DNA of 64,000 nt. Origin: Halomonas denitrificans. Lineage in GTDB: Bacteria > Pseudomonadota > Gammaproteobacteria > Xanthomonadales > Wenzhouxiangellaceae. Shown here in pieces: positions 1 through 64,000 of this stretch. The position numbers and the translations under genes were made by a program. The notes below the pieces were generated by a model. That model was not told the origin of the DNA and searched no databases. It worked only from the letters and a program-made list of their open reading frames with translations. Position 1 is the first letter of the stretch. The number at the start of each line of letters is the position of its first letter. Location: the NCBI GenBank assembly GCA_019800895.1, contig JAHVKF010000002.1, positions 682,001 through 746,000 of the forward strand, in the 5' to 3' direction.

Positions 1-309
1 GTCCTTCCAGCCCCAGGAATCCGAGCCCGACCCGCCGCCGAGCTCGGGCAGTTCCAGCCAGCCGGCCAGCTCGATGCCGTCGCAGGGGAAGATGTCGGAC
101 ATGCCGTTGATGCAGCCCGCCGGTCCCCGGTAGGCGTACTCGATCGGTTCGGCGGCGTGCATGGCGTGGGCCAGGTTCTCGAACTCGATGTCGGGATGCA
201 GCACGCCGAGCACGGCGGCGCGCTCGGACGTGAAGCAGGCCCAGGCGCTGGTGACGACGAGCGCCGGCGCGAGGCCGGCCAGCAGTCCGTGGCAAAACAG
301 TCGTTTCAT
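1..309 (-). CDS. choice-of-anchor B family protein, N-terminal part (runs off the window)
   Basis: The reading frame opens with ATG at 309 and stays open for 103 codons to the window edge, so the C-terminus is missing. It begins with a signal peptide (charged MKR, hydrophobic stretch, cleavage near the Ala-Trp-Ala site around residue 24). A Cys-rich segment follows (CING, then FPCDGIEL) and then a Gly/Ser-rich stretch ending in SWGW. From memory this matches the start of choice-of-anchor B proteins, which are secreted and carry LVIVD-type beta-propeller repeats; the repeats would lie outside the window. The ATG overlaps the stop of the upstream carboxypeptidase gene by 4 nt (ATGA), so it is probably translated from the same mRNA. 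Function beyond a secreted or surface propeller is unknown. Confidence 0.6.
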   Translation of the reverse strand, partial: MKRLFCHGLLAGLAPALVVTSAWACFTSERAAVLGVLHPDIEFENLAHAMHAAEPIEYAYRGPAGCINGMSDIFPCDGIELAGWLELPELGGGSGSDSWGWKD

Positions 310-1940
310 GATTCGAATCCGTCGGAAAACAGGGTCAGGGGCAGTCGGGCGACCCGGGGCAGGCCGCTCTCGCCGCCGGCGTCGATCGCGGTCACGAACA
401 GGCGACCGTTGGGGGCCGGCGATGCACCGGCGGGCAGAACGACGTTGAAATCGGCCACGGGCGCCGGGACCGGTAGCGAAAAGTCCCAGCTCGGCGCCCC
501 GGTCTCGGCCGGCGCGCCGGAGGCGACGCGAACGGTCACGACGTCGGCGATCGGATCGGCCGCGGGGGGCTCGGGGGAGTTGCCCCGGAAATAGCGGGTA
601 TCGTCGGCGGTACCGACCAGCCGGACCGCGCCGTTGTCAAGGCTCACGCCCAGGGCGGTGATCGCCGGACCCGCCGGTTCGCGGTACGGTCGCCGTGCCG
701 CCTTCGCGGCCAGCAGCAGCGCGTTCCGGTTGTCCGGCCACACGGTGGACTCGAAGCTGGCGCAGGATTGCTGGAAGGTCGTGCCGACCTCGAAGGTATA
801 AGCCGCCACACCGGTTTCGTAATAGGCGAAGTCGACCATCGTGCCGCCCGCCGGGCCGAGCGAGAACCAGCGGCTGACTTCGTAGTCGCCGTGCCAGGCC
901 ATCCGGCGGCCCAGCACGGTCAGCGCATCGTGGTTCGGCGCATTGTTCTCGTTCTGCCCACCGAGCCCCTCCCAGGGCAGCAGCACGAGCTCGCCGAAGG
1001 AATGCAGCGAAATGAACAGGCCTTCCGTGTCCGGCGGCGCGGGCGTGGTCTGGTCGCCGGGACGCTGGTCGGCGAACACGTCGAGCAGGTAGGCCTGGAG
1101 CGCCTGGGTCTCGGGCTCCGAGGCGACCACGGGGCCGCGATAGGTCTCGGAGCACGTACTGCCGGACGAGGCGTTGCCCCAGAAGTGCGTGCTGTTGCGG
1201 TTCAGGTCCACCCCGACCGGTCCGCCCGGACAGGCGGTTTCGTTGTGGTTCTTGCGCCAGAACGATTCGCCGGACTCGACCTGTCGACGTCCGTCCGGGT
1301 TCTGCTGGGCGATCACGTGGATCTCGCGGTGATCGAGCAGCCACTCGATGTCCGGGTCGTCGTCGGGGTTCTCGACCAGCAGCTCCGCCCATCGGGTCGC
1401 GATCTCGGCGGTGGCCAGTTCGCGGGCGTGCTGGGCGGCCATGAGCACGAGCGGCGCCCGGGGATGGGACGAGTTCTCGTTGCCGATGACCACGGCGAAG
1501 ATCGAGCTGCCCGGCACCGATCCGTTGGCGGCCTGCCAGCTGTCGCCGATGTCGACCCACTGCGCGCGATCGGGATGCTGGGCAGCCAGCGCGCCGAGGT
1601 CCGCGTGGGTCTGGGTCACGGTGCGGTAGCACGGAAAGCCGGGAATCGTGCCGGGATCGCCGCGGCCGAAGCCCGTGCGGTCGATCGCGTTCCAGCGCTC
1701 GAGGTCGCGCTGGCGCGGCCGATCGGCCTCGATCCGGAAGCCGGTTGCCTCGAGGCGCGCCCGGTCGGCGGGGTCGAGGTCGAACACCGCATAGCCGGCG
1801 CGCCAGTCCACGCCCCAGAAGTCGTACTCGGCGCGAAGCGTGCCCAGCTCCGCCGGCGACAGGTCGTGGATGCGCACGACCTCCGGCAAGGCCGGTGCCG
1901 CCGTGAACAGGGCCAGCAGCGCGGCGGCCGTGCGAATCAT
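306..1940 (-). CDS. secreted M14 zinc carboxypeptidase with C-terminal DGFE-type tail
   Basis: A 544-aa protein that should cleave C-terminal residues from peptides outside the cytoplasm. Residues 1-19 form a signal peptide. The M14 catalytic domain covers about residues 105-400: zinc ligands H171 and E174 (HARE) and H313 (SLHS), substrate-binding DLNRNS near 245-250, and the general-base Glu E384 in YTFEVGT. After it comes a beta-rich region of about 130 residues and the terminal sequence LFSDGFES. The ATG at 1940 is chosen because it opens directly into the signal peptide and overlaps the preceding amidotransferase stop by 4 nt. Its own stop overlaps the next gene the same way. The final F-x-D-x-F-E resembles the end of the FG-GAP protein at 20290-22758. 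The family call is firm; substrate preference is not visible. Confidence 0.9.
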   Translation of the reverse strand: MIRTAAALLALFTAAPALPEVVRIHDLSPAELGTLRAEYDFWGVDWRAGYAVFDLDPADRARLEATGFRIEADRPRQRDLERWNAIDRTGFGRGDPGTIPGFPCYRTVTQTHADLGALAAQHPDRAQWVDIGDSWQAANGSVPGSSIFAVVIGNENSSHPRAPLVLMAAQHARELATAEIATRWAELLVENPDDDPDIEWLLDHREIHVIAQQNPDGRRQVESGESFWRKNHNETACPGGPVGVDLNRNSTHFWGNASSGSTCSETYRGPVVASEPETQALQAYLLDVFADQRPGDQTTPAPPDTEGLFISLHSFGELVLLPWEGLGGQNENNAPNHDALTVLGRRMAWHGDYEVSRWFSLGPAGGTMVDFAYYETGVAAYTFEVGTTFQQSCASFESTVWPDNRNALLLAAKAARRPYREPAGPAITALGVSLDNGAVRLVGTADDTRYFRGNSPEPPAADPIADVVTVRVASGAPAETGAPSWDFSLPVPAPVADFNVVLPAGASPAPNGRLFVTAIDAGGESGLPRVARLPLTLFSDGFES

Positions 1941-2737
1941 GCGGCTGCAGCGCGCCGAGCGCCCGCGACCAGCGCGCCGAAGCCGGCCAGCAGACCGGGT
2001 CCGACCGTGTCGTCGATGACGCCGCGGACCAGGGCAGCGGGATCCTGCCCTTCGGCAGCCAGCGGTACCGCGCGGGCCTGGATGTAGGCGCGCATCACGG
2101 CGCGACCGAACTCGGGATGGAACTGCACGCCCCAGGCCCGGTCGCCGAAGCGCAGCGCATGGTGCGGGTCGTGGGCCGCTTCTCCGACCACGCGGGCGCC
2201 CGCAGGCGGCTCGAGGACCGATTCGACGTGGCTGACGTGGAAGGCCGCGGCCGGCGCGTAGCGGCCGAGCACGGGGTCGTCGGGGTCGAGCACGCGGGTC
2301 TCGAAGCGCCCCATCCGGCGTCCGTTCGGGTTCGGTCCGACGGTCCCGCCCAGCGCGTGGGCGATCAGCTGGTGGCCATAGCAGACGCCGAGCATCGGAA
2401 GCCCCGCACGGAACGCCGCGGCCAGCCACTCGGCGGTGCGTTCCGACCAGGGTTCACGGCGGCTCACCATCGCCGGCGAGCCGGTGACCAGGACGCCGGC
2501 CAGGGGTTCACGGGACCCGCCCTCCGATCCGTCCGCAGTCCGCTCCGTCGTCTCCAGGTCGGGCAGCGGTTCGTCGCGATCGACCCGTACCGTGACGTAG
2601 TCGAAGCGCCCGCGCCCGAGACCGGCGATGAACCAGTCCTCGAAATCGCTTTCGGTGCCGTCGAGGCCGCGGGCCTCGGGCACGGCCCGGCCGGTCTTGA
2701 CGATCAGGAATCGCGGGCGGGTCGATCGATGGTCCAC
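1937..2737 (-). CDS. class I glutamine amidotransferase domain protein
   Basis: A 266-aa single-domain GATase-1 protein of the stand-alone GuaA-like type. The nucleophile is C119 in LGVCYGHQL, and the partner His and Glu are H207 and E209 in VQFHPEF, so the triad is intact. Such enzymes hydrolyse glutamine, or an analogous gamma-glutamyl amide, to release ammonia. There is no synthetase domain and no obvious partner nearby, so the acceptor is unknown. I place the start at GTG 2735-2737 because a GGAG ribosome site lies 8 nt upstream and no ATG is available in frame. The stop overlaps the carboxypeptidase ATG by 4 nt, making this the first gene of a three-gene operon. It is divergent from the alcohol dehydrogenase across a 165-nt intergenic region. 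Confidence 0.85.
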   Translation of the reverse strand: MDHRSTRPRFLIVKTGRAVPEARGLDGTESDFEDWFIAGLGRGRFDYVTVRVDRDEPLPDLETTERTADGSEGGSREPLAGVLVTGSPAMVSRREPWSERTAEWLAAAFRAGLPMLGVCYGHQLIAHALGGTVGPNPNGRRMGRFETRVLDPDDPVLGRYAPAAAFHVSHVESVLEPPAGARVVGEAAHDPHHALRFGDRAWGVQFHPEFGRAVMRAYIQARAVPLAAEGQDPAALVRGVIDDTVGPGLLAGFGALVAGARRAAAA

Positions 2738-2902
2738 GCGGAAGTCTCCGGCATTCGGTGGTTTCGGGCAGGAACGTGCGCTCGGGCGCTCCCGACGGCT
2801 CGGTTCATCACACCACAAAACGGGCCCGATTGCACCCTTGGACCGGACGCTCGCGGCACCGTGCGATGATCGCATCCTTCCCATCCACCGCTGGAGAACC
2901 CG

Positions 2903-3958
2903 ATGAAACCCATCCATGCCTACGGCGCCGAGTCCGAGACCTCCGGCGTTCACCCGATGACCGTCGAGCGCCGGGACCCGCGGCCCGACGACGTGCTGAT
3001 CGAGATCGACTACTGCGGTGTGTGTCATTCGGACCTGCATTTCGTGAACAACGACTGGGGAATGACCGACTACCCCGTCGTGCCCGGGCACGAGATCGTC
3101 GGCACCGTGACCGCGGTCGGCGACGACGTGACCCGCTTCGAAGTCGGCCAGCGCGTCGGCGTCGGCTGCCTGGTCGATTCCTGCCGCGACTGCCCCTCGT
3201 GCGACGAGGGCCTGGAGCAGTACTGCCTGAAGGGCTTCGTGGGCACCTACAACGGCGAGGACCTGCACGACGGTCGCAAGACCTACGGCGGGTACTCCGA
3301 GCGCATCGTGGTCTCCGAGCGCTTCGTGCTGGACATCCCGGACTCGCTCGACCCGGCCGCGGCCGCCCCGCTGCTGTGCGCCGGCATCACCACCTATTCG
3401 CCGCTGCGCCACTTCGGCGTCAAGGCCGGCGACCGGGTCGCGATCGTCGGCATGGGCGGACTGGGCCACATGGGCATCAAGTTCGCCCGGGCGATGGGCG
3501 CCGAGGTCACCGTGTTCTCGCGATCGGAGGGCAAGCGCTCGGAAATCGAGCGGCTCGGCGCGCACCACATGGTGATCTCCACCGACGAAGAACAGATGGA
3601 GGCCGTCGCCGGCCGGTTCGACTACATCCTGAACACGGTGCCGGTCCAGCACGATCTGAACCCCTATGTGGCCGCCCTCAAACCGGACGGCACGATGATC
3701 CTGGTCGGCCTGCTCGAGCCGATCGAGCCGGCCCTCGAAGCCGGTCCGATCGTGTTCGCGCGACGGCGCCTGGCCGGTTCGCTGATCGGCGGGCTGCCCG
3801 AGACCCAGGAGATGCTCGACTTCTGCGCCGAACACGACATCGTCAGCGACATCGAGATGCTCGACATCAAGAACATCAACGAGGCCTACAAGCGGATGCA
3901 GGACAGCGACGTGCGCTATCGCTTCGTCATCGACATGAACAGCCTCAAGGGCGACTGA
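2903..3958 (+). CDS. zinc-dependent NAD(P) alcohol dehydrogenase (YahK/cinnamyl alcohol dehydrogenase type)
   Basis: A 351-aa cytoplasmic medium-chain dehydrogenase that should reduce aldehydes with NADPH. The catalytic zinc site is visible in CGVCHSD (about residues 38-44) and GHE (about 62-64). The four structural-zinc cysteines sit in the CRDCPSC-x6-C block near residues 94-107. The nucleotide-binding Rossmann motif is GMGGLGHMG near residue 180. Length and motif order match the YahK/AdhC-like broad-specificity aldehyde reductases. The ATG has a GGAG ribosome site 7-8 nt upstream. It is convergent with gshA. The physiological substrate cannot be read from sequence. Confidence 0.92.
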   Translation: MKPIHAYGAESETSGVHPMTVERRDPRPDDVLIEIDYCGVCHSDLHFVNNDWGMTDYPVVPGHEIVGTVTAVGDDVTRFEVGQRVGVGCLVDSCRDCPSCDEGLEQYCLKGFVGTYNGEDLHDGRKTYGGYSERIVVSERFVLDIPDSLDPAAAAPLLCAGITTYSPLRHFGVKAGDRVAIVGMGGLGHMGIKFARAMGAEVTVFSRSEGKRSEIERLGAHHMVISTDEEQMEAVAGRFDYILNTVPVQHDLNPYVAALKPDGTMILVGLLEPIEPALEAGPIVFARRRLAGSLIGGLPETQEMLDFCAEHDIVSDIEMLDIKNINEAYKRMQDSDVRYRFVIDMNSLKGD

Positions 3959-3982
3959 CGGCCGAGGGATCGTGCGCCGGTC

Positions 3983-5353
3983 TCAATAGTAGGCGCGGGT
4001 GCGGAACAGGGGCTCGAGCGAGCCGCCCCACTCGCCGTCGTGGAGCGCCAGCAGTTGGTCGGCCGGCGTCATGCCGGTTTCGACCGTGACGTGCAGCGGT
4101 TCGAGGAAGCCGGTCTCGTCGTCGCCGGCGGCGTTGAGCCGCTTGCGGTTGCGCAGTCCGTCGCGGGCCAGCTCGAGCAGGTCGCCGGCGATCTCGCGCA
4201 CGCTCCGGCCGTGGATCGTGGCCCGAATGCCATCGCGCGCCACATCGTTTCGCAGTGTCGCCAGGTCGTCCGTCGACCAGTCGGCGACCAGCTGCAGGCA
4301 GGCGTCGAGGCTGGCGCGGTCGTAGAGCAGGCCGACCCAGAACGCCGGCAGCGCGCACAGCCGCTTCCAGGGCCCGCCGTCGGCGCCGCGCATCTCGAGG
4401 AACTTCTTCAAGCGGACTTCGGGGAAGGCCGTGGTCAGGTGGTCTTCCCAGTCCGACAGCGTCGGCCGCTCGCCCGGCAGCGCCGGCAGTCGGCCGGCGA
4501 GAAAGTCGCGGAAGGACTGGCCCGAGGCATCGATGTAGCGACCGTTACGGCGCACGAAGTACATCGGCACGTCGAGCATCCAGTCGACGTAGCGCTCGAA
4601 GCCGAAGCCGTCCTCGAACACGAACGGCAGCTGGCCGGTGCGCTGCGGATCCGTATCGGTCCAGATGTGGCTGCGGTAGCTGACGAAGCCGCTGGGTCGT
4701 CCTTCCAGGAACGGCGAGTTGGCGAACAGCGCGGTCGCGATCGGCTGCAGTGCGAGGCTGGCGCGAAACTTCGCGACCATGTCCGCCTCGCTGGAGAAAT
4801 CGAGGTTGACCTGCACGGTGCAGGTCCGGGTCATCATGTCCAGGCCCAGGGAGCCGACCTTGGGCATGTGGGCGCGCATGATCCGGTAGCGCGCCTTGGG
4901 CATCCAAGGGATGTCCTCGCGCTTCGCGGTCGGGTGGAAGCCGAGACCGAGGAATCCCAACCCCATCGGTTCGGCCACGGAGCGGACCTCGGCGAGGTGC
5001 GAATTGACCTCGTTGCAGGTCTGGTGCAGGTGGTCGAGCAGGTCGCCCGAAAGCTCGAACTGGCCGCCGGGCTCGAGGGTGATGGAGCAGCCGTCGCGTT
5101 TCAGCGCGATGATCTCCCCGGCCTCGAGCTCGGGGGTCCAGCCGTAGCGGTCGGCCAGCCCCTGGAGCAGCGCGCCGATGCCGCGCTCGCCCTCGTGCGG
5201 CGCCGGGGACAGGTCATCGAGGCGGAACCCGAACTTCTCGTGTTCGGTGCCGATCTTCCACCGGTCGGCCGACCGGCACCCGGACTCGAGGTATTCGACG
5301 AGCGTTCGCGTGTCCGCGATCGGCGGCTGGGCTTCGGTGCGAGAGTCGGACAT
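3983..5353 (-). CDS. gshA: glutamate-cysteine ligase (plant/proteobacterial type)
   Basis: A 456-aa cytoplasmic ATP-dependent ligase that joins glutamate and cysteine in the first step of glutathione synthesis. The N-terminus contains the hallmark IGTEHEKFGF (about residues 38-47), followed by LEPGGQFELSG and the TCTVQVNLDF core typical of the GshA family shared by plants and many proteobacteria, which is unlike the E. coli enzyme. FLEMRGAD near residue 325 is another family block. It ends with a Tyr-Tyr pair. The gene is divergent from the peptide-transporter operon with about 105 nt between the starts. No gshB is in the window. Confidence 0.93.
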   Translation of the reverse strand: MSDSRTEAQPPIADTRTLVEYLESGCRSADRWKIGTEHEKFGFRLDDLSPAPHEGERGIGALLQGLADRYGWTPELEAGEIIALKRDGCSITLEPGGQFELSGDLLDHLHQTCNEVNSHLAEVRSVAEPMGLGFLGLGFHPTAKREDIPWMPKARYRIMRAHMPKVGSLGLDMMTRTCTVQVNLDFSSEADMVAKFRASLALQPIATALFANSPFLEGRPSGFVSYRSHIWTDTDPQRTGQLPFVFEDGFGFERYVDWMLDVPMYFVRRNGRYIDASGQSFRDFLAGRLPALPGERPTLSDWEDHLTTAFPEVRLKKFLEMRGADGGPWKRLCALPAFWVGLLYDRASLDACLQLVADWSTDDLATLRNDVARDGIRATIHGRSVREIAGDLLELARDGLRNRKRLNAAGDDETGFLEPLHVTVETGMTPADQLLALHDGEWGGSLEPLFRTRAYY

Positions 5354-5458
5354 GCGCGGTACCGGTCGACGTCGAGAGGGGTCGGAAGGGGCTGGAAACC
5401 GGAGGCATTATCGCCCATCGCGGTGCAGAGGTCGCCACGCCCGCCCTACACTAGCGGC

Positions 5459-6955
5459 ATGCCGCTCGCCCGTCGCCTGTCCGCAGTCTGCTGTGCCGCC
5501 CTGCTGCTGGTCAGCGCCGCCCTTCGCGCCGACGGTCCCGTCATCCACCGCGGCCTGGGACCGTCCCCGGACACGCTCGACATCCATCGCGCCCAGGGAC
5601 TGTCGGCCTTCAACCTGCTGCGCGACCTGCACGAGGGCCTGCTGACGCGCGATGCCGCCGGCCGACCGGTTCCCGGCATCGCCCGCGCCTGGACCGTCGA
5701 GGACGACGGCCGCCGATGGCGCTTCGAGCTCGATCCGGACGCGCGCTGGTCCGACGGAGAGCCCATCGTCGCGGCCGATTTCGTGCGCGGCTTCGAGCGG
5801 GCCCGCGACCCGGCCACCGCGTCGCCCACCGCCGATTGGTTGGCGCCGATCGCCGCGATCCGTGCGCACGGCGAACGCGACCTGGAAATCCGACTCCAGC
5901 GGCCGCTGCCGTGGTTCGAGGAACTGTTGACCCTGCCGGTGACCTTCCCGTGGCCGGATGAAGGCCGCGACGTCTTCAGCGGCCCGTTCCGCCTGGTCGA
6001 GCGCGTGCCCGGGTCCGTGTTCCGCCTGGCCCGGAACGGCCACTATCGCGAAGCCGATCGGGTCGAAGCGGGCGGCGTGACCTGGCACGTCACCGAGGAC
6101 CCGTCGGCCGAGCTGGCCCGGTTCCGCGCCGGTGAGCTGCACGCCACCGAAACCGTGCCGCCGGGGCGCATCGACTGGTTGCGCGAGCAGCTCGGCGACG
6201 CGCTGCGAGTCAGCCCGTACCTGGGCAGCTTCTACCTGGTCTACAACCTGCGCCAGGCGAAGTTCGCCGACCCACGGGTCCGCGAGGCACTCTCGCTGGC
6301 AATCGACCGGCGGCTGCTGACCGAGCGCGTGCTCGGGGCCGGCGAAGTCCCGGCCGAGGGGCTGGTGCCGCCCGGCCTGCCCGGCTGGCCGGACGCCGCG
6401 CTGGACGGCATCGACTTCGACGCCCGCCTGGCCCGGGCGCGCACCCTCCTGCGCGAGGCCGGGCACGGGCGAGGCAATCCGCTGGAGGTCGAACTGCGCT
6501 TCAACTCCTCCCTGGCCCACCGCCGGCTCGCGGTGGCCGTCGCGGCGATGTGGAAACAGCACCTCGGGGTCCGCACCCGCCTGACCAACGAGGAGTGGAA
6601 GGTCTTCGTCACCAACCGCCGCCACGGCCGGATCACCGAGATCGTCCGCGGCGGATGGATCGCCGACTGGGCGGACCCGGCGAACTTCCTCGACAATTTC
6701 CACAGCGATTCGCCGCTGAACTACGCCTTCCTGTCCGACCCGGACCTGGATCGCCTGCTCGAGTCCGCGCGCGGCCAGCGCGGGCCGTCGCGCACCGCCA
6801 CGCTGGTCGACGCCGAGCAGCGGTTGCTCGACCGCCATGCGATCATTCCCCTCTACTACTATGTATCGCGTCACCTGGTGGACCCGGACCTGCGCGGCTG
6901 GCAGGACAACGTGATGGACATCCACCTGTCTCGCTGGCTCGACCTGGAGAATTGA
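5459..6955 (+). CDS. oppA: peptide ABC transporter substrate-binding protein, first of two (OppA-like)
   Basis: A 498-aa periplasmic solute-binding protein of family 5. It starts with a signal peptide (MPLARRLS, hydrophobic core, cleavage near LRA-DG) and has no clear lipobox. The fold is recognisable from PDTLDIHRA, the PVPGIARAW segment, WSDGEPIVAADFV, and the late FADPRVREALSLAIDR block, where family-5 proteins contact the hinge. It is closely similar along its length to the next gene but about 95 residues shorter. I start at ATG 5459, where the signal peptide opens. A TACACT -10-like box ends 6 nt before it, so the mRNA may be nearly leaderless. The stop overlaps the next ATG by one base (TGATG). 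Confidence 0.9.
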   Translation: MPLARRLSAVCCAALLLVSAALRADGPVIHRGLGPSPDTLDIHRAQGLSAFNLLRDLHEGLLTRDAAGRPVPGIARAWTVEDDGRRWRFELDPDARWSDGEPIVAADFVRGFERARDPATASPTADWLAPIAAIRAHGERDLEIRLQRPLPWFEELLTLPVTFPWPDEGRDVFSGPFRLVERVPGSVFRLARNGHYREADRVEAGGVTWHVTEDPSAELARFRAGELHATETVPPGRIDWLREQLGDALRVSPYLGSFYLVYNLRQAKFADPRVREALSLAIDRRLLTERVLGAGEVPAEGLVPPGLPGWPDAALDGIDFDARLARARTLLREAGHGRGNPLEVELRFNSSLAHRRLAVAVAAMWKQHLGVRTRLTNEEWKVFVTNRRHGRITEIVRGGWIADWADPANFLDNFHSDSPLNYAFLSDPDLDRLLESARGQRGPSRTATLVDAEQRLLDRHAIIPLYYYVSRHLVDPDLRGWQDNVMDIHLSRWLDLEN

Positions 6956-8736
6956 TGACCACGGCCCGCACGCGCCCCGCTGTTCGCTTCCGGTCGTTGC
7001 TGGCCGTGGCGTGGCTGGGGGTGCTGGCCGGGTGCGGCGGCGACCCCGACGCGCCGCCGACGCCGATCGACCTGCCGGAGCCGGTCTCGCCGTGGCTCGA
7101 CGACGACGGCACGCCGCTGGCCGACGCCTTGGCCGACGTGCAGGAACTGCATCGCGGCAACGGCGAGGAGCCGCAGACGCTGGATCCGCATCGCGCCGAC
7201 GGCGTGCCCACGCTGAACATCCTGCGCGACCTGTTCGAGGGCCTGACCACGACCGCGCCCGACGGCCGGATCGTTCCCGGTGCCGCCGGGCGCTGGGACA
7301 TTTCGCGCGACGGGATGACCTACACCTTCTACCTGCGCGACGACGGCAGCTGGTCGAACGGCGACCCGCTGACCGCCGACGATTTCGTGTTCAGCTTCCG
7401 CCGCTCCGTCGACCCCGAGACCGCCGCCGCGTACGGTCGGATGCTGGCCCCGATCGAGAATGCGGTGGCCATCCTGGCCGGCGAACTGGCGCCCGACGCG
7501 CTGGGCGTCGAGGCGCTGAACGAGCGCACCGTGCAGATCCGCCTCGACGATCCGACGCCGTACTTCCTCGGCCTGCTGACCCATGCCTCGACCTATCCCG
7601 TGCACCGGCCGTCGCTGGAGGCGCACGGCGCGGACTTCGTCCGGCCGCCGAACCTGGTCTCGAACGGCGCGTTCCGACTCGTGGAATGGGTGCCGCGCTC
7701 GCGGATCGGGCTCGAGCGCAACCCGCACTTCCACGGCGTCGACGACGTCGTCCTGGAACGCGTCGTTTACTACCCGATCGAGGACGAGAACACGGAGTTC
7801 CAGCGCTTCCGCGCCGGCGACTTAGACTGGACCGACCAGGTCCCGGCCAACCAGTTCCGCTGGTTGAACCAGAACCTCGCACCGGCGCTCTCGGTCTCGC
7901 CCTGGTTCGGCACTTACTTCTTCGGCTTCAACCTGACCCGGCCGCCCTTCGAGGACGACCTGGAACTCCGCCGCGCCCTGACGCTTGCGATCGACCGCGG
8001 CATCCTTACCGAGAAGGTGACGCAGTTCGGCGAGATCCCGACCTTCAACCTGGTGCCCGAGGGCCTGCCGGACTATCCGCCACCCGTTCCCGAGCACGCG
8101 GACTGGACCCAGGAAGCGCGCGAGGCGCGCGCGGTCGAGCTGTACCGGCAGGCCGGCTACGACGAGGAGCGGCCGCTGACCGTGGAGCTTCGCTACAACA
8201 CCTCGGAGAACCATCGCAAGATCGCCGTGGCCATCGCCGCGATGTGGAAGCAGGTGCTCGGCGTTCAGACCCGGCTGATCAACGAGGAATTCCGCGTGTT
8301 CCTGCAGAACCGGCAGCTCAAGCGCAACACGGAGGTGTTCCGCGCCGGCTGGATCGGCGACTACCAGGACGCGTTCACCTTCCTCGAACTGTTCCACTCC
8401 GAGCATCGACGCAACGATTCGGGCTACGCAAATCCTCGTTACGACCGCCTGCTCGATCAGATCGCCGAAGAACGCATCCCCGCACGACGCCGCAACCTGA
8501 TGGTCGAGGCCGAGAGAATGCTGCTGGCCGACCAGGTCGTCCTGCCCGTCTACACCTACGTCACCAAGCGCCTCGTCGATCCCCTGCTCAAGGGCTGGGA
8601 AGAAAACGTCATGGACTTCCACCCCAGCCAGCACATGTTCTTCGTGCGGGCCGCCAACGCCGAACCTGCCGCTCCCGCGCCTTCCTTCGACGAAAGCGAA
8701 TCCGAAGATGCCGAGCCCGACTCGGAGGACGGCTAG
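6955..8736 (+). CDS. peptide ABC transporter substrate-binding lipoprotein, second of two (OppA-like)
   Basis: A 593-aa family-5 solute-binding protein. The N-terminus has a lipoprotein signal ending in the lipobox LAGC (Cys at about residue 23), so it should be anchored to a membrane, unlike its tandem paralogue upstream. Typical blocks are EEPQTLDPHRAD, GRIVPGAA, WSNGDPLTADDFVFSF, LELRRALTLAIDR and the C-terminal YVTKRLVDPLLKGW. The C-terminus is an acidic, disordered tail rich in Glu, Asp and Ser. The paired binding proteins probably arose by duplication and may serve different peptide lengths. The TAG stop is followed at once by the left arm of an inverted-repeat element, which separates this gene from oppB. 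Confidence 0.9.
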   Translation: MTTARTRPAVRFRSLLAVAWLGVLAGCGGDPDAPPTPIDLPEPVSPWLDDDGTPLADALADVQELHRGNGEEPQTLDPHRADGVPTLNILRDLFEGLTTTAPDGRIVPGAAGRWDISRDGMTYTFYLRDDGSWSNGDPLTADDFVFSFRRSVDPETAAAYGRMLAPIENAVAILAGELAPDALGVEALNERTVQIRLDDPTPYFLGLLTHASTYPVHRPSLEAHGADFVRPPNLVSNGAFRLVEWVPRSRIGLERNPHFHGVDDVVLERVVYYPIEDENTEFQRFRAGDLDWTDQVPANQFRWLNQNLAPALSVSPWFGTYFFGFNLTRPPFEDDLELRRALTLAIDRGILTEKVTQFGEIPTFNLVPEGLPDYPPPVPEHADWTQEAREARAVELYRQAGYDEERPLTVELRYNTSENHRKIAVAIAAMWKQVLGVQTRLINEEFRVFLQNRQLKRNTEVFRAGWIGDYQDAFTFLELFHSEHRRNDSGYANPRYDRLLDQIAEERIPARRRNLMVEAERMLLADQVVLPVYTYVTKRLVDPLLKGWEENVMDFHPSQHMFFVRAANAEPAAPAPSFDESESEDAEPDSEDG

Positions 8737-8783
8737 AGGATGAACGCAAAGACGCGAAGGAGCGAAGGAGCGCGAAGGAAAGG
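8737..8783 (+). repeat. left inward-facing repeat arm of the GxxExxY element
   Basis: The arm starts on the base after the TAG stop of the upstream binding-protein gene and reads AGGATGAACGCAAAGACGCG followed by GAAGGAGC-type units. It resembles the second half of the composite repeat found at 42097-42186. Confidence 0.75.
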
Positions 8784-8932
8784 CTACGGAGTAACAGAGG
8801 CGGCGTTTTCCTACGGGAAAAGTGGGAGATTTACGGATGCGGGGAAAGGCGGCCCTCGCGAAACTCGATCCGAATCAAGTCAACCCACCGAGTCATGCAA
8901 TGGATGGGATGCCGTGAAGGCAGATCGAGCAA

Positions 8933-9304
8933 TTGGCGGCTGTGATCCTGGACGAATCGCTGAAGCTCCACAGGGAATTGGGGCCAGGTCTACTGGAATC
9001 GATCTACGAAGTGCTGCTTGCAGATGCACTGAACGCTCGTGGCCTCGAGGTCGCCCGACAGAAAAGCATCGGCCTTTGTCACCGTGGCCGAAAGTTCAAC
9101 GAGGCGTTCAGGGCGGATCTGATCGTGCAGCGCGCGATAATACTCGAGATCAAATCGATCGATGTGGTGCTGCCGACTCACAAAAAACAGTTGTTGACGT
9201 ACCTGCGGTTGAGTCGACTCCAATTGGGGTTTCTTCTCAACTTCGGTGCAGCCTGGATGAGGGAGGGGATCACTCGTGTGGTCAACGGTCTTCCCGAGAG
9301 TTGA
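8933..9304 (+). CDS. GxxExxY family protein (PD-(D/E)XK nuclease-like)
   Basis: A protein of up to 123 aa with the family hallmark GLLESIY (G-x-x-E-x-x-Y) near residues 19-25, preceded by LHRELGPG. A PD-(D/E)XK-like pair follows: the Asp in FRADLIV and the E-x-K in LEIKSID. The C-terminal block LTYLRLSRLQLGFLLNFG is also typical. The family is of unknown function, often multicopy in a genome, and predicted to have a restriction-endonuclease-like fold. The frame has no ATG. The first usable start is TTG 8933, and an in-frame TGA lies at 8915-8917. Relatives usually begin about ten residues earlier, so the N-terminus may be shortened or frameshifted. Codon use is less GC-biased than in neighbours. 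It sits inside the inverted-repeat element. Confidence 0.75.
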   Translation: MAAVILDESLKLHRELGPGLLESIYEVLLADALNARGLEVARQKSIGLCHRGRKFNEAFRADLIVQRAIILEIKSIDVVLPTHKKQLLTYLRLSRLQLGFLLNFGAAWMREGITRVVNGLPES

Positions 9305-9332
9305 CTGGAGTATTCTGGTTTAACAGCTCTGG

Positions 9333-9382
9333 TCTTTCTTCGCGCCTCTTTGCCCCATTGCGGCTTCGCGTCTATCCTCTGG
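9333..9382 (-). repeat. right inward-facing repeat arm of the GxxExxY element
   Basis: Read on the minus strand, the arm gives CCAGAGGATAGACGCGAAGC and then GCAAAGAGGCGCGAAG. This is the same purine-rich pattern as the left arm, so the two form an imperfect inverted pair. It ends about 40 nt before the oppB start. Confidence 0.75.
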
Positions 9383-9422
9383 AGGAACCCGGCATCCCGC
9401 CCGCACGGAGCGTCAGAAGTCG

Positions 9423-10346
9423 ATGCTGAATTATTCGCTCAAGCGACTGGCCTCGGCGGTGCCGACGTTGCTGTTGCTGATCACGGCGGCGTTCTTCCTG
9501 ATCCGGATCGCGCCGGGCGGGCCGTTCGATTCGGAGAAGGCGCTGCCGGCGGAGATCCAGGCGAATCTCGAGGCCAAGTACCAGCTCGACGATCCGCTGG
9601 TCATCCAGTACTTCCGCTATCTCGGCGACATCCTGCTGCTCGACTTCGGGCCGTCGTTCCACTACCGCGACTGGACGGTCAACGAGCTCATCGCCCAGGG
9701 CGCGCCCGTGTCGTTCACGCTCGGCGCGATCGCGCTTGTGCTCGCGGTGCTGTTCGGCACCACGATCGGGGTCTGGGCGGCGATGAAACAGAACTCCGCG
9801 GCCGACTACCTGACCATGTCGGTCGCGATGATCGGGATCTCCGTGCCCAACTTCGTGATGGCGCCGCTGCTGGTGCTCGCCTTCGCGATCGGCCTCGGCT
9901 GGCTGCCGGCCGGCGGCTGGGATGGAAGCCTGTCGCGCATGGTGCTGCCGTCGATCGCGCTCGCCCTGCCGATGATCGCCTACATCGCCCGGATAACGCG
10001 CGGCTCGATGATCGAAGTGCTCCATTCCGATTTCATCCGCACGGCGCGCGCCAAGGGACTGCCCGAGGGTGAAGTGCTGATCCGGCACGCGCTCAAGCCG
10101 GCGCTGCTGCCGGTCATCTCCTACCTCGGCCCGGCCGCGGCCGCGATCCTGACCGGCTCGGTGGTCATCGAGCGCATCTTCACCATCCCGGGCATCGGCA
10201 GCCATTTCGTCCAGGGCGCGCTGAACCGCGACTACACCCTGGTCATGGGCGTGGTGATCTTCTACGGCGTGCTGATCATCCTCCTGAACTACCTGGTCGA
10301 CCTGGTCTACGCCTGGCTCGACCCGCGCATCCGCTACGACACCTGA
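9423..10346 (+). CDS. oppB: oligopeptide ABC transporter permease OppB
   Basis: A 307-aa inner-membrane permease with about six membrane segments, the first near residues 9-28 (LASAVPTLLLLITAAFFLIR). The early sequence FFLIRIAPGGPFD is a hallmark of OppB/DppB proteins. The cytoplasmic EAA loop that docks on the ATPases is visible near residues 195-215 (FIRTARAKGLPEGEVLIRHA), and PGIGSHF follows near 258. It pairs with OppC to form the channel. The ATG at 9423 lies after a GGAG (CGGAGCG) about 12 nt upstream. The inverted-repeat element precedes it, so it may be separated from the operon promoter or rely on read-through. Confidence 0.95.
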   Translation: MLNYSLKRLASAVPTLLLLITAAFFLIRIAPGGPFDSEKALPAEIQANLEAKYQLDDPLVIQYFRYLGDILLLDFGPSFHYRDWTVNELIAQGAPVSFTLGAIALVLAVLFGTTIGVWAAMKQNSAADYLTMSVAMIGISVPNFVMAPLLVLAFAIGLGWLPAGGWDGSLSRMVLPSIALALPMIAYIARITRGSMIEVLHSDFIRTARAKGLPEGEVLIRHALKPALLPVISYLGPAAAAILTGSVVIERIFTIPGIGSHFVQGALNRDYTLVMGVVIFYGVLIILLNYLVDLVYAWLDPRIRYDT

Positions 10347-10349
10347 ACG

Positions 10350-11324
10350 GTGAGTGACTCGATGAGCGATGCGATGAACGATTCGATCTCCAGGAAGCGA
10401 TCCGGCGCCGACCAGCCGAAGACGGCAACCGCCGAACCGGATGCCTTCGAGCAGGCGATGGACCGCCGCCCGGTCAAGGGCCGCTCGCTGTGGGTGGACG
10501 CCTGGCACCGCCTGAAGCGCAACAAGGCGGCGCTGGCCGGCGCGATCATCCTGGTCCTGATCGTGGTGCTCGTCACCGTCGGGCCGATGCTCAATCCCTG
10601 GGATCACGAGATTCCCGACTGGGACCACTACTCGACACCGCCGTCGCTGGAAACGGGCCACGTGATGGGCACCGATGCACTCGGGCGCGACCTGTTCGAG
10701 CGGGTCATGGTCGGCGGCCGGATCTCCCTGCTGGTCGGACTGGTCGCGACCCTGGTCTCGCTGCTGATCGGCGTGGCCTACGGCGCCACGGCGGGCTATC
10801 TCGGCGGGCGCGTCGACAACTGGATGATGCGCGCGGTCGATGCGATCTACGCATTGCCGTTCATGTTCTTCGTCATCCTCCTGATGGTGGTCTTCGGCCG
10901 CAACATCTTCCTGATCTTCGTTGCCATCGGCGCGGTCAACTGGCTGGACATGGCCCGGATCGTGCGCGGCCAGACGCTGAGCCTGAAGAACAAGGACTTC
11001 ATCGAAGCCGCGCGCGCATCCGGCGCCACCGAGCGGCAGATCATCGTCAAGCACATCGTGCCCAACCTCCTCGGCGTGGTCGCGGTGTACGTGTCGCTGA
11101 CCATCCCGCAGGTGATCCTGGTCGAGTCGTTCCTCAGCTTCCTCGGTCTCGGTGTGCAGGAGCCCCTGACCAGCTGGGGCGCGCTGGTCAACGAAGGAGC
11201 GCAGGAGCTCGAGACGGCGCCGTGGTCGCTGCTGTTCCCGGCCGCCTTCCTGGCCGCCACGCTGTTCGCCTTCAACTTCCTCGGGGATGGGCTGCGCGAC
11301 GCCCTCGACCCGCGCGACCGATGA
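10350..11324 (+). CDS. oppC: oligopeptide ABC transporter permease OppC
   Basis: A 324-aa inner-membrane permease with a hydrophilic N-terminal stretch of about 45 residues before the first membrane segment (AALAGAIILVLIVVLVTVG). MGTDALGRDLFERVMVGGR is the conserved OppC/DppC periplasmic block, and the EAA loop is FIEAARASGATERQIIVKH. Family length is about 300, so the N-terminus is slightly long. GTG 10350 gives 324 residues; ATG 10362 is a reasonable alternative and would remove only four. It begins 3 nt after the oppB stop. The stop overlaps a possible short frame at 11321. Confidence 0.95.
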   Translation: MSDSMSDAMNDSISRKRSGADQPKTATAEPDAFEQAMDRRPVKGRSLWVDAWHRLKRNKAALAGAIILVLIVVLVTVGPMLNPWDHEIPDWDHYSTPPSLETGHVMGTDALGRDLFERVMVGGRISLLVGLVATLVSLLIGVAYGATAGYLGGRVDNWMMRAVDAIYALPFMFFVILLMVVFGRNIFLIFVAIGAVNWLDMARIVRGQTLSLKNKDFIEAARASGATERQIIVKHIVPNLLGVVAVYVSLTIPQVILVESFLSFLGLGVQEPLTSWGALVNEGAQELETAPWSLLFPAAFLAATLFAFNFLGDGLRDALDPRDR

Positions 11325-11485
11325 GGACGCTACTGCGCGAACGGCTGGCGGCGTCCGGCGGTAGTCGGATTGCTCCTGTGCACGCACGCACACTCCGGAT
11401 CCTGCGTACAGCCCGCCCCGGACTCCGATCCGGGGGCGGCCACCGCCATCCGTCCGCTCCTCACGCGTCCCGGGGAGAGCAATAG
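11321..11485 (+). CDS. possible 54-aa ORF filling the oppC-oppD gap (doubtful)
   Basis: OppC and OppD are separated by 160 nt, unusual in an otherwise tightly packed operon. A frame starting with ATG 11321 (ATGA overlap with the oppC stop) ends in TAG at 11483-11485, sharing one base with the oppD GTG start. These joints look like real operon coupling. The peptide is rich in Arg, Ser and Gly with no recognisable domain or signal, which is what chance reading frames in GC-rich DNA look like. I list it because of its position only. It may instead be a decayed gene or simple spacer. Confidence 0.2.
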
Positions 11486-12486
11486 TGGCGTTGCTCGAAG
11501 TCCGCGACCTGACCGTGTCCTTCGACACGCCCGATGGCGTCGTGCACGCCGTCAACGGGCTCAGCTTCGACCTGGAGCCGGGCCAGACCCTGGGCATCGT
11601 CGGCGAGTCCGGCTCGGGCAAGACCCAGACCGCGATGGCGATGATGGGCCTGCTGGCCGACAACGGTCATGCCTCCGGCTCCGTGAAGTTCCGAGGCCAG
11701 GAGCTGCTCGGCCTGTCGAAGTCCGAACAGACGCGCATCCGCGGCTCGAAGATCTCGATGATCTTCCAGGACCCGGTCAGCGCGCTGAACCCGTACATGT
11801 CGATCGGCGAGCAGCTGATCGAGGTGTTGACCCACCACCGCAACCTGAAGCGCAGGCCGGCTCGCGAACGCGCGGTCGAGATGCTGCGGCAGGTGCGGAT
11901 CAGCGATCCGGAACGGCGCATGCGCCAGTTTCCGCACCAGCTTTCGGGCGGCATGTGCCAGCGCATCATGATCGCGATGGGCCTGCTCTGCCAGCCCGAC
12001 CTGCTGATTGCCGACGAGCCGACCACCGCGCTCGACGTGACCGTCCAGTCGCAGATCAACCTGATGATGGGTGAGCTGACCGAAAAATCGTCCACCGCCA
12101 TCGTCCTGATCACTCACGACCTGGGCGTCGTGGCCGGGCTGTGCGACAAGGTGCTGGTGATGTATGCCGGCGAGGTGATGGAGATGGCCGATGTCGAGCC
12201 GCTGTTCGCCGACCCGGCGCATCCCTACACCCAGGGCCTGCTGAATTCCGTGCCGCGCTTGGACCGCGAGGATTCGGGCATCCTGCGCGCCATCCCCGGC
12301 AACCCGCCGGACCTGGTCGACCTGCCGACCGGGTGCCCGTTCCGCGCCCGCTGCGACTTCGAATTCGATGCCTGCACCGAGCATCCACCGCTGGAATCGT
12401 TCGAGGACGACCGCTGGAAGCGGTGTTTCCTGAAGTATCGGCCGGTTCCGATCCGGGCAGCCGCCGAAGAGGAGGGTTCCGCATGA
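11485..12486 (+). CDS. oppD: oligopeptide ABC transporter ATP-binding protein OppD
   Basis: A 333-aa cytoplasmic ATPase that powers peptide import with OppF. The Walker A motif is GESGSGKT (about residues 38-45), the ABC signature is LSGGM near 153, and Walker B is [12 protein letters not shown] near 173-184. The C-terminal oligopeptide domain carries the iron-sulfur-type cysteine motif seen in OppD/DppD ([14 protein letters not shown] and a later C in KRCF). GTG 11485 is preferred because GGGGAGAG lies just upstream and the product then begins [11 protein letters not shown] as in relatives. The stop overlaps the oppF ATG by 4 nt. Confidence 0.95.
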
Positions 12487-13523
12487 GCCGTGCGCCGGTC
12501 CTCCGCGTCGAAAACCTCGCGGTCCGCTTCGAAGTGTCCACCGGGACGGGGTGGTTCCGGCGCGAGACCGAGACCGTTCGCGCCGTCGACGGCGTCAGCT
12601 TCGATCTCGGCCCGGCCGAGACCCTGGGCATCGTCGGCGAGAGCGGTTGCGGAAAGTCGACGCTGGCCCGGGCCATTCTCGGCCTGGTCAAGCCGGCGGG
12701 TGGCCGCGTGCTGTGGCTGGGCGACAACCTGGTCGGCCTGGACGAGGACTCGATGCGCCGGAAGCGCCGGGAACTTCAGCTGATCTTCCAGGACCCGGCG
12801 GGTTCGCTGGACCCGCGCATGACGGTGGGCCAGATCGTCGGCGAACCCTTGCGCAACTTCTTCCCGTCGATGTCGCCGCTGCAGGTCCGGGAACGGGTCG
12901 CCGGCATCCTCAAGATGGTCGGCATCGCCCCAGAGCTGATCAACCGCTACTCGCACGAGTTCTCCGGCGGCCAGTGCCAGCGCATCGGCATTGCCCGCGC
13001 GCTGGTGGTCAACCCGCGCCTGGTGGTCTGCGACGAGCCGGTCTCCGCCCTGGACGTCTCGATCCAGGCCCAGATCGTGAACCTGCTGAAGGAACTGCAG
13101 AAGAAGTTGCAGCTGTCGCTGATCTTCATCGCCCACGACCTGTCCGTGGTCCAGCACGTGTCGGACCGGGTGCTGGTCATGTACCTCGGCAAGGTCATGG
13201 AAGTGGCCTCGCGCGAGCGCCTGTACCGGAACCCGCGTCACCCCTACACCCGCGCCCTGATCGAATCGGTGCCGATCCCCGACCCGGTGGCCGAGCGCGC
13301 GCGCCAGCGGCGGTCGCTCGGCGGCGAGGTGCCGTCGCCGACCGACCCGCCGTCGGGCTGCGTGTTCCGCACCCGCTGCCCCTACGCCACCGACGAATGC
13401 GCGAAGACCGAGCCGCCGCTGGAGACGCTGGACGACGGCAGCCAGGTCGCGTGCATCCGCCGCGACGTCGTGCCGACCGGCCGGGTCCTGCCGAAGCCGC
13501 CGGGCGACGACTGCGTCCGGTAG
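12483..13523 (+). CDS. oppF: oligopeptide ABC transporter ATP-binding protein OppF
   Basis: A 346-aa partner ATPase of OppD. Walker A is GESGCGKST near residue 57, the signature is FSGGQCQR, and Walker B is [14 protein letters not shown]. The C-terminal domain has the cysteine motif [14 protein letters not shown]. Between strands 3 and 4 is an insertion ([15 protein letters not shown]) typical of OppF/DppF. The ATG overlaps the oppD stop (ATGA). It is the last gene of the transporter operon. The next gene begins 79 nt later after a GGGAGG ribosome site. Confidence 0.95.
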
Positions 13524-13602
13524 ACCGAAGCCGCGGTGTCGGCTTTCCGGGCGACTTTCCGTATCGATCCTTGAAACCGAACGATCGACCCGGGAGGATT
13601 CC

Positions 13603-14181
13603 ATGCTTCGCAGTACGAAATTGCGCACGACCCTGATCGCGGCCGCCGCTGCATCGACGCTGGCCGCTGCGCCGTTGACCGCCGACGAGTTCACGGAAAC
13701 GCTCGACGCGGCGCTCGAGGCCTACGAGGCCGAGGACATCAACGCCGCGGCCGAGGAACTGGCCTACGCCTCCAGCCTCCTGCAGACGATGAAGGGCGAA
13801 GCCTTCGCCGAGCTGCTGCCCGATCCCCTGGACGGCTGGAGTCGCGAGATCGACATGGACGCCAACGCGGCGGCCGGCATGTTCGGCGGCGGCGTGAGCG
13901 CCACCGGCACCTATACGGGCGGTTCCGGCGAGGTCCGCATCCAGATGATGGCCGACAACCCGAGCGTGATGACCATGGCCGGCATGTACGCGAACCCGCA
14001 GATGCTGGCCAACATGGGTGAAGTGGTCCGCGTGAACCGCCAGAGCTTCGTCAACCAGAACGGCGAGCTGACCGGCGTGGTCGGCGGCCGGGTGCTGATC
14101 ACCGTGGCCGGCAACGCCAGCCTGGACGACAAGAAGGCCTACCTCGAGGCGATGGACTTCCGAGCGATCGCGGGCCGCTGA
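13603..14181 (+). CDS. secreted protein of unknown function
   Basis: A 192-aa protein with a clear signal peptide (MLRSTKLRTT, Ala-rich core, cleavage near LTA-DEF). The mature part starts with an acidic, Ala-rich helical stretch. It continues with ELLPDPLDGWSRE, a Gly-rich FGGGVSATGTYTGG segment, a strand-rich region (EVRIQMMAD) and a final VNGELTGV-like part ending in LITVAGNASLDD. I believe I have seen similar proteins annotated as hypothetical in other proteobacteria, but I do not know a function. GGGAGG lies 7 nt before the ATG. It follows the opp operon and may be cotranscribed, though no evidence links it to peptide uptake. Confidence 0.8.
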   Translation: MLRSTKLRTTLIAAAAASTLAAAPLTADEFTETLDAALEAYEAEDINAAAEELAYASSLLQTMKGEAFAELLPDPLDGWSREIDMDANAAAGMFGGGVSATGTYTGGSGEVRIQMMADNPSVMTMAGMYANPQMLANMGEVVRVNRQSFVNQNGELTGVVGGRVLITVAGNASLDDKKAYLEAMDFRAIAGR

Positions 14182-14276
14182 CTTCACGTCGATCGACGAA
14201 CGGGGCCGGGCGGATCGCTGCCCGGCGCTCACGGGCCGGTCCTAGACTCGGAACGATCCCGCCACGAGGCCTGCCC

Positions 14277-15092
14277 ATGAACGCCATCCGATCCTTCGCG
14301 TCCACCGTCACCGCGCTGCTCCTGCTCGCCTTCTCGTCGCCCCTTCACGCGCAGGAAGGCCGGCACGACGCGATGATGCGGGCGATCACCGGCAATGCCC
14401 CGCCGCCCGCCGGCGAGACCGTGAATTACTTTCCCGACGACCCGGCCACTGCCGGATACCTGGCTCTGCCGGACGGCGAAGGTCCGTTCCCGGCGGTGCT
14501 CCTGATCCACGAATGGAACGGCCTGGTGGACCGCGTGCGGCAGACCGCCGACGCGTTCGCCGACCAGGGGTACATCGCCCTGGCCGCCGACCTGTACTCG
14601 GGACGCACCGGCAGCGATCGCGAGGAGAACATGGAGCTGGTCCGCGAGGTGCGCGCGGCCGAGGCCACGATGGTGGCCAACCTCGACGCGGCGGTCGACT
14701 GGATCGAGGCCAACACGCCCGCGACCGGCAGGGTGGCCACGATCGGCTGGTGCTTCGGCGGCGGTATGGCGCTGTCCTATGCACTCGGCGGCGACGAACA
14801 CGAGGGCACGGCGATCTTCTACGGCTCGCTGATCGACGACCCGGAGCAGATGAAGCACATCGGCCACGAGGTCTACGGCACCTTCGCCGCCAACGACCGC
14901 GGCATCCCGGTCGACGAGGTCGACGCCTTCGTCGATGCGTTGCGCGAGGCGGGCATCGACAGCGATGTGCACATCTACGACGAAGTCCGGCACGGCTTCT
15001 GGCTGCACGTGGACCGCGACCCGGAGACCAACCGCGAGCCGGCCGAGCACGCCTGGGAACGCTTGAAGGACTATCTCGGTCGCGTTCTCTGA
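14277..15092 (+). CDS. secreted dienelactone hydrolase family protein
   Basis: A 271-aa alpha/beta hydrolase with a signal peptide (residues 1-25, cleavage near HAQEG). The family's Cys nucleophile sits in GWCFGGG near residue 159. The conserved Glu is in IHEWNG near 79, and the His is in RHGFW near 241, so the Cys-His-Asp triad is probably intact. Dienelactone hydrolases open lactones; exported relatives are mostly uncharacterised, and the real substrate may differ. A TAGACT box at 14243-14248 could be a -10 element 29 nt before the ATG. The gene is followed by a small monooxygenase-like protein. Confidence 0.88.
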   Translation: MNAIRSFASTVTALLLLAFSSPLHAQEGRHDAMMRAITGNAPPPAGETVNYFPDDPATAGYLALPDGEGPFPAVLLIHEWNGLVDRVRQTADAFADQGYIALAADLYSGRTGSDREENMELVREVRAAEATMVANLDAAVDWIEANTPATGRVATIGWCFGGGMALSYALGGDEHEGTAIFYGSLIDDPEQMKHIGHEVYGTFAANDRGIPVDEVDAFVDALREAGIDSDVHIYDEVRHGFWLHVDRDPETNREPAEHAWERLKDYLGRVL

Positions 15093-15181
15093 CGACGGTT
15101 CCCGTCCGCTTCCGGGCGGTCGTTCGCCGGCCGCAGGCACGGCGACCGGAACACCGGCCGCGAGGCGCGGTCGGAGGGTTC

Positions 15182-15511
15182 ATGATGGCCGTTCTGATCG
15201 AGTTCCGCGTCCGGCCCGGGCAGGACGACGCGTTCCGCGCCGCCTGGACCGAGACCACCGATTACATCCGGGTCCACTTCGGCAGCCTGGGGTCGCGCCT
15301 GCACCGCGCCGGTGACCATCGTTACGTCGCCTACGCGCTGTGGCCCGACCGCGAGACCTACGATCGTGACCACGCGTGGAGCGAGTCCGGCCGCGCGATC
15401 CGCCAGCGCATGGCCGATACGCTGATCGACGGCCGGGGAACGGTGCTCGACCACCTCGACGTCGTCGTCGACCGGCTGGCCCCGATCGAACGCGGGGAAC
15501 ACGCCCACTGA
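15182..15511 (+). CDS. antibiotic biosynthesis monooxygenase (ABM) domain-like small protein
   Basis: A protein of about 109 aa with a ferredoxin-like ABM-type pattern: strand VLIEFRVRPGQ, then a helix with DAFRAAW, a second strand around RYVAYALWPDRETYD, and a short acidic helix. Such proteins are small cytoplasmic dimers; roles range from heme or quinol oxidation to no known activity. Two adjacent ATG codons (15182 and 15185) follow GGAGG at 15173-15177. The second has the better spacing, so the true product may be one residue shorter. The catalytic role is not demonstrable from sequence. Confidence 0.75.
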   Translation: MMAVLIEFRVRPGQDDAFRAAWTETTDYIRVHFGSLGSRLHRAGDHRYVAYALWPDRETYDRDHAWSESGRAIRQRMADTLIDGRGTVLDHLDVVVDRLAPIERGEHAH

Positions 15512-15575
15512 CCCGGCTCGATTCCGACGCCGCACGATCGACTGCAACGAACATCATCCGACAAGGAGGCACACG

Positions 15576-16580
15576 ATGCGATTGATCCTGACCGCCGCAC
15601 TGGCGGCCCTGGTGCCGGCCGCGGCCCTCGCCGACGAGCACGGTGACGTAGAGGGCCGGCACGCCGGCCTGCAGATCGAGGAATGGTCCGTCGAGTGGCA
15701 GAACACGCGGCCGCGCGATCCGTCCGTCACCGCCGACGGCAAGGTGTGGTTCGTCGGCCAGTCGGGCCATTACGCCGCCCGCTTCGACCCCGAGACCGAG
15801 ACCTTCGAGCGCTTCGACCTGCCCGACGGTGCCGGGCCGCACACCATCTACGTGACCGACGACCAGGAAGTCTGGTACGCCGGCAACCGCGATGCCCACC
15901 TCGGGCGCATCGATCCGGAGACCGGCGGGATCACGCGCGTGGAGATGCCCGAGGAACTGAAGGACCCGCACACCATCGTCGAGGACGCCGAGGGGCGCCT
16001 GTGGTTCACGTCCCAGTGGGCGAACCACGTCGGCCGCTACGACCGGGATACGGGCGAGATCGCGCACGTGGCCGTGCCGACGGAAAACGCGCGGCCCTAC
16101 GGCATCGACGTGGCCGACGACGGCACCGTCTGGGTCGTGCTGCTCGGCACCCATGCGCTGGCGAAGATCGATCCAGAGACGATGGCGATCGAGGAGATCG
16201 AGCTGCCTCGCGACGACGCCCGCCTGCGCCGGATCGCGATCACCGATCGCGGCGTCTGGTATTCGGATTACGCGCGCGGCTTCATCGGCGTGTACGACCC
16301 GGCCACCGGCGGGTTCGAGGAATGGCGGACCGATCTCGAGCACCGCGCCGGTCCGTACGCGTTGATCGCCGACGGCCAGGGCCGGATCTGGTACGTCGAG
16401 ACCCATCCGGAACCGAACCGCTTCGTCGGCTTCGATCCGGCGACCGGGACCTTCATCGTCAACGAGCCCGTGCCCAGCGGCGGCGGCGCGGTGCGCCACA
16501 TGGTCTTCGACGCCGACCGCAACGCCATCTGGTTCGGCACCGACACCAACAATCTCGGCCGGGCCGACCTGCCGGAGTAG
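15576..16580 (+). CDS. secreted virginiamycin B lyase-like beta-propeller protein
   Basis: A 334-aa protein with a signal peptide (cleavage near ALADE) followed by about seven similar repeats. They contain patterns such as DPSVTADGKVWF, GPHTIYVTDDQEVWY, DPHTIVEDAEGRLWF, PYGIDVADDGTVWV and GPYALIADGQGRIWY. This is the Vgb/streptogramin-lyase or SMP-30-like propeller arrangement with D-x-x-G-x-x-W signatures. Vgb linearises streptogramin B, but most chromosomal homologues, especially exported ones, have no shown lyase activity, so resistance should not be inferred. The ATG follows AAGGAGG at a good distance. A hairpin terminator follows the stop. Confidence 0.85.
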   Translation: MRLILTAALAALVPAAALADEHGDVEGRHAGLQIEEWSVEWQNTRPRDPSVTADGKVWFVGQSGHYAARFDPETETFERFDLPDGAGPHTIYVTDDQEVWYAGNRDAHLGRIDPETGGITRVEMPEELKDPHTIVEDAEGRLWFTSQWANHVGRYDRDTGEIAHVAVPTENARPYGIDVADDGTVWVVLLGTHALAKIDPETMAIEEIELPRDDARLRRIAITDRGVWYSDYARGFIGVYDPATGGFEEWRTDLEHRAGPYALIADGQGRIWYVETHPEPNRFVGFDPATGTFIVNEPVPSGGGAVRHMVFDADRNAIWFGTDTNNLGRADLPE

Positions 16581-16616
16581 GCGCGGCACCCGGCCTTCTG
16601 GCACATCCGGCAACGA

Positions 16617-16645
16617 CGCTCCGGGCGTATTCTCGGAGCGTTTTT
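16617..16645 (+). terminator. intrinsic terminator after the Vgb-like gene
   Basis: A 7-bp stem CGCTCCG (16617-16623) pairs with CGGAGCG (16634-16640) and is followed directly by TTTTT and a further T run. It separates the Vgb-like gene from the tricorn gene. Confidence 0.85.
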
Positions 16646-16718
16646 CGTTTTTCAGTAGAAACCACCGTTTCGAACGCCCGGTGATCGCCGGGGTCCGGGA
16701 CGCCAACCGGAGAAACCG

Positions 16719-19700
16719 ATGCGACGCTTCACCGCACGCGCCGGCGCCGTCGCGCTGGCCCTGGCCGCGCTTCCGCTGGCCGTCCAATCCAACGCCGAGC
16801 CGACCCGCCTGCTGCGCGCGCCGGACCTGTCCGACGACCACCTCGTGTTCATGTACGCCGGCGACCTGTGGCTGGCCGACCGCGACGGCACCGACCCGCG
16901 ACGCCTGACCACGCACCCGGCCGAGGAAACCCGCCCCCGCTTCTCCCCGGACGGCTCGAAGATCGCTTTCCAGGCCGAGTACGACGGCCAGGTCGATGTC
17001 TACGTCATCGACACCGCCGGCGGCCAGCCGAAGCGCCTGACCTGGCACCCGGCCGACGACGAGCTCGTCGACTGGGCGCCGGACGGCTCGGCGGTGGCCT
17101 TCGTCTCGGACCGCGAGACCGACCACGGCCGCTCCGGCCAGCTGTACCACGTGTCGATCGACGGCGGCTTCCCGGTCAAGCAGATGGAGGCGCGGTTCTT
17201 CCGCGGCGCCTACGACGCATCCGGCGAGCGCCTGGCCTACATCGACCACGGCGCGGGCTACAACGGCCTGTTCGGCGGCACCGCCGGCTGGCAGGGCTAC
17301 CGCGGCGGCACGACGCCGTCGATCCGGATCCTGGACATCGACGAGCAGCGCGTCGTCGACATCCCCGGCGACCGCGTGACCGACTTCGACCCGATGTGGA
17401 TCGACGGCGACGTGTTCTTCGTCTCCGACCGCGAGGACGAGCGCTTCAACGTGTTCCGCTTCGACCCGGATTCCGCCCGGGTCTCGCAGGTCACCTTCGA
17501 ATCGACCTGGGACGTCCGCGCCGCGAATGCCCACGACGGCACGCTGGTCTACGAGGCCGGCGGCGAGCTCCGCACCCTGGAAGTCGGTTCCGGCGAATCG
17601 ACCACCCTGGCGATCGCGCTGAACCCGGACCTGCCGCAGCTCCGAGGCGGCTGGACTTCCGTGGCCGGCACGATCCAGGGCATCGACATTTCGCCGACGG
17701 GCCAGCGCGCCATCATCACCGCGCGCGGCGATGTCTTCACGATTCCCGCCGACAAGGGCCCGACGCGCAACCTGACGGCCTCCCAGGGCCAGCGCGAGTA
17801 TCCGGGCCTGTGGTCACCGGACGGCAAGCAGGTCGCCTGGATCGTCGAGTCGCTCGACGGGCAGACGCTGGTGGTTGCCGACCAGTTCGGCGAGAACGCC
17901 GCCGAATACGCGCTCGGCCCGGACTACTACACGCTGCAGGCCTGGCACGCCGAAAGCGGACGGATCGTGTTCAGCGACAACCACCTCGGCCTGCACGCGA
18001 TCGACCTGGACGGCGGCGCCATCACCCGGATCGCCACCAACGAGCGACGCGCCGGCTACGACGTCGCGTTCTCGCCCGACGGCCGCTGGCTGGCCCACAC
18101 GCTGGAGCAGCCGAACTATCACGCCGACCTGGTCGTGCACGACTTCGACTCCGGCGAATCGACCGTGATCAGCAACGGCATGGCCGATGTCGCCTCGCCG
18201 GCCTTCTCGCCGGACGGCAAGGTGCTGTACTTCGCCGCTTCCACCAACTCCGGTCCGATCCAGGTCGGCCTGAACATGACCAGCCAGGAGCGTCCTTACC
18301 GGGCCGGCCTGTACGCGGCGGTGCTGACCGCGGACGGCGACTCGCCGCTGGCCCCGCGCTCGGACGACGAGCCGATGTCGGACGAGGACGAAGGCAACGG
18401 CGATGAAGAGGACGGCGGCAAGGACGAGGAAGAGACCACGCCGGAAACGGTCATCGATTTCGACGGCCTCGAGCGCCGCATCGTCGGCCTGCCGGTCGCC
18501 GAGGGCAACTACGGCCAGCTCCAGGTCGCCGGCGACGGCAGCCTGTTCTACATCGAAGCCCCGCAGCCGGGCAGCAGCAACGAGCCGCCGGGCGCGAACT
18601 GGGGCGAGGACAACGTGCTCCATCGCTTCGACTTCGAAGAGCGCGAGGCGGCCGGCGTCGCCACCGGCGTGCGCAACTTCCGCATCGCCGCCGGCGGCAA
18701 GCACATGATCCTGCAGCAGGCCGGCAACGGCCTGGCGATTGCAGAAGTCGGCGAGGAACTGAAACCGGAAGCGCTCGACACCTCGGGCCTGCGCATGGAT
18801 CTCGATCCGCGCGCCGAGTGGGCGCAGATCTTCGACGAAGGCTGGCGCATGCAGCAGCAGTATTTCTATGCCGACAACCTGCACGGCGCCGACTGGGACG
18901 CGATCTACGACCGCTACCGCCCGCTGGTCGACCACGTCGGCCGGCGCGAGGACCTGAACGACCTGATGGTCGAGATGATCGCCGAGCTGCAGGCCGGCCA
19001 CAACCGGGTCGGCGGCGGCGACGTCTATCGCGGCCAGGACCCCGATACGGGCCTGCTCGGCGCCAACTTCACCGTCGACGGCGATCGCTACCGGATCGAG
19101 AAGATCTATTCCGGCGAATCCTGGAACCCGTTCCTGCGCGGCCCGCTGGCCGAGCCCGGCAACGAGGCGCGCGAAGGCGAATACATCCTCGCCGTCAACG
19201 GCCAGGACCTGACCGCCGACGACAACCTGTTCGAGCGGCTGCAGAACACCGCCGGCGAGCAGGTCGTGCTCACCGTCGGTCCGCGAGCCAATGGTCGCGA
19301 CGCGCGGGACATCACCGTGACGCCGTCGGATTCGGAGGGCGCACTCCGGCTCTGGAACTGGATCGAGACCAACCGCCGGGCCGTCGACGAGGCGACCGAC
19401 GGACGGGTCGGCTACATCTACCTGCCGAACACCGCAGGCGCCGGCTACACCTTCTTCAACCGCTACTTCTTTGCCCAGCTCGACAAGGAGGCGGTCATCA
19501 TCGACGAGCGCTCCAACGGCGGCGGCCAGGCGGCGAACTACATCGTCGAAGTGCTCAGCCGCAAGCACCTGTCGAGCTGGGTGGACCGCGACGGCACGCC
19601 GTACCGCACGCCGGCCGGCGCGCTGCACGGCCCGAAGGTGATGCTGATCGACCAGGACGCCGGTTCCGGCGGCGACTACCTGCCCTACGCGTTCCGGAAC

Positions 19701-20009
19701 TTGAGCATCGGCAAGCTGATCGGCACCCGCACCTGGGGCGGCCTGATCGGCATCTTCGCCAATCCGCCCCTGGTCGACGGCGGCGTCATGACCGTGCCCT
19801 TCTTCCGCTTCGTCGACACCTCCGGCGAATGGAGCATCGAGAACGAGGGCGTGGCGCCCGACATCGAGGTCGAACTCGACCCCATCGCTACCAACAACGG
19901 CCGCGACACGCAGCTGGAGCGCGCGATCGAACAGGTGCTGACGGAACTCGAGACCTACGACTCCCCCGTCCCGCCGATCCCGGCGCTGCCGACGGAGCTG
20001 GGCGAGTAG
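16719..20009 (+). CDS. tricorn protease homologue (S41 family), exported
   Basis: A 1096-aa protein with a signal peptide (cleavage near SNA-EP). The order is that of tricorn: a WD40/TolB-like propeller (FMYAGDLWLADRDG, RPRFSPDGSKIAF and further SPDGK repeats) and a second propeller. A low-complexity acidic linker with runs of Glu and Asp lies near residues 545-570. Then come the C1 helical domain (AEWAQIFDEGWRMQQQYFYA), a PDZ domain and the S41 peptidase core. The nucleophile Ser is in DAGSGGDY near residue 984, and SNGGGQ near 930 is the oxyanion region. Tricorn cuts peptides made by larger proteases; a secreted copy suits extracellular peptide breakdown. A degenerate copy of its 3' end lies at 22901-23019. 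Confidence 0.93.
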   Translation: MRRFTARAGAVALALAALPLAVQSNAEPTRLLRAPDLSDDHLVFMYAGDLWLADRDGTDPRRLTTHPAEETRPRFSPDGSKIAFQAEYDGQVDVYVIDTAGGQPKRLTWHPADDELVDWAPDGSAVAFVSDRETDHGRSGQLYHVSIDGGFPVKQMEARFFRGAYDASGERLAYIDHGAGYNGLFGGTAGWQGYRGGTTPSIRILDIDEQRVVDIPGDRVTDFDPMWIDGDVFFVSDREDERFNVFRFDPDSARVSQVTFESTWDVRAANAHDGTLVYEAGGELRTLEVGSGESTTLAIALNPDLPQLRGGWTSVAGTIQGIDISPTGQRAIITARGDVFTIPADKGPTRNLTASQGQREYPGLWSPDGKQVAWIVESLDGQTLVVADQFGENAAEYALGPDYYTLQAWHAESGRIVFSDNHLGLHAIDLDGGAITRIATNERRAGYDVAFSPDGRWLAHTLEQPNYHADLVVHDFDSGESTVISNGMADVASPAFSPDGKVLYFAASTNSGPIQVGLNMTSQERPYRAGLYAAVLTADGDSPLAPRSDDEPMSDEDEGNGDEEDGGKDEEETTPETVIDFDGLERRIVGLPVAEGNYGQLQVAGDGSLFYIEAPQPGSSNEPPGANWGEDNVLHRFDFEEREAAGVATGVRNFRIAAGGKHMILQQAGNGLAIAEVGEELKPEALDTSGLRMDLDPRAEWAQIFDEGWRMQQQYFYADNLHGADWDAIYDRYRPLVDHVGRREDLNDLMVEMIAELQAGHNRVGGGDVYRGQDPDTGLLGANFTVDGDRYRIEKIYSGESWNPFLRGPLAEPGNEAREGEYILAVNGQDLTADDNLFERLQNTAGEQVVLTVGPRANGRDARDITVTPSDSEGALRLWNWIETNRRAVDEATDGRVGYIYLPNTAGAGYTFFNRYFFAQLDKEAVIIDERSNGGGQAANYIVEVLSRKHLSSWVDRDGTPYRTPAGALHGPKVMLIDQDAGSGGDYLPYAFRNLSIGKLIGTRTWGGLIGIFANPPLVDGGVMTVPFFRFVDTSGEWSIENEGVAPDIEVELDPIATNNGRDTQLERAIEQVLTELETYDSPVPPIPALPTELGE

Positions 20010-20040
20010 GTCCCTCTTCAGACTCGAACAAGACCCCAGA

Positions 20041-20063
20041 CGCCCCGGCCTTCCGGGGCGTTT
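20041..20063 (+). terminator. terminator after the tricorn gene
   Basis: Stem CGCCCCG (20041-20047) pairs with CGGGGCG (20054-20060) and is followed by TTT. An almost identical hairpin in the same context (CCAGACGCCCCG) recurs at 23049-23072. Confidence 0.75.
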
Positions 20064-20289
20064 CCATGAAAAGTCGGAATGGTTCTAGGAATTCGTCGTC
20101 ACAGGTCCAATGTTTGATCGTCCGGCCCTCTTCAGCGTCCAGGCTTTTGGCACTTGATCCCGGAAGGGCATCACGGTGGGTAGTTGAGTTTGCGATGGCG
20201 GTCCTTTTCGACGAGGTCAGGCCTGTATGCTCGTGCGAGTCACGATTCCCGGTCTGGAATCTGAATTGGTGAATTTGAAGAGCAATGGA

Positions 20290-22758
20290 ATGCAACGAGC
20301 AGCTTCAATTCTCGCGAGAGGAAAAGTCTCGATCTTCGCGCTTTTGGCAACCCTGGCTTCACTCGGCTCCCCTACGGCAACCATCGAGGCTTCGTCCGGG
20401 CGTTCCGAAAGCGTTCGAGCGAATGACCCCAGAGCAGTCATCACCGGACCGGCGGAACTGTCGACCGCTATTTTGGAAGCCAGATTGCGGCCTCGCCCGG
20501 AAGGCATCGGGTGGGATGATGACGCCCGGTTCGGCCAGGCGATTGCCGTCGACGGAAACCGAGCAGTGGTTGGTGGTCCGAGTTTGGCTGGACGCGGCGC
20601 GGCGGTGGTATTCGAGTACTCGTCCGGAACGTGGGAGGAAACGGCAATACTCCGGGTCCCTGTAGATAGCCTGGGCGAGTTCGGCTATTCCGTAGCCTTG
20701 CAGGGTGACCGGATTCTGGTGGGTGCACCCGGTGAGCAGGCGGTCGGTGCAGCCTATGTCTTCGAGTTCGACGGCGCCAGATGGCAGAACCGAGCGCGGC
20801 TCCTTGCGCCTACCCAGTCGACTTCCGATCGATTCGGATCGTCGGTCAGTCTGTCCGATGACATTGCCGTCGTGGGCTCCGAAGGCTTTGATGGCCAGTC
20901 CGCTGACTCGGGAGCTGTGTATGTCTTTCGTTACGATGGCGAACGATGGGTCGATACTGCCCGGCTCGATCCGGTCGGGATCGCGACGCCGACGGCATTC
21001 GGCAGATCGGTCAGTAGTTCAGGAGCTCAGATCGTCGTTGGAGCAGGTGGATTCGCTCAGCTTTTCCGGTTCAATGGAGATGCGTGGCAGTTTTCCGATA
21101 GCCTTGCGCCCAGTGGAAATACGGCAGGAAGCGACTACGGATTCGCCGTGGCCTTGGACGGAAATCATGCAATTGTCTCGGCGCCCTTCGATAGCGAGTC
21201 GGAAATCCTGTCCGGAGCGGCATACCTGTTCATCGACGCCGGTGCAGGCTGGCTCGAGCAGGCCAAGTTGCAGCCGAGCGATCCGGAGCCGGGAAAGGCC
21301 TTCGGTTCGTCGGTCGACCTCCTTTCTGGTCGCGCCCTGATCGGCACGTTCAATGACAGCGCGAACGGACCGGAGTCCGGTGCGGCTTATATTTTCGAAT
21401 CCGACGGACCGGATTGGTCGGAAACGGTCAAGCTGATCCCACTTGCCGGCGAATCCTATGGCGAAGCCGGATTCGCGGTCGGACTCGGAGCAATCCATGC
21501 GTTCGTAGGGGCCAGACTCGAGGATTTCGGTGCAGATAACGCAGGGTCAGCGCACGTATTCTCACTCGTCGAAGGGAGCTGGGATCAACGCCAGCGCCTG
21601 GTTCCGGCAGAAGGTGCCGTCGGTGATTTGTTCGGTCTCTCCGTTGGCCTCTCGGGCTCTCACATGGTTGTCGGTGCGCCCGGCGACGACGACCGGGGTC
21701 AAGACTCGGGCGCTGCCTACGTCTTCTTCCTTCGTGACGGTATCTGGCAAGAAGAGGCGAAGCTTCTTGCTGCCGATGGCGCAGCCGGAGAAATGTTCGG
21801 AGCCTCGGTAAGTGTCTCTGGCACTCGCATCGTGATCGGAACAAGGAACAACCAAACGGCCGCGGGTTCGGCATACGTTTTCGATCACGATGGCTCGAGT
21901 TGGAATCAATCGGCCAAGCTTGTCTCCAGCGACGGCGGCGTAGGGGAGTTCGGCTTTTCGGTTCACTTGGCAGGAGACCGAGCCCTGGTCGGCGCTCCCT
22001 CGTACGATACCTCGATTGTTAACATGGGCGCGGCCTATGTCTTCGAGTGGATCAATGGCTCTTGGGTGCAGACTGCGAAGTTGATCAGCGAGGACGAAAA
22101 TGCACGGGCGATGGGCCAATCGGTCTTCCTTGCTGATGATGGCGCCGTGCTCGGCGCCCCGTGGAGTCGATCCTCGGTGACATCTCAAGCGGTCGGCGCC
22201 GCGTACCTCTTCGAATTCGATGGGCAGGAATGGGTTGAGGTGGCCGGGTTCGAGCCGTCCGATGCACCAAGGTTCTCGGATTTCGGATTCTCCGTGGCGA
22301 AGCAGGAGGACCGAATCGTCATCGGAGCCATAGACGATAGCGTAGACAGCTTCGGCGACGGGTCGGCGTACATTTTCGCGTTCGATGGTTCCGCGTGGTC
22401 GGAAGAGACCAAGCTGGTTGCGAGTGAGAGTCAGTATCGAGCCGCGTTCGGGTCCAGTGTCGGACTCGACCAGGGCCGCATTCTTGTCGGCGCGTCAGGA
22501 CGAGGGTCGTCGTCAGGCACTGGAGAAATCCACGTCTTCTCCTTGACAGGGACAGGCTGGGAAGAATCCGCGAGATTTCGACCGAACCCCGAGACGGTGC
22601 TGCGCAACTTCGGGACATCGATGCGTGTCGATGGCGAGCGGCTTGCGGTCGGCGCTACCGGTGACAATGCCAATGGGACCTTGTCAGGATCGGCCTGGAT
22701 TCTGGATATTGGTGTCGTGTTCCACGATCAATTCGAACCATCAACGTCCTTACAGTGA
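20290..22758 (+). CDS. secreted FG-GAP repeat protein with 14 repeats and a C-terminal F-x-D-x-F-E tail
   Basis: An 822-aa exported protein. A signal peptide (hydrophobic core VSIFALLATLASLGS) leads to about 14 repeats of about 50 residues. Each starts with FG-x-S-V-like residues (EFGYSVAL, RFGSSVSL, LFGLSVGL, MFGASVSV, EFGFSVHL and so on), passes a VGAP-type turn, and ends GAAYVFE-x-x-G-x-W. FG-GAP repeats build integrin-alpha-like seven-bladed propellers, so 14 repeats suggest two. The last residues include VVFHDQFEPS, resembling the DGFES end of the M14 carboxypeptidase. The same frame is open from ATG 20227, but ATG 20290 sits just before the signal peptide and is preferred. GC content is visibly lower than in flanking genes, suggesting transfer. 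Confidence 0.85.
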   Translation: MQRAASILARGKVSIFALLATLASLGSPTATIEASSGRSESVRANDPRAVITGPAELSTAILEARLRPRPEGIGWDDDARFGQAIAVDGNRAVVGGPSLAGRGAAVVFEYSSGTWEETAILRVPVDSLGEFGYSVALQGDRILVGAPGEQAVGAAYVFEFDGARWQNRARLLAPTQSTSDRFGSSVSLSDDIAVVGSEGFDGQSADSGAVYVFRYDGERWVDTARLDPVGIATPTAFGRSVSSSGAQIVVGAGGFAQLFRFNGDAWQFSDSLAPSGNTAGSDYGFAVALDGNHAIVSAPFDSESEILSGAAYLFIDAGAGWLEQAKLQPSDPEPGKAFGSSVDLLSGRALIGTFNDSANGPESGAAYIFESDGPDWSETVKLIPLAGESYGEAGFAVGLGAIHAFVGARLEDFGADNAGSAHVFSLVEGSWDQRQRLVPAEGAVGDLFGLSVGLSGSHMVVGAPGDDDRGQDSGAAYVFFLRDGIWQEEAKLLAADGAAGEMFGASVSVSGTRIVIGTRNNQTAAGSAYVFDHDGSSWNQSAKLVSSDGGVGEFGFSVHLAGDRALVGAPSYDTSIVNMGAAYVFEWINGSWVQTAKLISEDENARAMGQSVFLADDGAVLGAPWSRSSVTSQAVGAAYLFEFDGQEWVEVAGFEPSDAPRFSDFGFSVAKQEDRIVIGAIDDSVDSFGDGSAYIFAFDGSAWSEETKLVASESQYRAAFGSSVGLDQGRILVGASGRGSSSGTGEIHVFSLTGTGWEESARFRPNPETVLRNFGTSMRVDGERLAVGATGDNANGTLSGSAWILDIGVVFHDQFEPSTSLQ

Positions 22759-22900
22759 ATGCGCCGGCGATGAACACACTGGAAGCGGCTTGCTCGCTCA
22801 TTGCTCGAGAGGCATGGCTCAGCTGCGGCGCGGCCGCTAACGGCAGCTGAACACAGTGACCCTCCCGCCGCGAGTTCTTAGCCTGTCTCGATAAAGAATA

Positions 22901-23019
22901 GCCATGGCTGCCATTCGGGGTCCCTCAACTCCAGTGGAGCGCGCAATCGAACAGGTTGCGACGGAGATCCAGACCTACGGCTCCCCATCCCGGCGCTGCC
23001 GACGGAGATGGGCGAGTAG
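22901..23019 (+). pseudogene. decayed duplicate of the tricorn protease 3' end
   Basis: This segment aligns with the last part of the tricorn gene (about 19890-20009). Shared stretches include GGAGCGCGCRATCGAACAGG and the final GGCGCTGCCGACGGAGMTGG to the stop. In the same frame it reads VERAIEQVATEIQTYGSP against LERAIEQVLTELETYDSP in the intact gene. A 10-nt deletion after TCCCC then shifts the frame before the ancestral Gly-Glu-stop. No longer homologous body is visible upstream. A matching terminator hairpin follows. It is best read as the remnant of a second tricorn gene or a partial duplication. Confidence 0.8.
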
Positions 23020-23048
23020 GTTCGCTGAATCCCTGAAGTCAATCCCAG

Positions 23049-23072
23049 ACGCCCCGCTTCCGTCCGGGGCGT
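23049..23072 (+). terminator. duplicate tricorn-type terminator hairpin
   Basis: Stem ACGCCCCG (23049-23056) pairs with CGGGGCGT (23065-23072). The T run is weak (TTA). It matches the hairpin at 20041-20060 in stem and left flank, supporting duplication of the whole 3' region. Confidence 0.6.
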
Positions 23073-23118
23073 TATCGCCTGCGACACCGCCGGATCGCGC
23101 CGACCCTGCCGAACGCCC

Positions 23119-23166
23119 TTGCGGTTCCGGCGGAGACCGCCCATACTGGAATCAGATAGTCTGATT
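23119..23166 (+). promoter_or_regulatory. promoter and palindromic operator of the toxin-antitoxin operon
   Basis: A -35-like TTGCGG (23119-23124) and a -10-like CATACT (23142-23147) are 17 nt apart. The expected start of transcription falls inside a perfect inverted repeat, AATCAGA-TAG-TCTGATT (23150-23166), 12 nt before the antitoxin ATG. Phd/YefM antitoxins repress their own promoter by binding such palindromes, so this is the likely operator. The T run after it could also make it a weak hairpin terminator, but its place directly before the start codon argues for an operator. Confidence 0.65.
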
Positions 23167-23178
23167 TTTGGCAGCCGG

Positions 23179-23451
23179 ATGGTGATCAAACGAATCACGG
23201 CCACCGAACTCGCCCGGAATCTCAGTTCCGTGCTGGACCGGGTGCGAGAAACCGGTGAGGAGTACGTGGTCGAGCGCAGCAAGCAGCCGGTGGCGCACCT
23301 CTCTGCACGCCCGGGGCACATGACGGCCGCCGAGGCGCTCGCCGATCTTCACGAGTCGCTGAACCCCGAGGCGGCTGAAGATTGGGAGGCCGATGCGCGG
23401 CGCGGCGACTCGATTCTGTCGGACGAACTCTCGGATCCGTGGGCGTCTTGA
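23179..23451 (+). CDS. Phd/YefM family antitoxin
   Basis: A 90-aa protein whose N-terminal half has the Phd/YefM DNA-binding pattern: ITATELARNLSSVLDRVRETG followed by EEYVVERSKQPVAHL. The C-terminal half is acidic and probably disordered until bound to toxin (LHESLNPEAAEDWEAD). It should neutralise the PIN toxin encoded next and repress the operon through the palindrome just upstream. The ATG at 23179 is chosen because MVIKRITATEL is the usual start. Its stop lies 13 nt inside the toxin frame, a typical antitoxin-toxin overlap. Confidence 0.88.
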   Translation: MVIKRITATELARNLSSVLDRVRETGEEYVVERSKQPVAHLSARPGHMTAAEALADLHESLNPEAAEDWEADARRGDSILSDELSDPWAS

Positions 23452-23870
23452 TCGATACCTGCATCTGGATCGACGTCGAGCAGGGCCGCCTGGCCCCGTC
23501 CGACGTCTCGCAGGTTACGGGTGACCGGCCGGTCTACCTGTCGCCGGTCACCCTGGCCGAGCTGCGGCTCGGCGCGGAACTGGCGCAGGATCCGGGCGTT
23601 CGCCAGAAGCGGATGCGGACCTGGCGCAAGATGACGCGTAAACCCGTCATCCCGATCGACGCCGGGACAGCCGAAGTGTTCGGCGAGCTTGCTGCGCATC
23701 TTGCGGCAGGCGGGAAGCGACGCCATCGAACCCGGGTGCAGGATCTTTGGATCGCCAGCCAGGCGGTACACCACGGGCTGGATCTGCTGACCCGCAATGG
23801 CCGGGACTTCCGCGACATTCCCGGGTTGGACCTGATCGATCTGACGGACGCAGCGGAGTCCGGTGCGTGA
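23439..23870 (+). CDS. PIN domain toxin (VapC family)
   Basis: A 143-aa PIN-domain ribonuclease. Acidic active-site residues are visible in LIDTCIWID near the N-terminus, TLAELRLG near residue 45, QDLWIA near 108, and a late N-G-R-D-F block (LLTRNGRDF). VapC toxins cut specific RNAs such as initiator tRNA or rRNA when free of antitoxin. Start choice is open: GTG 23439 gives VGVLIDT, while TTG 23448 gives LIDT directly after the antitoxin stop. The stop overlaps the GTG of the next gene by 4 nt, tying the module to a housekeeping-type gene. Confidence 0.88.
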   Translation: MGVLIDTCIWIDVEQGRLAPSDVSQVTGDRPVYLSPVTLAELRLGAELAQDPGVRQKRMRTWRKMTRKPVIPIDAGTAEVFGELAAHLAAGGKRRHRTRVQDLWIASQAVHHGLDLLTRNGRDFRDIPGLDLIDLTDAAESGA

Positions 23871-24433
23871 GCGCTGCATCCGGATCGCCTGTCCGGCTGG
23901 TCGTGGCCTCGGCCAACCCCGTCAAGCTACGCGCGGTCGAAGCCGGCGTTCGCGCCGCAATGCCCGACGATGAAGTCGCGATCGATTCCGTTCCCGTCGA
24001 TTCCGGTGTCTCGGAGCAGCCCGCGACCGATGTCGAGACCGTGCTCGGTGCGGAGAATCGGGCCCGGGCGGCGCGCGATGCGAGGCCCGAGGGCGACTAC
24101 TGGTTCGGGGTCGAAGGCGGGGTCCAGGACTCGTCCCGGGGCATGCTGACCTTCGCCTGGATCGTGGTGGTCGATCGAGCCGGCCGGGTCGGCCGGGCGC
24201 GCAGCGCGGCCTTCGTGCTGCCGGAGGCCGTGGCCGAGAAGGTACGGGGCGGGATGGAGCTGGGCCACGCCGACGACGAGGTGTTCGGGCGCACCGACTC
24301 GAAGCGCCGCGACGGCGCGATCGGCCTGCTGACCGGCGGCGCGCTGGACCGGGCCGGCCTGTACGCGCCGGCGGTGACGGCGGCGATGATCCCGTTCCTC
24401 AACCCCGAGCTGTACCCGGTCGGCGACGGCTGA
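23867..24433 (+). CDS. yjjX: inosine/xanthosine triphosphatase (YjjX family)
   Basis: A 188-aa cytoplasmic NTPase that hydrolyses non-canonical ITP and XTP to keep them out of nucleic acids. The family starts with a V-V-A-S-x-N-P-V-K block, here LVVASANPVKLRAVEAG, and has the SGVSEQP-x-x-x-x-ET segment and YWFGVEGGV near residue 80. SAAFVLPEAV and the DGAIGLLTGG block follow. The GTG at 23867 overlaps the toxin stop (GTGA), so it is probably translated with the toxin-antitoxin operon. An internal start is possible, but none is better placed. Confidence 0.85.
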   Translation: MSAASGSPVRLVVASANPVKLRAVEAGVRAAMPDDEVAIDSVPVDSGVSEQPATDVETVLGAENRARAARDARPEGDYWFGVEGGVQDSSRGMLTFAWIVVVDRAGRVGRARSAAFVLPEAVAEKVRGGMELGHADDEVFGRTDSKRRDGAIGLLTGGALDRAGLYAPAVTAAMIPFLNPELYPVGDG

Positions 24434-24492
24434 CCCCTGCCGCGTCCGATCCGTCTGCGGCAGAATGGGACGTTGACCCTCGGAGTTCCGTC

Positions 24493-24966
24493 ATGGCCGA
24501 ATCGAACTACCTGTTGCGCCTGTTCCACCGCGTCACCAAATGGCCGGCCGGGCACTGGATCTTCTCGAAGCTGTTCGCGGCCAAGGCGCCGTACTTCGGT
24601 TCGATCTCGCCGCGGGTGACCGAATTGCGGCCGAATTACTGCGAGGTGCGGTTCCGCAAGCGCAGGAAGGTCCACAACCACATCGGAACGGTTCACGTCA
24701 TCGCCATCTGCAACGCCCTGGAAATGGCGATGGGCGCGATGGCCGAAGCCAGTATCCCGAAGCACCTGCGATGGATTCCCAAGGGCATGTCGCTGGACTA
24801 CACGGCCAAGGCGACCACCGACATCCGAGCGGTGGCCGAGACCCGGCCCGAAGACTGGAAGGCCGGCGACCTGCCGGTAAAGGTCACCGCGTACCGGGAG
24901 GACGGCGAGGTCGTGGTCCGGGGCACGATCCTGCTCTACATCTCCGAAAAACCGAAGAAGGACTGA
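24493..24966 (+). CDS. DUF4442 hotdog-fold protein (thioesterase-like)
   Basis: A 157-aa protein with the hotdog pattern of DUF4442/PaaI-like acyl-CoA thioesterases: APYFGSISPRVTELRPNYCE, then the central helix with HNHIGTVHVIAICNALEMAMG, then strands around LDYTAKATTDIRAVAE. Hotdog thioesterases cleave acyl-CoA esters; this subfamily lacks a characterised substrate as far as I know. It begins 59 nt after yjjX. A GGAG ribosome site precedes the ATG. The SDR gene starts 6 nt after its stop, so the two are cotranscribed. Confidence 0.82.
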   Translation: MAESNYLLRLFHRVTKWPAGHWIFSKLFAAKAPYFGSISPRVTELRPNYCEVRFRKRRKVHNHIGTVHVIAICNALEMAMGAMAEASIPKHLRWIPKGMSLDYTAKATTDIRAVAETRPEDWKAGDLPVKVTAYREDGEVVVRGTILLYISEKPKKD

Positions 24967-24972
24967 CCCTCG

Positions 24973-25791
24973 ATGAGCGCTTCAGGACAACGGCTCGAAG
25001 GCAAGGTCGCGCTGGTCACCGGCGCCGCGCAGGGCATCGGCGAGGCCATCGCCCGCGCCTTCGCCGCCGAGGGCGCATTCGTCTACGTCTCCGATCTCGA
25101 CGAGACCGACGCGCGTCGCGTGGCGGATGAGATCGGCGAGAACGCCGAGGCGATGGCGCTCGATGTCCGCAGCCCTCCCGACTGGGCATCGGCGATGGAT
25201 CGTGTCCTCGAAGCGCACGGCAAACTGAACATCGTCGTCAACAACGCCGGCATCACCGGCCTGGAACACGGCGCGAAGCACGACCCCGAGCACGCGTCGC
25301 TGGAGGACTGGCACGAGGTCCATCGAACCAACCTCGACGGCCTGTTCCTCGGCTGCCGGGCGGCGATCCGGGCGATGCGGACAAGCGGTTCGGCCGGCGC
25401 GATCATCAACATGTCGTCGCGCTCGGGCATGGTCGGCATCCCGCGCGCGGCGGCCTATGCGTCGTCGAAGGCGGCGGTGCGCAACCACACGAAGACCGTC
25501 GCGCTGTACTGCGCGGAAGAAGGCCTGCCGATCCGCTGCAATTCGATCAACCCCGCCGCGATCCTGACCCCGATCTGGGAGCCGATGCTCGGCGACGGCC
25601 CCGCGCGCGAAGCGGCGATGAAGGCGATCGTCGCCGACTGCCCGATGAAGCGTTTCGGCACGCCGGAGGAGGTGGCCGCGGTGGCCGTGATGCTCGCCTC
25701 CGACGAGGCGGCGTACATCAACGGCACGGAAATCGTCATCGACGGCGGCATCCTGGCCGGCGCGACGGCCACACCGGCGCCGCCGGACTGA
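24973..25791 (+). CDS. short-chain dehydrogenase/reductase
   Basis: A 272-aa NAD(P)-dependent oxidoreductase. The cofactor motif is TGAAQGIGEA near residues 16-25, NNAG is near 90, the catalytic Ser is in INMSSRSG, and the Tyr-Lys pair is YASSK near 158. An acidic Asp after the second strand (VSDLDE) points to NAD rather than NADP. It ends with the standard GTEIVIDGGILAG block. The neighbouring hotdog protein suggests an acyl or hydroxyacyl substrate, but this is only context. It is convergent with the BAAT-type gene with 18 nt between them. Confidence 0.92.
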   Translation: MSASGQRLEGKVALVTGAAQGIGEAIARAFAAEGAFVYVSDLDETDARRVADEIGENAEAMALDVRSPPDWASAMDRVLEAHGKLNIVVNNAGITGLEHGAKHDPEHASLEDWHEVHRTNLDGLFLGCRAAIRAMRTSGSAGAIINMSSRSGMVGIPRAAAYASSKAAVRNHTKTVALYCAEEGLPIRCNSINPAAILTPIWEPMLGDGPAREAAMKAIVADCPMKRFGTPEEVAAVAVMLASDEAAYINGTEIVIDGGILAGATATPAPPD

Positions 25792-25809
25792 CGGAGCGCG
25801 TGGCGTCGG

Positions 25810-27144
25810 CTATTCGGGCTTCAGGTGCCGCTCGAAGAACGCCAGCTGCGCCGACCAGCCCGCCTGGCGGGCCAGCACGGAGGCTTCGCGGGTCGGCCGC
25901 TGCGGCGGGCCGCTGAGACCGTGGCCTGCTTCGGCGAAGATCAGCGTCTCGGTGGGCAGGCCCGCGTCGGCCCGGGTCGCGGCGATGCGTGCGGCCATCT
26001 CCGCCGACGGCCAGACCGCGTCCTGGCCGCCGCCGAGCAGGAACACCGGTTCGTCGATGTCCTCGACCCGGATGCGTGCGGCGTCGACGCGATCCGGGTG
26101 GGCCGCCCGCCCCTCGGCGTGCGGCACGCGCATCTCGACTCGCTCGCCACTGTCTTCGGGTGCGAAGGCACGGCCCATTTCGACGTACGGCACGAACGGC
26201 AACGACTCGCCGTTCCATGCGAAGCCGGACACCGGCTCCTCGCCTCCGGCGCCCCAGCCTTCCCAGACCACGTCGCTCGGCACGATCGCGGCGACCGCGG
26301 CGAAGCCGTCGATGCGACCGGCGGCGATCAGGACGAATTCCGCGCCCTTCGACACACCGAGCAGGCCGATCCGGTCGGCGTCGATGTCGGGGCGGGCGCG
26401 GAGCGCATCGCGCACGCCGATCAGCTTGTCCACGGGCAGGTCGGCAAAGGCCCGGGGAAGGCCGGGAACGGCCTGGGGCTGGTCGCCCCAGGCGGGCGAA
26501 TAGTACGGGTAGCCGACCGCCGCGTAGCCGCGGGCGGCCCAGGTCGGCGCCATGGCGCGGGCGGCCGAGTCGCCGCCCTCGGACCCGCCGAGGAGAACGA
26601 TCGCCGGCAGCGGGTCCTCGCCCGGAGAACGCAGCACGAAGGCACCGGGGAACGCCTCGTCCAGCGGCGTTTCGACCAGTGGATCCGGCGAGGCGGTCAC
26701 GACCAGGTCGGCCGACGCAAGGAGGCCTTCGCCGGAATCCAGCACCTCGATCCGGACGGCGTCTTCGGCGAGGTCGGCCGGCGCGGGGCCCTCGGTGCTG
26801 CGCATCGACCAGAACAGGGCATCGCCATCGGCACGTTGCCAGGCGCCGTCGATGGGCGCATCCATCGCCAGGTCGACGGTGCCCCCGGCATCGGCGCGGA
26901 AGGTCGCGGCGCTCTGCCACGCGGTCGACGCGTCGCGGCTGCGGGTCGCCCGGACCCGCACGAGGTCGCCGGGCGTCACCCCTTCGACCTCGACACCGAC
27001 CGGGTCGCCGAGGCGGGCCGGGTTGGCCGAGAACTGCAGCCGTGGCTCCGATGGATCCGGCGTCGGCGTCGCGGCGCAGCTGACCAGGGCCGACAGGGCA
27101 AGGAGCAACGGAAGCAGGCAGAGGGGAATCGTCGGTCGGGTCAT
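25810..27144 (-). CDS. BAAT-type acyl-CoA thioester hydrolase/acyltransferase, lipoprotein
   Basis: A 444-aa protein with a lipoprotein signal (lipobox ALVSC, Cys near residue 23). It has the N-terminal Ig-like domain of bile acid-CoA:amino acid N-acyltransferase relatives (about 35-155) and a C-terminal alpha/beta hydrolase. The nucleophile elbow is GVSKGAE near residue 258; the Asp is in GGGQDAVWPS, and the His is in AEAGHGLSG. In cytosolic relatives this fold hydrolyses acyl-CoA. An extracytoplasmic, lipid-anchored form cannot easily use CoA esters, so its substrate is probably a different ester or thioester. Confidence 0.85.
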   Translation of the reverse strand: MTRPTIPLCLLPLLLALSALVSCAATPTPDPSEPRLQFSANPARLGDPVGVEVEGVTPGDLVRVRATRSRDASTAWQSAATFRADAGGTVDLAMDAPIDGAWQRADGDALFWSMRSTEGPAPADLAEDAVRIEVLDSGEGLLASADLVVTASPDPLVETPLDEAFPGAFVLRSPGEDPLPAIVLLGGSEGGDSAARAMAPTWAARGYAAVGYPYYSPAWGDQPQAVPGLPRAFADLPVDKLIGVRDALRARPDIDADRIGLLGVSKGAEFVLIAAGRIDGFAAVAAIVPSDVVWEGWGAGGEEPVSGFAWNGESLPFVPYVEMGRAFAPEDSGERVEMRVPHAEGRAAHPDRVDAARIRVEDIDEPVFLLGGGQDAVWPSAEMAARIAATRADAGLPTETLIFAEAGHGLSGPPQRPTREASVLARQAGWSAQLAFFERHLKPE

Positions 27145-27333
27145 GGCAATCGCTCGCGTGCGGGTCGGGTCACGGGTCGAAGCATGCCCCAGACGCGTCG
27201 TCGAGGCATCCCCGCATCGCCGCGGGGCCGAAGCGGCATGACCGATGGCTCATGGCTCGGAGATACGGCAGTGCTAGGCTGTCGCGGCTGCCCGTCCTGC
27301 CGGCGGGCCCCGAAACGATCCAGGAGACCCGTC

Positions 27334-30300
27334 ATGCACGATCGATCCGCCCGACTTCGCCTGCTGCTGGGGCTTGTCCTCTCAAGCCTCCTCTCGCTGC
27401 CCCTGGCCGCCCAGGAGGACGCCGAAAGCGGCGAGGTCTCGCTCGAGCAGCGGCTCGCCGGCCTGGAGCTTCGCACCGTCGGCCCGGCCTTCATGTCGGG
27501 GCGCATCGCCGATATCGCGATCCATCCCGAGGACGAGTCGACCTGGTACGTCGCGGTCGGACCGGGCGGAGTCTGGAAGACCACCAACTCGGGCACGACC
27601 TGGCAGACCCTGTTCGACGGCCAGTCGTCCTACTCGATCGGATCGATCGCGATCGACCCGAACGAGCCCGACACGGTCTGGGTCGGCACCGGCGAGAACG
27701 TCGGCGGCCGCCACGTCGGCTACGGCGACGGCATCTACGTCTCGCACGACGGTGGGCAGTCCTGGGCCAACAAGGGCCTGGCAGACTCCGAGCACATCAG
27801 CACCATCGTGATCCACCCCGAGGACGGCGACACGGTCTGGGTCGCGGTGCAGGGCCCGCTCTGGTCGTCCGGCGGCGAGCGGGGCCTGTACATGACCACC
27901 GACGGCGGCGAGACCTGGGAGCGCACCCTGGTCGGCGACGAGGGGGACGACGTCTGGACCGGGGTGACCGACGTGGTCATCGACCCGACCGATCCGGATG
28001 TGCTGTACGCGGCGACCTGGCAGCGGCACCGCACGGTGGCGGCCTACGTCGGTGGGGGTCCGAACTCGGGCGTGCACAAATCGACCGACGGCGGGCGCAC
28101 GTGGACGAAGCTGGCGGGCGGCCTGCCCGGCGGCAACCTCGGCAAGATCGGCCTGGCCGTGTCGCCGCAGGACCCGGACGTGGTCTACGCCGCGATCGAG
28201 ACGAACCGCCGGGACGGCGGCATCTGGCGGTCGACGAACGCCGGGGCGTCGTGGACGAAGATGTCCGACATGGTGGCCGGCGGCACGGGGCCGCACTACT
28301 ACCAGGAGCTGTACGCCAGCCCGCACGCCTTCGACCGGATCTACCTGATGGACGTCCAGGCGCGTGTGTCGCATGACGGCGGCGCCACCTGGGTCGTCAT
28401 CGACAAGGAATCGAAGCACGTCGACAACCACGCCATGGCCTTCCGGGCGAGCGACCCGGACTACATGCTGTGGGGCTCCGACGGCGGCCTGTACGAGACC
28501 TTCGACCACGCCGAGACCTGGCGCTATATCGACAACCTGCCGGTGACCCAGTACTACAAGGTCGCGGTCGACGACGCCGAGCCCTTCTACACGATCTACG
28601 GCGGCACCCAGGACAACAACACCCAGGGCGGCCCGTCGCAGACCGACAACGTCCACGGCATCCGCAACGCCGACTGGTACGTGGTGCTGTTCGGCGACGG
28701 CCACCAGCCGGCAACCGAGCCCGGCAACCCGGACATCATGTACGCCCATTGGCAGCAGGGGAACCTGGTCCGGGTCGACCGGACCACCGGCGAGGTGGTC
28801 TACATCCAGCCTCAGCCCGAACCCGGCGACCCGGCCGAGCGCTTCAACTGGGATGCGCCGATCCTGGTCAGCCCGCACGAGCCGACCACGATCTTCCACG
28901 CCTCGCAACGCGTCTGGCGCTCCGACGACCGCGGTGATTCCTGGCGGCCGATCTCGGGCGACCTGACCCGCGACCAGCAGCGCATCGAACTCGACGTGAT
29001 GGGTCGCCAGTGGAGCTGGGACGCGCCCTGGGACATGTTCGCCATGTCGAACTACAACACGATCACCTCGCTGGCCCAGTCGCCGATCGACGAGAACATC
29101 CTCTACGCCGGCACCGACGACGGCCTGATCCAGGTCACCGCCGACGGCGGCGAGACCTGGCGCGAGATCGAGGCCGGCGACCTGCCGGGCGTGCCGGAAA
29201 CGGCCTTCGTCAACGACATCAAGGCCGACCTGTTCGACGCCGATACGGTGTACGTCGCGCTGGACAATCACAAGTACGGTGATTTCGAGCCGTACCTGCT
29301 GAAGTCCACGGACCGCGGCCGGCGGTGGCGTTCGATCGGCGACGACCTGCCCGATCGGCACCTGGTGTGGCGAGTGGTCCAGGACCACGTGGACCCGGAG
29401 CTGATGTTCGCCGGCACCGAGTTCGGCGTGTTCGTCACGCTCGACGGCGGTGCGGCCTGGCACGAGCTGACCGGCAACGCGCCGACGATTCCCTATCGCG
29501 ACCTGGTCATCCAGCGCCGCGAGAACGACCTGGTCGGCGCGACCTTCGGCCGCGGCTTCTGGATCCTCGACGACTACAGCCCGCTGCGCGAGCTCGATGA
29601 CGAGGCCCTGAGCGCCGAGGCGGTCCTGTTCGAGCCGGCCGATGCGTGGTGGTACATCCAGCGCGGCGTGCTCGGCTTCAACCGGAAGGGCTCCCAGGGC
29701 GACAGCCTGTACACCGCCGAGAACCCGCCCTTCGGTGCCGTGTTCACCTACCACCTCGCCGAGACCTACAAGACCGACGAACAGCTGCGTCAGGAACGCG
29801 AGAAGCCGATGATCGCCGAACGCGAGGACGTTCCCTTCCCGGGCTGGGACGCGCTGGAAGAGGAGGTCCGGCAGCCCGAGCCGGCGATCCTGCTGACCGT
29901 GCGCGACGCCGACGGCAACGTGGTCCGCCGGCTCGAAGGGCCGGCAACGCGGGGTTTCCACCGGGTGGCCTGGGACCTGACCATGCCGTCGCCGATGGCG
30001 ATCGGCGCCGACGGCGGCTGGGGCACAGGCGGCGGCTTCATGGTCGCGCCGGGCACCTACAGCGTCGAACTGGCCAAGCGGATCGACGGCACGGTCTCGC
30101 CGCTGGCCGGTCCGGAATCCTTCGACGTGGTCCGGATGCGCGAAGGTGCACTGGAAGGCGCCGAGCCGGAAGAAACGGCAGCGTTCTGGAAGCGGCTGGC
30201 CGAAATGCAGCGCAGGACCACGGCTGCCGGCCAGGTGATCCGCGAGGCGCGCGAGAAGATCGACGCGATGGGCCAGGCCCTGCAGCGCAGCCAGGCCCCC

Positions 30301-30633
30301 GGCGGCGATCTCGACCGCCAGCTCTACCGTGTCGACCAGGCGCTCTACGAGATCGCCGAACAGCTGCAGGGCAAGGAGACCATGAACGAGGTCGGAGAGC
30401 TGCAGCCGCCGACGGTCGGCCAGCGGATGTTCGTCGCGATGATGGGGACCGGCCGCTCGACCTACGGCCCGACGCCGACCCACCGTCGGTCGCTGGAGAT
30501 CGCCGAGAGCGAGTTCGCCGAGGTCCGCGCCGAGCTGGAGCGCCTCGTCGAGGAGCGGATCCCGGCGCTCGAGCGCGAGCTGGAGGCCGCGGGCGCACCG
30601 TGGACCACCGGCGCATCGATCCCCGGCGGCTGA
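27334..30633 (+). CDS. secreted VPS10/sortilin-like BNR-repeat protein
   Basis: A 1099-aa exported protein. The signal peptide is at 1-28 (cleavage near LAAQE). It is followed by a large beta-propeller with many Asp-box (BNR) motifs of the form S/T-x-D-x-G-x-x-W: SHDGGQSW, TTDGGETW, STDGGRTW, SHDGGATW, TADGGETW and STDRGRRW. This corresponds to the VPS10/sortilin-like ten-bladed propeller often misnamed glycosyl hydrolase. A helical C-terminal domain of about 150 residues, rich in Glu and Arg, follows. No catalytic glycosidase residues are evident. Bacterial members are exported and of unknown function. CAGGAG precedes the ATG at 27334. Confidence 0.88.
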   Translation: MHDRSARLRLLLGLVLSSLLSLPLAAQEDAESGEVSLEQRLAGLELRTVGPAFMSGRIADIAIHPEDESTWYVAVGPGGVWKTTNSGTTWQTLFDGQSSYSIGSIAIDPNEPDTVWVGTGENVGGRHVGYGDGIYVSHDGGQSWANKGLADSEHISTIVIHPEDGDTVWVAVQGPLWSSGGERGLYMTTDGGETWERTLVGDEGDDVWTGVTDVVIDPTDPDVLYAATWQRHRTVAAYVGGGPNSGVHKSTDGGRTWTKLAGGLPGGNLGKIGLAVSPQDPDVVYAAIETNRRDGGIWRSTNAGASWTKMSDMVAGGTGPHYYQELYASPHAFDRIYLMDVQARVSHDGGATWVVIDKESKHVDNHAMAFRASDPDYMLWGSDGGLYETFDHAETWRYIDNLPVTQYYKVAVDDAEPFYTIYGGTQDNNTQGGPSQTDNVHGIRNADWYVVLFGDGHQPATEPGNPDIMYAHWQQGNLVRVDRTTGEVVYIQPQPEPGDPAERFNWDAPILVSPHEPTTIFHASQRVWRSDDRGDSWRPISGDLTRDQQRIELDVMGRQWSWDAPWDMFAMSNYNTITSLAQSPIDENILYAGTDDGLIQVTADGGETWREIEAGDLPGVPETAFVNDIKADLFDADTVYVALDNHKYGDFEPYLLKSTDRGRRWRSIGDDLPDRHLVWRVVQDHVDPELMFAGTEFGVFVTLDGGAAWHELTGNAPTIPYRDLVIQRRENDLVGATFGRGFWILDDYSPLRELDDEALSAEAVLFEPADAWWYIQRGVLGFNRKGSQGDSLYTAENPPFGAVFTYHLAETYKTDEQLRQEREKPMIAEREDVPFPGWDALEEEVRQPEPAILLTVRDADGNVVRRLEGPATRGFHRVAWDLTMPSPMAIGADGGWGTGGGFMVAPGTYSVELAKRIDGTVSPLAGPESFDVVRMREGALEGAEPEETAAFWKRLAEMQRRTTAAGQVIREAREKIDAMGQALQRSQAPGGDLDRQLYRVDQALYEIAEQLQGKETMNEVGELQPPTVGQRMFVAMMGTGRSTYGPTPTHRRSLEIAESEFAEVRAELERLVEERIPALERELEAAGAPWTTGASIPGG

Positions 30634-30772
30634 CGAAGCATCGATCCATCGACGCTGCCGGATCCGCTTCGGGTCCGGCAGCGAACCTTCCGCGGCGAGC
30701 CGCCCTGCGGATCGAGCCGGCGGATGCCACGCCGGCGCTAGACTTCCTGGTCCATCTTCTGGAGTTTCCGAC

Positions 30773-31834
30773 GTGACCCGATCCACTTCGAACAATGGCC
30801 GAGGCCGCGGCGACGCGATCGACCTGAAGGCGCTGATGAAGCGCCGCCGGGGCGGCCCGCCGATCAAACCGATCCTGGGCGCCGCCGTCGCGGTGCTGGT
30901 CCTCTGGGGCGCGCTGTCGGCGTTCTACACGGTCCAGCCCGAAGAGCGGGCCGTGGTCAAGCGCTTCGGCGACGTCATCGCCATCACCGATCCCGGCCTG
31001 CACTTCAAGCTGCCCTTCGGCATCGACGACGTGCAGTTCGTCGCCACCGAGCGCGTCCTCAAGCAGGAATTCGGCTTCCGCACGGAGGGAACGCGGGCCG
31101 GCGGCCGGACCAACTACTCGAGCCAGCAGTTCGAGGACGAATCGCTGATGCTGACCGGCGACCTGAACGTGATCGACGTCGAGTGGGTGGTCCAGTACCG
31201 GATCAACGATCCGATCAAGTTCCTCTACGAGATGCGCGAGCCGACCGAGACCCTGCGCGATATCGCCGAGTCGGTGATGCGGCGCGTGGTCGGCAACCGC
31301 CTCGGTTCCGCCGTGCTGACCGTCGGCCGGGTGGAGATCCAGGCCCAGGCCGCCGAGGAGATCCAGGCCATCATGAACCAGTACGACGCCGGCATCGACA
31401 TCATCACCGTGGAGCTGCAGGACGTGGTCCCGCCGCCGGCGGTGCAGCCGGCCTTCAACGAGGTCAACGAGGCCCGCCAGGAGCGCGAGCGGATGATCAA
31501 CGAGGCCCAGAAGCGGGTCAACCAGGAGATTCCCCGGGCCGAGGGCGAGGCGATCCGCGCGATCGCCGAGGCCGAAGGCTACGCCACCGAGCGGGTCAAC
31601 CGCGCGCTCGGCGAGACGGCCCGCTTCACCGCGGTGCTCGAGCAGTACCGCCAGGCCCCGGAAGTCACCCGGTCGCGCCTGTACCTGGAGACCTTGAACC
31701 AGGTCCTGCCGACGATCGGCCAGGTGCTGGTCGTGCAGGATGGCCAGGCCTCGCCGCTGCCGCTGCTCGACGTCAATCGCGAAGCGGCCGGCGCCGCCCG
31801 CGCCGTGAACCGCGCCAACGGAGGCCAGCCATGA
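30773..31834 (+). CDS. hflK: FtsH protease regulator HflK
   Basis: A 353-aa inner-membrane SPFH protein that forms, with HflC, the cage around FtsH and modulates its proteolysis. A short N-terminal tail with KRRRGGPP precedes one membrane segment (about residues 27-47). The periplasmic SPFH/band-7 domain starts at VQPEERAVVKRFG. Family blocks ITDPGLHFKLPF and the VVPPPAVQPAFNEVN helix are present. The E. coli protein is longer because of a Gly-rich N-terminus that is mostly missing here. GTG 30773 follows TGGAG. The stop overlaps the hflC ATG by 4 nt. Unlike E. coli, no hfq or hflX gene is next to it. Confidence 0.95.
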   Translation: MTRSTSNNGRGRGDAIDLKALMKRRRGGPPIKPILGAAVAVLVLWGALSAFYTVQPEERAVVKRFGDVIAITDPGLHFKLPFGIDDVQFVATERVLKQEFGFRTEGTRAGGRTNYSSQQFEDESLMLTGDLNVIDVEWVVQYRINDPIKFLYEMREPTETLRDIAESVMRRVVGNRLGSAVLTVGRVEIQAQAAEEIQAIMNQYDAGIDIITVELQDVVPPPAVQPAFNEVNEARQERERMINEAQKRVNQEIPRAEGEAIRAIAEAEGYATERVNRALGETARFTAVLEQYRQAPEVTRSRLYLETLNQVLPTIGQVLVVQDGQASPLPLLDVNREAAGAARAVNRANGGQP

Positions 31835-32772
31835 GAATCGCCCTGATCGCCATCCTGGCCGTCGTGCTGATCGTCGCCGGCCGCACCATGCTCTGGACCC
31901 TAGACGAGTCGCAGCAGGCGATCATCGTCCAGTTCGGCGAGCCGATCGGCGACGTGATCGACGACCCCGGCCTCCACGTCAAGCTGCCCTGGCAGCAGGT
32001 GCGCTTCTTCGACAAGCGCCTGCTGGGCTGGGACGGCGACGTCACCCAGATCCCCACGCTCGGCCGCGAGTTCATCCTGGTCGACACCACGGCCCGCTGG
32101 CGGATTTCCGATCCGCTGCAGTTCCTGCGTTCCGTGCGCGACGAGCGCGGCGCGCGCACGCGCCTGGACGACATCATCGATTCGGTGGTCCGCGACATGG
32201 TGTCCTCGACCCAGCTCGAGGAAATCATCCGTTCGCGCGACTGGAACGTCGACCTCGACGCGATCGACGACCCGGTGCTCGTCGAGCGCGACGACGTCGT
32301 CCTCGACGAGCGGCCGAAGCTGGGCCGCGAGCTGCTCGAGCAGGAGATCCTGACCCGCGCGCGTCGCCTGATGCCGGAACTGGGCATCGAGCTCGCCGAC
32401 GTCCGGATCAAGCGCGTCAACTACATCGACTCGGTGCGACGCCAGGTCGAAAGCAGGATGATCGCCGAGCGCCAGTCGATCGCCGAGCGCTTCCGCGCCG
32501 AGGGCCAGGGCCGCAGCCAGGAGATCCTCGGCGAGATGCAGCGCGAACTGCGCCGGATCCGATCCGAGGCCGCGCGCGAAGCGGAGCAGATTCGCGGCGA
32601 CGCGGACGCCGAGGCGACGCGCATCTACGGCGTCGCGTTCGGCGAGGACCCGGAGTTCTATTCGTTCTTCCGGACCCTGGAAAGCTACCGCGCGCTGGGC
32701 CCCAATTCGACGCTGATGCTCCGCGCCGACTCGGACTTCTTCCGCTACCTCGAGCAGTCGCAGGCCGACTGA
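31831..32772 (+). CDS. hflC: FtsH protease regulator HflC
   Basis: A 313-aa partner of HflK. An N-terminal membrane anchor (residues 2-20) is followed by the SPFH domain: ESQQAIIVQFGEPIG, DPGLHVKLPWQQVRFFDKR, then VDTTARWRISDPLQFL. A long Arg/Glu-rich coiled region carries ERFRAEGQGRSQEI. The C-terminal SFFRTLESYRALG block is conserved in HflC. It contains a short acidic stretch (DDVVLDERPKLG) near residue 155 that may be lineage-specific. It is coupled to hflK by an ATGA overlap and followed by a hairpin shared with the convergent DUF418 gene. Confidence 0.95.
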   Translation: MRIALIAILAVVLIVAGRTMLWTLDESQQAIIVQFGEPIGDVIDDPGLHVKLPWQQVRFFDKRLLGWDGDVTQIPTLGREFILVDTTARWRISDPLQFLRSVRDERGARTRLDDIIDSVVRDMVSSTQLEEIIRSRDWNVDLDAIDDPVLVERDDVVLDERPKLGRELLEQEILTRARRLMPELGIELADVRIKRVNYIDSVRRQVESRMIAERQSIAERFRAEGQGRSQEILGEMQRELRRIRSEAAREAEQIRGDADAEATRIYGVAFGEDPEFYSFFRTLESYRALGPNSTLMLRADSDFFRYLEQSQAD

Positions 32773-32780
32773 GCCCGGTA

Positions 32781-32803
32781 CGGCCGGTCCTCGGGGCCGG
32801 CCG
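32781..32803. terminator. GC-rich hairpin between convergent hflC and DUF418 genes
   Basis: Stem CGGCCGG (32781-32787) pairs with CCGGCCG (32797-32803), with a 9-nt loop. No real T run follows on either strand, so it may be a weak or factor-assisted bidirectional terminator. Confidence 0.45.
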
Positions 32804-32824
32804 TTGCCCGTCGCGACGCGTCGT

Positions 32825-34045
32825 TCAGCGCCGTATCGGCGGTCGCTGGCCGTAGGTCCAGGCGCGCCAAAGCCACTCGGCCGGGCCGAAGTGGAACCGG
32901 GCCAGCCACCAGCGGCTGAACGCCACCTGCAGGCCGAAGAAGACGATCGCCAGGAGCAGCATCGCCGCCCGGGGCACCTGGCCCCACATGCCCAGGCCGT
33001 AGCCGTAGAACACCAGCGTCCAGACCAGCGACTGGCACAGGTAGTTGGTCAGCGCCATCCGGCCGGCCGGAGCCAGGAAGGCGAGCCGGTGCGCGTTCGG
33101 TACCACGAGCGACAGGTAGCCGAGCGACAGCAGCAGCGCACCCACCGTCGCGGCGGTCGTCCCGAGCGCCAGCTCCAGCGACGGGACGAACATCCCCAGC
33201 CCCTCGAGCCGCCACGCCGCGTAGGCCGCCAGCGGCAGGCCGCCGACCAGGCCGAGTACGCGCCAGCGCCGGAAGAAGCCGGCGTGATCCGCCGGCCGGT
33301 CCAGCGGTCCGGCCGCCAGCAACCATCGGCCGAGCAGGAAGTAGCCCAGCACCGGCGGAATCCAGAACAGGAAACTCGAAAGGGAAAACTCCAGGTCGCG
33401 GATCCGCTGGACGACGTTCTCCGCGTAGCTTCCGCCGGCGTTGATGCGCGCCGCCTCGGCGGCCAGGGTCTCGATCTCGGCTTCCGCCTCGCGGATCTCC
33501 GCGAGCGTCGATTCGCCGCCGTCGGGGGCGTGGGCGGCCGCGGTGATGCCGGCCAGGCCGATCCAGATCATCAGCATCGGCACGGCGATCAGGCCCAGGG
33601 CCCATTTCCACAGGCGCCGGACCGGCGTGCGGCGGAACAGCAGCAGCATGACGAAGGCGGTGAGCGCGTAGACCAGCAGCACGTCGCCGGACCAGACCAG
33701 CAGCGCGTGGGCGAGCCCGAAGCCGAGCAGGCCGATCAAGCGCTTGACGTAGCGTCCCGTGCCGCCACCGCCGGCCTCGTCGGCACGCATCATCATCAGC
33801 GCGAATCCGACGCCGAACAGCATCGAGAACAAGGAGTAGAACTTGCCCTCGGCCAGCCACTGGACCAGGAAGGCGACCAGCGCGTGGATGCCGCTCGGCG
33901 TCGCCTCTTCGGCGAGCGCGATCGAGACGATCGGCCGGCTGAAGTACTCGAAGTTGACCAGCAGGATGCCGAACAGCGCAAAGCCGCGGAGCACGTCGAG
34001 ATGGATCTTGCGCTCGGCGGAGGGGGTGGGGCGATCGAGGGTCAT
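32825..34045 (-). CDS. DUF418 multi-pass membrane protein
   Basis: A 406-aa integral membrane protein. The N-terminal sequence IHLDVLRGFALFGILLVN is the typical opening of DUF418 proteins (formerly compared with YeiB). About nine hydrophobic segments follow, with a soluble helical Glu/Ala-rich loop near residues 180-210. The C-terminal half holds GRMALTNYLCQS and the FSRWWLARFHFGPAEWLWR motif, both diagnostic for DUF418. The function is unknown; relatives are proposed to be acyltransferase-like or transporters. The M20 peptidase gene lies 10 nt upstream on the same strand, so the two are likely cotranscribed. Confidence 0.9.
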   Translation of the reverse strand: MTLDRPTPSAERKIHLDVLRGFALFGILLVNFEYFSRPIVSIALAEEATPSGIHALVAFLVQWLAEGKFYSLFSMLFGVGFALMMMRADEAGGGGTGRYVKRLIGLLGFGLAHALLVWSGDVLLVYALTAFVMLLLFRRTPVRRLWKWALGLIAVPMLMIWIGLAGITAAAHAPDGGESTLAEIREAEAEIETLAAEAARINAGGSYAENVVQRIRDLEFSLSSFLFWIPPVLGYFLLGRWLLAAGPLDRPADHAGFFRRWRVLGLVGGLPLAAYAAWRLEGLGMFVPSLELALGTTAATVGALLLSLGYLSLVVPNAHRLAFLAPAGRMALTNYLCQSLVWTLVFYGYGLGMWGQVPRAAMLLLAIVFFGLQVAFSRWWLARFHFGPAEWLWRAWTYGQRPPIRR

Positions 34046-34055
34046 CGAGTGTTCC

Positions 34056-35498
<1,443 letters not shown>

Positions 35499-35559
35499 GG
35501 CGATCTCGCTCGCGGGTGCGCGTCCGGGGTCGGTTCCGATGCTAGCCGATTCTCGCTCG

Positions 35560-36645
35560 ATGAGCATCGGCCGGAACGCTGCGGTCGACTCGTCCACGAC
35601 GTCTCGTGCCACGGCCCCGACCCGTTGCCGGTATGCTCTCGGCACGAAGGCGGCCCCGGACTCCCGGCCTGCGCCGTATCCCATCCCGCGCCTGCTCGAG
35701 GACTCGACCATCGACTCGACCATCGACGACCTGCCGAACCTGTCGGTCCGACCGGAGCGGACCGAGGGCGCCGTGCTCTCGATCGACCTCGACGGCTCCC
35801 CCCACCCCGCCGGCCCGGGGCTGGAGTGGCTGGGCGGAGACTTCGCCCACGAGGCCTGGATGAACGCCGGCGACCAGGTGTATGCCATCGTTCTCGGTGA
35901 ACCCGACGATCCTGCGGACGATGCGGCCGAACCGGCCGAGCGCCTGTATCGCCGCCTGATCGAGCAGCTGCGGGAGGCCGACGATGCCTACCCGCTGCGG
36001 TTGTGGAACTATTTCCCGGCGATCAACGAAGGCCTCGACGACGCCGAACGCTATCGGCGCTTCTGCGTCGGGCGAGGTCGCGCGCTGGAGGCCGCCGGCC
36101 TGGCCGATGCCCGAATGTGCGCCGCCACCGCGATCGGCGGCGAGCTCGATCGACAGGGGCCGGTGATGCAGCTGGTCGCGCTGGTGGGTCGCCGGCCGGG
36201 CATCTCGATCGAGAACCCCCGCCAGGTCAGCGCCTGGAACTACCCGCGCTCCTACGGCCCCCGTCAGCCGGCCTTCGCGCGCGCGACCGCCGTGCCGCTG
36301 GCCGGTTCGCGCACCGCGCTGCTGATCTCCGGGACCGCCAGCGTCGTCGGACACGCGACCGCGCACCCGGGCGACGTGCTGGCCCAGACCGACGAGGCGG
36401 CCAGCAACCTGCAGTCGCTGCTGCGCAATGCGGCGGCGACGCTCGACCAGCCGGCGCTGGCGGACTTCGGTCCGGGCAGTCTGGCGCGCGTCTACGTCCG
36501 CCACGCGGCCGACTGGCCGTCGGTCCGGTCCCGGTTGAAGGCGCGCTGGCCGGAACTCGCGCTCTGCGGCCTGCGCGGCGACGTCTGCCGGCGGGACCTG
36601 CTGGTCGAGATCGAAGCCTGGCACCCGGGGGGCAGCCCCGCCTGA
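35560..36645 (+). CDS. FkbO/Hyg5 family chorismatase (XanB2-like)
   Basis: A protein of about 361 aa of the chorismatase family (tandem RidA-like fold). Recognised blocks are RLWNYFPAINEG, YRRFCVGRGRAL, the long NPRQVSAWNYPRSYGP region, FARATAV, and LLISGTASVVGHATAHPGD. Near the end is RVYVRHAADWP. The Xanthomonas homologue XanB2 turns chorismate into 3- and 4-hydroxybenzoate, feeding pigment and ubiquinone synthesis where UbiC is absent. No aryl-polyene genes are adjacent, so a ubiquinone role is more likely here; this is inference. The N-terminus is uncertain: ATG 35560 is used because it avoids overlap with the divergent peptidase start at 35498, but no good ribosome site is present. Confidence 0.82.
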   Translation: MSIGRNAAVDSSTTSRATAPTRCRYALGTKAAPDSRPAPYPIPRLLEDSTIDSTIDDLPNLSVRPERTEGAVLSIDLDGSPHPAGPGLEWLGGDFAHEAWMNAGDQVYAIVLGEPDDPADDAAEPAERLYRRLIEQLREADDAYPLRLWNYFPAINEGLDDAERYRRFCVGRGRALEAAGLADARMCAATAIGGELDRQGPVMQLVALVGRRPGISIENPRQVSAWNYPRSYGPRQPAFARATAVPLAGSRTALLISGTASVVGHATAHPGDVLAQTDEAASNLQSLLRNAAATLDQPALADFGPGSLARVYVRHAADWPSVRSRLKARWPELALCGLRGDVCRRDLLVEIEAWHPGGSPA

Positions 36646-36772
36646 TCGGTTGGCGCGCTGCGTCGTCTACGGTCCTCCCGGGGCGGCTTTCGGCGCATCG
36701 TCGCTTGCCCGCTTCCCGGAGCCCTTCGCCTTTGCTCGCGCCGAGCGTGACGCATGCCACGAATTCAATGAC

Positions 36773-36789
36773 TTGGCACGCCTCTTGAA
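36773..36789 (+). promoter_or_regulatory. possible sigma-54-type promoter before the EAL gene
   Basis: The sequence TTGGCACG-CCTC-TTGAA matches the -24 part of the sigma-54 consensus fully, with the required 10-nt gap to the -12 part. However, the -12 dinucleotide is GA instead of GC. It lies 63 nt before the EAL-protein ATG. A sigma-70 reading (TTGGCA, 16 nt, TACTGC) is also possible. Confidence 0.35.
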
Positions 36790-36852
36790 TGTTGTACTGC
36801 ATCGGGCGGTCGATCCAGCGACCGTCGCCACGAATCGAGAGCGAGGTGGACG

Positions 36853-37623
36853 ATGCTGCACAACCCATCGAACGGATCGAAGGACCGGGGCGCCGAGAGC
36901 GCGGACGAACGACCGGCCCAGTTCAGCTTTGCCTTCCAGCCGATCGTCGACCTCGAAACCGGCGAAGTGATCGGTCAGGAAGCGCTGGTCCGCGGCAATT
37001 TCGGCGAGGCCGCCGACACGGTGCTCCAGACCATCCGTGCGGAAATCCGTGAACTCTACGACCAGGCGTGCCGCAAGCGCGCGCTGGAGATCGCCGGGCG
37101 GCTCGGCATCGACGTGCCGCTGCACCTGAACTGTGCCGGCGTGACGCCGGCCAACCTCGAGCAGGTGCTGAAGGATACGGTGACGCTGGCCCGCCACTAC
37201 CGCGTCGACCCCGGTTCCCTGGTGTTCGAATTCGGCCGCCTGGAGCCATTGGGCTCGCCGCGCGAACTCAACGACGTGCGCGAACGTTGCGATTCGGCCG
37301 GCATCCAGGTGCTGGCCGACAACTTCGGCTCCAGCGAAGTGGGGCTGAAGCGGTTGGTGGTGTTCCGGCCCCAGTGGTTGAAGCTCGACCGCAACCTGGT
37401 CGACCGGATCCACTGCAGCGAACGACGCCAGGCCCTGGTGCACGGCGTGCTGGCCACCTGTCGGATGCTCGGCATCGAGGTCATCGCCAGCGGCGTCGAA
37501 CTCGACGATGAAGTCGACTGGCTGCGCGGAGCCGGCGTGCGCTATGCCCAGGGCTTCCTGTTCAGCCGTCCGGCCTTCGAGTCGCTGCCCCGCGTTCAGC
37601 CGCCCGCTCGACTGAGCGCCTGA
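36853..37623 (+). CDS. degenerate EAL domain protein (probable c-di-GMP binder, not an active phosphodiesterase)
   Basis: A 256-aa single EAL domain with a short polar N-terminus and no sensor or membrane part. The EAL motif is kept (QEALVRG, E43), as are N93 in LHLNCAG, the Lys in QWLKLD (K177) and Gln in YAQGFLF (Q233). Two catalytic sites are changed: the DDFG metal motif is DNFG (D156, N157), and the AEGVE motif is ASGVE (Ser at 213). Loss of the second Asp normally abolishes c-di-GMP hydrolysis. The protein may bind the nucleotide or act through protein contacts, as other degenerate EAL proteins do. It stands alone between the chorismatase and PAP2 genes. Confidence 0.85.
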   Translation: MLHNPSNGSKDRGAESADERPAQFSFAFQPIVDLETGEVIGQEALVRGNFGEAADTVLQTIRAEIRELYDQACRKRALEIAGRLGIDVPLHLNCAGVTPANLEQVLKDTVTLARHYRVDPGSLVFEFGRLEPLGSPRELNDVRERCDSAGIQVLADNFGSSEVGLKRLVVFRPQWLKLDRNLVDRIHCSERRQALVHGVLATCRMLGIEVIASGVELDDEVDWLRGAGVRYAQGFLFSRPAFESLPRVQPPARLSA

Positions 37624-37731
37624 GCCGCGGCGGGAGACGAACGAATCCGGAGCCGCTCGACGCAGGCTCCGTCATCGGCGCGTCAGCGCGATGCAACGCA
37701 ATTGTCGTAATCGCGCGCTAGCTTCGTCGGC

Positions 37732-38292
37732 ATGGAGATGCCTTTCGCCAATGCCGTCCAGCGCGGCTTCGCCCGGATCGACCGGGCCGAACAGCGAATC
37801 TGCCTGCGCCTGAACGGATACTCGACCCGGCCGGGCGTCCGCGCGTTCTTCGCCGCGGTCAGCCGGGTCGGCGACGGGGCCGCCTGGTACGCGTTGATGG
37901 TCGTGCTTTCGCTGACCCAGGGCCGCTACGGAGTCCGGGCCGCGCTGGCGATGGGCCTGACCGCCCTGGTCGGGCTGGCGATCTACAAGCTGCTGAAGCA
38001 GCGCCTGGTCCGCGAGCGGCCGTACTTCACGCACCGAGCCATCCGGGTCGGCTGCGCGCCGCTGGACCGCTACAGCTTTCCGTCCGGCCACACGCTGCAA
38101 GCAGTGATCTTCACGCTGATCGCCGTGGCCTGGTTCCCGGCCCTGGCGGCCGTCCTGGTGCCGCTGGCGCTGCTGATCGCGCTGTCGCGGGTCGTGCTGG
38201 GCCTTCACTACCCGACCGACGTCCTGGTCGGGGCCGCGCTGGGCTGGGGTCTGGCATCGGCTGCGCTCGCCGTGGCCCCGCCGGTCAGCTGA
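37732..38292 (+). CDS. PAP2 superfamily membrane phosphatase
   Basis: A 186-aa integral membrane phosphatase with about five membrane segments. All three PAP2 motifs are present: K-x6-RP in KQRLVRERP near residue 90, PSGH in SFPSGHTLQ near 122, and SR-x5-H-x3-D in SRVVLGLHYPTD near 155. Relatives remove phosphate from undecaprenyl pyrophosphate, phosphatidic acid or phosphatidylglycerophosphate. The family's short form with a Glu-rich N-terminus is common in proteobacteria. It is convergent with hisIE, 7 nt apart. Confidence 0.9.
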   Translation: MEMPFANAVQRGFARIDRAEQRICLRLNGYSTRPGVRAFFAAVSRVGDGAAWYALMVVLSLTQGRYGVRAALAMGLTALVGLAIYKLLKQRLVRERPYFTHRAIRVGCAPLDRYSFPSGHTLQAVIFTLIAVAWFPALAAVLVPLALLIALSRVVLGLHYPTDVLVGAALGWGLASAALAVAPPVS

Positions 38293-38299
38293 GCCCGGT

Positions 38300-38932
38300 T
38301 CAGCCGCGGTGGCGGGCCTCCAGGGTCGCCAGCACTTCATCCATTCCCACGCCCGAGGCTGCCAGAACCACCTGCAGGTGGTAGAGGAGGTCGGCGCTTT
38401 CCTCGACGAGCTCCTCGCGGTCGCCCGCGGTCGCGGCGAGCGCGACCTCGACCCCCTCCTCGCCGACCTTCTGGGCGCATCGCTTGACCCCGCGATCGAG
38501 CAGTCGCGCGGTATAGCTCGACGCCGGATCGGCCCCCACCCGGGAAGCGATCACGCGCTCGAGTTCGCCCAGGAACGCCAGCGGCGGAAGGCATTCGTCG
38601 CCGAAGCAGGTCGCGGTTCCCGTGTGGCAGGTCGGGCCGTGCGGCCGGGCCCGGACCAGCAGCGTGTCGCGGTCGCAGTCCAGCCGGACGTCGACCAGGT
38701 CCAGCGCGTTGCCCGAGGTCTCGCCCTTGGTCCAGAGCCGCTGCTTGCTGCGCGAGAAGAAGGTCACGCGGCCTGAATCGCGACTCGCCGCCAGCGCCTC
38801 GTCATTCATGTACCCGAGCATCAGGACGCGACCGGAGTCGGCGTCCTGCACGATCGCGGGCAGCAGGCCGTCGCCCTTGTCCCAGTCCGGGGTCGCGGAA
38901 TCGGCGGGGTCGATGTTCATGGTCGGATCCAT
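38300..38932 (-). CDS. hisI: bifunctional phosphoribosyl-AMP cyclohydrolase/phosphoribosyl-ATP pyrophosphatase
   Basis: A 210-aa HisIE fusion catalysing the second and third steps of histidine synthesis. The cyclohydrolase half (about 15-115) has [26 protein letters not shown] and the metal-binding [10 protein letters not shown] and [11 protein letters not shown] blocks. The pyrophosphatase half has [10 protein letters not shown], the KVGEEGVEV helix and [12 protein letters not shown] with the acidic Mg-binding residues. It is the last his gene. Unlike the others, it is not overlapped by the gene before it: a radical SAM gene lies between hisF and hisI, with 36 nt to its stop. Confidence 0.95.
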
Positions 38933-38968
38933 TCGGGTCGGGTTCGTTCGGGTGGGGCGGAGAGCGGG

Positions 38969-39928
38969 TCAGGTCAGTGCACCCCCGCAGCTCGACCCCT
39001 GGCCGGCGGTGCAGCCGTAGCAGTGGTCGGCCACGGCGATCGCGCGCGGCGGTTCGTCGAGATCGAGGAGGTCGGCCAGCGTCGGGCGACTGCTGTCCTT
39101 GCCGAGCGGCAGGCCGAGCATCTGGTTGAAGTCGCAGTCGTACAGGCGGCCGCGGTAGTCGACGCTGATCAGGTCCCGGCACATCACGGCGTCCAGGTTC
39201 TCGCGCCGATAGCTGTTCTTCAGCAGCGTCATGTAGTCCTCGAAGCGGCCCTTGGAGAGCAGGATCGCGCCGAAGCGCTTGATCGGCATGTTCGCCAGCG
39301 TGAACAGGTGGTCGAAGTGCAGATCGAACTCGTCCGCGAGCAGCCGCTTGTACTCGAACTCGAGCGCGTTCTGGTCCGGCGGCAGGGTGGCGCCCAGCGG
39401 GTTGTACACGAGATTCAGGACGCGGTCCGGATCGCCCTTGCCGTAGCCCAGACCATTGAGCGTCTTGAGCGCAGCGATCGAGGCCTCGAACACGCCGTTG
39501 CCGCGCTGCGCATCGACGTTCTCCTTCGAATAGCACGGTAGAGAGGCCACGACCTCGACATCGTGCTCGGCCAGGAACGGACCGACCCAGTCGTAGCCCG
39601 GCTCTTCCATGATGGTCGGATTCAACCGGTCCATGACGCGGACGCCGCGATGGCGCGCCTGCTCGACCAGCCAGCGGAACTCCGGGTTCATCTCGGGCGA
39701 GCCGCCGGTCAGGTCCAGCGTTCCGATCCCGAACCGGTCGACGACCGCGAGGGCGGTCGCCATGGTCGCCCGGTCCATCAGTTCCGTGCGGTTCGGGCCC
39801 GCGTTGACGTGGCAGTGGATGCAGGCCAGGTTGCACAGGTAGCCCAGGTTCATCTGCAGCGTGTCGAGGCGCCGCCGGCGGATCGGCGGAAAGTCGGTGT
39901 TCTCGAGCAGCGGAAAGGTGTCGCGCAT
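38969..39928 (-). CDS. radical SAM/Cys-rich protein (ArsS-like) inside the histidine operon
   Basis: A 319-aa radical SAM enzyme. The cluster motif C-x3-C-x2-C is visible as CNLACIHCH near residues 32-40, followed by the LTGGSPEMNP SAM-binding block. Central and C-terminal parts carry LVYNPLGATLP, CRDLISVDYRGRLYDCDFNQ and the terminal CYGCTAGQGSSCGGAL. This matches the family named ArsS (arsenosugar biosynthesis), in which some members have selenocysteine in the position before GG; here it is Cys. No arsM or other arsenic gene is in the window, so the name is only a family label. The start is 18 nt after the hisF stop. Its position between hisF and hisI is unusual. Confidence 0.85.
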   Translation of the reverse strand: MRDTFPLLENTDFPPIRRRRLDTLQMNLGYLCNLACIHCHVNAGPNRTELMDRATMATALAVVDRFGIGTLDLTGGSPEMNPEFRWLVEQARHRGVRVMDRLNPTIMEEPGYDWVGPFLAEHDVEVVASLPCYSKENVDAQRGNGVFEASIAALKTLNGLGYGKGDPDRVLNLVYNPLGATLPPDQNALEFEYKRLLADEFDLHFDHLFTLANMPIKRFGAILLSKGRFEDYMTLLKNSYRRENLDAVMCRDLISVDYRGRLYDCDFNQMLGLPLGKDSSRPTLADLLDLDEPPRAIAVADHCYGCTAGQGSSCGGALT

Positions 39929-39946
39929 GGGTACGGTCTCCGGGCC

Positions 39947-40732
39947 TCAGCGCCGCGTTCGGACGCCGCGGTCGGCCAGCCAGTGCTTCAGGGACGGGAT
40001 CGGAATCTGTCCCGAGTGGAACACGGTGGCCGCCAGTGCGCCGTCGACATCGGCCCGCTCGAAGGCTTCGAGAAAGTGCTCGGCTGCGCCGGCGCCGCCG
40101 GAGGCGATCAGCGGCACGTCGCAGATGCGCCGAATGTCGGCCAATTGATCGATATCGTAGCCGGTTCTGACGCCATCGGCGTCCATGCAGTTGAGCACGA
40201 TCTCGCCGGCACCCAGCGCCTGGACCTGCTCGACCCAGTCGCGCGTGTCGAGATCCGGGTCGGTCATGGCATCGGGGTTGCCGGTGTTGGCCCGCAGCCG
40301 GTAGGCGGTCCGGCCGTCGATGGTTTCGCGGATCGAGTCCACGCCGATGACCACGCACTGGCTGCCGAAGGCGTCGGCCAGCTCCGCCACCAGCCCGGGG
40401 CGGGCCAGGGCCGGCGAATTGACCGAGATCTTGTCGGCCCCGGCGTGCAGCACGGCCCGGGCCCGGGCAACGTCGCGGATGCCGCCGGCCACGGTGAACG
40501 GGATGTCGATCGCCTCGGCCACCCGTTCGACCCAGCCCACCTCGACGCTCCGGCCCTCGGGGCTGGCGGTGATGTCGTAGAACACCAGCTCGTCGGCGCC
40601 CTGGTCGCGGTAGGCCTCGGCGCGTTCCAGGATGTCGCCCATGTCGACGTGGTCGCGGAACTTCACGCCCTTGACGACCCGCCCGGCACGCACGTCCAGG
40701 CACGGGATGATGCGCACGGCCACCCCGCTCAC
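39947..40732 (-). CDS. hisF: imidazole glycerol phosphate synthase, cyclase subunit
   Basis: A 261-aa TIM barrel that joins with HisH to make imidazole glycerol phosphate and AICAR. Hallmarks are [17 protein letters not shown] with the catalytic Asp near residue 14, [27 protein letters not shown] and the second catalytic Asp in [15 protein letters not shown]-like and SGGAG phosphate loops are present. GTG 40732 overlaps the hisA stop (GTGA); a GTG three codons later is an alternative. It ends 18 nt before the radical SAM gene. Confidence 0.96.
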
Positions 40733-41475
40733 GAAGCTGTCCCCGTCAGCGGACCGGCCAGCAGGTCCAGCGGCACGCGGCCTTCGAGCAGGGCCCGGCC
40801 GACGATGCAGCCGGCCACGCCGGTGGCCGCGGCAGCCTCGAGGTGGGTCGGGTCGCCGACGCCGCCGGAGGCCTGGATGCGGAGGTCCGGATAGCGGTCG
40901 GCGAGGTCCGCATACAGCTCGGTGCTCGGGCCGGCAAGCATCCCGTCGCGGGTGATGTCGGTGCACAGCAGGTGGACCAGGCCGCCCACGCACAGCTGCT
41001 CCAGCAACGTGAACAGGTCCGTTTCGCCGGCTTCGGTCCAGCCGGCCGCCTGGGGAATCCACCGTCCGTCGTCGGTGGGTCGGACGTCGAGGCCGGCAAC
41101 GATTCGATCGGCGCCGTAGCGATCGATCCACTCGACGACGCGTTCGGGTTCGCGCACGCAGAGGCTGCCGAGCACGACCCGGTCGATGCCGGCGTCGAGC
41201 CGGCGCGCCAGGTCGTCTTCGCTGCGTACGCCGCCGCCGGCCTGGACCGGGATATCCAGGGCTCCGGTGATTTCGGTGATCACGGCCAGGTTGCCCGCGC
41301 CCCCTTCGAGGGCCGCGTCCAGGTCGACGAGATGCAGCAGTCTCGCTCCGGCGTCCCGATAGGCGCGGGCCTGGCCGACCGGAGAGAGCGCGTAGCGGGT
41401 TTCCCGGTCGTAGTCGCCCTGCTGCAGGCGGACCACGCCGCCGTCGCGCAGGTCGAGTGCGGGGATGACGATCAT
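40729..41475 (-). CDS. hisA: phosphoribosyl isomerase (ProFAR isomerase)
   Basis: A 248-aa TIM barrel that performs the Amadori isomerisation of ProFAR to PRFAR. It begins [20 protein letters not shown], with the catalytic Asp at residue 8, and has [23 protein letters not shown], the second catalytic Asp in [10 protein letters not shown] near residue 175, and the final QASGGVG phosphate loop. The ATG overlaps the hisH stop, and its stop overlaps the hisF GTG, both by 4 nt. Confidence 0.96.
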
Positions 41476-42065
41476 GAGTCGAGAAAATTCCTCAGCAACT
41501 GGCGGCCCGGTCCGGCGGACTTCTCGGGATGGAACTGACAGGCCGCGAAGTTCCGGTGGCGAACGATGGCCGCGAAGCGTTCGCCGTGCTCGCTCGACGC
41601 CACGCAGGGCGGCCCGTCGGCGGATGCCGCGTAGCCGTGCACGAAATAGAACCACGCGTCGCTGTCGATGCCCCGGGACAGCGGATCGTCGCGCCGCCAG
41701 TCGAGCTGGTTCCAGCCCATGTGCGGCAGGCGCAGACCGTCGCCGCCGGCCAGCCTGCGGACTCGACCGGGAATCAGGCCGAGGCACTCGGCGTCGCCTT
41801 CCTCGGAGCGCTCGAACAGCAGCTGCAGCCCCAGGCAGATGCCCAGCACCGGCTGCTCGAGGCCGCGGATCACCTCGACCAGGCCCGCGTCGCGCAGGGC
41901 CCCCATCGCCCAGGCCGCCGCGCCGACGCCGGGCAGGATGACTCGCGATGCGCCGCGGATGGTGGCCGCGTCGCTGGTCAGCACGGCCTCGGCGCCGATC
42001 CGGTTCAGCGCCTGGACCACCGAGCCGAGATTGGCCCCGCCCGAGTCGATCACCGCGAGCGTCAC
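41472..42065 (-). CDS. hisH: imidazole glycerol phosphate synthase, glutaminase subunit
   Basis: A 197-aa class I glutamine amidotransferase that supplies ammonia to HisF. The start is GTG 42065, giving [16 protein letters not shown] with an AGGAG ribosome site 8 nt upstream. The nucleophile Cys is in [12 protein letters not shown] near residue 82; the His and Glu are in [21 protein letters not shown] and MGWNQL are family blocks. The reading frame is open further upstream into the repeat region, but that part is not conserved. It is separated from hisB by a 403-nt repeat-filled gap, the largest in the operon. Confidence 0.95.
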
Positions 42066-42096
42066 CGGCTTGCTCCTGCCGCGGAAAAGCAATTGG

Positions 42097-42447
42097 AACC
42101 GCGGATGGACGCAGATGGACGCGGATAAGAGCAAGAATCTTCTAGATGATTGGCGCCAAGGCGCAAAGGCGCGAAGAGAAAAGCGAATTCACTGGTAGAC
42201 CCTGCGTGTTCGCGATGGCGAGCACTCTGCATCGCTTTGCATTCATCCGTGGTCGGCGATTTGCGCTTGAAATCGGCAATGAAACCGAAGATGAACGCAG
42301 ATGAACGCAGACAAGAGCGAAAAAGCTCTAGATGATGAGCGCAAAGACGCGAAGGCGCGACGAGAAGCGAGAAGGACGGGGGGCGACGAGCCGATTGTCC
42401 TTCACGCGATCTCATCTGCGTCCATCTGCGTCCATCTGCGGTCAATG
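42097..42447. repeat. composite repeat cluster between hisB and hisH
   Basis: The 403-nt hisB-hisH gap holds two direct copies of a unit of about 90 nt (A at 42097-42186, B at 42282-42370) offset by about 186 nt. Each has tandem GATGGACGCA-type units, then AAGAGC, CTAGATGAT, and GCGCAAAGGCGCGAAG-type units. Copy A is followed by a degenerate inverted end (42240-42266), and copy B by an inverted end of tandem CATCTGCGTC units (42411-42447). The cluster therefore looks like two adjacent inward-facing elements. It links the ACGCAGATG and GCGCAAAGG motifs as parts of one unit. I see no coding region in it. Confidence 0.8.
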
Positions 42448-42468
42448 TTTTCGTCTTGAGTATGCCCA

Positions 42469-43536
42469 TCAGAGCATGCCCTTGGTCGAGGGCATGCCGC
42501 CCTGGCCGCGGGCCAGCGCCGGGCGCAGGGCGCGGCCGACGGCCTTGAAGCAGCCTTCGACCATGTGGTGCGTGTTCTCCCCGGTGATCTTCAGGTGGAT
42601 CGCGCAGCGCAGCGCCTGGGCCAGCGACTGGAAGAAGTGCTGGACCATTTCCGTGTGCAGGCCGCCGACCGACTCGCGCGGAAACGCGCCGTCGAGGACG
42701 AAGGCCGGCCGTCCGGACAGGTCGATCGCCGCGCTGGCCAGCGATTCGTCCATCGGCAACGTGAAGCCGTAGCGGCCGATGCCGTGCCGGTCGCCGAGCG
42801 CTTCGTCGAGGGCCTGGCCCAAGGCCAGCGCGCAGTCCTCGACCGTGTGGTGTTCGTCGATGTGCAGATCGCCGTCGCAAGCCAGCTTCAGCGAGAAGCC
42901 GCCGTGGGCGGCCAGCTGGTCGAGCATGTGGTCGAAGAAGCCGATGCCGGTGCGATTCTCGACCGGCCCCGTGGCGTCGAGGTCGACGGCCACGCGGATC
43001 GCGGTCTCGTTGGTCCGGCGCTCGGACGTGGCGACGCGCGGCGCGTCGATCAGGGCGGTTGCGATCTCCGCCCAGGATTTTCCGCCCGGGCCGACGCGAA
43101 AGCCCGCGATGCCCATGTTCTCGGCCAGCTGGAGGTCGGTCTCGCGGTCGCCGATCACCGCCGAGCGACGGCGGTCCAGGTCCGGGTCGCGCAGGTAGTC
43201 CAGCAGCATGCCGACGCCGGGCTTGCGGGTCGGTGCGAAGTCGTCCGGGAAGGAGCGGTCGATGTGGATCGCGTCGAAGTCGATTCCCTGCGAACTCAGA
43301 ATCTGGAGCAGCAGTTCGTGCGGGCCACGGAAGTCGGCTTCCGGAAACGCGTCGGTGCCCAGGCCGTCCTGGTTGCTGACCATCACGAAGCGATAGCCGT
43401 CGGCCTTGAGCTTCAGCAGCGCGGGGATCACCCCCGTCATCAGCCGGAACTTCTCATAGCTGTCGATCTGCTCGTCGGCCGGCTCTTCGATGAGGCAGCC
43501 GTCGCGGTCGATGAACAGGATCTTCCGGGTACTCAT
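42469..43536 (-). CDS. hisB: bifunctional histidinol-phosphatase/imidazoleglycerol-phosphate dehydratase
   Basis: A 355-aa fusion enzyme for the sixth and eighth steps of histidine synthesis. The N-terminal HAD phosphatase has the DxD motif in LFIDRDGCL near residue 8, MVSNQDGLG and KPGVGM. The C-terminal dehydratase (about 165-355) has the metal-binding motifs FFDHMLDQLAAHGGF, DEHHTVED and GENTHHMVE. The ATG at 43536 overlaps the hisC stop (ATGA). Downstream, its stop is separated from the next his gene by the repeat cluster, so expression of hisHAF-IE depends on read-through or on a promoter within the cluster. Confidence 0.96.
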   Translation of the reverse strand: MSTRKILFIDRDGCLIEEPADEQIDSYEKFRLMTGVIPALLKLKADGYRFVMVSNQDGLGTDAFPEADFRGPHELLLQILSSQGIDFDAIHIDRSFPDDFAPTRKPGVGMLLDYLRDPDLDRRRSAVIGDRETDLQLAENMGIAGFRVGPGGKSWAEIATALIDAPRVATSERRTNETAIRVAVDLDATGPVENRTGIGFFDHMLDQLAAHGGFSLKLACDGDLHIDEHHTVEDCALALGQALDEALGDRHGIGRYGFTLPMDESLASAAIDLSGRPAFVLDGAFPRESVGGLHTEMVQHFFQSLAQALRCAIHLKITGENTHHMVEGCFKAVGRALRPALARGQGGMPSTKGML

Positions 43537-44627
43537 GGTGGCGTTTCCGTCCGTTGATTTGCCGGGCGCCAGCGGCCCAGGAATTCGATCAGGGCATCGT
43601 TTTCGGCCGGCGCGCCAACGCTGATCCGGACACAGTTGTCCAGGCCCGGCTGGGCCGACTGGTTGCGCAACCGGATGCCGGCGTCGGCCGCGGCCTCGAT
43701 CAGGGCCGCGGCGTCGGGCACGCGAACGAGCACGAAGTTGGCCTCGCCCGGCCACATGGCGGAGATCCAGTCCGTCTTGCGCAGGGACTCGACCAGCCGC
43801 TGCTTTTCGTCGGCCAGCGTCGCCAGCGACTTCGCCTGCGCGGCCAGTGCATCCGGTGTCAGCGCGGAAAGCGCCGTATTCACTGTCGGCGTGGGCAGCG
43901 GGTACGGCGCGATGATGCGGCGCAGCAGGCCGATGACGGCCGGGTCCGCGATGACCGAACCCAGGCGGCAGCCGGCCAGCGAATGGGCCTTGGACAGGGT
44001 GCGCAGCACGACGAGGTTGCCGTGCCGGCGCATTCGCCGGGTGAAGGACGGCGCTGCCTGGAACTCGACGTAGGCCTCGTCGACCACGACCAGGCCGCGC
44101 CCGTCCATCGCCCGGCAGACCGAATCGACGAGTTCGGGAGTCAGGGTGTTCCCCGTGGGATTGTTCGGCGAACACAGGAAGGCGATCTTGCAGCCAGCGG
44201 CCCGCTCGACCAGGTCAGCGGGGGGCTCGAAGTCTCCCTCCTGCTCGACCAGCGGCGCCTCGACCACCGTCGCGCCCTGGACCTGCGCCGAAAGCGCGTA
44301 CATGCCGAAGCACGGCGGCATGACCAACACCGGATCGCCGGGTGCACAGAAGACGCGGATCAGCAGGTCGATGCCCTCGTCGCTGCCGCGCGTGATCAGC
44401 AGGCGGTCCTCGTCGACTTCGTACATCTCGGCCAGGCGACGGCGCAGGACCGGCGGCTGCGGCTCCGGGTAGCGGTTCAACCCCTGGCCCGGGTCGCCCG
44501 GTGAGGGAAACGGGTTCTCGTTCGCGTTCAGCAGGATGCCCGCCGAATCGGCCAGCGCCCTCGCCGACGCATACGGGGTCAGCGCACGGATCTCGGGGCG
44601 GGCCAAGGCGTCGAAGTCCGTGGTCAT
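43533..44627 (-). CDS. hisC: histidinol-phosphate aminotransferase
   Basis: A 364-aa PLP-dependent class I/II aminotransferase. NANENPFPSP near residue 33, RGSDEGIDLLIR, SPNNPTGN near 152, DEAYVEF near 182, and the PLP-binding Lys in TLSKAHSLAGCRLG near 212 are all present. It transfers the amino group from glutamate to imidazole-acetol phosphate. The ATG overlaps the hisD stop and its stop overlaps the hisB ATG. Confidence 0.96.
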   Translation of the reverse strand: MTTDFDALARPEIRALTPYASARALADSAGILLNANENPFPSPGDPGQGLNRYPEPQPPVLRRRLAEMYEVDEDRLLITRGSDEGIDLLIRVFCAPGDPVLVMPPCFGMYALSAQVQGATVVEAPLVEQEGDFEPPADLVERAAGCKIAFLCSPNNPTGNTLTPELVDSVCRAMDGRGLVVVDEAYVEFQAAPSFTRRMRRHGNLVVLRTLSKAHSLAGCRLGSVIADPAVIGLLRRIIAPYPLPTPTVNTALSALTPDALAAQAKSLATLADEKQRLVESLRKTDWISAMWPGEANFVLVRVPDAAALIEAAADAGIRLRNQSAQPGLDNCVRISVGAPAENDALIEFLGRWRPANQRTETPP

Positions 44628-45934
44628 GCGTCGCGCTCCCGAGCGTCCGGCTGCAGGGCGTCGAGCCGCACCGTGATCGCTAACCGGTGCGCATCGAGCC
44701 GCTCGTGCGCCGCCAGGCGCGCGCCGGGCGGGCCCAGCGTGCGCAGGCCCTCGGGGCTGGCCGTCTGGACCGTCATCCGGCGCAGGAAATCGGCCACCCC
44801 CAGGCCGCTGTGCGTGCGCGCCCAGCCGCCGGTCGGCAGCGTGTGGTTGGTGCCCGAGATGTAGTCGCCGAGCGATTCCGGCGTGTGGTGGCCGACGAAC
44901 ACCGATCCGGCCGTGGTGATCCGCGCCGCCTGCGCATCGGCGTCCCCGGTCGCGATGATCAGGTGTTCCGGGGCGTAGAGCTCGCTGACCTCGATCGCGG
45001 CGTTCATGTCCTCTACGACGATGATCGCTGCATGTTCGAGGGCTTTTCGCGTCACTTCGGCGCGCGGGAGCGTTTCCAGGCGCTGCGCGACGGCGTCGGG
45101 CACGGCGTTAGCCAGCGCGGCGCTGTCGGTGACCAGCAGGACCTGCGAATCCGGACCGTGCTCGGCCTGGCTGAGCAGGTCCAGCGCGACCCAGTCCGGG
45201 TTCGCGCTCGCGTCGGCCAGCACCATGACTTCCGAGGGGCCGGCCGGCAGGTCCTGGGCCGCGCCGTCGACGTCGAGCGCGACCTGGCGCTTGGCCTCGG
45301 CGACGAAGCGGTTGCCGGGGCCGTAGAGCTTGGCGCAGGCCGGCACGGATTCGGTCCCGTAGGCCATCGCGGCGATCGCCTGTGCGCCTCCGGCCACCAG
45401 CACCTTGTCCAGCCCGAGCCTGGCCGCCACCGCCAGCACTGCGTCGTCGGCCCGCCCCTCGAGGTTCGGCGGCGTGCTCAGGACGATCCGGCGGCAGCCG
45501 GCGAGCCGCGCAGGGACCAGCAGCATGATGGCCGTCGACGGCAGCGGCGCGGAGCCGGCCGGAACGTACAGGCCGACCGGACTCAACGGCACGTAGCGCA
45601 TTGCGCATCGAACGCCCGGCGCGGTCTCGATCGCGTAATCGGACGGCCGGCCTGCGGCATGGAACGCATGCACGGTCTCGATGGCCCGGTCGATCGCCGC
45701 CTCGAGCTCCGGGTCGAGCGGCGCCCGCGATTCCACCGGCTGCCAGAGCTCGACGGATTCGACCCCGTCGAAGCGGCGCGTGCAGTTCTGGAGCGCCGCG
45801 TCACCGCCGGCCCGGACCTCGCCGATGATGTCCGCGACGGCGCGGGTCAGCTCGGCATCGGTCTCCAGCCGCGGCCGTCGCAGCAGGTCCGCGCGCTCGC
45901 CCGCGTCCAGCGTGGTCCAGTCGACGATTCTCAT
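44624..45934 (-). CDS. hisD: histidinol dehydrogenase
   Basis: A 436-aa zinc enzyme that oxidises histidinol to histidine with NAD in two steps. Family blocks are VGLYVPAGSAPLPS, GGAQAIAAMAYGT, KLYGPGNRFVAEAK and the QDLPAGPSEV run. QAEHGPDSQ and EHLIIATGD follow, then the catalytic-region ISGTNHTLPT and ARTHSGL. Its length matches the family. The start overlaps the hisG stop and the stop overlaps hisC, each by 4 nt. Confidence 0.96.
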   Translation of the reverse strand: MRIVDWTTLDAGERADLLRRPRLETDAELTRAVADIIGEVRAGGDAALQNCTRRFDGVESVELWQPVESRAPLDPELEAAIDRAIETVHAFHAAGRPSDYAIETAPGVRCAMRYVPLSPVGLYVPAGSAPLPSTAIMLLVPARLAGCRRIVLSTPPNLEGRADDAVLAVAARLGLDKVLVAGGAQAIAAMAYGTESVPACAKLYGPGNRFVAEAKRQVALDVDGAAQDLPAGPSEVMVLADASANPDWVALDLLSQAEHGPDSQVLLVTDSAALANAVPDAVAQRLETLPRAEVTRKALEHAAIIVVEDMNAAIEVSELYAPEHLIIATGDADAQAARITTAGSVFVGHHTPESLGDYISGTNHTLPTGGWARTHSGLGVADFLRRMTVQTASPEGLRTLGPPGARLAAHERLDAHRLAITVRLDALQPDARERDA

Positions 45935-46830
45935 GCGAGCATCTTCTCGACCGGCAGCACCAGGATGGCCGAGGCGCCGGCCTGCTTGAGTTCTTCCAGG
46001 TGCTCCCAGAACACCTGCTCGGTGCACAGGGCGTGGATCGCGACGCGGCCGGGCTGGCCTTCCAGTGGCAGGATCGTCGGGGTTTCGGCGCCGGGCAGGA
46101 CCTCCGAGATCCGGTCGATGCGCTCGCGCGGGGCGTGCAGCATCACGTACTTGGTTTCGCGCGCGGTCTGCACCCCCTGGATGCGCTGGACCAGCTTGTC
46201 GAGCAGGGCCTGCTGTTCGTTGTCCAGCGTCGATGCGCCGCGGTAGAGCGCGGCCTGGCTTTCGAGCACCGTCGCCACGGCCTTCAGGTGGTTGGCGCGC
46301 AGCGTGGTGCCGGTCGACACCAGATCGACGATCGCCTCGGCGGTGCCGAGACTGGGCGCGATCTCGACGGCCCCGTTGAGCGTCACGATGTCCGCGGAAA
46401 CGCCGTTTTCCTGCAGCCATCGTGCCGTCAACTGCGGATAACTCGTTGCGATCCTGCGGCCTTCGAGCTGCTTCGGGCCGGTGTAGTCCTGGTCTTCCGG
46501 CAGCGCCAGCATCAAGCGGCAGTGGCCGAACTCGAGCGGTGCCAGCGTGTCCAGGGCGGCGCCGGGCCTGCGCTGCGCGGCCTCGAGCTCCTTCTCGGCG
46601 GCGACGTTCTCTCCGACGATGCCGAGTTCACAGACCCCCTCGAGCAGCAGCCGGGGAATGTCGTCGTCGCGCACCAGCAGCAGGTCGACCGGCAGGTTGC
46701 GTCCGTACCAGAACAGCTTGTCCTTGCTGCGCGCGAAGTGCAGGCCGGCGCGTTCGAGCAGCTTCAGCGAGGACTCGGACAGACGCCCGGACTTCTGGAT
46801 CGCGATCTTGAGGCGGCGTTCGGTGTTCAT
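45931..46830 (-). CDS. hisG: ATP phosphoribosyltransferase, long form
   Basis: A 299-aa first enzyme of histidine synthesis, joining ATP and PRPP. It is the long form with a C-terminal ACT-like regulatory domain (from about residue 225), so it should be feedback-inhibited by histidine and needs no HisZ. Blocks are IAIQKSGRLSESSLKLL, GRNLPVDLLLVRDDDIP, ELGIVGENV, the PRPP motif DLVSTGTTLRANHL near 175, and ESQAAL. The ATG overlaps the stop of the yerC-like gene. Confidence 0.96.
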   Translation of the reverse strand: MNTERRLKIAIQKSGRLSESSLKLLERAGLHFARSKDKLFWYGRNLPVDLLLVRDDDIPRLLLEGVCELGIVGENVAAEKELEAAQRRPGAALDTLAPLEFGHCRLMLALPEDQDYTGPKQLEGRRIATSYPQLTARWLQENGVSADIVTLNGAVEIAPSLGTAEAIVDLVSTGTTLRANHLKAVATVLESQAALYRGASTLDNEQQALLDKLVQRIQGVQTARETKYVMLHAPRERIDRISEVLPGAETPTILPLEGQPGRVAIHALCTEQVFWEHLEELKQAGASAILVLPVEKMLA

Positions 46831-47174
46831 GCGTTCGGGTCTCCCGGCGAGGACGGGGCGGGGGCGTCTTCGCCCTGCAGGCGGTTCAGGGCCAACCGGT
46901 AGCCACCGTGGCCCATTTCGAGGAAGCGGGCGACCCGACCGATGGTGGTGACGCTGACGCCGGTTCGCTCGTGGATCTCCCGATACGGAAGGCCCGCGTC
47001 GAGGAGCTGGACGACGCGCCAGCGGTCGACCAGGGCTTCGAGCTCGGCGGGCGTGGTCAGATCGCGCAGCAGCGAGCGGACCTCGTCCGGCGTCCGCATC
47101 GCATTGAATGCTTCGGCCAGGCTGTTCCGGGCGGCGCGGTTGGCCTTCAGGTGCTGTTCGTCGAGTTGTTTCAT
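46827..47174 (-). CDS. TrpR-related regulator of the YerC/YecD family, first gene of the his operon
   Basis: A 115-aa helical protein with a TrpR-like fold. It contains LLRDLTTPAELEALVDRW (about 40-57) and the helix-turn-helix LPYREIHERTGVSVTTIGRVARFL, then GGYRLALNRL. In Xanthomonadales a gene of this family leads the his operon, and comparative genomics has predicted it as a histidine-responsive repressor (called HisR); that is recalled, not tested here. Its position as the first gene, with its stop overlapping hisG, fits autoregulation of the operon. The C-terminus has a Pro/Ser tail. No strong ribosome site is present before the ATG. Confidence 0.88.
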   Translation of the reverse strand: MKQLDEQHLKANRAARNSLAEAFNAMRTPDEVRSLLRDLTTPAELEALVDRWRVVQLLDAGLPYREIHERTGVSVTTIGRVARFLEMGHGGYRLALNRLQGEDAPAPSSPGDPNA

Positions 47175-47222
47175 GGCGGGTCTGGCGCGCGATCGCGCCG
47201 GCTGGCTCGGTAGTTGTCCAGC

Positions 47223-47252
47223 ATACTAGCACACTGGCGTATTAACGCGTTA
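47223..47252 (-). promoter_or_regulatory. candidate promoter/operator region of the his operon
   Basis: On the minus strand a TAGTAT box (47223-47228) could be the -10 element, about 49 nt before the first start codon. Just upstream lies the perfect 10-bp palindrome TAACGCGTTA (47243-47252), beside two copies of TTATCAC-like sequence. This AT-rich stretch stands out in a GC-rich genome and is a plausible binding site for the TrpR-like protein. No convincing -35 box is seen. Confidence 0.45.
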
Positions 47253-47341
47253 TCACATTATCACGCCGGCCCCATCCGCCCCGCCGGGCGCCGAAAAATC
47301 CACCGCCGCCGGGGCGGACGGGGGACGTCGCTGGGCGAAGT

Positions 47342-47371
47342 TTGCCCTGCGGCAGCGGAAACGGCTAGAAT
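47342..47371 (+). promoter_or_regulatory. hppA: candidate promoter of the pyrophosphatase gene
   Basis: TTGCCC (47342-47347) and TAGAAT (47366-47371) are spaced by 18 nt, leaving a leader of about 130 nt before hppA. The rest of the 333-nt gap between the his operon and hppA shows no coding region. Confidence 0.5.
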
Positions 47372-47507
47372 GCAGCGATTTTGTGCCCGCCATGGGGGAC
47401 TCCCCGGGCGCGCCGATTCCGCGAAGCCTCTCTCGATGCGCAGCTTCGAGCCGCGCGAATCGATCCTTTGAACCCAATCGCAACCTAAAACAAGTCTGGG
47501 AGACAAC

Positions 47508-49529
47508 ATGGACATGAGTCTGATCCCGCCGGCGCTCGGCATCGTCGGGCTGATCACGGCATTCGTCATCTTCACCGCGATGATGCGCTATCCGGTCATG
47601 GACGGTAAGCCGGCCGAAATCGCCAAGCTGATCCAGGATGGCGCCATGGCCTTCATGCGTCGCGAGATTCTCATGATCGGCGGTTCGGTCGCGGTGCTGT
47701 TCATCGCGCTGGCCTTCTCCGGCCTCGGCATCGAGACCGCGATCTCGTTCCTGGTCGGTGCGTTCTGTTCGGCGATCGCCGGCTACTTCGGCATGATCGC
47801 CGCGACCCGCGCCAACGTCCGCACGACCTCGGCCGCGCACAACTTCGGCACCGATCGCGCGCTGACCGTCGCCTTCTACGGCGGCTCCGTGATGGGCCTG
47901 GTGCTCGCCTCGCTCGGCCTGCTCGGTCTGGGTACGCTTTACCTGATCTTCGGCACCGACCCGGAGACCGCGCACCGCATCCACGGCTTCGGCATGGGCG
48001 CCGGCGTGGTCGCGCTGTTCTATCGCGTCGGTGGCGGCATCTTCACCAAGTCCGCCGACGTCGGCGCCGACCTGGTCGGCAAGGTCGAAGCCGGAATCCC
48101 GGAAGACGATCCCCGCAACCCGGGCGTGATCGCGGACAACGTCGGCGACAACGTCGGCGACGTGGCCGGCATGGGCTCGGACATCTTCGAGTCGTACTGC
48201 GGTGCGATGATCGCCTCGGTCGCGCTGGCCACCGTGATGGTCAAGCAGGCCGGCGGCGCGGCAATCGTTCCGGGCATGGGTCCGGGCGAGGCGCTGATGG
48301 GCCTGCCGCTGCTGCTGGCCTCGCTCGGCCTGGTCTGCTCGATCCTGGCGATCGGCCTGGTCCGCATGTCGGCCGGCAAGAGCCCGGAAGTCGCCCTGCG
48401 CATCGGGACGATCTCCGCGGCCGCCGGCTTCGTCGCCCTGGCCTGGTTCCTGATCGGCTACCTGGACATCCAGTCCGGGGTCTGGATCGCGACCATCGTC
48501 GGCGCGGTCGGGGGCGTGATCATCGGCCTGTCGACCGAGTACTACACGGCCGCCAAGCCGATCCGCGAGATCGCCAAGTCCGGTGAGACGGGTCCTGCGA
48601 CCGTGATCATCTCCGGCCTGGCGACCGGCATGCAGTCGGTGCTGATTCCGATCCTGACGATCTGCGCGATGATCTTCGTCGCCAACGCCCAGGCCGAGCT
48701 GTACGGCGTCGGCATCGCCGCGGTCTCGATGCTGGCCACCGTCGGCATGACCATGGCGATTGACGCCTACGGACCGGTTGCCGACAACGCCGGCGGAATC
48801 GCCGAAATGGCCGGACTCGGCGAGGACACCCGCAAGATCACCGACTCGCTCGACGAGCTCGGCAACACCACCGCGGCCATCGGCAAGGGCTTCGCGATCG
48901 GCGCTGCGGCGCTGGCCGCGCTGACCATCATCTCGGCCTACATCGCGGAGATCCAGCACGACATGACCGACTTCGTGCTGGCGATTTCCGATCCGATGGT
49001 TCTGATCGGCATGTTCATCGGCGGACTGTTCCCGTTCATCGTCGCGTCGATCACGATGACGGCCGTCGGCGCCGCAGCGTTCGAGATGATCACCGAGATT
49101 CGCCGCCAGTTCCGCGAGATCCCCGGCTTGCTGGAAGGCAACGCCACGCCGGATGCGGCCCGCTGCGTCGACATCGCCACGACCTCGGCGATCAAGCGGA
49201 TGCTGCTGCCGGCGGCCCTCGCCGTGCTGGGACCGGTGGCCGTCGGCTTCGGCCTGGGCCCGGAAGCGCTGGGCGGCATGCTCGGCGGTGCGCTGATCTC
49301 CGCGGTCCTGCTGGCGCTGACCATGGCCAACGCCGGTGGCGCCTGGGACAACGCCAAGAAGCACGTCGAGAAGGGCAACTTCGGCGGCAAGGGTTCCGAG
49401 ACCCACAAGGCGAACGTGGTCGGCGACACGGTCGGCGACCCGCTGAAGGACACCTCGGGCCCGTCGATGAACATCCTCATCAACGTGATGGCCATCGTCA
49501 GCCTCGTGATCGCGCCCCTGCTCCACTGA
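47508..49529 (+). CDS. hppA: membrane pyrophosphatase, K+-dependent type (H+ or Na+ pump)
   Basis: A 673-aa integral membrane enzyme with about 16 membrane segments that couples pyrophosphate hydrolysis to ion export. Catalytic loops are intact: the [20 protein letters not shown] region, then [21 protein letters not shown], and late [23 protein letters not shown]. The cation switch reads [10 protein letters not shown], with Ala at residue 456 and Gly at 459. K+-independent enzymes have Lys and Thr at the equivalent places, so this one should need K+. All Na+-transporting forms belong to the K+-dependent group, so Na+ pumping is possible but not proven. A strong terminator follows. Confidence 0.95.
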
Positions 49530-49550
49530 TCGGCGCCATCAGGCAGTACG

Positions 49551-49580
49551 AAAAGCGCGGCCCCGGGCCGCGCTTTTTTT
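49551..49580 (+). terminator. intrinsic terminator of hppA
   Basis: AAAGCGCGGC pairs with GCCGCGCTTT around a short CCCGG loop, followed by seven T residues. This is one of the clearest terminators in the window. Confidence 0.92.
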
Positions 49581-49600
49581 GCCCTTGTGCAGCAACTTCA

Positions 49601-49859
49601 AGAGGATGGACGCGAAGGCGCAAAGGAGCAAAGGGCGCAAGAAAAACGACAGGACATGGAAAAGGCCTGTCTTGAGGACGGCGCAGAGTACGCTTCAGTG
49701 ATTCCGGCGACTCCGACCCATCAGGGATCAAGCGGAATCGGCAGCGAAAGTGCAGAGCCCAGCAAGCCGCTCGATCCGGTGAAAGAACCTCGGTGACTGC
49801 ATCCCTTGCAGGGTTATTTCGCAGCCTTCGCTTCTTTGCGCCTTCGCGTCCATCCTCTC
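49601..49859. repeat. inverted-repeat element without a gene, downstream of hppA
   Basis: Two inward-facing arms bound about 260 nt. The left (49601-49648) begins AGAGGATGGACGCGAAGGCG, and the right (49814-49859), read on the minus strand, begins GAGAGGATGGACGCGAAGGC. The arms agree over about 45 nt and continue with CAAAGRAGCRAAGG-type units. The interior shows no convincing coding region and no GxxExxY remnant. The element fills most of the 389-nt gap between hppA and the TetR gene. It is the cleanest inverted pair of the family. Confidence 0.85.
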
Positions 49860-49918
49860 GAGAACCGTGCCCGATGGATCGCAGGAACCGCCGAAACGCG
49901 CGGCAGGGAGAAGCAGAT

Positions 49919-50512
49919 TCAGCGCGGGGTGAGGAGGGTGTCGATGGCGTGGCGGACGTAGGCTTCGAATTCGTCGGTGCCGCGCTCGGGTGCCATGCCA
50001 CGGGTCTGGAGCTGGATGTAGCCGACGTAGCTGGTGTAGGTCAGCCGGGCCCGATGTCGGGCGGCTTCGTCGTCCAGGCCGAGTTCGCGGAACGCCTTGG
50101 CCAGATAATCGAGCCGACGCTTCGTGATCCGTTCGAGCATGGGCTTGACGCGCGGGTCGTCGCTGGCAGCGCACAGGGCGGCGTGGATCTGGTGGCTCCG
50201 GTTCTGCCGCGATGTACGGAGGATGAACTCGGCGAGCCGCTCCGCCGCCGGCAGATCGGAGTCCAGCGAGCGCGCCAGCGATTCGTTGTCCTGCCGTTCC
50301 CAGCGTGCCAGCGCCTGTTCGAGCAGCTGGTCGCGCTTCGGGAAGTGCCAGTAGAAGCTGCCCTTGGTGATGCCGAGGCGACGCGCCAGCGGTTCGACGC
50401 CGAGCCCGCCCAGGCCCTTTTCCGCGATCAGGTCGAGCGCCGCCTGTTCCCAATCGGCCGCCGTAAGGGTGGTTCGCTCGCTGGCCGGTACTGCCGGAGT
50501 GACTGCGCTCAT
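49919..50512 (-). CDS. TetR/AcrR family transcriptional regulator
   Basis: A 197-aa repressor. The N-terminal DNA-binding domain (about 15-65) has ALDLIAEKGLGGLGVEPLARRLGITKGSFYWHF, the standard TetR helix-turn-helix ending in YWHFPKRDQLL. The C-terminal ligand domain has no assignable effector. It lies 100 nt downstream of plsB on the same strand, so regulation of its own gene or a distant target is possible. No drug pump is adjacent. Confidence 0.92.
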   Translation of the reverse strand: MSAVTPAVPASERTTLTAADWEQAALDLIAEKGLGGLGVEPLARRLGITKGSFYWHFPKRDQLLEQALARWERQDNESLARSLDSDLPAAERLAEFILRTSRQNRSHQIHAALCAASDDPRVKPMLERITKRRLDYLAKAFRELGLDDEAARHRARLTYTSYVGYIQLQTRGMAPERGTDEFEAYVRHAIDTLLTPR

Positions 50513-50612
50513 GGCGCCATTCTAGCAGTGCACCGGACACTGCGGCGGTGCGCGCCGAGCGTGATCATCGCGCGTGGCGAACGGGCGGCACGGTCGATGC
50601 CTGCCCGGGCGA

Positions 50613-53177
50613 TCAGGCGGATGCGGATCCGCCCGTCTTCGCGCTCGGCTCCGCGGCTTTCGCGCGCCGCTTCTCGAGCTCCAGGACCCGCGGCGTCATC
50701 TGGATGATCGTGTGCCGGACTTCCTTGTCGAGCACCAGCTTGGCATCGCGTGCAAAGGTTTCCAGCCTGCGGTCGAAGGTCAGGTTGCCGCCCTCGTCGC
50801 GACCCAGCACCTGGATGTCCTGCAGCGACTCGATGAACTGCTTGAAGAGAGTCCGATCGGAGAACTCCGGCGCGTCGAACTCGTGCAGCATCGAAATACG
50901 CTGTGCCGAAAGCGTGCACAGCTGTTCGAGCTGTTGACGGCTGAGCTTGCCCGAGCCGTTCTTCGCCAGCACGGCAATCGTGATGTAGTAGCGCTCGAAG
51001 GTCTGCAGCATCGTGTTGCCGAGCAGGCGCAGGTAGTAGGTCTGGTCCGAACCGCCCGGCGTGCGCTGGAGATAGTCGCCGCTCATGCCCAGGAGGCCCT
51101 GGCGGACCAGTGCGTCGGTGCAGCGCTGGATGATCACCGGGACTTCTTCCGGCGCCCAGGGCAGGAACAGTTCCTTCTTCAGGAACGGGTAGACCGCCTC
51201 GCTGAGTCGCCGGACCCGGGTCTTCCGCACCCGGAGGTTGTTGAGGAAGCAGCAGGCGATCCACGCAGGCATCGCCAGCAGGTGCGCAATGTTGTTGCGG
51301 AAGTAGGTCAGCAGGACGGCGTTGCGCGGCTCGACCTTGATGATGTCGCCGAGCTCGTGCGCGTGCCGCTCGATGATGCCGAGGTCGAGACCGTATTCGA
51401 TGACCTGTCCCGGCGTCAGTTCGGTGATCGTGATCCGGTCCGAGTAGGCGGTCATCCGGATCAGCCGCTGGTAGACGCCGATCATCGCTTCGAGGTCGTC
51501 CTGGTCCAGGGCGTGCTTGCGCGTGGCCAGCAGTGCCGCGGCCAGGAGGTTGACCGGGTTGACGTGCGCGGCCTTGTTGATGTTGACGATGATGCCGTCG
51601 GCCAGCTCGTTGACCACCTTCGGCAACCATTCGGGCTTGGCGTCGGGGTCGTAGTCCTGGTCGGCCCAGTCGGGACAGTGCCGGTCGAGCAGCGGACTGA
51701 GCCGGATCGGCTCGCCGAAGCTTACCTGGACCTGGCCGTAGTTCTTGCGCAGGATGTTGATCACGTTGCGGAAGTCGGAGAGGGACTCCGGCTTCTTCTC
51801 GCGCCCCGACAGTTCGGAGATGTAGGAGCTGCCCTCGGCAAGTCGCTCGTAGCCGATGTAGACGGGCTGGAAGAGCACCGGCCGCTTGCGGCTGCGCAGG
51901 AAGGCCCGGACCGTGATCGACAGCATGCCTGCGCGCGGTGGAAGCGAACGCCCGGTCCTCGACCGCGTGCCCTCGATGAAGTACTCCAGCGCCACGCCCT
52001 TGTCGAGAATGGTCGCCACGTACTCGTTGAAGACCGCCGAGTACAGCGGTTGGGCCCTGAACGAGCGCCGCAGGAAGAATGCGCCGCCGAAGCGCAGGAA
52101 GCGGCCGACGATGGGCAGGTTGAGATTGATGCCGGCCGCGATGTGCGGGGGCACGAAGCCTCGCCGGTAGAGAATGAACGACAGCAGCATGTAATCGATG
52201 TGGCTGCGGTGGCAGGGCACGTACACGATCTCGTGACCCTGCTGGGCGTCGCGGAACTGGCCGAAATGGAACACCTCGACGCCGCGGTAGATCCGGTTCC
52301 AGAACCAGGCCAGGAGGCGCTCGGCGATGCGCACGAAGGAATAGGAGTAGTCTGCCGCGATCTCGCGCGCGTACTTTCGCGCCTCGGCCTCGGCCTTGTG
52401 GATTTCGATGTTGTCGCGCTTGGCCTTCTGGGCGATCGCGTGGCGAACGCTGTCGGCGTGGACCACCCGGTCGACCAGCGTTCGGCGGTGCGAACGATCG
52501 GGGCCGATCGCCGAGGTGCGGACGCGCTTGAAGTGCACCCGGAGCAGGCGGCTGATGCGGCGCAGGTCCATCTCGGCGCCCTGGCCTTCGCGAGCGATCT
52601 CGGCCAGCGACACGGGCTTGCCGAACTGGACAAAGGTCGCCCGGCCGTTGATCACGGTGGTCAGCAGGCGGCGCAGCCGGCCGCCGACGTCCCAGTTCTC
52701 GGAAAACAGGATCTTGGCGATCGACTGCTCCTTGTCCGGCGCGCGCCCGATCAGCACCGACACCGGGACGATCCGGACGTCGTCGATCCGTTCGTCGTCG
52801 ACCGCTTCGATCAGTTCCTTGAGCATGAGCGAATGGCGCCGCCGCACCGGGCGGCGAACCAGCAGCCCCTTGTGGCGCCGGCTCGCGCCGTAGCTGCGCG
52901 GCAGATCGACCCCGTCGTGGTGGAACTCGCGGTCGAGCCGAGGCCAGCCGCGATCGATGCAGATCTGCTCGGTGATCAGCAGCGAGGTCAGCGCGTAGGT
53001 GTCGAGAATGTAGAAAGTCGGCTTGCCGTCGTCGAGATCGAGCTCGTCGACGTCTTCCGGAAGCACCGTGGCCCGTACCCACCAATGCAGGACGCGTCGC
53101 CACAGCGCGCGCCACCACTGACCGAGCGCGAGCAGGGTCTGGCCGGGAACGCGGCGGTGGGCGGGGACGGGAGGCAT
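50613..53177 (-). CDS. plsB: glycerol-3-phosphate 1-O-acyltransferase
   Basis: An 854-aa membrane-associated acyltransferase that transfers an acyl chain from acyl-ACP or acyl-CoA to the sn-1 position of glycerol 3-phosphate, the first phospholipid step. The catalytic H-x4-D is VPCHRSHIDYM (H323, D328). Block II GGAFFLRRSF, block III IEGTRSRTGR near 395, and block IV LFQPVYIGYE follow. The Arg-rich N-terminus and large C-terminal extension match PlsB. The C-terminus ends in a Lys/Glu helix. The upstream leader of about 250 nt holds a hairpin and a candidate promoter. Confidence 0.95.
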   Translation of the reverse strand: MPPVPAHRRVPGQTLLALGQWWRALWRRVLHWWVRATVLPEDVDELDLDDGKPTFYILDTYALTSLLITEQICIDRGWPRLDREFHHDGVDLPRSYGASRRHKGLLVRRPVRRRHSLMLKELIEAVDDERIDDVRIVPVSVLIGRAPDKEQSIAKILFSENWDVGGRLRRLLTTVINGRATFVQFGKPVSLAEIAREGQGAEMDLRRISRLLRVHFKRVRTSAIGPDRSHRRTLVDRVVHADSVRHAIAQKAKRDNIEIHKAEAEARKYAREIAADYSYSFVRIAERLLAWFWNRIYRGVEVFHFGQFRDAQQGHEIVYVPCHRSHIDYMLLSFILYRRGFVPPHIAAGINLNLPIVGRFLRFGGAFFLRRSFRAQPLYSAVFNEYVATILDKGVALEYFIEGTRSRTGRSLPPRAGMLSITVRAFLRSRKRPVLFQPVYIGYERLAEGSSYISELSGREKKPESLSDFRNVINILRKNYGQVQVSFGEPIRLSPLLDRHCPDWADQDYDPDAKPEWLPKVVNELADGIIVNINKAAHVNPVNLLAAALLATRKHALDQDDLEAMIGVYQRLIRMTAYSDRITITELTPGQVIEYGLDLGIIERHAHELGDIIKVEPRNAVLLTYFRNNIAHLLAMPAWIACCFLNNLRVRKTRVRRLSEAVYPFLKKELFLPWAPEEVPVIIQRCTDALVRQGLLGMSGDYLQRTPGGSDQTYYLRLLGNTMLQTFERYYITIAVLAKNGSGKLSRQQLEQLCTLSAQRISMLHEFDAPEFSDRTLFKQFIESLQDIQVLGRDEGGNLTFDRRLETFARDAKLVLDKEVRHTIIQMTPRVLELEKRRAKAAEPSAKTGGSASA

Positions 53178-53241
53178 CGCGGGTCTGGCGGTTGCGAACG
53201 GGGCGCAAGTTTACCACCCGGTCCCGGGGTCGGACCCGGGG

Positions 53242-53275
53242 CAAAAAAAGAGGCAGGACGAGAGCGTCCTGCCTG
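53242..53275 (-). terminator. intrinsic terminator/attenuator hairpin between pyrF and plsB
   Basis: Read on the minus strand, AGGCAGGACG pairs with CGTCCTGCCT (53251-53274) with a 4-nt loop, and a run of seven T follows (53243-53249). It can end the pyrF transcript. Because a candidate plsB promoter lies upstream of it on the same strand, it would also sit in the plsB leader and could act as an attenuator. Confidence 0.85.
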
Positions 53276-53380
53276 CAAACCGGTCGGAACCGGATTCATC
53301 CCCACGTGATCATGGCGACACGCTTGTTGGATGTTGTTGTCGCTTGCTGTCGGGTCGCGGCGACGACTCGACGCGCAGAA

Positions 53381-53410
53381 ATAATAACCTGAGGCCGCCT
53401 TTGAATGCAA
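53381..53410 (-). promoter_or_regulatory. plsB: candidate plsB promoter upstream of the hairpin
   Basis: On the minus strand, TTGCAT (53405-53410) and TATTAT (53381-53386) are separated by 18 nt. The AT-rich block is conspicuous in this genome. Transcription from here would give a leader of about 200 nt before plsB, including the terminator-like hairpin. Confidence 0.5.
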
Positions 53411-53432
53411 TACCTTGGGAAACAGGGCTAAA

Positions 53433-54152
53433 TTATTGATTATCAGCGCCTATTGCCGCACGAATCTGCGTCTGGATGGCTTCGGCCGCTGCCGCGGGGT
53501 CCTCGGCATCGCGGATCGGACGGCCGACCACGATGTAGTCGGCCCCGTTGGCGAAGGCCTGCGCGACTCCGAGCGTGCGCTTCTGATCGTCGGTGTTGGC
53601 GACCGGACGAATTCCCGGGCAGACCACGACCAGGGCCGGGTCGGTCCCGGCGCGCAGGGCCGGGGCCTCGAGGCCCGACGACACCACGCCGTCGCAGCCC
53701 AGCGCCAGCGCGCGTCGGGCGCGCGAGAGCACGAGGTCGGCAACGTCGCAGTCGAACCCCAGGGCGTCGAGGTCGCCCTGGTCCAGGCTGGTCAGCGCAG
53801 TGACCGCCAGGATGCGGGCCGCGCCCTTGTTCGCGGCGGCCTCGGCCAGCATCGCGTCCTGTCCGTGGACCGTGATGAAATCGACCCCTCGTCGCGCCAG
53901 CTGGGCGACGGCCCGGCCGACGGTGGCCGGAACGTCGAACAGCTTGAGGTCGGCGAACACCCGTTTGCCGGCAGCGTTCAACTCGTCGGCCAGTTCGAAG
54001 TAGGCGCCCGACAGGAACAACTCGAGACCCAGCTTGTAGTGGCTGACGTGGTCGCCGAGCGCTCGAATCAATGCTCGCGCGCGCTCCGCATCGGGGACGT
54101 CCAGGGCGAAGATCAGTCGTTCGTGGTCGTCAATGGCCGGTGTCGTGGACAT
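53433..54152 (-). CDS. pyrF: orotidine 5'-phosphate decarboxylase
   Basis: A 239-aa TIM-barrel enzyme that decarboxylates OMP to UMP in the last step of de novo pyrimidine synthesis. It begins LIFALDVPD (substrate Asp), has KLGLELF, the catalytic D-x-K-x-x-D in FADLKLFDVPATV near residue 70, ITVHGQDAM, and the phosphate loop CPGIRP and VVGRPI near the end. The start overlaps the end of the upstream alpha/beta hydrolase gene by 23 nt, so the two form one transcript. Confidence 0.96.
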   Translation of the reverse strand: MSTTPAIDDHERLIFALDVPDAERARALIRALGDHVSHYKLGLELFLSGAYFELADELNAAGKRVFADLKLFDVPATVGRAVAQLARRGVDFITVHGQDAMLAEAAANKGAARILAVTALTSLDQGDLDALGFDCDVADLVLSRARRALALGCDGVVSSGLEAPALRAGTDPALVVVCPGIRPVANTDDQKRTLGVAQAFANGADYIVVGRPIRDAEDPAAAAEAIQTQIRAAIGADNQ

Positions 54153-55005
54153 GGATGTGATCCTTGATTCGTCGGGAAACGGCGTCGGGTTGCTGCATGT
54201 GGACGTGGTGGCCGCCCTCGATTTCGACCAGGTGCAGATTCCGCACGGCGGCGGCTCTGCGCTCCATCAGGCCGGCGGGCAGCAGGCGCGATCGCGGCGT
54301 CGCGAGCACGCAGAGGGTCGGCGCATCGATCGCGGCCAGCAGGTCCAGCACCTGGGCTTCCGTGTATCGCTGGGTCGAAGGCCAGGTCAGCCGTTGGTCG
54401 TGGCGCCATTGCCAGCCGCCGTCGACCTCGTCGAGCCCGCGCTCGGCCAGGCGCTCGGCGGCCGCGCGCGGAAGATCCGAGTTCCGGACCCGTGCGTCCA
54501 CGGCCGATGCGCGGTCCGGATGGACGCGGCGCGGCCGCTCGCGCGCCGTACGAACCGCCTTGCGCCAGTTCCCGGCCGTTCGATCGCTGGGCGCGGTCAG
54601 CGGTCCCAGGCCTTCGACCACGCTCAGCGATCGCACGCGCTCGGGGCACGCAGCCGCAGTGACCGAGGCCACGGCCCCGCCCAGCGAGTGCCCCAGCAGG
54701 TGGGCGTCGTCCCAGCCCAGCGCGTCGAGTGCGCCGAGGACGTCGAACACGTAGTCGTCGAAGTGATATCGAGCCGCGGGCGGACGCGGCGGCGACGCGC
54801 CGTGGCCCGGGAAATCGATGCAGACCACCTCGATTCCGTCCAGGCCGTCGAGCGCTGCGCGCCACGTCAATGCGTTGTCGAGCCAGCCGTGCAGGGCCAG
54901 CACGCGCGGGGCACCCGACGTCGACGCGGCGGGAACCGCGCGCAGGCCGGCAAGCCGTGCACCGGTCGCCGGCAGGGTCAGTTCAACGGGGGCGACGCGG
55001 GTCAT
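54130..55005 (-). CDS. alpha/beta hydrolase
   Basis: A 291-aa cytoplasmic hydrolase. LALHGWLDNALTW near residue 37 gives the oxyanion region, the nucleophile elbow is LLGHSLGGAVAS near 105, and the C-terminal His is in EIEGGHHVHMQQP near 267. Between them a helical cap rich in Arg and Ala is inserted. The pattern is like the human MEST/serine hydrolase-like group, but the substrate is unknown. Its end overlaps the pyrF start, a coupling with no obvious functional reason. Confidence 0.88.
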   Translation of the reverse strand: MTRVAPVELTLPATGARLAGLRAVPAASTSGAPRVLALHGWLDNALTWRAALDGLDGIEVVCIDFPGHGASPPRPPAARYHFDDYVFDVLGALDALGWDDAHLLGHSLGGAVASVTAAACPERVRSLSVVEGLGPLTAPSDRTAGNWRKAVRTARERPRRVHPDRASAVDARVRNSDLPRAAAERLAERGLDEVDGGWQWRHDQRLTWPSTQRYTEAQVLDLLAAIDAPTLCVLATPRSRLLPAGLMERRAAAVRNLHLVEIEGGHHVHMQQPDAVSRRIKDHIHVHDTGH

Positions 55006-55130
55006 CGGCAGGGACGCGGCAGCATGGACAGGTCGGGCGACAATGCAGTAGTGTAGCGGGTCCGGGGCGGCATCCGAGACGGTATCGGCCCGCCGCGACC
55101 GCGACCGAGAGACGGGGTGGGAGTCCCAGC

Positions 55131-55529
55131 ATGACCAAGCGTGATACGGACGATATCTTCGAGCCTGGCGTGACCGACGAGCAGCGCGAGGCGGCCGAGA
55201 AGATGCTAGGCGGACTGAGTTTCGGCACCTTCGTCGAGCAGCGCTCGCTGGAAGGCGAGTTCCGGTCCGGTCTGCTGATTCCGCTGGACGGCTCGGAGCC
55301 CATCGAAGTCGCCGTCTCGCCGGAGATCGACGAAGACATCAAGGAGCGGGTGGTCCTGTGCAGACAGGCGCTCCGCGCCATGCCGAAGGTCCAGCTCGTC
55401 GTCCAGCGGGCGGGCCGGAAGCTCAAGATCGTCGGTCGCCTGTCGAACAGCGTCCCGGGTCGGCGCGCGGAGGATCGCAAGCACAATCCGCCGATCCAGG
55501 TCGCGCGCTTCTACGAACGCGGCGTCTGA
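55131..55529 (+). CDS. conserved-looking protein of unknown function
   Basis: A 132-aa soluble protein without signal peptide or membrane segment. It opens with an acidic segment (DTDDIFEPGVTDEQREAAEK). A strand-rich part follows (FVEQRSLEGEFRSGLLIPLDG, EPIEVAVSP), then a helix and strand pair (VQLVVQRAGRKLKIVGRL), and it ends in a basic tail. I do not recognise the family. It starts 126 nt from the divergent hydrolase gene and is convergent with uvrD. Codon use is like the genome, so it is probably a real gene. Confidence 0.65.
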   Translation: MTKRDTDDIFEPGVTDEQREAAEKMLGGLSFGTFVEQRSLEGEFRSGLLIPLDGSEPIEVAVSPEIDEDIKERVVLCRQALRAMPKVQLVVQRAGRKLKIVGRLSNSVPGRRAEDRKHNPPIQVARFYERGV

Positions 55530-55542
55530 GAGTCGCTTCGGC

Positions 55543-57699
55543 TCAGGCGATGCGCTCCAGCCCCGCGTAGCCTGCGACGAGCCATTTCGGGCCGGCCTCG
55601 TCGAAGTTGATCTGGATCCGGGCGTTCTCGCCCTGGCCTTCCACGGAGAGCACGGTCCCGGCGCCGAACTTGGCGTGCTGGACGCGGCTGCCCAGCCCGG
55701 GCAGATTGCCGCCGCCGTCCCGCGGTGCGCGCGCCTGGCTGACCTGCATGCGCGGCCGCACGTCCTCGACCAGATCGGGCGGCAGCTCGTTGAGGAAACG
55801 CGACGGTCGGCCGAACATCGTCTGCCCGTGCAGGCGCCGCGACTCGGCGTGGGTCAGGTACAGCAGTTCCATCGCCCGGGTCATGCCGACGTAGGCCAGC
55901 CGTCGTTCCTCGGACAGGCGCCCGGGCTCCTCGGCCGACTTCTGGTGCGGGAACAGGCCCTCCTCCATTCCGGCCATGAACACCATCGGAAACTCCAGGC
56001 CCTTGGCCGAGTGCAGGGTCATCAGCTGGACGCAGTCCTGCCACTTCTCGGCCTGGTGCTCGCCGGCTTCGAGTGCGGCCTGGGTCAGGAAGGAGGCGGT
56101 CGGACTCAGGCCGGCCTGCTCGTCCTCCATCGATTGCTCGAAGTTCTCGGCCGCCCGGATCAGTTCGTCGAGGTTCTCCTGCCGCGCTTCGGCCCGGTCG
56201 GCGGGCTCCCGCGCCAGGTAGTGCTGGATCAACTCGGTGCGCTTGAGGATCCGGTGCATGATGCCGCCGAGATCGGTCTGTTCAGCGTCCCGGGTCAGCG
56301 CGCGGATCAGCTCGACGAAGGCGCCCAGTGCGTTGCGCGCCCGGCCGCCGAGGGCGCCGGCGCCGAGCTGCCGCTCGACCGTGTCCCATAGCGAGCGGCC
56401 CTCGGCGCGCGCGGCATCGCGCAGGCCGGCCACCGTGCGTTCGCCGATGCCGCGGGCCGGTACGTTGACCACCCGCTCGAACGCGGCGTCATCGTCCGGG
56501 TTGTGGACCATTCGCAGGTAGCCGAGCGCATCCTTGATCTCGGCGCGCTCGAAGAAGCGCAGCCCACCGTAGACGCGGTAGGGAATGTCGGCGCGAAGCA
56601 GCGCCTGCTCGAAGATCCGCGACTGCGCATTGGAGCGGTACAGCACGGCGATTTCGGAGGCCCTGCGACCGGATTCCAGCCAGTCCTGGACGCGGCCGAC
56701 GATGAACTCGGCCTCTTCGTCTTCGTTGTAGGCGGAGAACACCCGGATCGGCTCGCCCTGCTCTCCGTCGGTCCACAGGTTCTTGCCCATCCGGTCGTCG
56801 TTGTGGTCGATGACCCGGTTGGCCGCCTCCAGGATGGTTCTGGTCGAGCGATAATTCTGCTCCAGCCGCACGACCTCGGGCTCGAAATCGCGCGCGAAGT
56901 GCTGCACGTTCTCGACCCGGGCGCCGCGCCAGCCGTAGATCGACTGATCGTCGTCCCCGACCACGAACAGGCGGGAGTCCGAGCCGCCGGCCAACAGCCG
57001 TACGAGCGCGTACTGCAGCGTGTTGGTGTCCTGGAACTCGTCGATCATCACGTGGCCGAAGCGACCCTGGTAGTAGGTCAGGCGGGCCGGGTTGTCGCGC
57101 AGCAGTTCGACGGTGCGCAGCATCAGCTCGGCGAAGTCGACCAGGCCGGAGCGCTCGCAGGCGGCCTGGTAGGTCCGGTAGACCTCGACCATCTGTGCGG
57201 TCAGCGGGTTGCCGCCCGGATCGATGTGGTCCGGACGGACGCCGTCGTCCTTGCGCGCGTTGATGAACCCCTGGACCACGCGAGGCGGGTACTCCCCCTC
57301 GTCGAGCTGCATTTCCCGGATCGTGCGCCGGACCAGGCGGTACTGATCGTCGGAATCGAGGATCTGGAAGGTCGGATTGAGGCCTGCCTCCGCCGCATGC
57401 ATCCGGAGGATCCGGTGGCAGATGCCGTGAAACGTGCCGATCCACAGGCCCGAGGCCGGGATGTTCAGCAGCTCTTCGACCCGGCCGCGCATCTCGCTGG
57501 CCGCCTTGTTGGTGAACGTCACGGCGAGGATCGACATCGGCGAGGCGTGCTCGACCTGGATCACCCAGGCGATCCGGTGAACCAGGACCCGCGTCTTGCC
57601 CGATCCGGCCCCGGCAAGGACCAGGCAATGCGGCGCCCCGACCGTCACCGCCTGGCGCTGCGCATCGTTCAACTGATCGAGAATGTGGGAAACGTCCAT
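55543..57699 (-). CDS. uvrD: DNA helicase II
   Basis: A 718-aa superfamily 1 3'-5' helicase for nucleotide excision and mismatch repair. It begins MDVSHILDQLNDAQRQAV, as in E. coli UvrD, which fixes the start at ATG 57699. Motifs in order are Walker A AGAGSGKT near 30, VTFTNKAA, GTFHGICHRIL, DEFQDTN near 220, GDDDQSIYGWRGA, the YRST motif, LMTLHSAKGLEFP near 560 and the ERRLAYVGMTRA block. The C-terminal domain includes GLGSRVQHAKFGAGTVL, the conserved UvrD/PcrA tail. An inverted-repeat element lies upstream. Confidence 0.97.
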   Translation of the reverse strand: MDVSHILDQLNDAQRQAVTVGAPHCLVLAGAGSGKTRVLVHRIAWVIQVEHASPMSILAVTFTNKAASEMRGRVEELLNIPASGLWIGTFHGICHRILRMHAAEAGLNPTFQILDSDDQYRLVRRTIREMQLDEGEYPPRVVQGFINARKDDGVRPDHIDPGGNPLTAQMVEVYRTYQAACERSGLVDFAELMLRTVELLRDNPARLTYYQGRFGHVMIDEFQDTNTLQYALVRLLAGGSDSRLFVVGDDDQSIYGWRGARVENVQHFARDFEPEVVRLEQNYRSTRTILEAANRVIDHNDDRMGKNLWTDGEQGEPIRVFSAYNEDEEAEFIVGRVQDWLESGRRASEIAVLYRSNAQSRIFEQALLRADIPYRVYGGLRFFERAEIKDALGYLRMVHNPDDDAAFERVVNVPARGIGERTVAGLRDAARAEGRSLWDTVERQLGAGALGGRARNALGAFVELIRALTRDAEQTDLGGIMHRILKRTELIQHYLAREPADRAEARQENLDELIRAAENFEQSMEDEQAGLSPTASFLTQAALEAGEHQAEKWQDCVQLMTLHSAKGLEFPMVFMAGMEEGLFPHQKSAEEPGRLSEERRLAYVGMTRAMELLYLTHAESRRLHGQTMFGRPSRFLNELPPDLVEDVRPRMQVSQARAPRDGGGNLPGLGSRVQHAKFGAGTVLSVEGQGENARIQINFDEAGPKWLVAGYAGLERIA

Positions 57700-57750
57700 C
57701 GGGGTCTGCAATTCGGGATCGGGGGAGAAAACCGCGGAAGAATCGGGGAA

Positions 57751-58058
57751 ACCGAAGATGAACGCAGATTAACGCAGATCAAACAGCGGCACCTGCATTC
57801 GAGGGTTTTCACCGGCGACCTTACGCGGCGATCGTGGTCGGACGTCGATCCCTGAAGAAAAAAGCGCGTGAGAACTCCGGGATCCAGCGCCGCCCCACTG
57901 CTCTGAATGCCAACCTTGAGCGGCTTCCCGGCCTCCGCATTGCGCGTTCGATCGAATGGTCGGACCGGGCACGCCATCGATCGGCGTTGGCGCATCGGGG
58001 GATGGCAAGCAGCTTCGCCTGTCTTTATCTGCGTCTATCTGCGTTCATCTGCGGTCAA
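57751..58058. repeat. inverted-repeat element without a gene, between uvrD and purD
   Basis: The left arm (57751-57785) carries tandem GATGAACGCA/GATTAACGCA units. The right arm (58020-58058), read on the minus strand, gives TGACCGCAGATGAACGCAGA followed by TAGACGCAGATAAAG. Both face inward and enclose about 235 nt with no recognisable gene. The right arm runs into purD: the purD TGA stop is the TGA of its first unit. It is the ACGCAGATG type of the same family as the elements at 8.7, 42.1 and 49.6 kb. Confidence 0.8.
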
Positions 58059-59344
58059 TGCTCGGTTTCTTCGTGCTTCAGCGCGCGGTGGCCGATGTCG
58101 GTGCGCCAGTAGGCGTTGGCGAAGCCGATCCGGGGCAGCCAGCGGTAGACCTCGGCCTGGGCCTGGGCGATCGAGTCGCCGATCGCGGTGACGCAGAGCA
58201 CGCGGCCGCCGGCCGTCGTCGGCCGGCCGTCCTCGAGCCGGGTGCCGGCGTGGAAGACCTTCAGTTCGTTCGGGAAGTCGCTGTCGAGGCCGGTGATCGG
58301 GTCGCCCTTCCGGTAGTCCGACGGGTAGCCCCCGGCCGCCATCACCACTCCGACCGTCGGGCGCGGATCCCATTCGAGTTCGACCTTCCCGAGCGAGCCG
58401 TCCAGTGCGGCGAGAAGAGTTTCGGCGAGGTCGGACTTCAGCCGCATCATCACCGGCTGGGTTTCCGGGTCGCCCATGCGGACATTGAATTCGAGCACCT
58501 TGGCGCCGGAGCGGGTGACCATCAAGCCTGCGTAGAGGAAGCCGGTGAACGGGTGGCCGTCGGCGACCATGCCTTCGGCGGTCGGCCGGATGATCGTATC
58601 CATGACCTGGTGCTCGAGCGCCTCGGTGATCACCGGGGCCGGCGAACAGGCGCCCATGCCGCCCGTGTTCGGTCCCAGATCGCCGTCGTCGCGCTGCTTG
58701 TGGTCCTGGCTGGTCGCCAGGGGCACGATCTCGGTGCCGTCGACCAGCGCGATGAAACTGGCTTCTTCGCCGAGCAGGAATTCCTCGATCACCACGCGCC
58801 GCCCGGCGTCGCCGAACGCATCGCCGGAGAGCATGTCCTCGAGCGTGGCCTCGACCGTGTCGAGGTCCTCGGCGATGACCACGCCCTTTCCGGCGGCCAG
58901 GCCGTCGGCCTTGAGCACCAGCGGAAGCACATGGCCGCGAGCGAAGTCCATGCCGGCCTCGACGGTTTCGACGACGATCCAGTCGGCGGTCGGAATCCGG
59001 TGTCGCGACAGGAACTCCTTGGCGAAGGCCTTGGACGATTCGAGCTGCGCTGCAGCGGCGCTCGGGCCGAAGCACTTCAGGCCCTCACCCCGGAAGCGAT
59101 CGACCACGCCGGCGGCCAGCGGCGCCTCCGGGCCGACCACGGTCAGGCCGACGTCGCGCGACCGGGCCAGTGCCACCAGGCCGTCGAGATCGTCGACCGC
59201 GACGTCGACGTTCTCGACACCGCGTTCGATCGCCGTACCCCCGTTCCCGGGTGCGACCAGGACCGTCTCGACGCGCTCGGACTGCGCCAGCTTCCACGCC
59301 AGCGCGTGTTCGCGCCCGCCGGATCCGATGACCAGGACGTTCAT
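58055..59344 (-). CDS. purD: phosphoribosylamine-glycine ligase
   Basis: A 429-aa ATP-grasp enzyme for the second step of purine synthesis. It starts MNVLVIGSGGREHALAWKL, then has APGNGGTA, VVGPEAPLAAG, the ATP-grasp core VLKADGLAAGKGVV near residue 145, the NTGGMGA block and LEFNVRMGDPETQ near 285. The last residues (KHEETEH) are followed by a TGA that forms part of an intergenic repeat arm, so the C-terminal end may have been set by that insertion. Length is normal for the family. Confidence 0.96.
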   Translation of the reverse strand: MNVLVIGSGGREHALAWKLAQSERVETVLVAPGNGGTAIERGVENVDVAVDDLDGLVALARSRDVGLTVVGPEAPLAAGVVDRFRGEGLKCFGPSAAAAQLESSKAFAKEFLSRHRIPTADWIVVETVEAGMDFARGHVLPLVLKADGLAAGKGVVIAEDLDTVEATLEDMLSGDAFGDAGRRVVIEEFLLGEEASFIALVDGTEIVPLATSQDHKQRDDGDLGPNTGGMGACSPAPVITEALEHQVMDTIIRPTAEGMVADGHPFTGFLYAGLMVTRSGAKVLEFNVRMGDPETQPVMMRLKSDLAETLLAALDGSLGKVELEWDPRPTVGVVMAAGGYPSDYRKGDPITGLDSDFPNELKVFHAGTRLEDGRPTTAGGRVLCVTAIGDSIAQAQAEVYRWLPRIGFANAYWRTDIGHRALKHEETEH

Positions 59345-59407
59345 GGGTTGGTTCTCGCGGGGTGGCTCCAGGGGCGATTCTAACGGTTCGGAACGACCGG
59401 ACCGGGG

Positions 59408-59556
59408 GGAGGGTCAGGAACCGGGGAAAGGGGCTAGTGAAAAACGGCCAGTGAAAACGGCCAGGAGAGAGGGGTGGTGCTTGGGATCGACGTCGTTCAC
59501 CCGCCGCTGGTCCCTGCCCCTGGTCCCCAGCCCCTGGCCCCTCCCCCTAGTCGCTA
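59408..59556. repeat. CTAGT/CCCCTGG-type short repeat region next to tyrS
   Basis: The 209-nt gap between purD and tyrS contains purine-rich GGGGCTAGTG-like sequence on the left. On the right are tandem CCCTGGTCCC and CCCTAGTCGCTAGTCCCT units whose reverse complement again reads GGGACTAG inward. The tyrS TAG stop is the TAG of one such unit. The layout resembles the other inverted elements with a different unit sequence. No gene is seen. Confidence 0.55.
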
Positions 59557-60789
59557 GTCCCTCGCCCCGATCCGGACCTGCGCGAACTTGCGCTTGCCGA
59601 CCTGCAGCAGGCCGGTGAATCCCTCGGGCAGCATCAGGCCGCGATCGGACACCTTTTCTCCGTCGATCCTGACCGCCCCCTGCTGGATCATGCGGAACGC
59701 CTCGGAGTTCGAGCCGGTCAGGCCGGCTGCGGTCAACGCCGCGGCGATGCCGAGCTCGCCATCGTCGCCGGCGGCCAGTTCGGTTTCGGGCAGGTCGTCG
59801 GGCAGCTGGCTGTCGCGGAAGCGGGCCAGGAATGCATCGCGGGCGGCTTCGCCGGTACCGGCCCCGTGGAACCGGTCGACGATCTCGATCGCCAGCTCGA
59901 ATTTCACGTCGCGCGGATTCCGGCCCTCGTCGATTCCGGTCTTCAGCGCATCGATCTCGCCGGTCGGTCGGAAGCTGAGCAGCTCGAAGTACCGCCACAT
60001 GAGGTCGTCGGAGATGCTCATGAGCTTGCCGAACATCTCGTCGGCCGGGTCGTTGATGCCGATGTAGTTGTCCAGCGACTTCGACATCTTCTGGACCCCA
60101 TCGGTGCCTTCCAGCAGGGGCCAGGTGATGATGATCTGCGGCTTCTGGCCCGCCTGGGACTGCAGCTGCCGACCGACCAGGAGATTGAACTTCTGGTCCG
60201 TGCCGCCCATTTCGATGTCGGCTTCGAGAGCGACCGAATCGTGGCCCTGGACCAGCGGGTACAGGAACTCGTGGATCGCGATCGGCTGACCGCCCCGGTA
60301 GCGCTTTTCGAAATCGTCCCGCTCGAGCATCCGGGCCACGGTGTGCCGGGCCGCCAGGCGGATCATGTCGGCCGAGGACATCTCGCCGAACCACTCGGAG
60401 TTGAACCGCAGCTCGGTCCTGTCGCGGTCGAGCACCTTGAACACCTGATCCGCATAGGTGCGGGCATTGGCCCGGATCTGGTCTTCGGTCAGCGGCTTGC
60501 GGGTGACGTTCTTTCCCGTGGGATCGCCGATCATGCCGGTGAAGTCGCCGATCAGGAAGATCACGACGTGCCCGGCGTCCTGGAACCGGCGCATCGCGTT
60601 GAGAATCACCGTGTGGCCCAGGTGGAGGTCCGGCGCCGTAGGGTCGAAACCGACCTTGACGCGCAAGGGGCGACCGGTGCCCAGCCGCTCGGCCAGTTCT
60701 TCCGGGTGGATGATCTCCGCGGCGCCGCGGGTCAGTTCGGCCATCAGTTCGGCAGTCGATTCGTCGACCGGGTCGGAAGTCTCGGACAT
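59554..60789 (-). CDS. tyrS: tyrosine-tRNA ligase
   Basis: A 411-aa class I aminoacyl-tRNA synthetase. The nucleotide motif is DLHLGHTV near residue 50, [15 protein letters not shown] follows, then [13 protein letters not shown], and KMSKS near 234. The C-terminal S4-like RNA-binding domain has [19 protein letters not shown]. Sequence blocks fit the TyrS form common in gammaproteobacteria. ATG 60789 (MSETSDP) is used; an upstream extension lacks similarity. It is divergent from the M23 peptidase gene, whose promoter lies in the gap. Confidence 0.96.
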
Positions 60790-60869
60790 GGCAGGGTGGC
60801 CCTTCTCGGGCGCGCATCGGCAGGCTGGACCACAGTGTAGCGACCCCTCCCGCCTTCCGGGCGATCCGA

Positions 60870-60898
60870 TTGACGGAATCACGGGCGGCCGGTACTGT
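60870..60898 (+). promoter_or_regulatory. promoter of the M23 peptidase-anmK operon
   Basis: TTGACG (60870-60875) and TACTGT (60893-60898) have the ideal 17-nt spacing. Transcription should begin near 60905, 22 nt before the ATG at 60927, which rules out an earlier start in the same frame. Confidence 0.7.
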
Positions 60899-60926
60899 AT
60901 CCAAGGTTTACCTTCTGCCCACCTGC

Positions 60927-62504
60927 ATGCCCCGAAACGCTCCCATGGCTTCCCGCAAGACCCCGCCGCGTGCCCGCGGCGAACGTCGCTCCAACGGAGG
61001 TCGAAGGGTGGCCGCGCTACGCGCCGACGTCGTACAGCGGCTCCGCGCCACCGCCGGGCCGCTGCTGGCGCGGCCGCGCGTGCGGCTCGGCCTGTTCGCC
61101 GGTCTGGCCGTGACGCTGCTCGTCGTATTGGGTGTGCAAGGGAGCGGCATCGACGCTCCGCCCGAGATCGATCGCCCGGCGCTTGTTCTCGACGAGGTGG
61201 TGCGTGTCGAGCCCGAGGGGTCGGCCGCGGTCGAGGCTGGGGGCGCGCAGGACACTCCCGTGGATGGGCGCGACGCGCTGCCGCTCGAGGTGGTTCCGGC
61301 CGATCAGGCGCCGGCCTGGGACTACGTCCAGGTGGCCTCCGGCGATACGCTGGACCTCATTTTCCGTCGCATGGGGCTGCCGCCGGCCCTGCTCCACCGG
61401 ATCGTGACGCTGGACGAGCACGGCGCCGGGCTGGCCGACCTGCGTCCCGGCGACGAGCTGGCCTTCGATATCGACGAGGACGGCGCGTTTCGCGCGCTGC
61501 GCGCCGAGAAGGACGACGAGACCTGGCTGTACTTCGAGCTCGAAAAGGTCGATGCCCACGTGGCCGAGGCCGACCCCGCCGGCAGCGACCTGGTGCTCGT
61601 CAGCCGGCTCGAACCGCGCGACCTCGACGTCCGGACCGTCGAGATCGAAGCCGAGATCACCTCTTCGCTGTTCGCCGCCGGCAAGAACGCCGGCCTGTCG
61701 GACAACATGATCCTGCGCCTGGCCAACATCTTCGGCTGGGATATCGACTTCGCGCTGGACATTCGCAGAGGTGATCGCTTCGCGCTGGTGTTCGAGGAAA
61801 TCTACCGGGACGGGCAGTTCCTGCGCCAGGGCGCGATCCTGGCGGCCCGCTTCGTCAATCGCGGCGAGACCTTCCAGGCGATCCGCTTCGACGCCGGAGA
61901 CGGCCCGGACTACTACTCGCCCGACGGTCGCCCGATGCGCAAGGCCTTCCTGCGCGCGCCGATCAACTTCACCCGGGTCTCGTCGAACTACAACCCGCGC
62001 CGCCTGCATCCGGTGACCCGACGGATCCGCCCGCACAACGGCACCGATTACGCCGCACCCACCGGCACGCCGATCTGGGCCGCCGGCGACGGCACCGTGA
62101 TCGAGGCCGGCTACTCGCGACCCAACGGCAACTACATCTTCATCCAGCACGGCAACCACATCGTGACCCGTTACCTGCACCTGTCGCGCAAGCGGGTCAA
62201 CCGGGGCGACCGGGTCCGCCAGGGCCAGGTCATCGGCAACGTCGGGTCGACCGGCCTGGCGACCGGCCCGCACCTGCACTACGAGTTCCTGGTCAACGGC
62301 CGACACCGCGATCCGCGCCGGGTCGACCTGCCCGAGGCCACGCCCCTGTCCGAGGAGTTGCTGCCGAGCTTCCGCGCGCACGCCGCACCCTATCTGGCGC
62401 AGCTCGATCGGCTCGTTCCCGACGCGGGCGTGATGCTCGCCTCGGCCGGAGACGGCGGCTGCGCCGAGCGCGATGCGGGGTGCCGGTCCGGCAACGCGCC
62501 GTGA
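60927..62504 (+). CDS. M23 family murein endopeptidase with OapA/LysM-like domain (MepM type)
   Basis: A 525-aa cell-wall hydrolase. A basic cytoplasmic N-terminus is followed by one membrane segment ([17 protein letters not shown]). A LysM/OapA-like domain begins at [19 protein letters not shown], a Csd3-type second domain follows, and the M23 peptidase is at the end. The zinc ligands are intact: HNGTDYAAP near residue 370 and HLHYEF near 450. It should cut peptidoglycan cross-links in the periplasm during growth. It overlaps anmK by 4 nt (GTGA), matching the link between wall turnover and recycling. The C-terminal tail has four Cys residues. Confidence 0.92.
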
Positions 62505-63625
62505 GCGCCCCGGCCTTCCTGGGCCTCATTTCCGGAACCAGCATGGACGGCATCGATGCCGTCGCGGTGCGCTTCGATGGGCGGTCGACGGACCTGCGGG
62601 CCGAACTGCTGGCGGGCCGTACGCTGGCCTATCCCGAAGGCCTGCGTGCGGATCTCGACGCGCTGCGAGCCGACCCCGATGCCTTTCCGGCGGCACGTCT
62701 GGCCGCGCTGGACGCGGCGGTGGGCGATGCGTTCGCGAACGCGGCCGAAGCGCTGGTCGCCGAGAGCGGCCTGGCCCGTTCCGCAATCCGTGCGATCGGC
62801 AGTCATGGACAGACCGTGTTGCACCGGCCCGATGCAGATCGTCCGCACACGGTCCAGGTCGGCGACCCGTCGCGGATCGCGGCGGCGCTCGGGGTCGATG
62901 TGATCGCCGACCTGCGACGCGCCGATGTGGCCGCGGGCGGCCAGGGCGCGCCGCTCGCGCCGCTCCTCCATCGCGCACTGCTGCACCGCCCCGGTGAACG
63001 GCGCGCGGTGGTGAACCTCGGTGGGATCGCCAACGTCACCCGGCTCGACGCCGACGGTGCAGTCTCGGGCTTCGACACCGGCCCGGCCAGTTGTTTTCTC
63101 GATGACTGGTACCGTGCTCACCACCCTTGCGGCGCCCGCTTCGACGAGGGCGGCGCGTGGGCTTCCGGCGGGAGGGTCGACGAGGCGCTGCTGGCGCGCC
63201 TCCTCGACGACCCGTATTTCCACCGCACGCCGCCGAAGAGCACCGGTATCGAATACTTCAGCCCGGCGTGGCTCCGTGCTCGGCTGCCCGCGGATGCCGA
63301 ACGCCGCCCGGCCGACATCCAGGCGACGCTGGCCGAGTTCTCGGCCGCCAGCCTGGCCGCCGCACTGGCCGAGATCGCGCCCGAGCGCATCCTGGTCTGC
63401 GGCGGCGGCGTGCACAACCCGGACCTCATCGGTCGCGTGCGCCAGCGGCTGGCGTCGGACGTGGAGCTGGAGTCGACCACGCGCCACGGCCTGAACGCGG
63501 ATTTCGTCGAGGCCACGCTGGTGGCCTGGCTGGCGCGCGAATTCGTCGAGGGCCGGCCGGTCGATACGCCGCCGATCACCGGCGCCGGACGGCCGGTTCG
63601 CCTCGGCGCGCTGTATCCCGGGTAA
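62501..63625 (+). CDS. anmK: anhydro-N-acetylmuramic acid kinase
   Basis: A 374-aa cytoplasmic kinase that opens and phosphorylates anhydro-MurNAc from peptidoglycan turnover. The opening FLGLISGTSMDGIDAV is diagnostic. SHGQTVLHRP, VQVGDPSRIAA, DLRRADVAAGGQGAPL, the NLGGIANVT phosphate block, GFDTGPAS and late ILVCGGGVHNP follow. GTG 62501, overlapping the M23 stop, gives a normal length; GTG 62480 would add seven residues. Confidence 0.95.
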   Translation: MSAPAFLGLISGTSMDGIDAVAVRFDGRSTDLRAELLAGRTLAYPEGLRADLDALRADPDAFPAARLAALDAAVGDAFANAAEALVAESGLARSAIRAIGSHGQTVLHRPDADRPHTVQVGDPSRIAAALGVDVIADLRRADVAAGGQGAPLAPLLHRALLHRPGERRAVVNLGGIANVTRLDADGAVSGFDTGPASCFLDDWYRAHHPCGARFDEGGAWASGGRVDEALLARLLDDPYFHRTPPKSTGIEYFSPAWLRARLPADAERRPADIQATLAEFSAASLAAALAEIAPERILVCGGGVHNPDLIGRVRQRLASDVELESTTRHGLNADFVEATLVAWLAREFVEGRPVDTPPITGAGRPVRLGALYPG

Positions 63626-63667
63626 GCCGCGCGGGCTTCGCCGCGAATCGCCCGCCGGGCCTCGACG

Positions 63668-64000
63668 TCAGTCCAGTGGGTCGTCGTCGACCAGGCTGCG
63701 GTCCCCCTCGAACGCCCGCCAGTGCTCTGCGAAGGTTCGGCCCGTCGACGGGTGTGCGAGATCCGGCGCCAGGTCGGCCAGCGGCTTCAGGACGTGGGCG
63801 TACTTCAGGATTTCTCCGCGCGGCAGGACCAGATCGCCGAACCGGCCCGTCCGCTGGCCGTAGAGCAGGACGTCGATGTCGAGGGTCCGGTCGGCGAATT
63901 TCGGCAGGTCGCGGCGGCGGCCGTGGCGGTCTTCCAGGTCGGTCAACCAGGCTTTCAGCGCGGCGGGCTCGAGGTCGGTGCTCAGGCGGCAGCAGGCGTT
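63668..64000 (-). CDS. folK: 2-amino-4-hydroxy-6-hydroxymethyldihydropteridine pyrophosphokinase, C-terminal part
   Basis: The frame is open from the window edge for 110 codons before the stop, so the N-terminus is missing. The FolK signature RTLDIDVLLYG is visible, preceded by LEDRHGRRRDLPKF, and followed by LVLPRGEILKYAHVLKPLADLAPDL. This is the pyrophosphate-transfer step in folate synthesis. The C-terminal tail is acidic (DDDPLD). It is convergent with anmK. Confidence 0.92.
   Translation of the reverse strand, partial: NACCRLSTDLEPAALKAWLTDLEDRHGRRRDLPKFADRTLDIDVLLYGQRTGRFGDLVLPRGEILKYAHVLKPLADLAPDLAHPSTGRTFAEHWRAFEGDRSLVDDDPLD

Follow-up and report, generated by a model that had tools for sequence, protein, structure and literature searches.

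The window examined here is a 64,000-nt stretch of the Halomonas denitrificans genome (contig JAHVKF010000002.1, positions 682,001 to 746,000), in which a gene for a GxxExxY protein (TIGR04256/PF13366; 8933..9304, + strand; ORF of 123 aa) lies between oppA (6955..8736, +) and oppB (9423..10346, +). The assignment is based on nearly full-length profile matches to TIGR04256 (E=1.6e-33, 115.5 bits, curated cut-off 35) and PF13366 (E=2.6e-33, 115.3 bits, curated cut-off 22). Among Pfam families the protein matched PF13366 alone, and no HUH tyrosine transposase domain (Y1_Tnp) was detected. A multicopy GxxExxY family in this genome was ruled out; the gene is present in one copy in the whole genome.

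The gene is enclosed by two inverted arms of about 50 nt each. In the left arm (8729..8783, +), the terminus CTAGAGGATG leads into tandem CGCRAAGR-type units that face the interior of the element; the arm reads AGAGGATGAACGCAAAGACGCGAAGGAGCGAAGGAGCGCGAAGGAAAG starting at 8735. The right arm (9332..9386, -) is its imperfect reverse complement, which finishes at 9380. An earlier note on this DNA had described the gene as flanked by both arms. This was confirmed using an inverted-arm score, which compares the left flank with the reverse-complemented right flank and is motif-free; the value obtained (19) was reached by one of 624 control windows. The lower GC content noted for the gene was also observed (0.54-0.57 for the element, 0.63-0.72 for the flanks). 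Insertion between oppA and oppB was upheld as well, but the placement "exactly after the oppA stop" had to be revised: the TAG (8734-8736) falls inside the arm terminus, so the stop is supplied by the arm.

In two relatives without the element (G104 and G168), oppA and oppB directly adjoin each other. Genome G051 carries a degenerate GxxExxY gene with arms at the same opp site, with Y25 and Y90 replaced, and G173 has an arm pair without a gene there. The proteins of the window genome (G000) and G051 are just 62% identical and synonymous sites are saturated, whereas the neighbouring oppB has a dS of 0.39. This divergence suggests that the two genes may be separate arrivals or replacements, not one inherited gene. 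The window reading frame opens after a TGA (8915-8917) and offers TTG at 8933 as the sole start, with no ATG or GTG; GxxExxY proteins of relatives start further upstream with MTEN-like residues. Judged from the sequence, N-terminal decay of the window copy is probable, and its usual start codon has been lost. The catalytic residues (E22, Y25, D62, E72, K74, Q86, and Y90) are intact, and the protein has one cysteine in 123 aa.

Predicted fold of the GxxExxY protein

An AlphaFold2 model built with 91 sequences reached a pLDDT of 95. The nearest PDB match found by Foldseek was Cas4 SSO0001 (4ic1; prob 1.00, TM 0.53-0.57), with tRNA-splicing endonucleases, LHK and lambda exonuclease among the weaker matches. 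Invariant or nearly invariant residues in the 91 members include G19, E22, Y25, D62, E72, K74, Q86, Y90, and N103, and the E-D-ExK-QxxxY residues correspond to the RecB/Cas4 nuclease set. At the sequence level, the Pfam Cas4 model was weakly matched by 38 of the 91 members, PADLOC gave weak Cas4 matches only, and a PDB sequence search returned no relative of the window protein. The GxxExxY protein is probably a minimal RecB/Cas4-like PD-(D/E)XK nuclease, as modelled, with an intact active site.

Arms at GxxExxY genes and their relation to protein clade

Arms were sought at 141 GxxExxY loci. Those usable from the same order number 64, and the other 77 are spread over many phyla, including one archaeon; the multi-phylum set leans to one protein clade, as the genome scan used A2, A1 being too diverse. 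The median inverted-arm score was 20.5 at the loci and 8.5 in same-locus control windows (99th percentile 13.45), and arm pairs mixed from different loci scored 8.5, like the control. A chance inverted repeat was rejected on the basis of these control windows and cross-locus pairs. It had been proposed that GxxExxY genes lacking arms elsewhere would speak against an association; instead, 80% of the 141 loci exceeded the 99th percentile of the control (94% in the same order, 69% in the phyla set). Tandem inward units flank the gene on both sides in 69% of the loci (0.3% in the control); with one side counted as sufficient, the share is 89% (7% in the control). Of the 28 loci with weak inverted scores, 25 still have units on some side. 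The arms comprise two to five heptamers, C-R-C-N-R-A-K, at 8, 9 or 10 nt spacing, and the units face inwards in 97 of 100. Because positions 1, 3, and 6 are invariant in the regular expression used for the units and positions 2, 5, and 7 are limited to certain bases, variation was measured only inside those limits; the inverted-score test assumes no motif and so gives unbiased evidence for the arms. Among open-access PMC articles, no report of the association was found by family name or by unit sequences, and a viral scan with the window protein returned nothing. At one locus (L132, G028:C111:8542-9738) GxxExxY is present in three tandem copies, with TAA inside two.

Genes for four-helix IVP/S23 proteins (PF05635; L090-L119, 29 loci in the same order) were meant as a negative control. 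As a plain negative control they failed: inverted tandem-unit arms flank them too, with 93% of the 29 loci above threshold, though of another grammar. Their units are GGGAYTC-like (e.g., CGGGACTCGGGACTCGGGACTCGG) and occur at 3.6 per IVP locus and 0.17 per GxxExxY locus. The same arms around unrelated genes would have counted against the association, and in IVP, the one family tested, the grammar is different. A common layout with a family-specific grammar is the pattern expected if each protein family recognises its own units. No report of the IVP/S23 arms was found in the open-access PMC literature; in Coxiella, tandem heptamers precede the S23p ORF of an intervening sequence (IVS; PMC4990558).

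The arm type follows the protein clade. On a tree of 99 proteins, position 7 of the unit changes 5 times and the unit period 14 times, whereas none of 200 shuffles gave fewer than 19 and 34 changes, respectively; as the shuffles ignore relatedness, these values describe signal along the tree and not independent coevolution. Within one host order, position 7 is T or A in 26 of 29 members of clade I (G in the other 3) and G in 22 of 22 members of clade II (Fisher 1.5e-11). In genomes with several genes (e.g., G079, G009, and G037), each GxxExxY gene has the arm type of its own clade. The covariation of arm and gene could come partly from common descent. The proteins compared are often just 30-50% identical, a divergence at which, we infer, flanking DNA free of constraint would long have ceased to look alike.

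Gene-free elements and genome-wide arm counts

The arm pattern of the window gene has 105 matches in the window genome, compared with 2 for the reversed pattern. The arms mostly form facing pairs, 150-300 nt apart, that enclose unrelated gene-free DNA. An alignment of 61 of them placed the conserved stretch, CCTTTAGAGGATGGACGCAAAGGCGCGAAGGGGCRAAGRACGCGAAGARAA, at about -6 to +45 relative to the AGAGGATG anchor (8735), with little conservation outside or deeper within the element. Of 25 elements, 23 lie outside gene-like ORFs, many of them between convergent genes. The two arms of one element are more alike than either is to arms elsewhere (permutation p=0.013). CGCRGAT, with a period of 10, is a second arm type and has about 100 (103) matches in the window genome.

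Three gene-free elements were located in the window. One (49598..49861) has CGCRAAG-type arms as at the window gene and forms a very stable hairpin. Another (57751..58055) has CGCRGAT-type arms, and the orthologous site in G051 retains the same arm type around an unrelated interior. The arms of the third (42098..42442) are again CGCRGAT-type, a second type within one grammar, and enclose nested left arms of the CGCRAAG type. Nesting was also observed elsewhere: CGCAGAG-type arm pairs are concentric within CGCRAAG-type pairs at L041:1491-1801, L043, L075:3112-3429, and L077:1048-1459. A plain MITE with a common interior was rejected, since interior matches trace to nested elements of the other type and to other repeats. 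No family match was found in an Rfam scan, and a promoter scan returned nothing. In folding predictions, the transcript of the element around the window gene and that of the 49.6 kb element both fold far better than shuffled sequences (z -4.55 and -6.65, respectively). Two further repeats were encountered. At the G051 site orthologous to the 49.6 kb element, about a dozen tandem repeats of ~110 bp (CCACCCTTCGCCCGCAAGCGGCCTCCAACAGGCCTTCG...) occupy about 6700-8000 of L122. A 45-50 bp stretch of element interior (L075:7739-7786, G000:C3) has well over a hundred copies in G051, on contig C50 and others, at 87-98% identity.

Arm counts were compared across genomes with and without a gene of the matching arm type; the counts include a few matches from each gene's own arms, and all P values ignore phylogeny. 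In 43 family genomes, CGCNAAG arms number 6-127 where a gene with matching arms is present and 0-10 elsewhere (P=2e-7), and CGCNGAT arms 3-103 and mostly 0-7, respectively (P=5e-5). Exceptions for CGCNGAT, rich in arms yet lacking a gene of the type, are the window genome itself, with its 103 CGCRGAT matches, G139, G223, and, less so, G065. In a replicate comparison of 299 genomes, the five with a CACRGAG-type gene have 6-118 such arms (P=9e-10); the median in the other 294 is 0, and 13 of them have 6 or more. For this type G058 is an exception, rich in arms but without a matching gene. Arms in a genome without the gene are consistent with repeats that persist after gene loss, or with an incomplete assembly.

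Species comparisons revealed both presence/absence differences and turnover. Two elements (L086:1333-1558 and L075:7496-7953) are absent from G051. At three other orthologous places the arms are kept and the interiors have near-chance similarity, below the expectation from neutral divergence. No target-site duplication was found at empty sites, where the compared genomes are too diverged to show one, and no clean recent transposition was found in these comparisons. Within the family, the GxxExxY gene is mostly inherited in place, and it occurs in 8 of 72,556 plasmid records. Near-identical genes in unrelated surroundings were found in two pairs of loci (L176/L180 and L211/L221). In L176 (2640-3560) and L180, the GxxExxY gene with CACAGAG arms lies within a 700-bp segment that has terminal inverted repeats of its own (CTACTCTTT...).

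A probable nuclease and its repeats

Taken together, the enzyme and the repeats probably form one genetic element system that has not been described previously. The nearest known arrangement is that of REPINs and RAYTs, whose features are taken from PMC3116915 and PMC8049555. As in that system, two inverted conserved arms surround a diverse spacer in extragenic positions, in tens to hundreds of copies; a gene lies between its own repeats, is inherited in place and is nearly absent from plasmids; and the repeats are commoner where the gene is present (three arm types, phylogeny ignored). The enzyme and the arm architecture differ, so the GxxExxY element is not a REPIN/RAYT member: RAYT is an HUH tyrosine transposase and GxxExxY a predicted PD-(D/E)XK RecB/Cas4-like nuclease, the arms are tandem direct non-palindromic heptamers where REPIN repeats are REP palindromes, and the spacers (80-550 nt) are longer than in REPIN. 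The protein shares its predicted fold and the E-D-ExK-QxxxY residues with Cas4, RecB and lambda exonuclease; unlike Cas4, it is about 120 aa long and lacks the four-cysteine Fe-S part, and the window locus has no CRISPR neighbours. With insertion sequences and MITEs the elements have in common inverted termini, gene-free derivatives and presence/absence differences, but their interiors are not one common sequence, the gene does not proliferate with the arms, and a target-site duplication was not seen among genomes too diverged to show one.

By analogy with RAYTs and REPINs, the reading we favour, with somewhat better than even confidence, is that the arms, as DNA or as hairpins, are the cognate substrate of the GxxExxY protein, an unrelated nuclease that would bind and cleave them. 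Gene and arms would make up one element, and gene-free pairs of the same arm type would be its non-autonomous population. The nuclease would spread or maintain copies at a low rate by working in trans on the hairpins or cruciforms that paired inverted arms would form. The earlier note had suggested that the protein may recognise or process the arms. The way in which arm type goes with protein clade and with genome-wide arm counts supports recognition, which we consider quite likely, with the qualification that the start of the window copy looks damaged. That the protein propagates or processes its arms has about an even chance. Points against the favoured reading are that these comparisons gave neither a target-site duplication nor a clean recent transposition, that inheritance of the gene within the family is mostly in place, and that certain genomes are rich in arms of a type for which they have no gene. 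The replacement of interiors while the arms persist is also not what simple cut-and-paste of the whole unit would predict.

The same replacement of interiors between lasting arms would also make sense if host template switching or recombination spread and homogenised the arms, with GxxExxY merely riding in some of them. The greater likeness of arms within an element, and the fact that nearly all copies lack the gene, fit such a process. It leaves unexplained why arms of one grammar occur at almost every GxxExxY gene across many phyla and why the unit type tracks both the protein clade and the genome-wide arm type, and we regard it as rather improbable. We judge it unlikely, though less so, that the system works on RNA. 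In that case the arms would pair in the transcript as an IVS-like hairpin, which RNase III would process or which would shape the operon mRNA; the protein would bind or cut arm RNA or be a passenger. A small gene between inverted tandem-unit arms is likewise the layout seen for the IVP/S23 proteins, which are known from intervening sequences of 23S rRNA, and the tandem heptamers of the Coxiella IVS are in keeping with this. The GxxExxY protein belongs to PF13366 and not PF05635, with another fold and unit grammar, and the window element lies between oppA and oppB, not in rRNA. The strong predicted folding of the two transcripts follows from the inverted arms and does not discriminate; the fold points to the DNA exonuclease/Cas4 group, though tRNA-splicing endonucleases are among its weaker matches; a location between convergent genes puts many of the gene-free pairs outside any operon; and no Rfam family was matched. 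With heptamers repeated at roughly one helical turn, the arms look like operator arrays, and copies lie near gene ends, as if the arms were sites for a protein that regulates its own or neighbouring genes and the scattered copies its regulon. Operators would not be expected to form symmetric inverted arms on either side of a gene, to occur as gene-free pairs around unrelated interiors, or to be present in one species and absent from another, and the predicted fold is that of a nuclease with an intact active site. We regard a regulatory role as very improbable.

A broader proposal is put forward tentatively, at a little under even probability. It holds that these are bacterium-wide extragenic elements whose paired tandem-heptamer arms are recognised and propagated by a minimal RecB/Cas4-like nuclease, enzyme specificity and arm sequence evolving together; that the four-helix IVP proteins, with their different repeat grammar, represent a parallel class; and that REPIN/RAYT is one example of a general strategy that has arisen on three or more occasions, each time from an unrelated protein. 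With a specific DNA partner, the widespread and routinely annotated GxxExxY genes become open to a direct test of function. The pairing of protein and arms would also explain a scattered repeat family found in many genomes and would provide a compact nuclease whose sequence preference is readable from its own flanks. The way of life known from REPINs and RAYTs would then extend to an unrelated enzyme fold.
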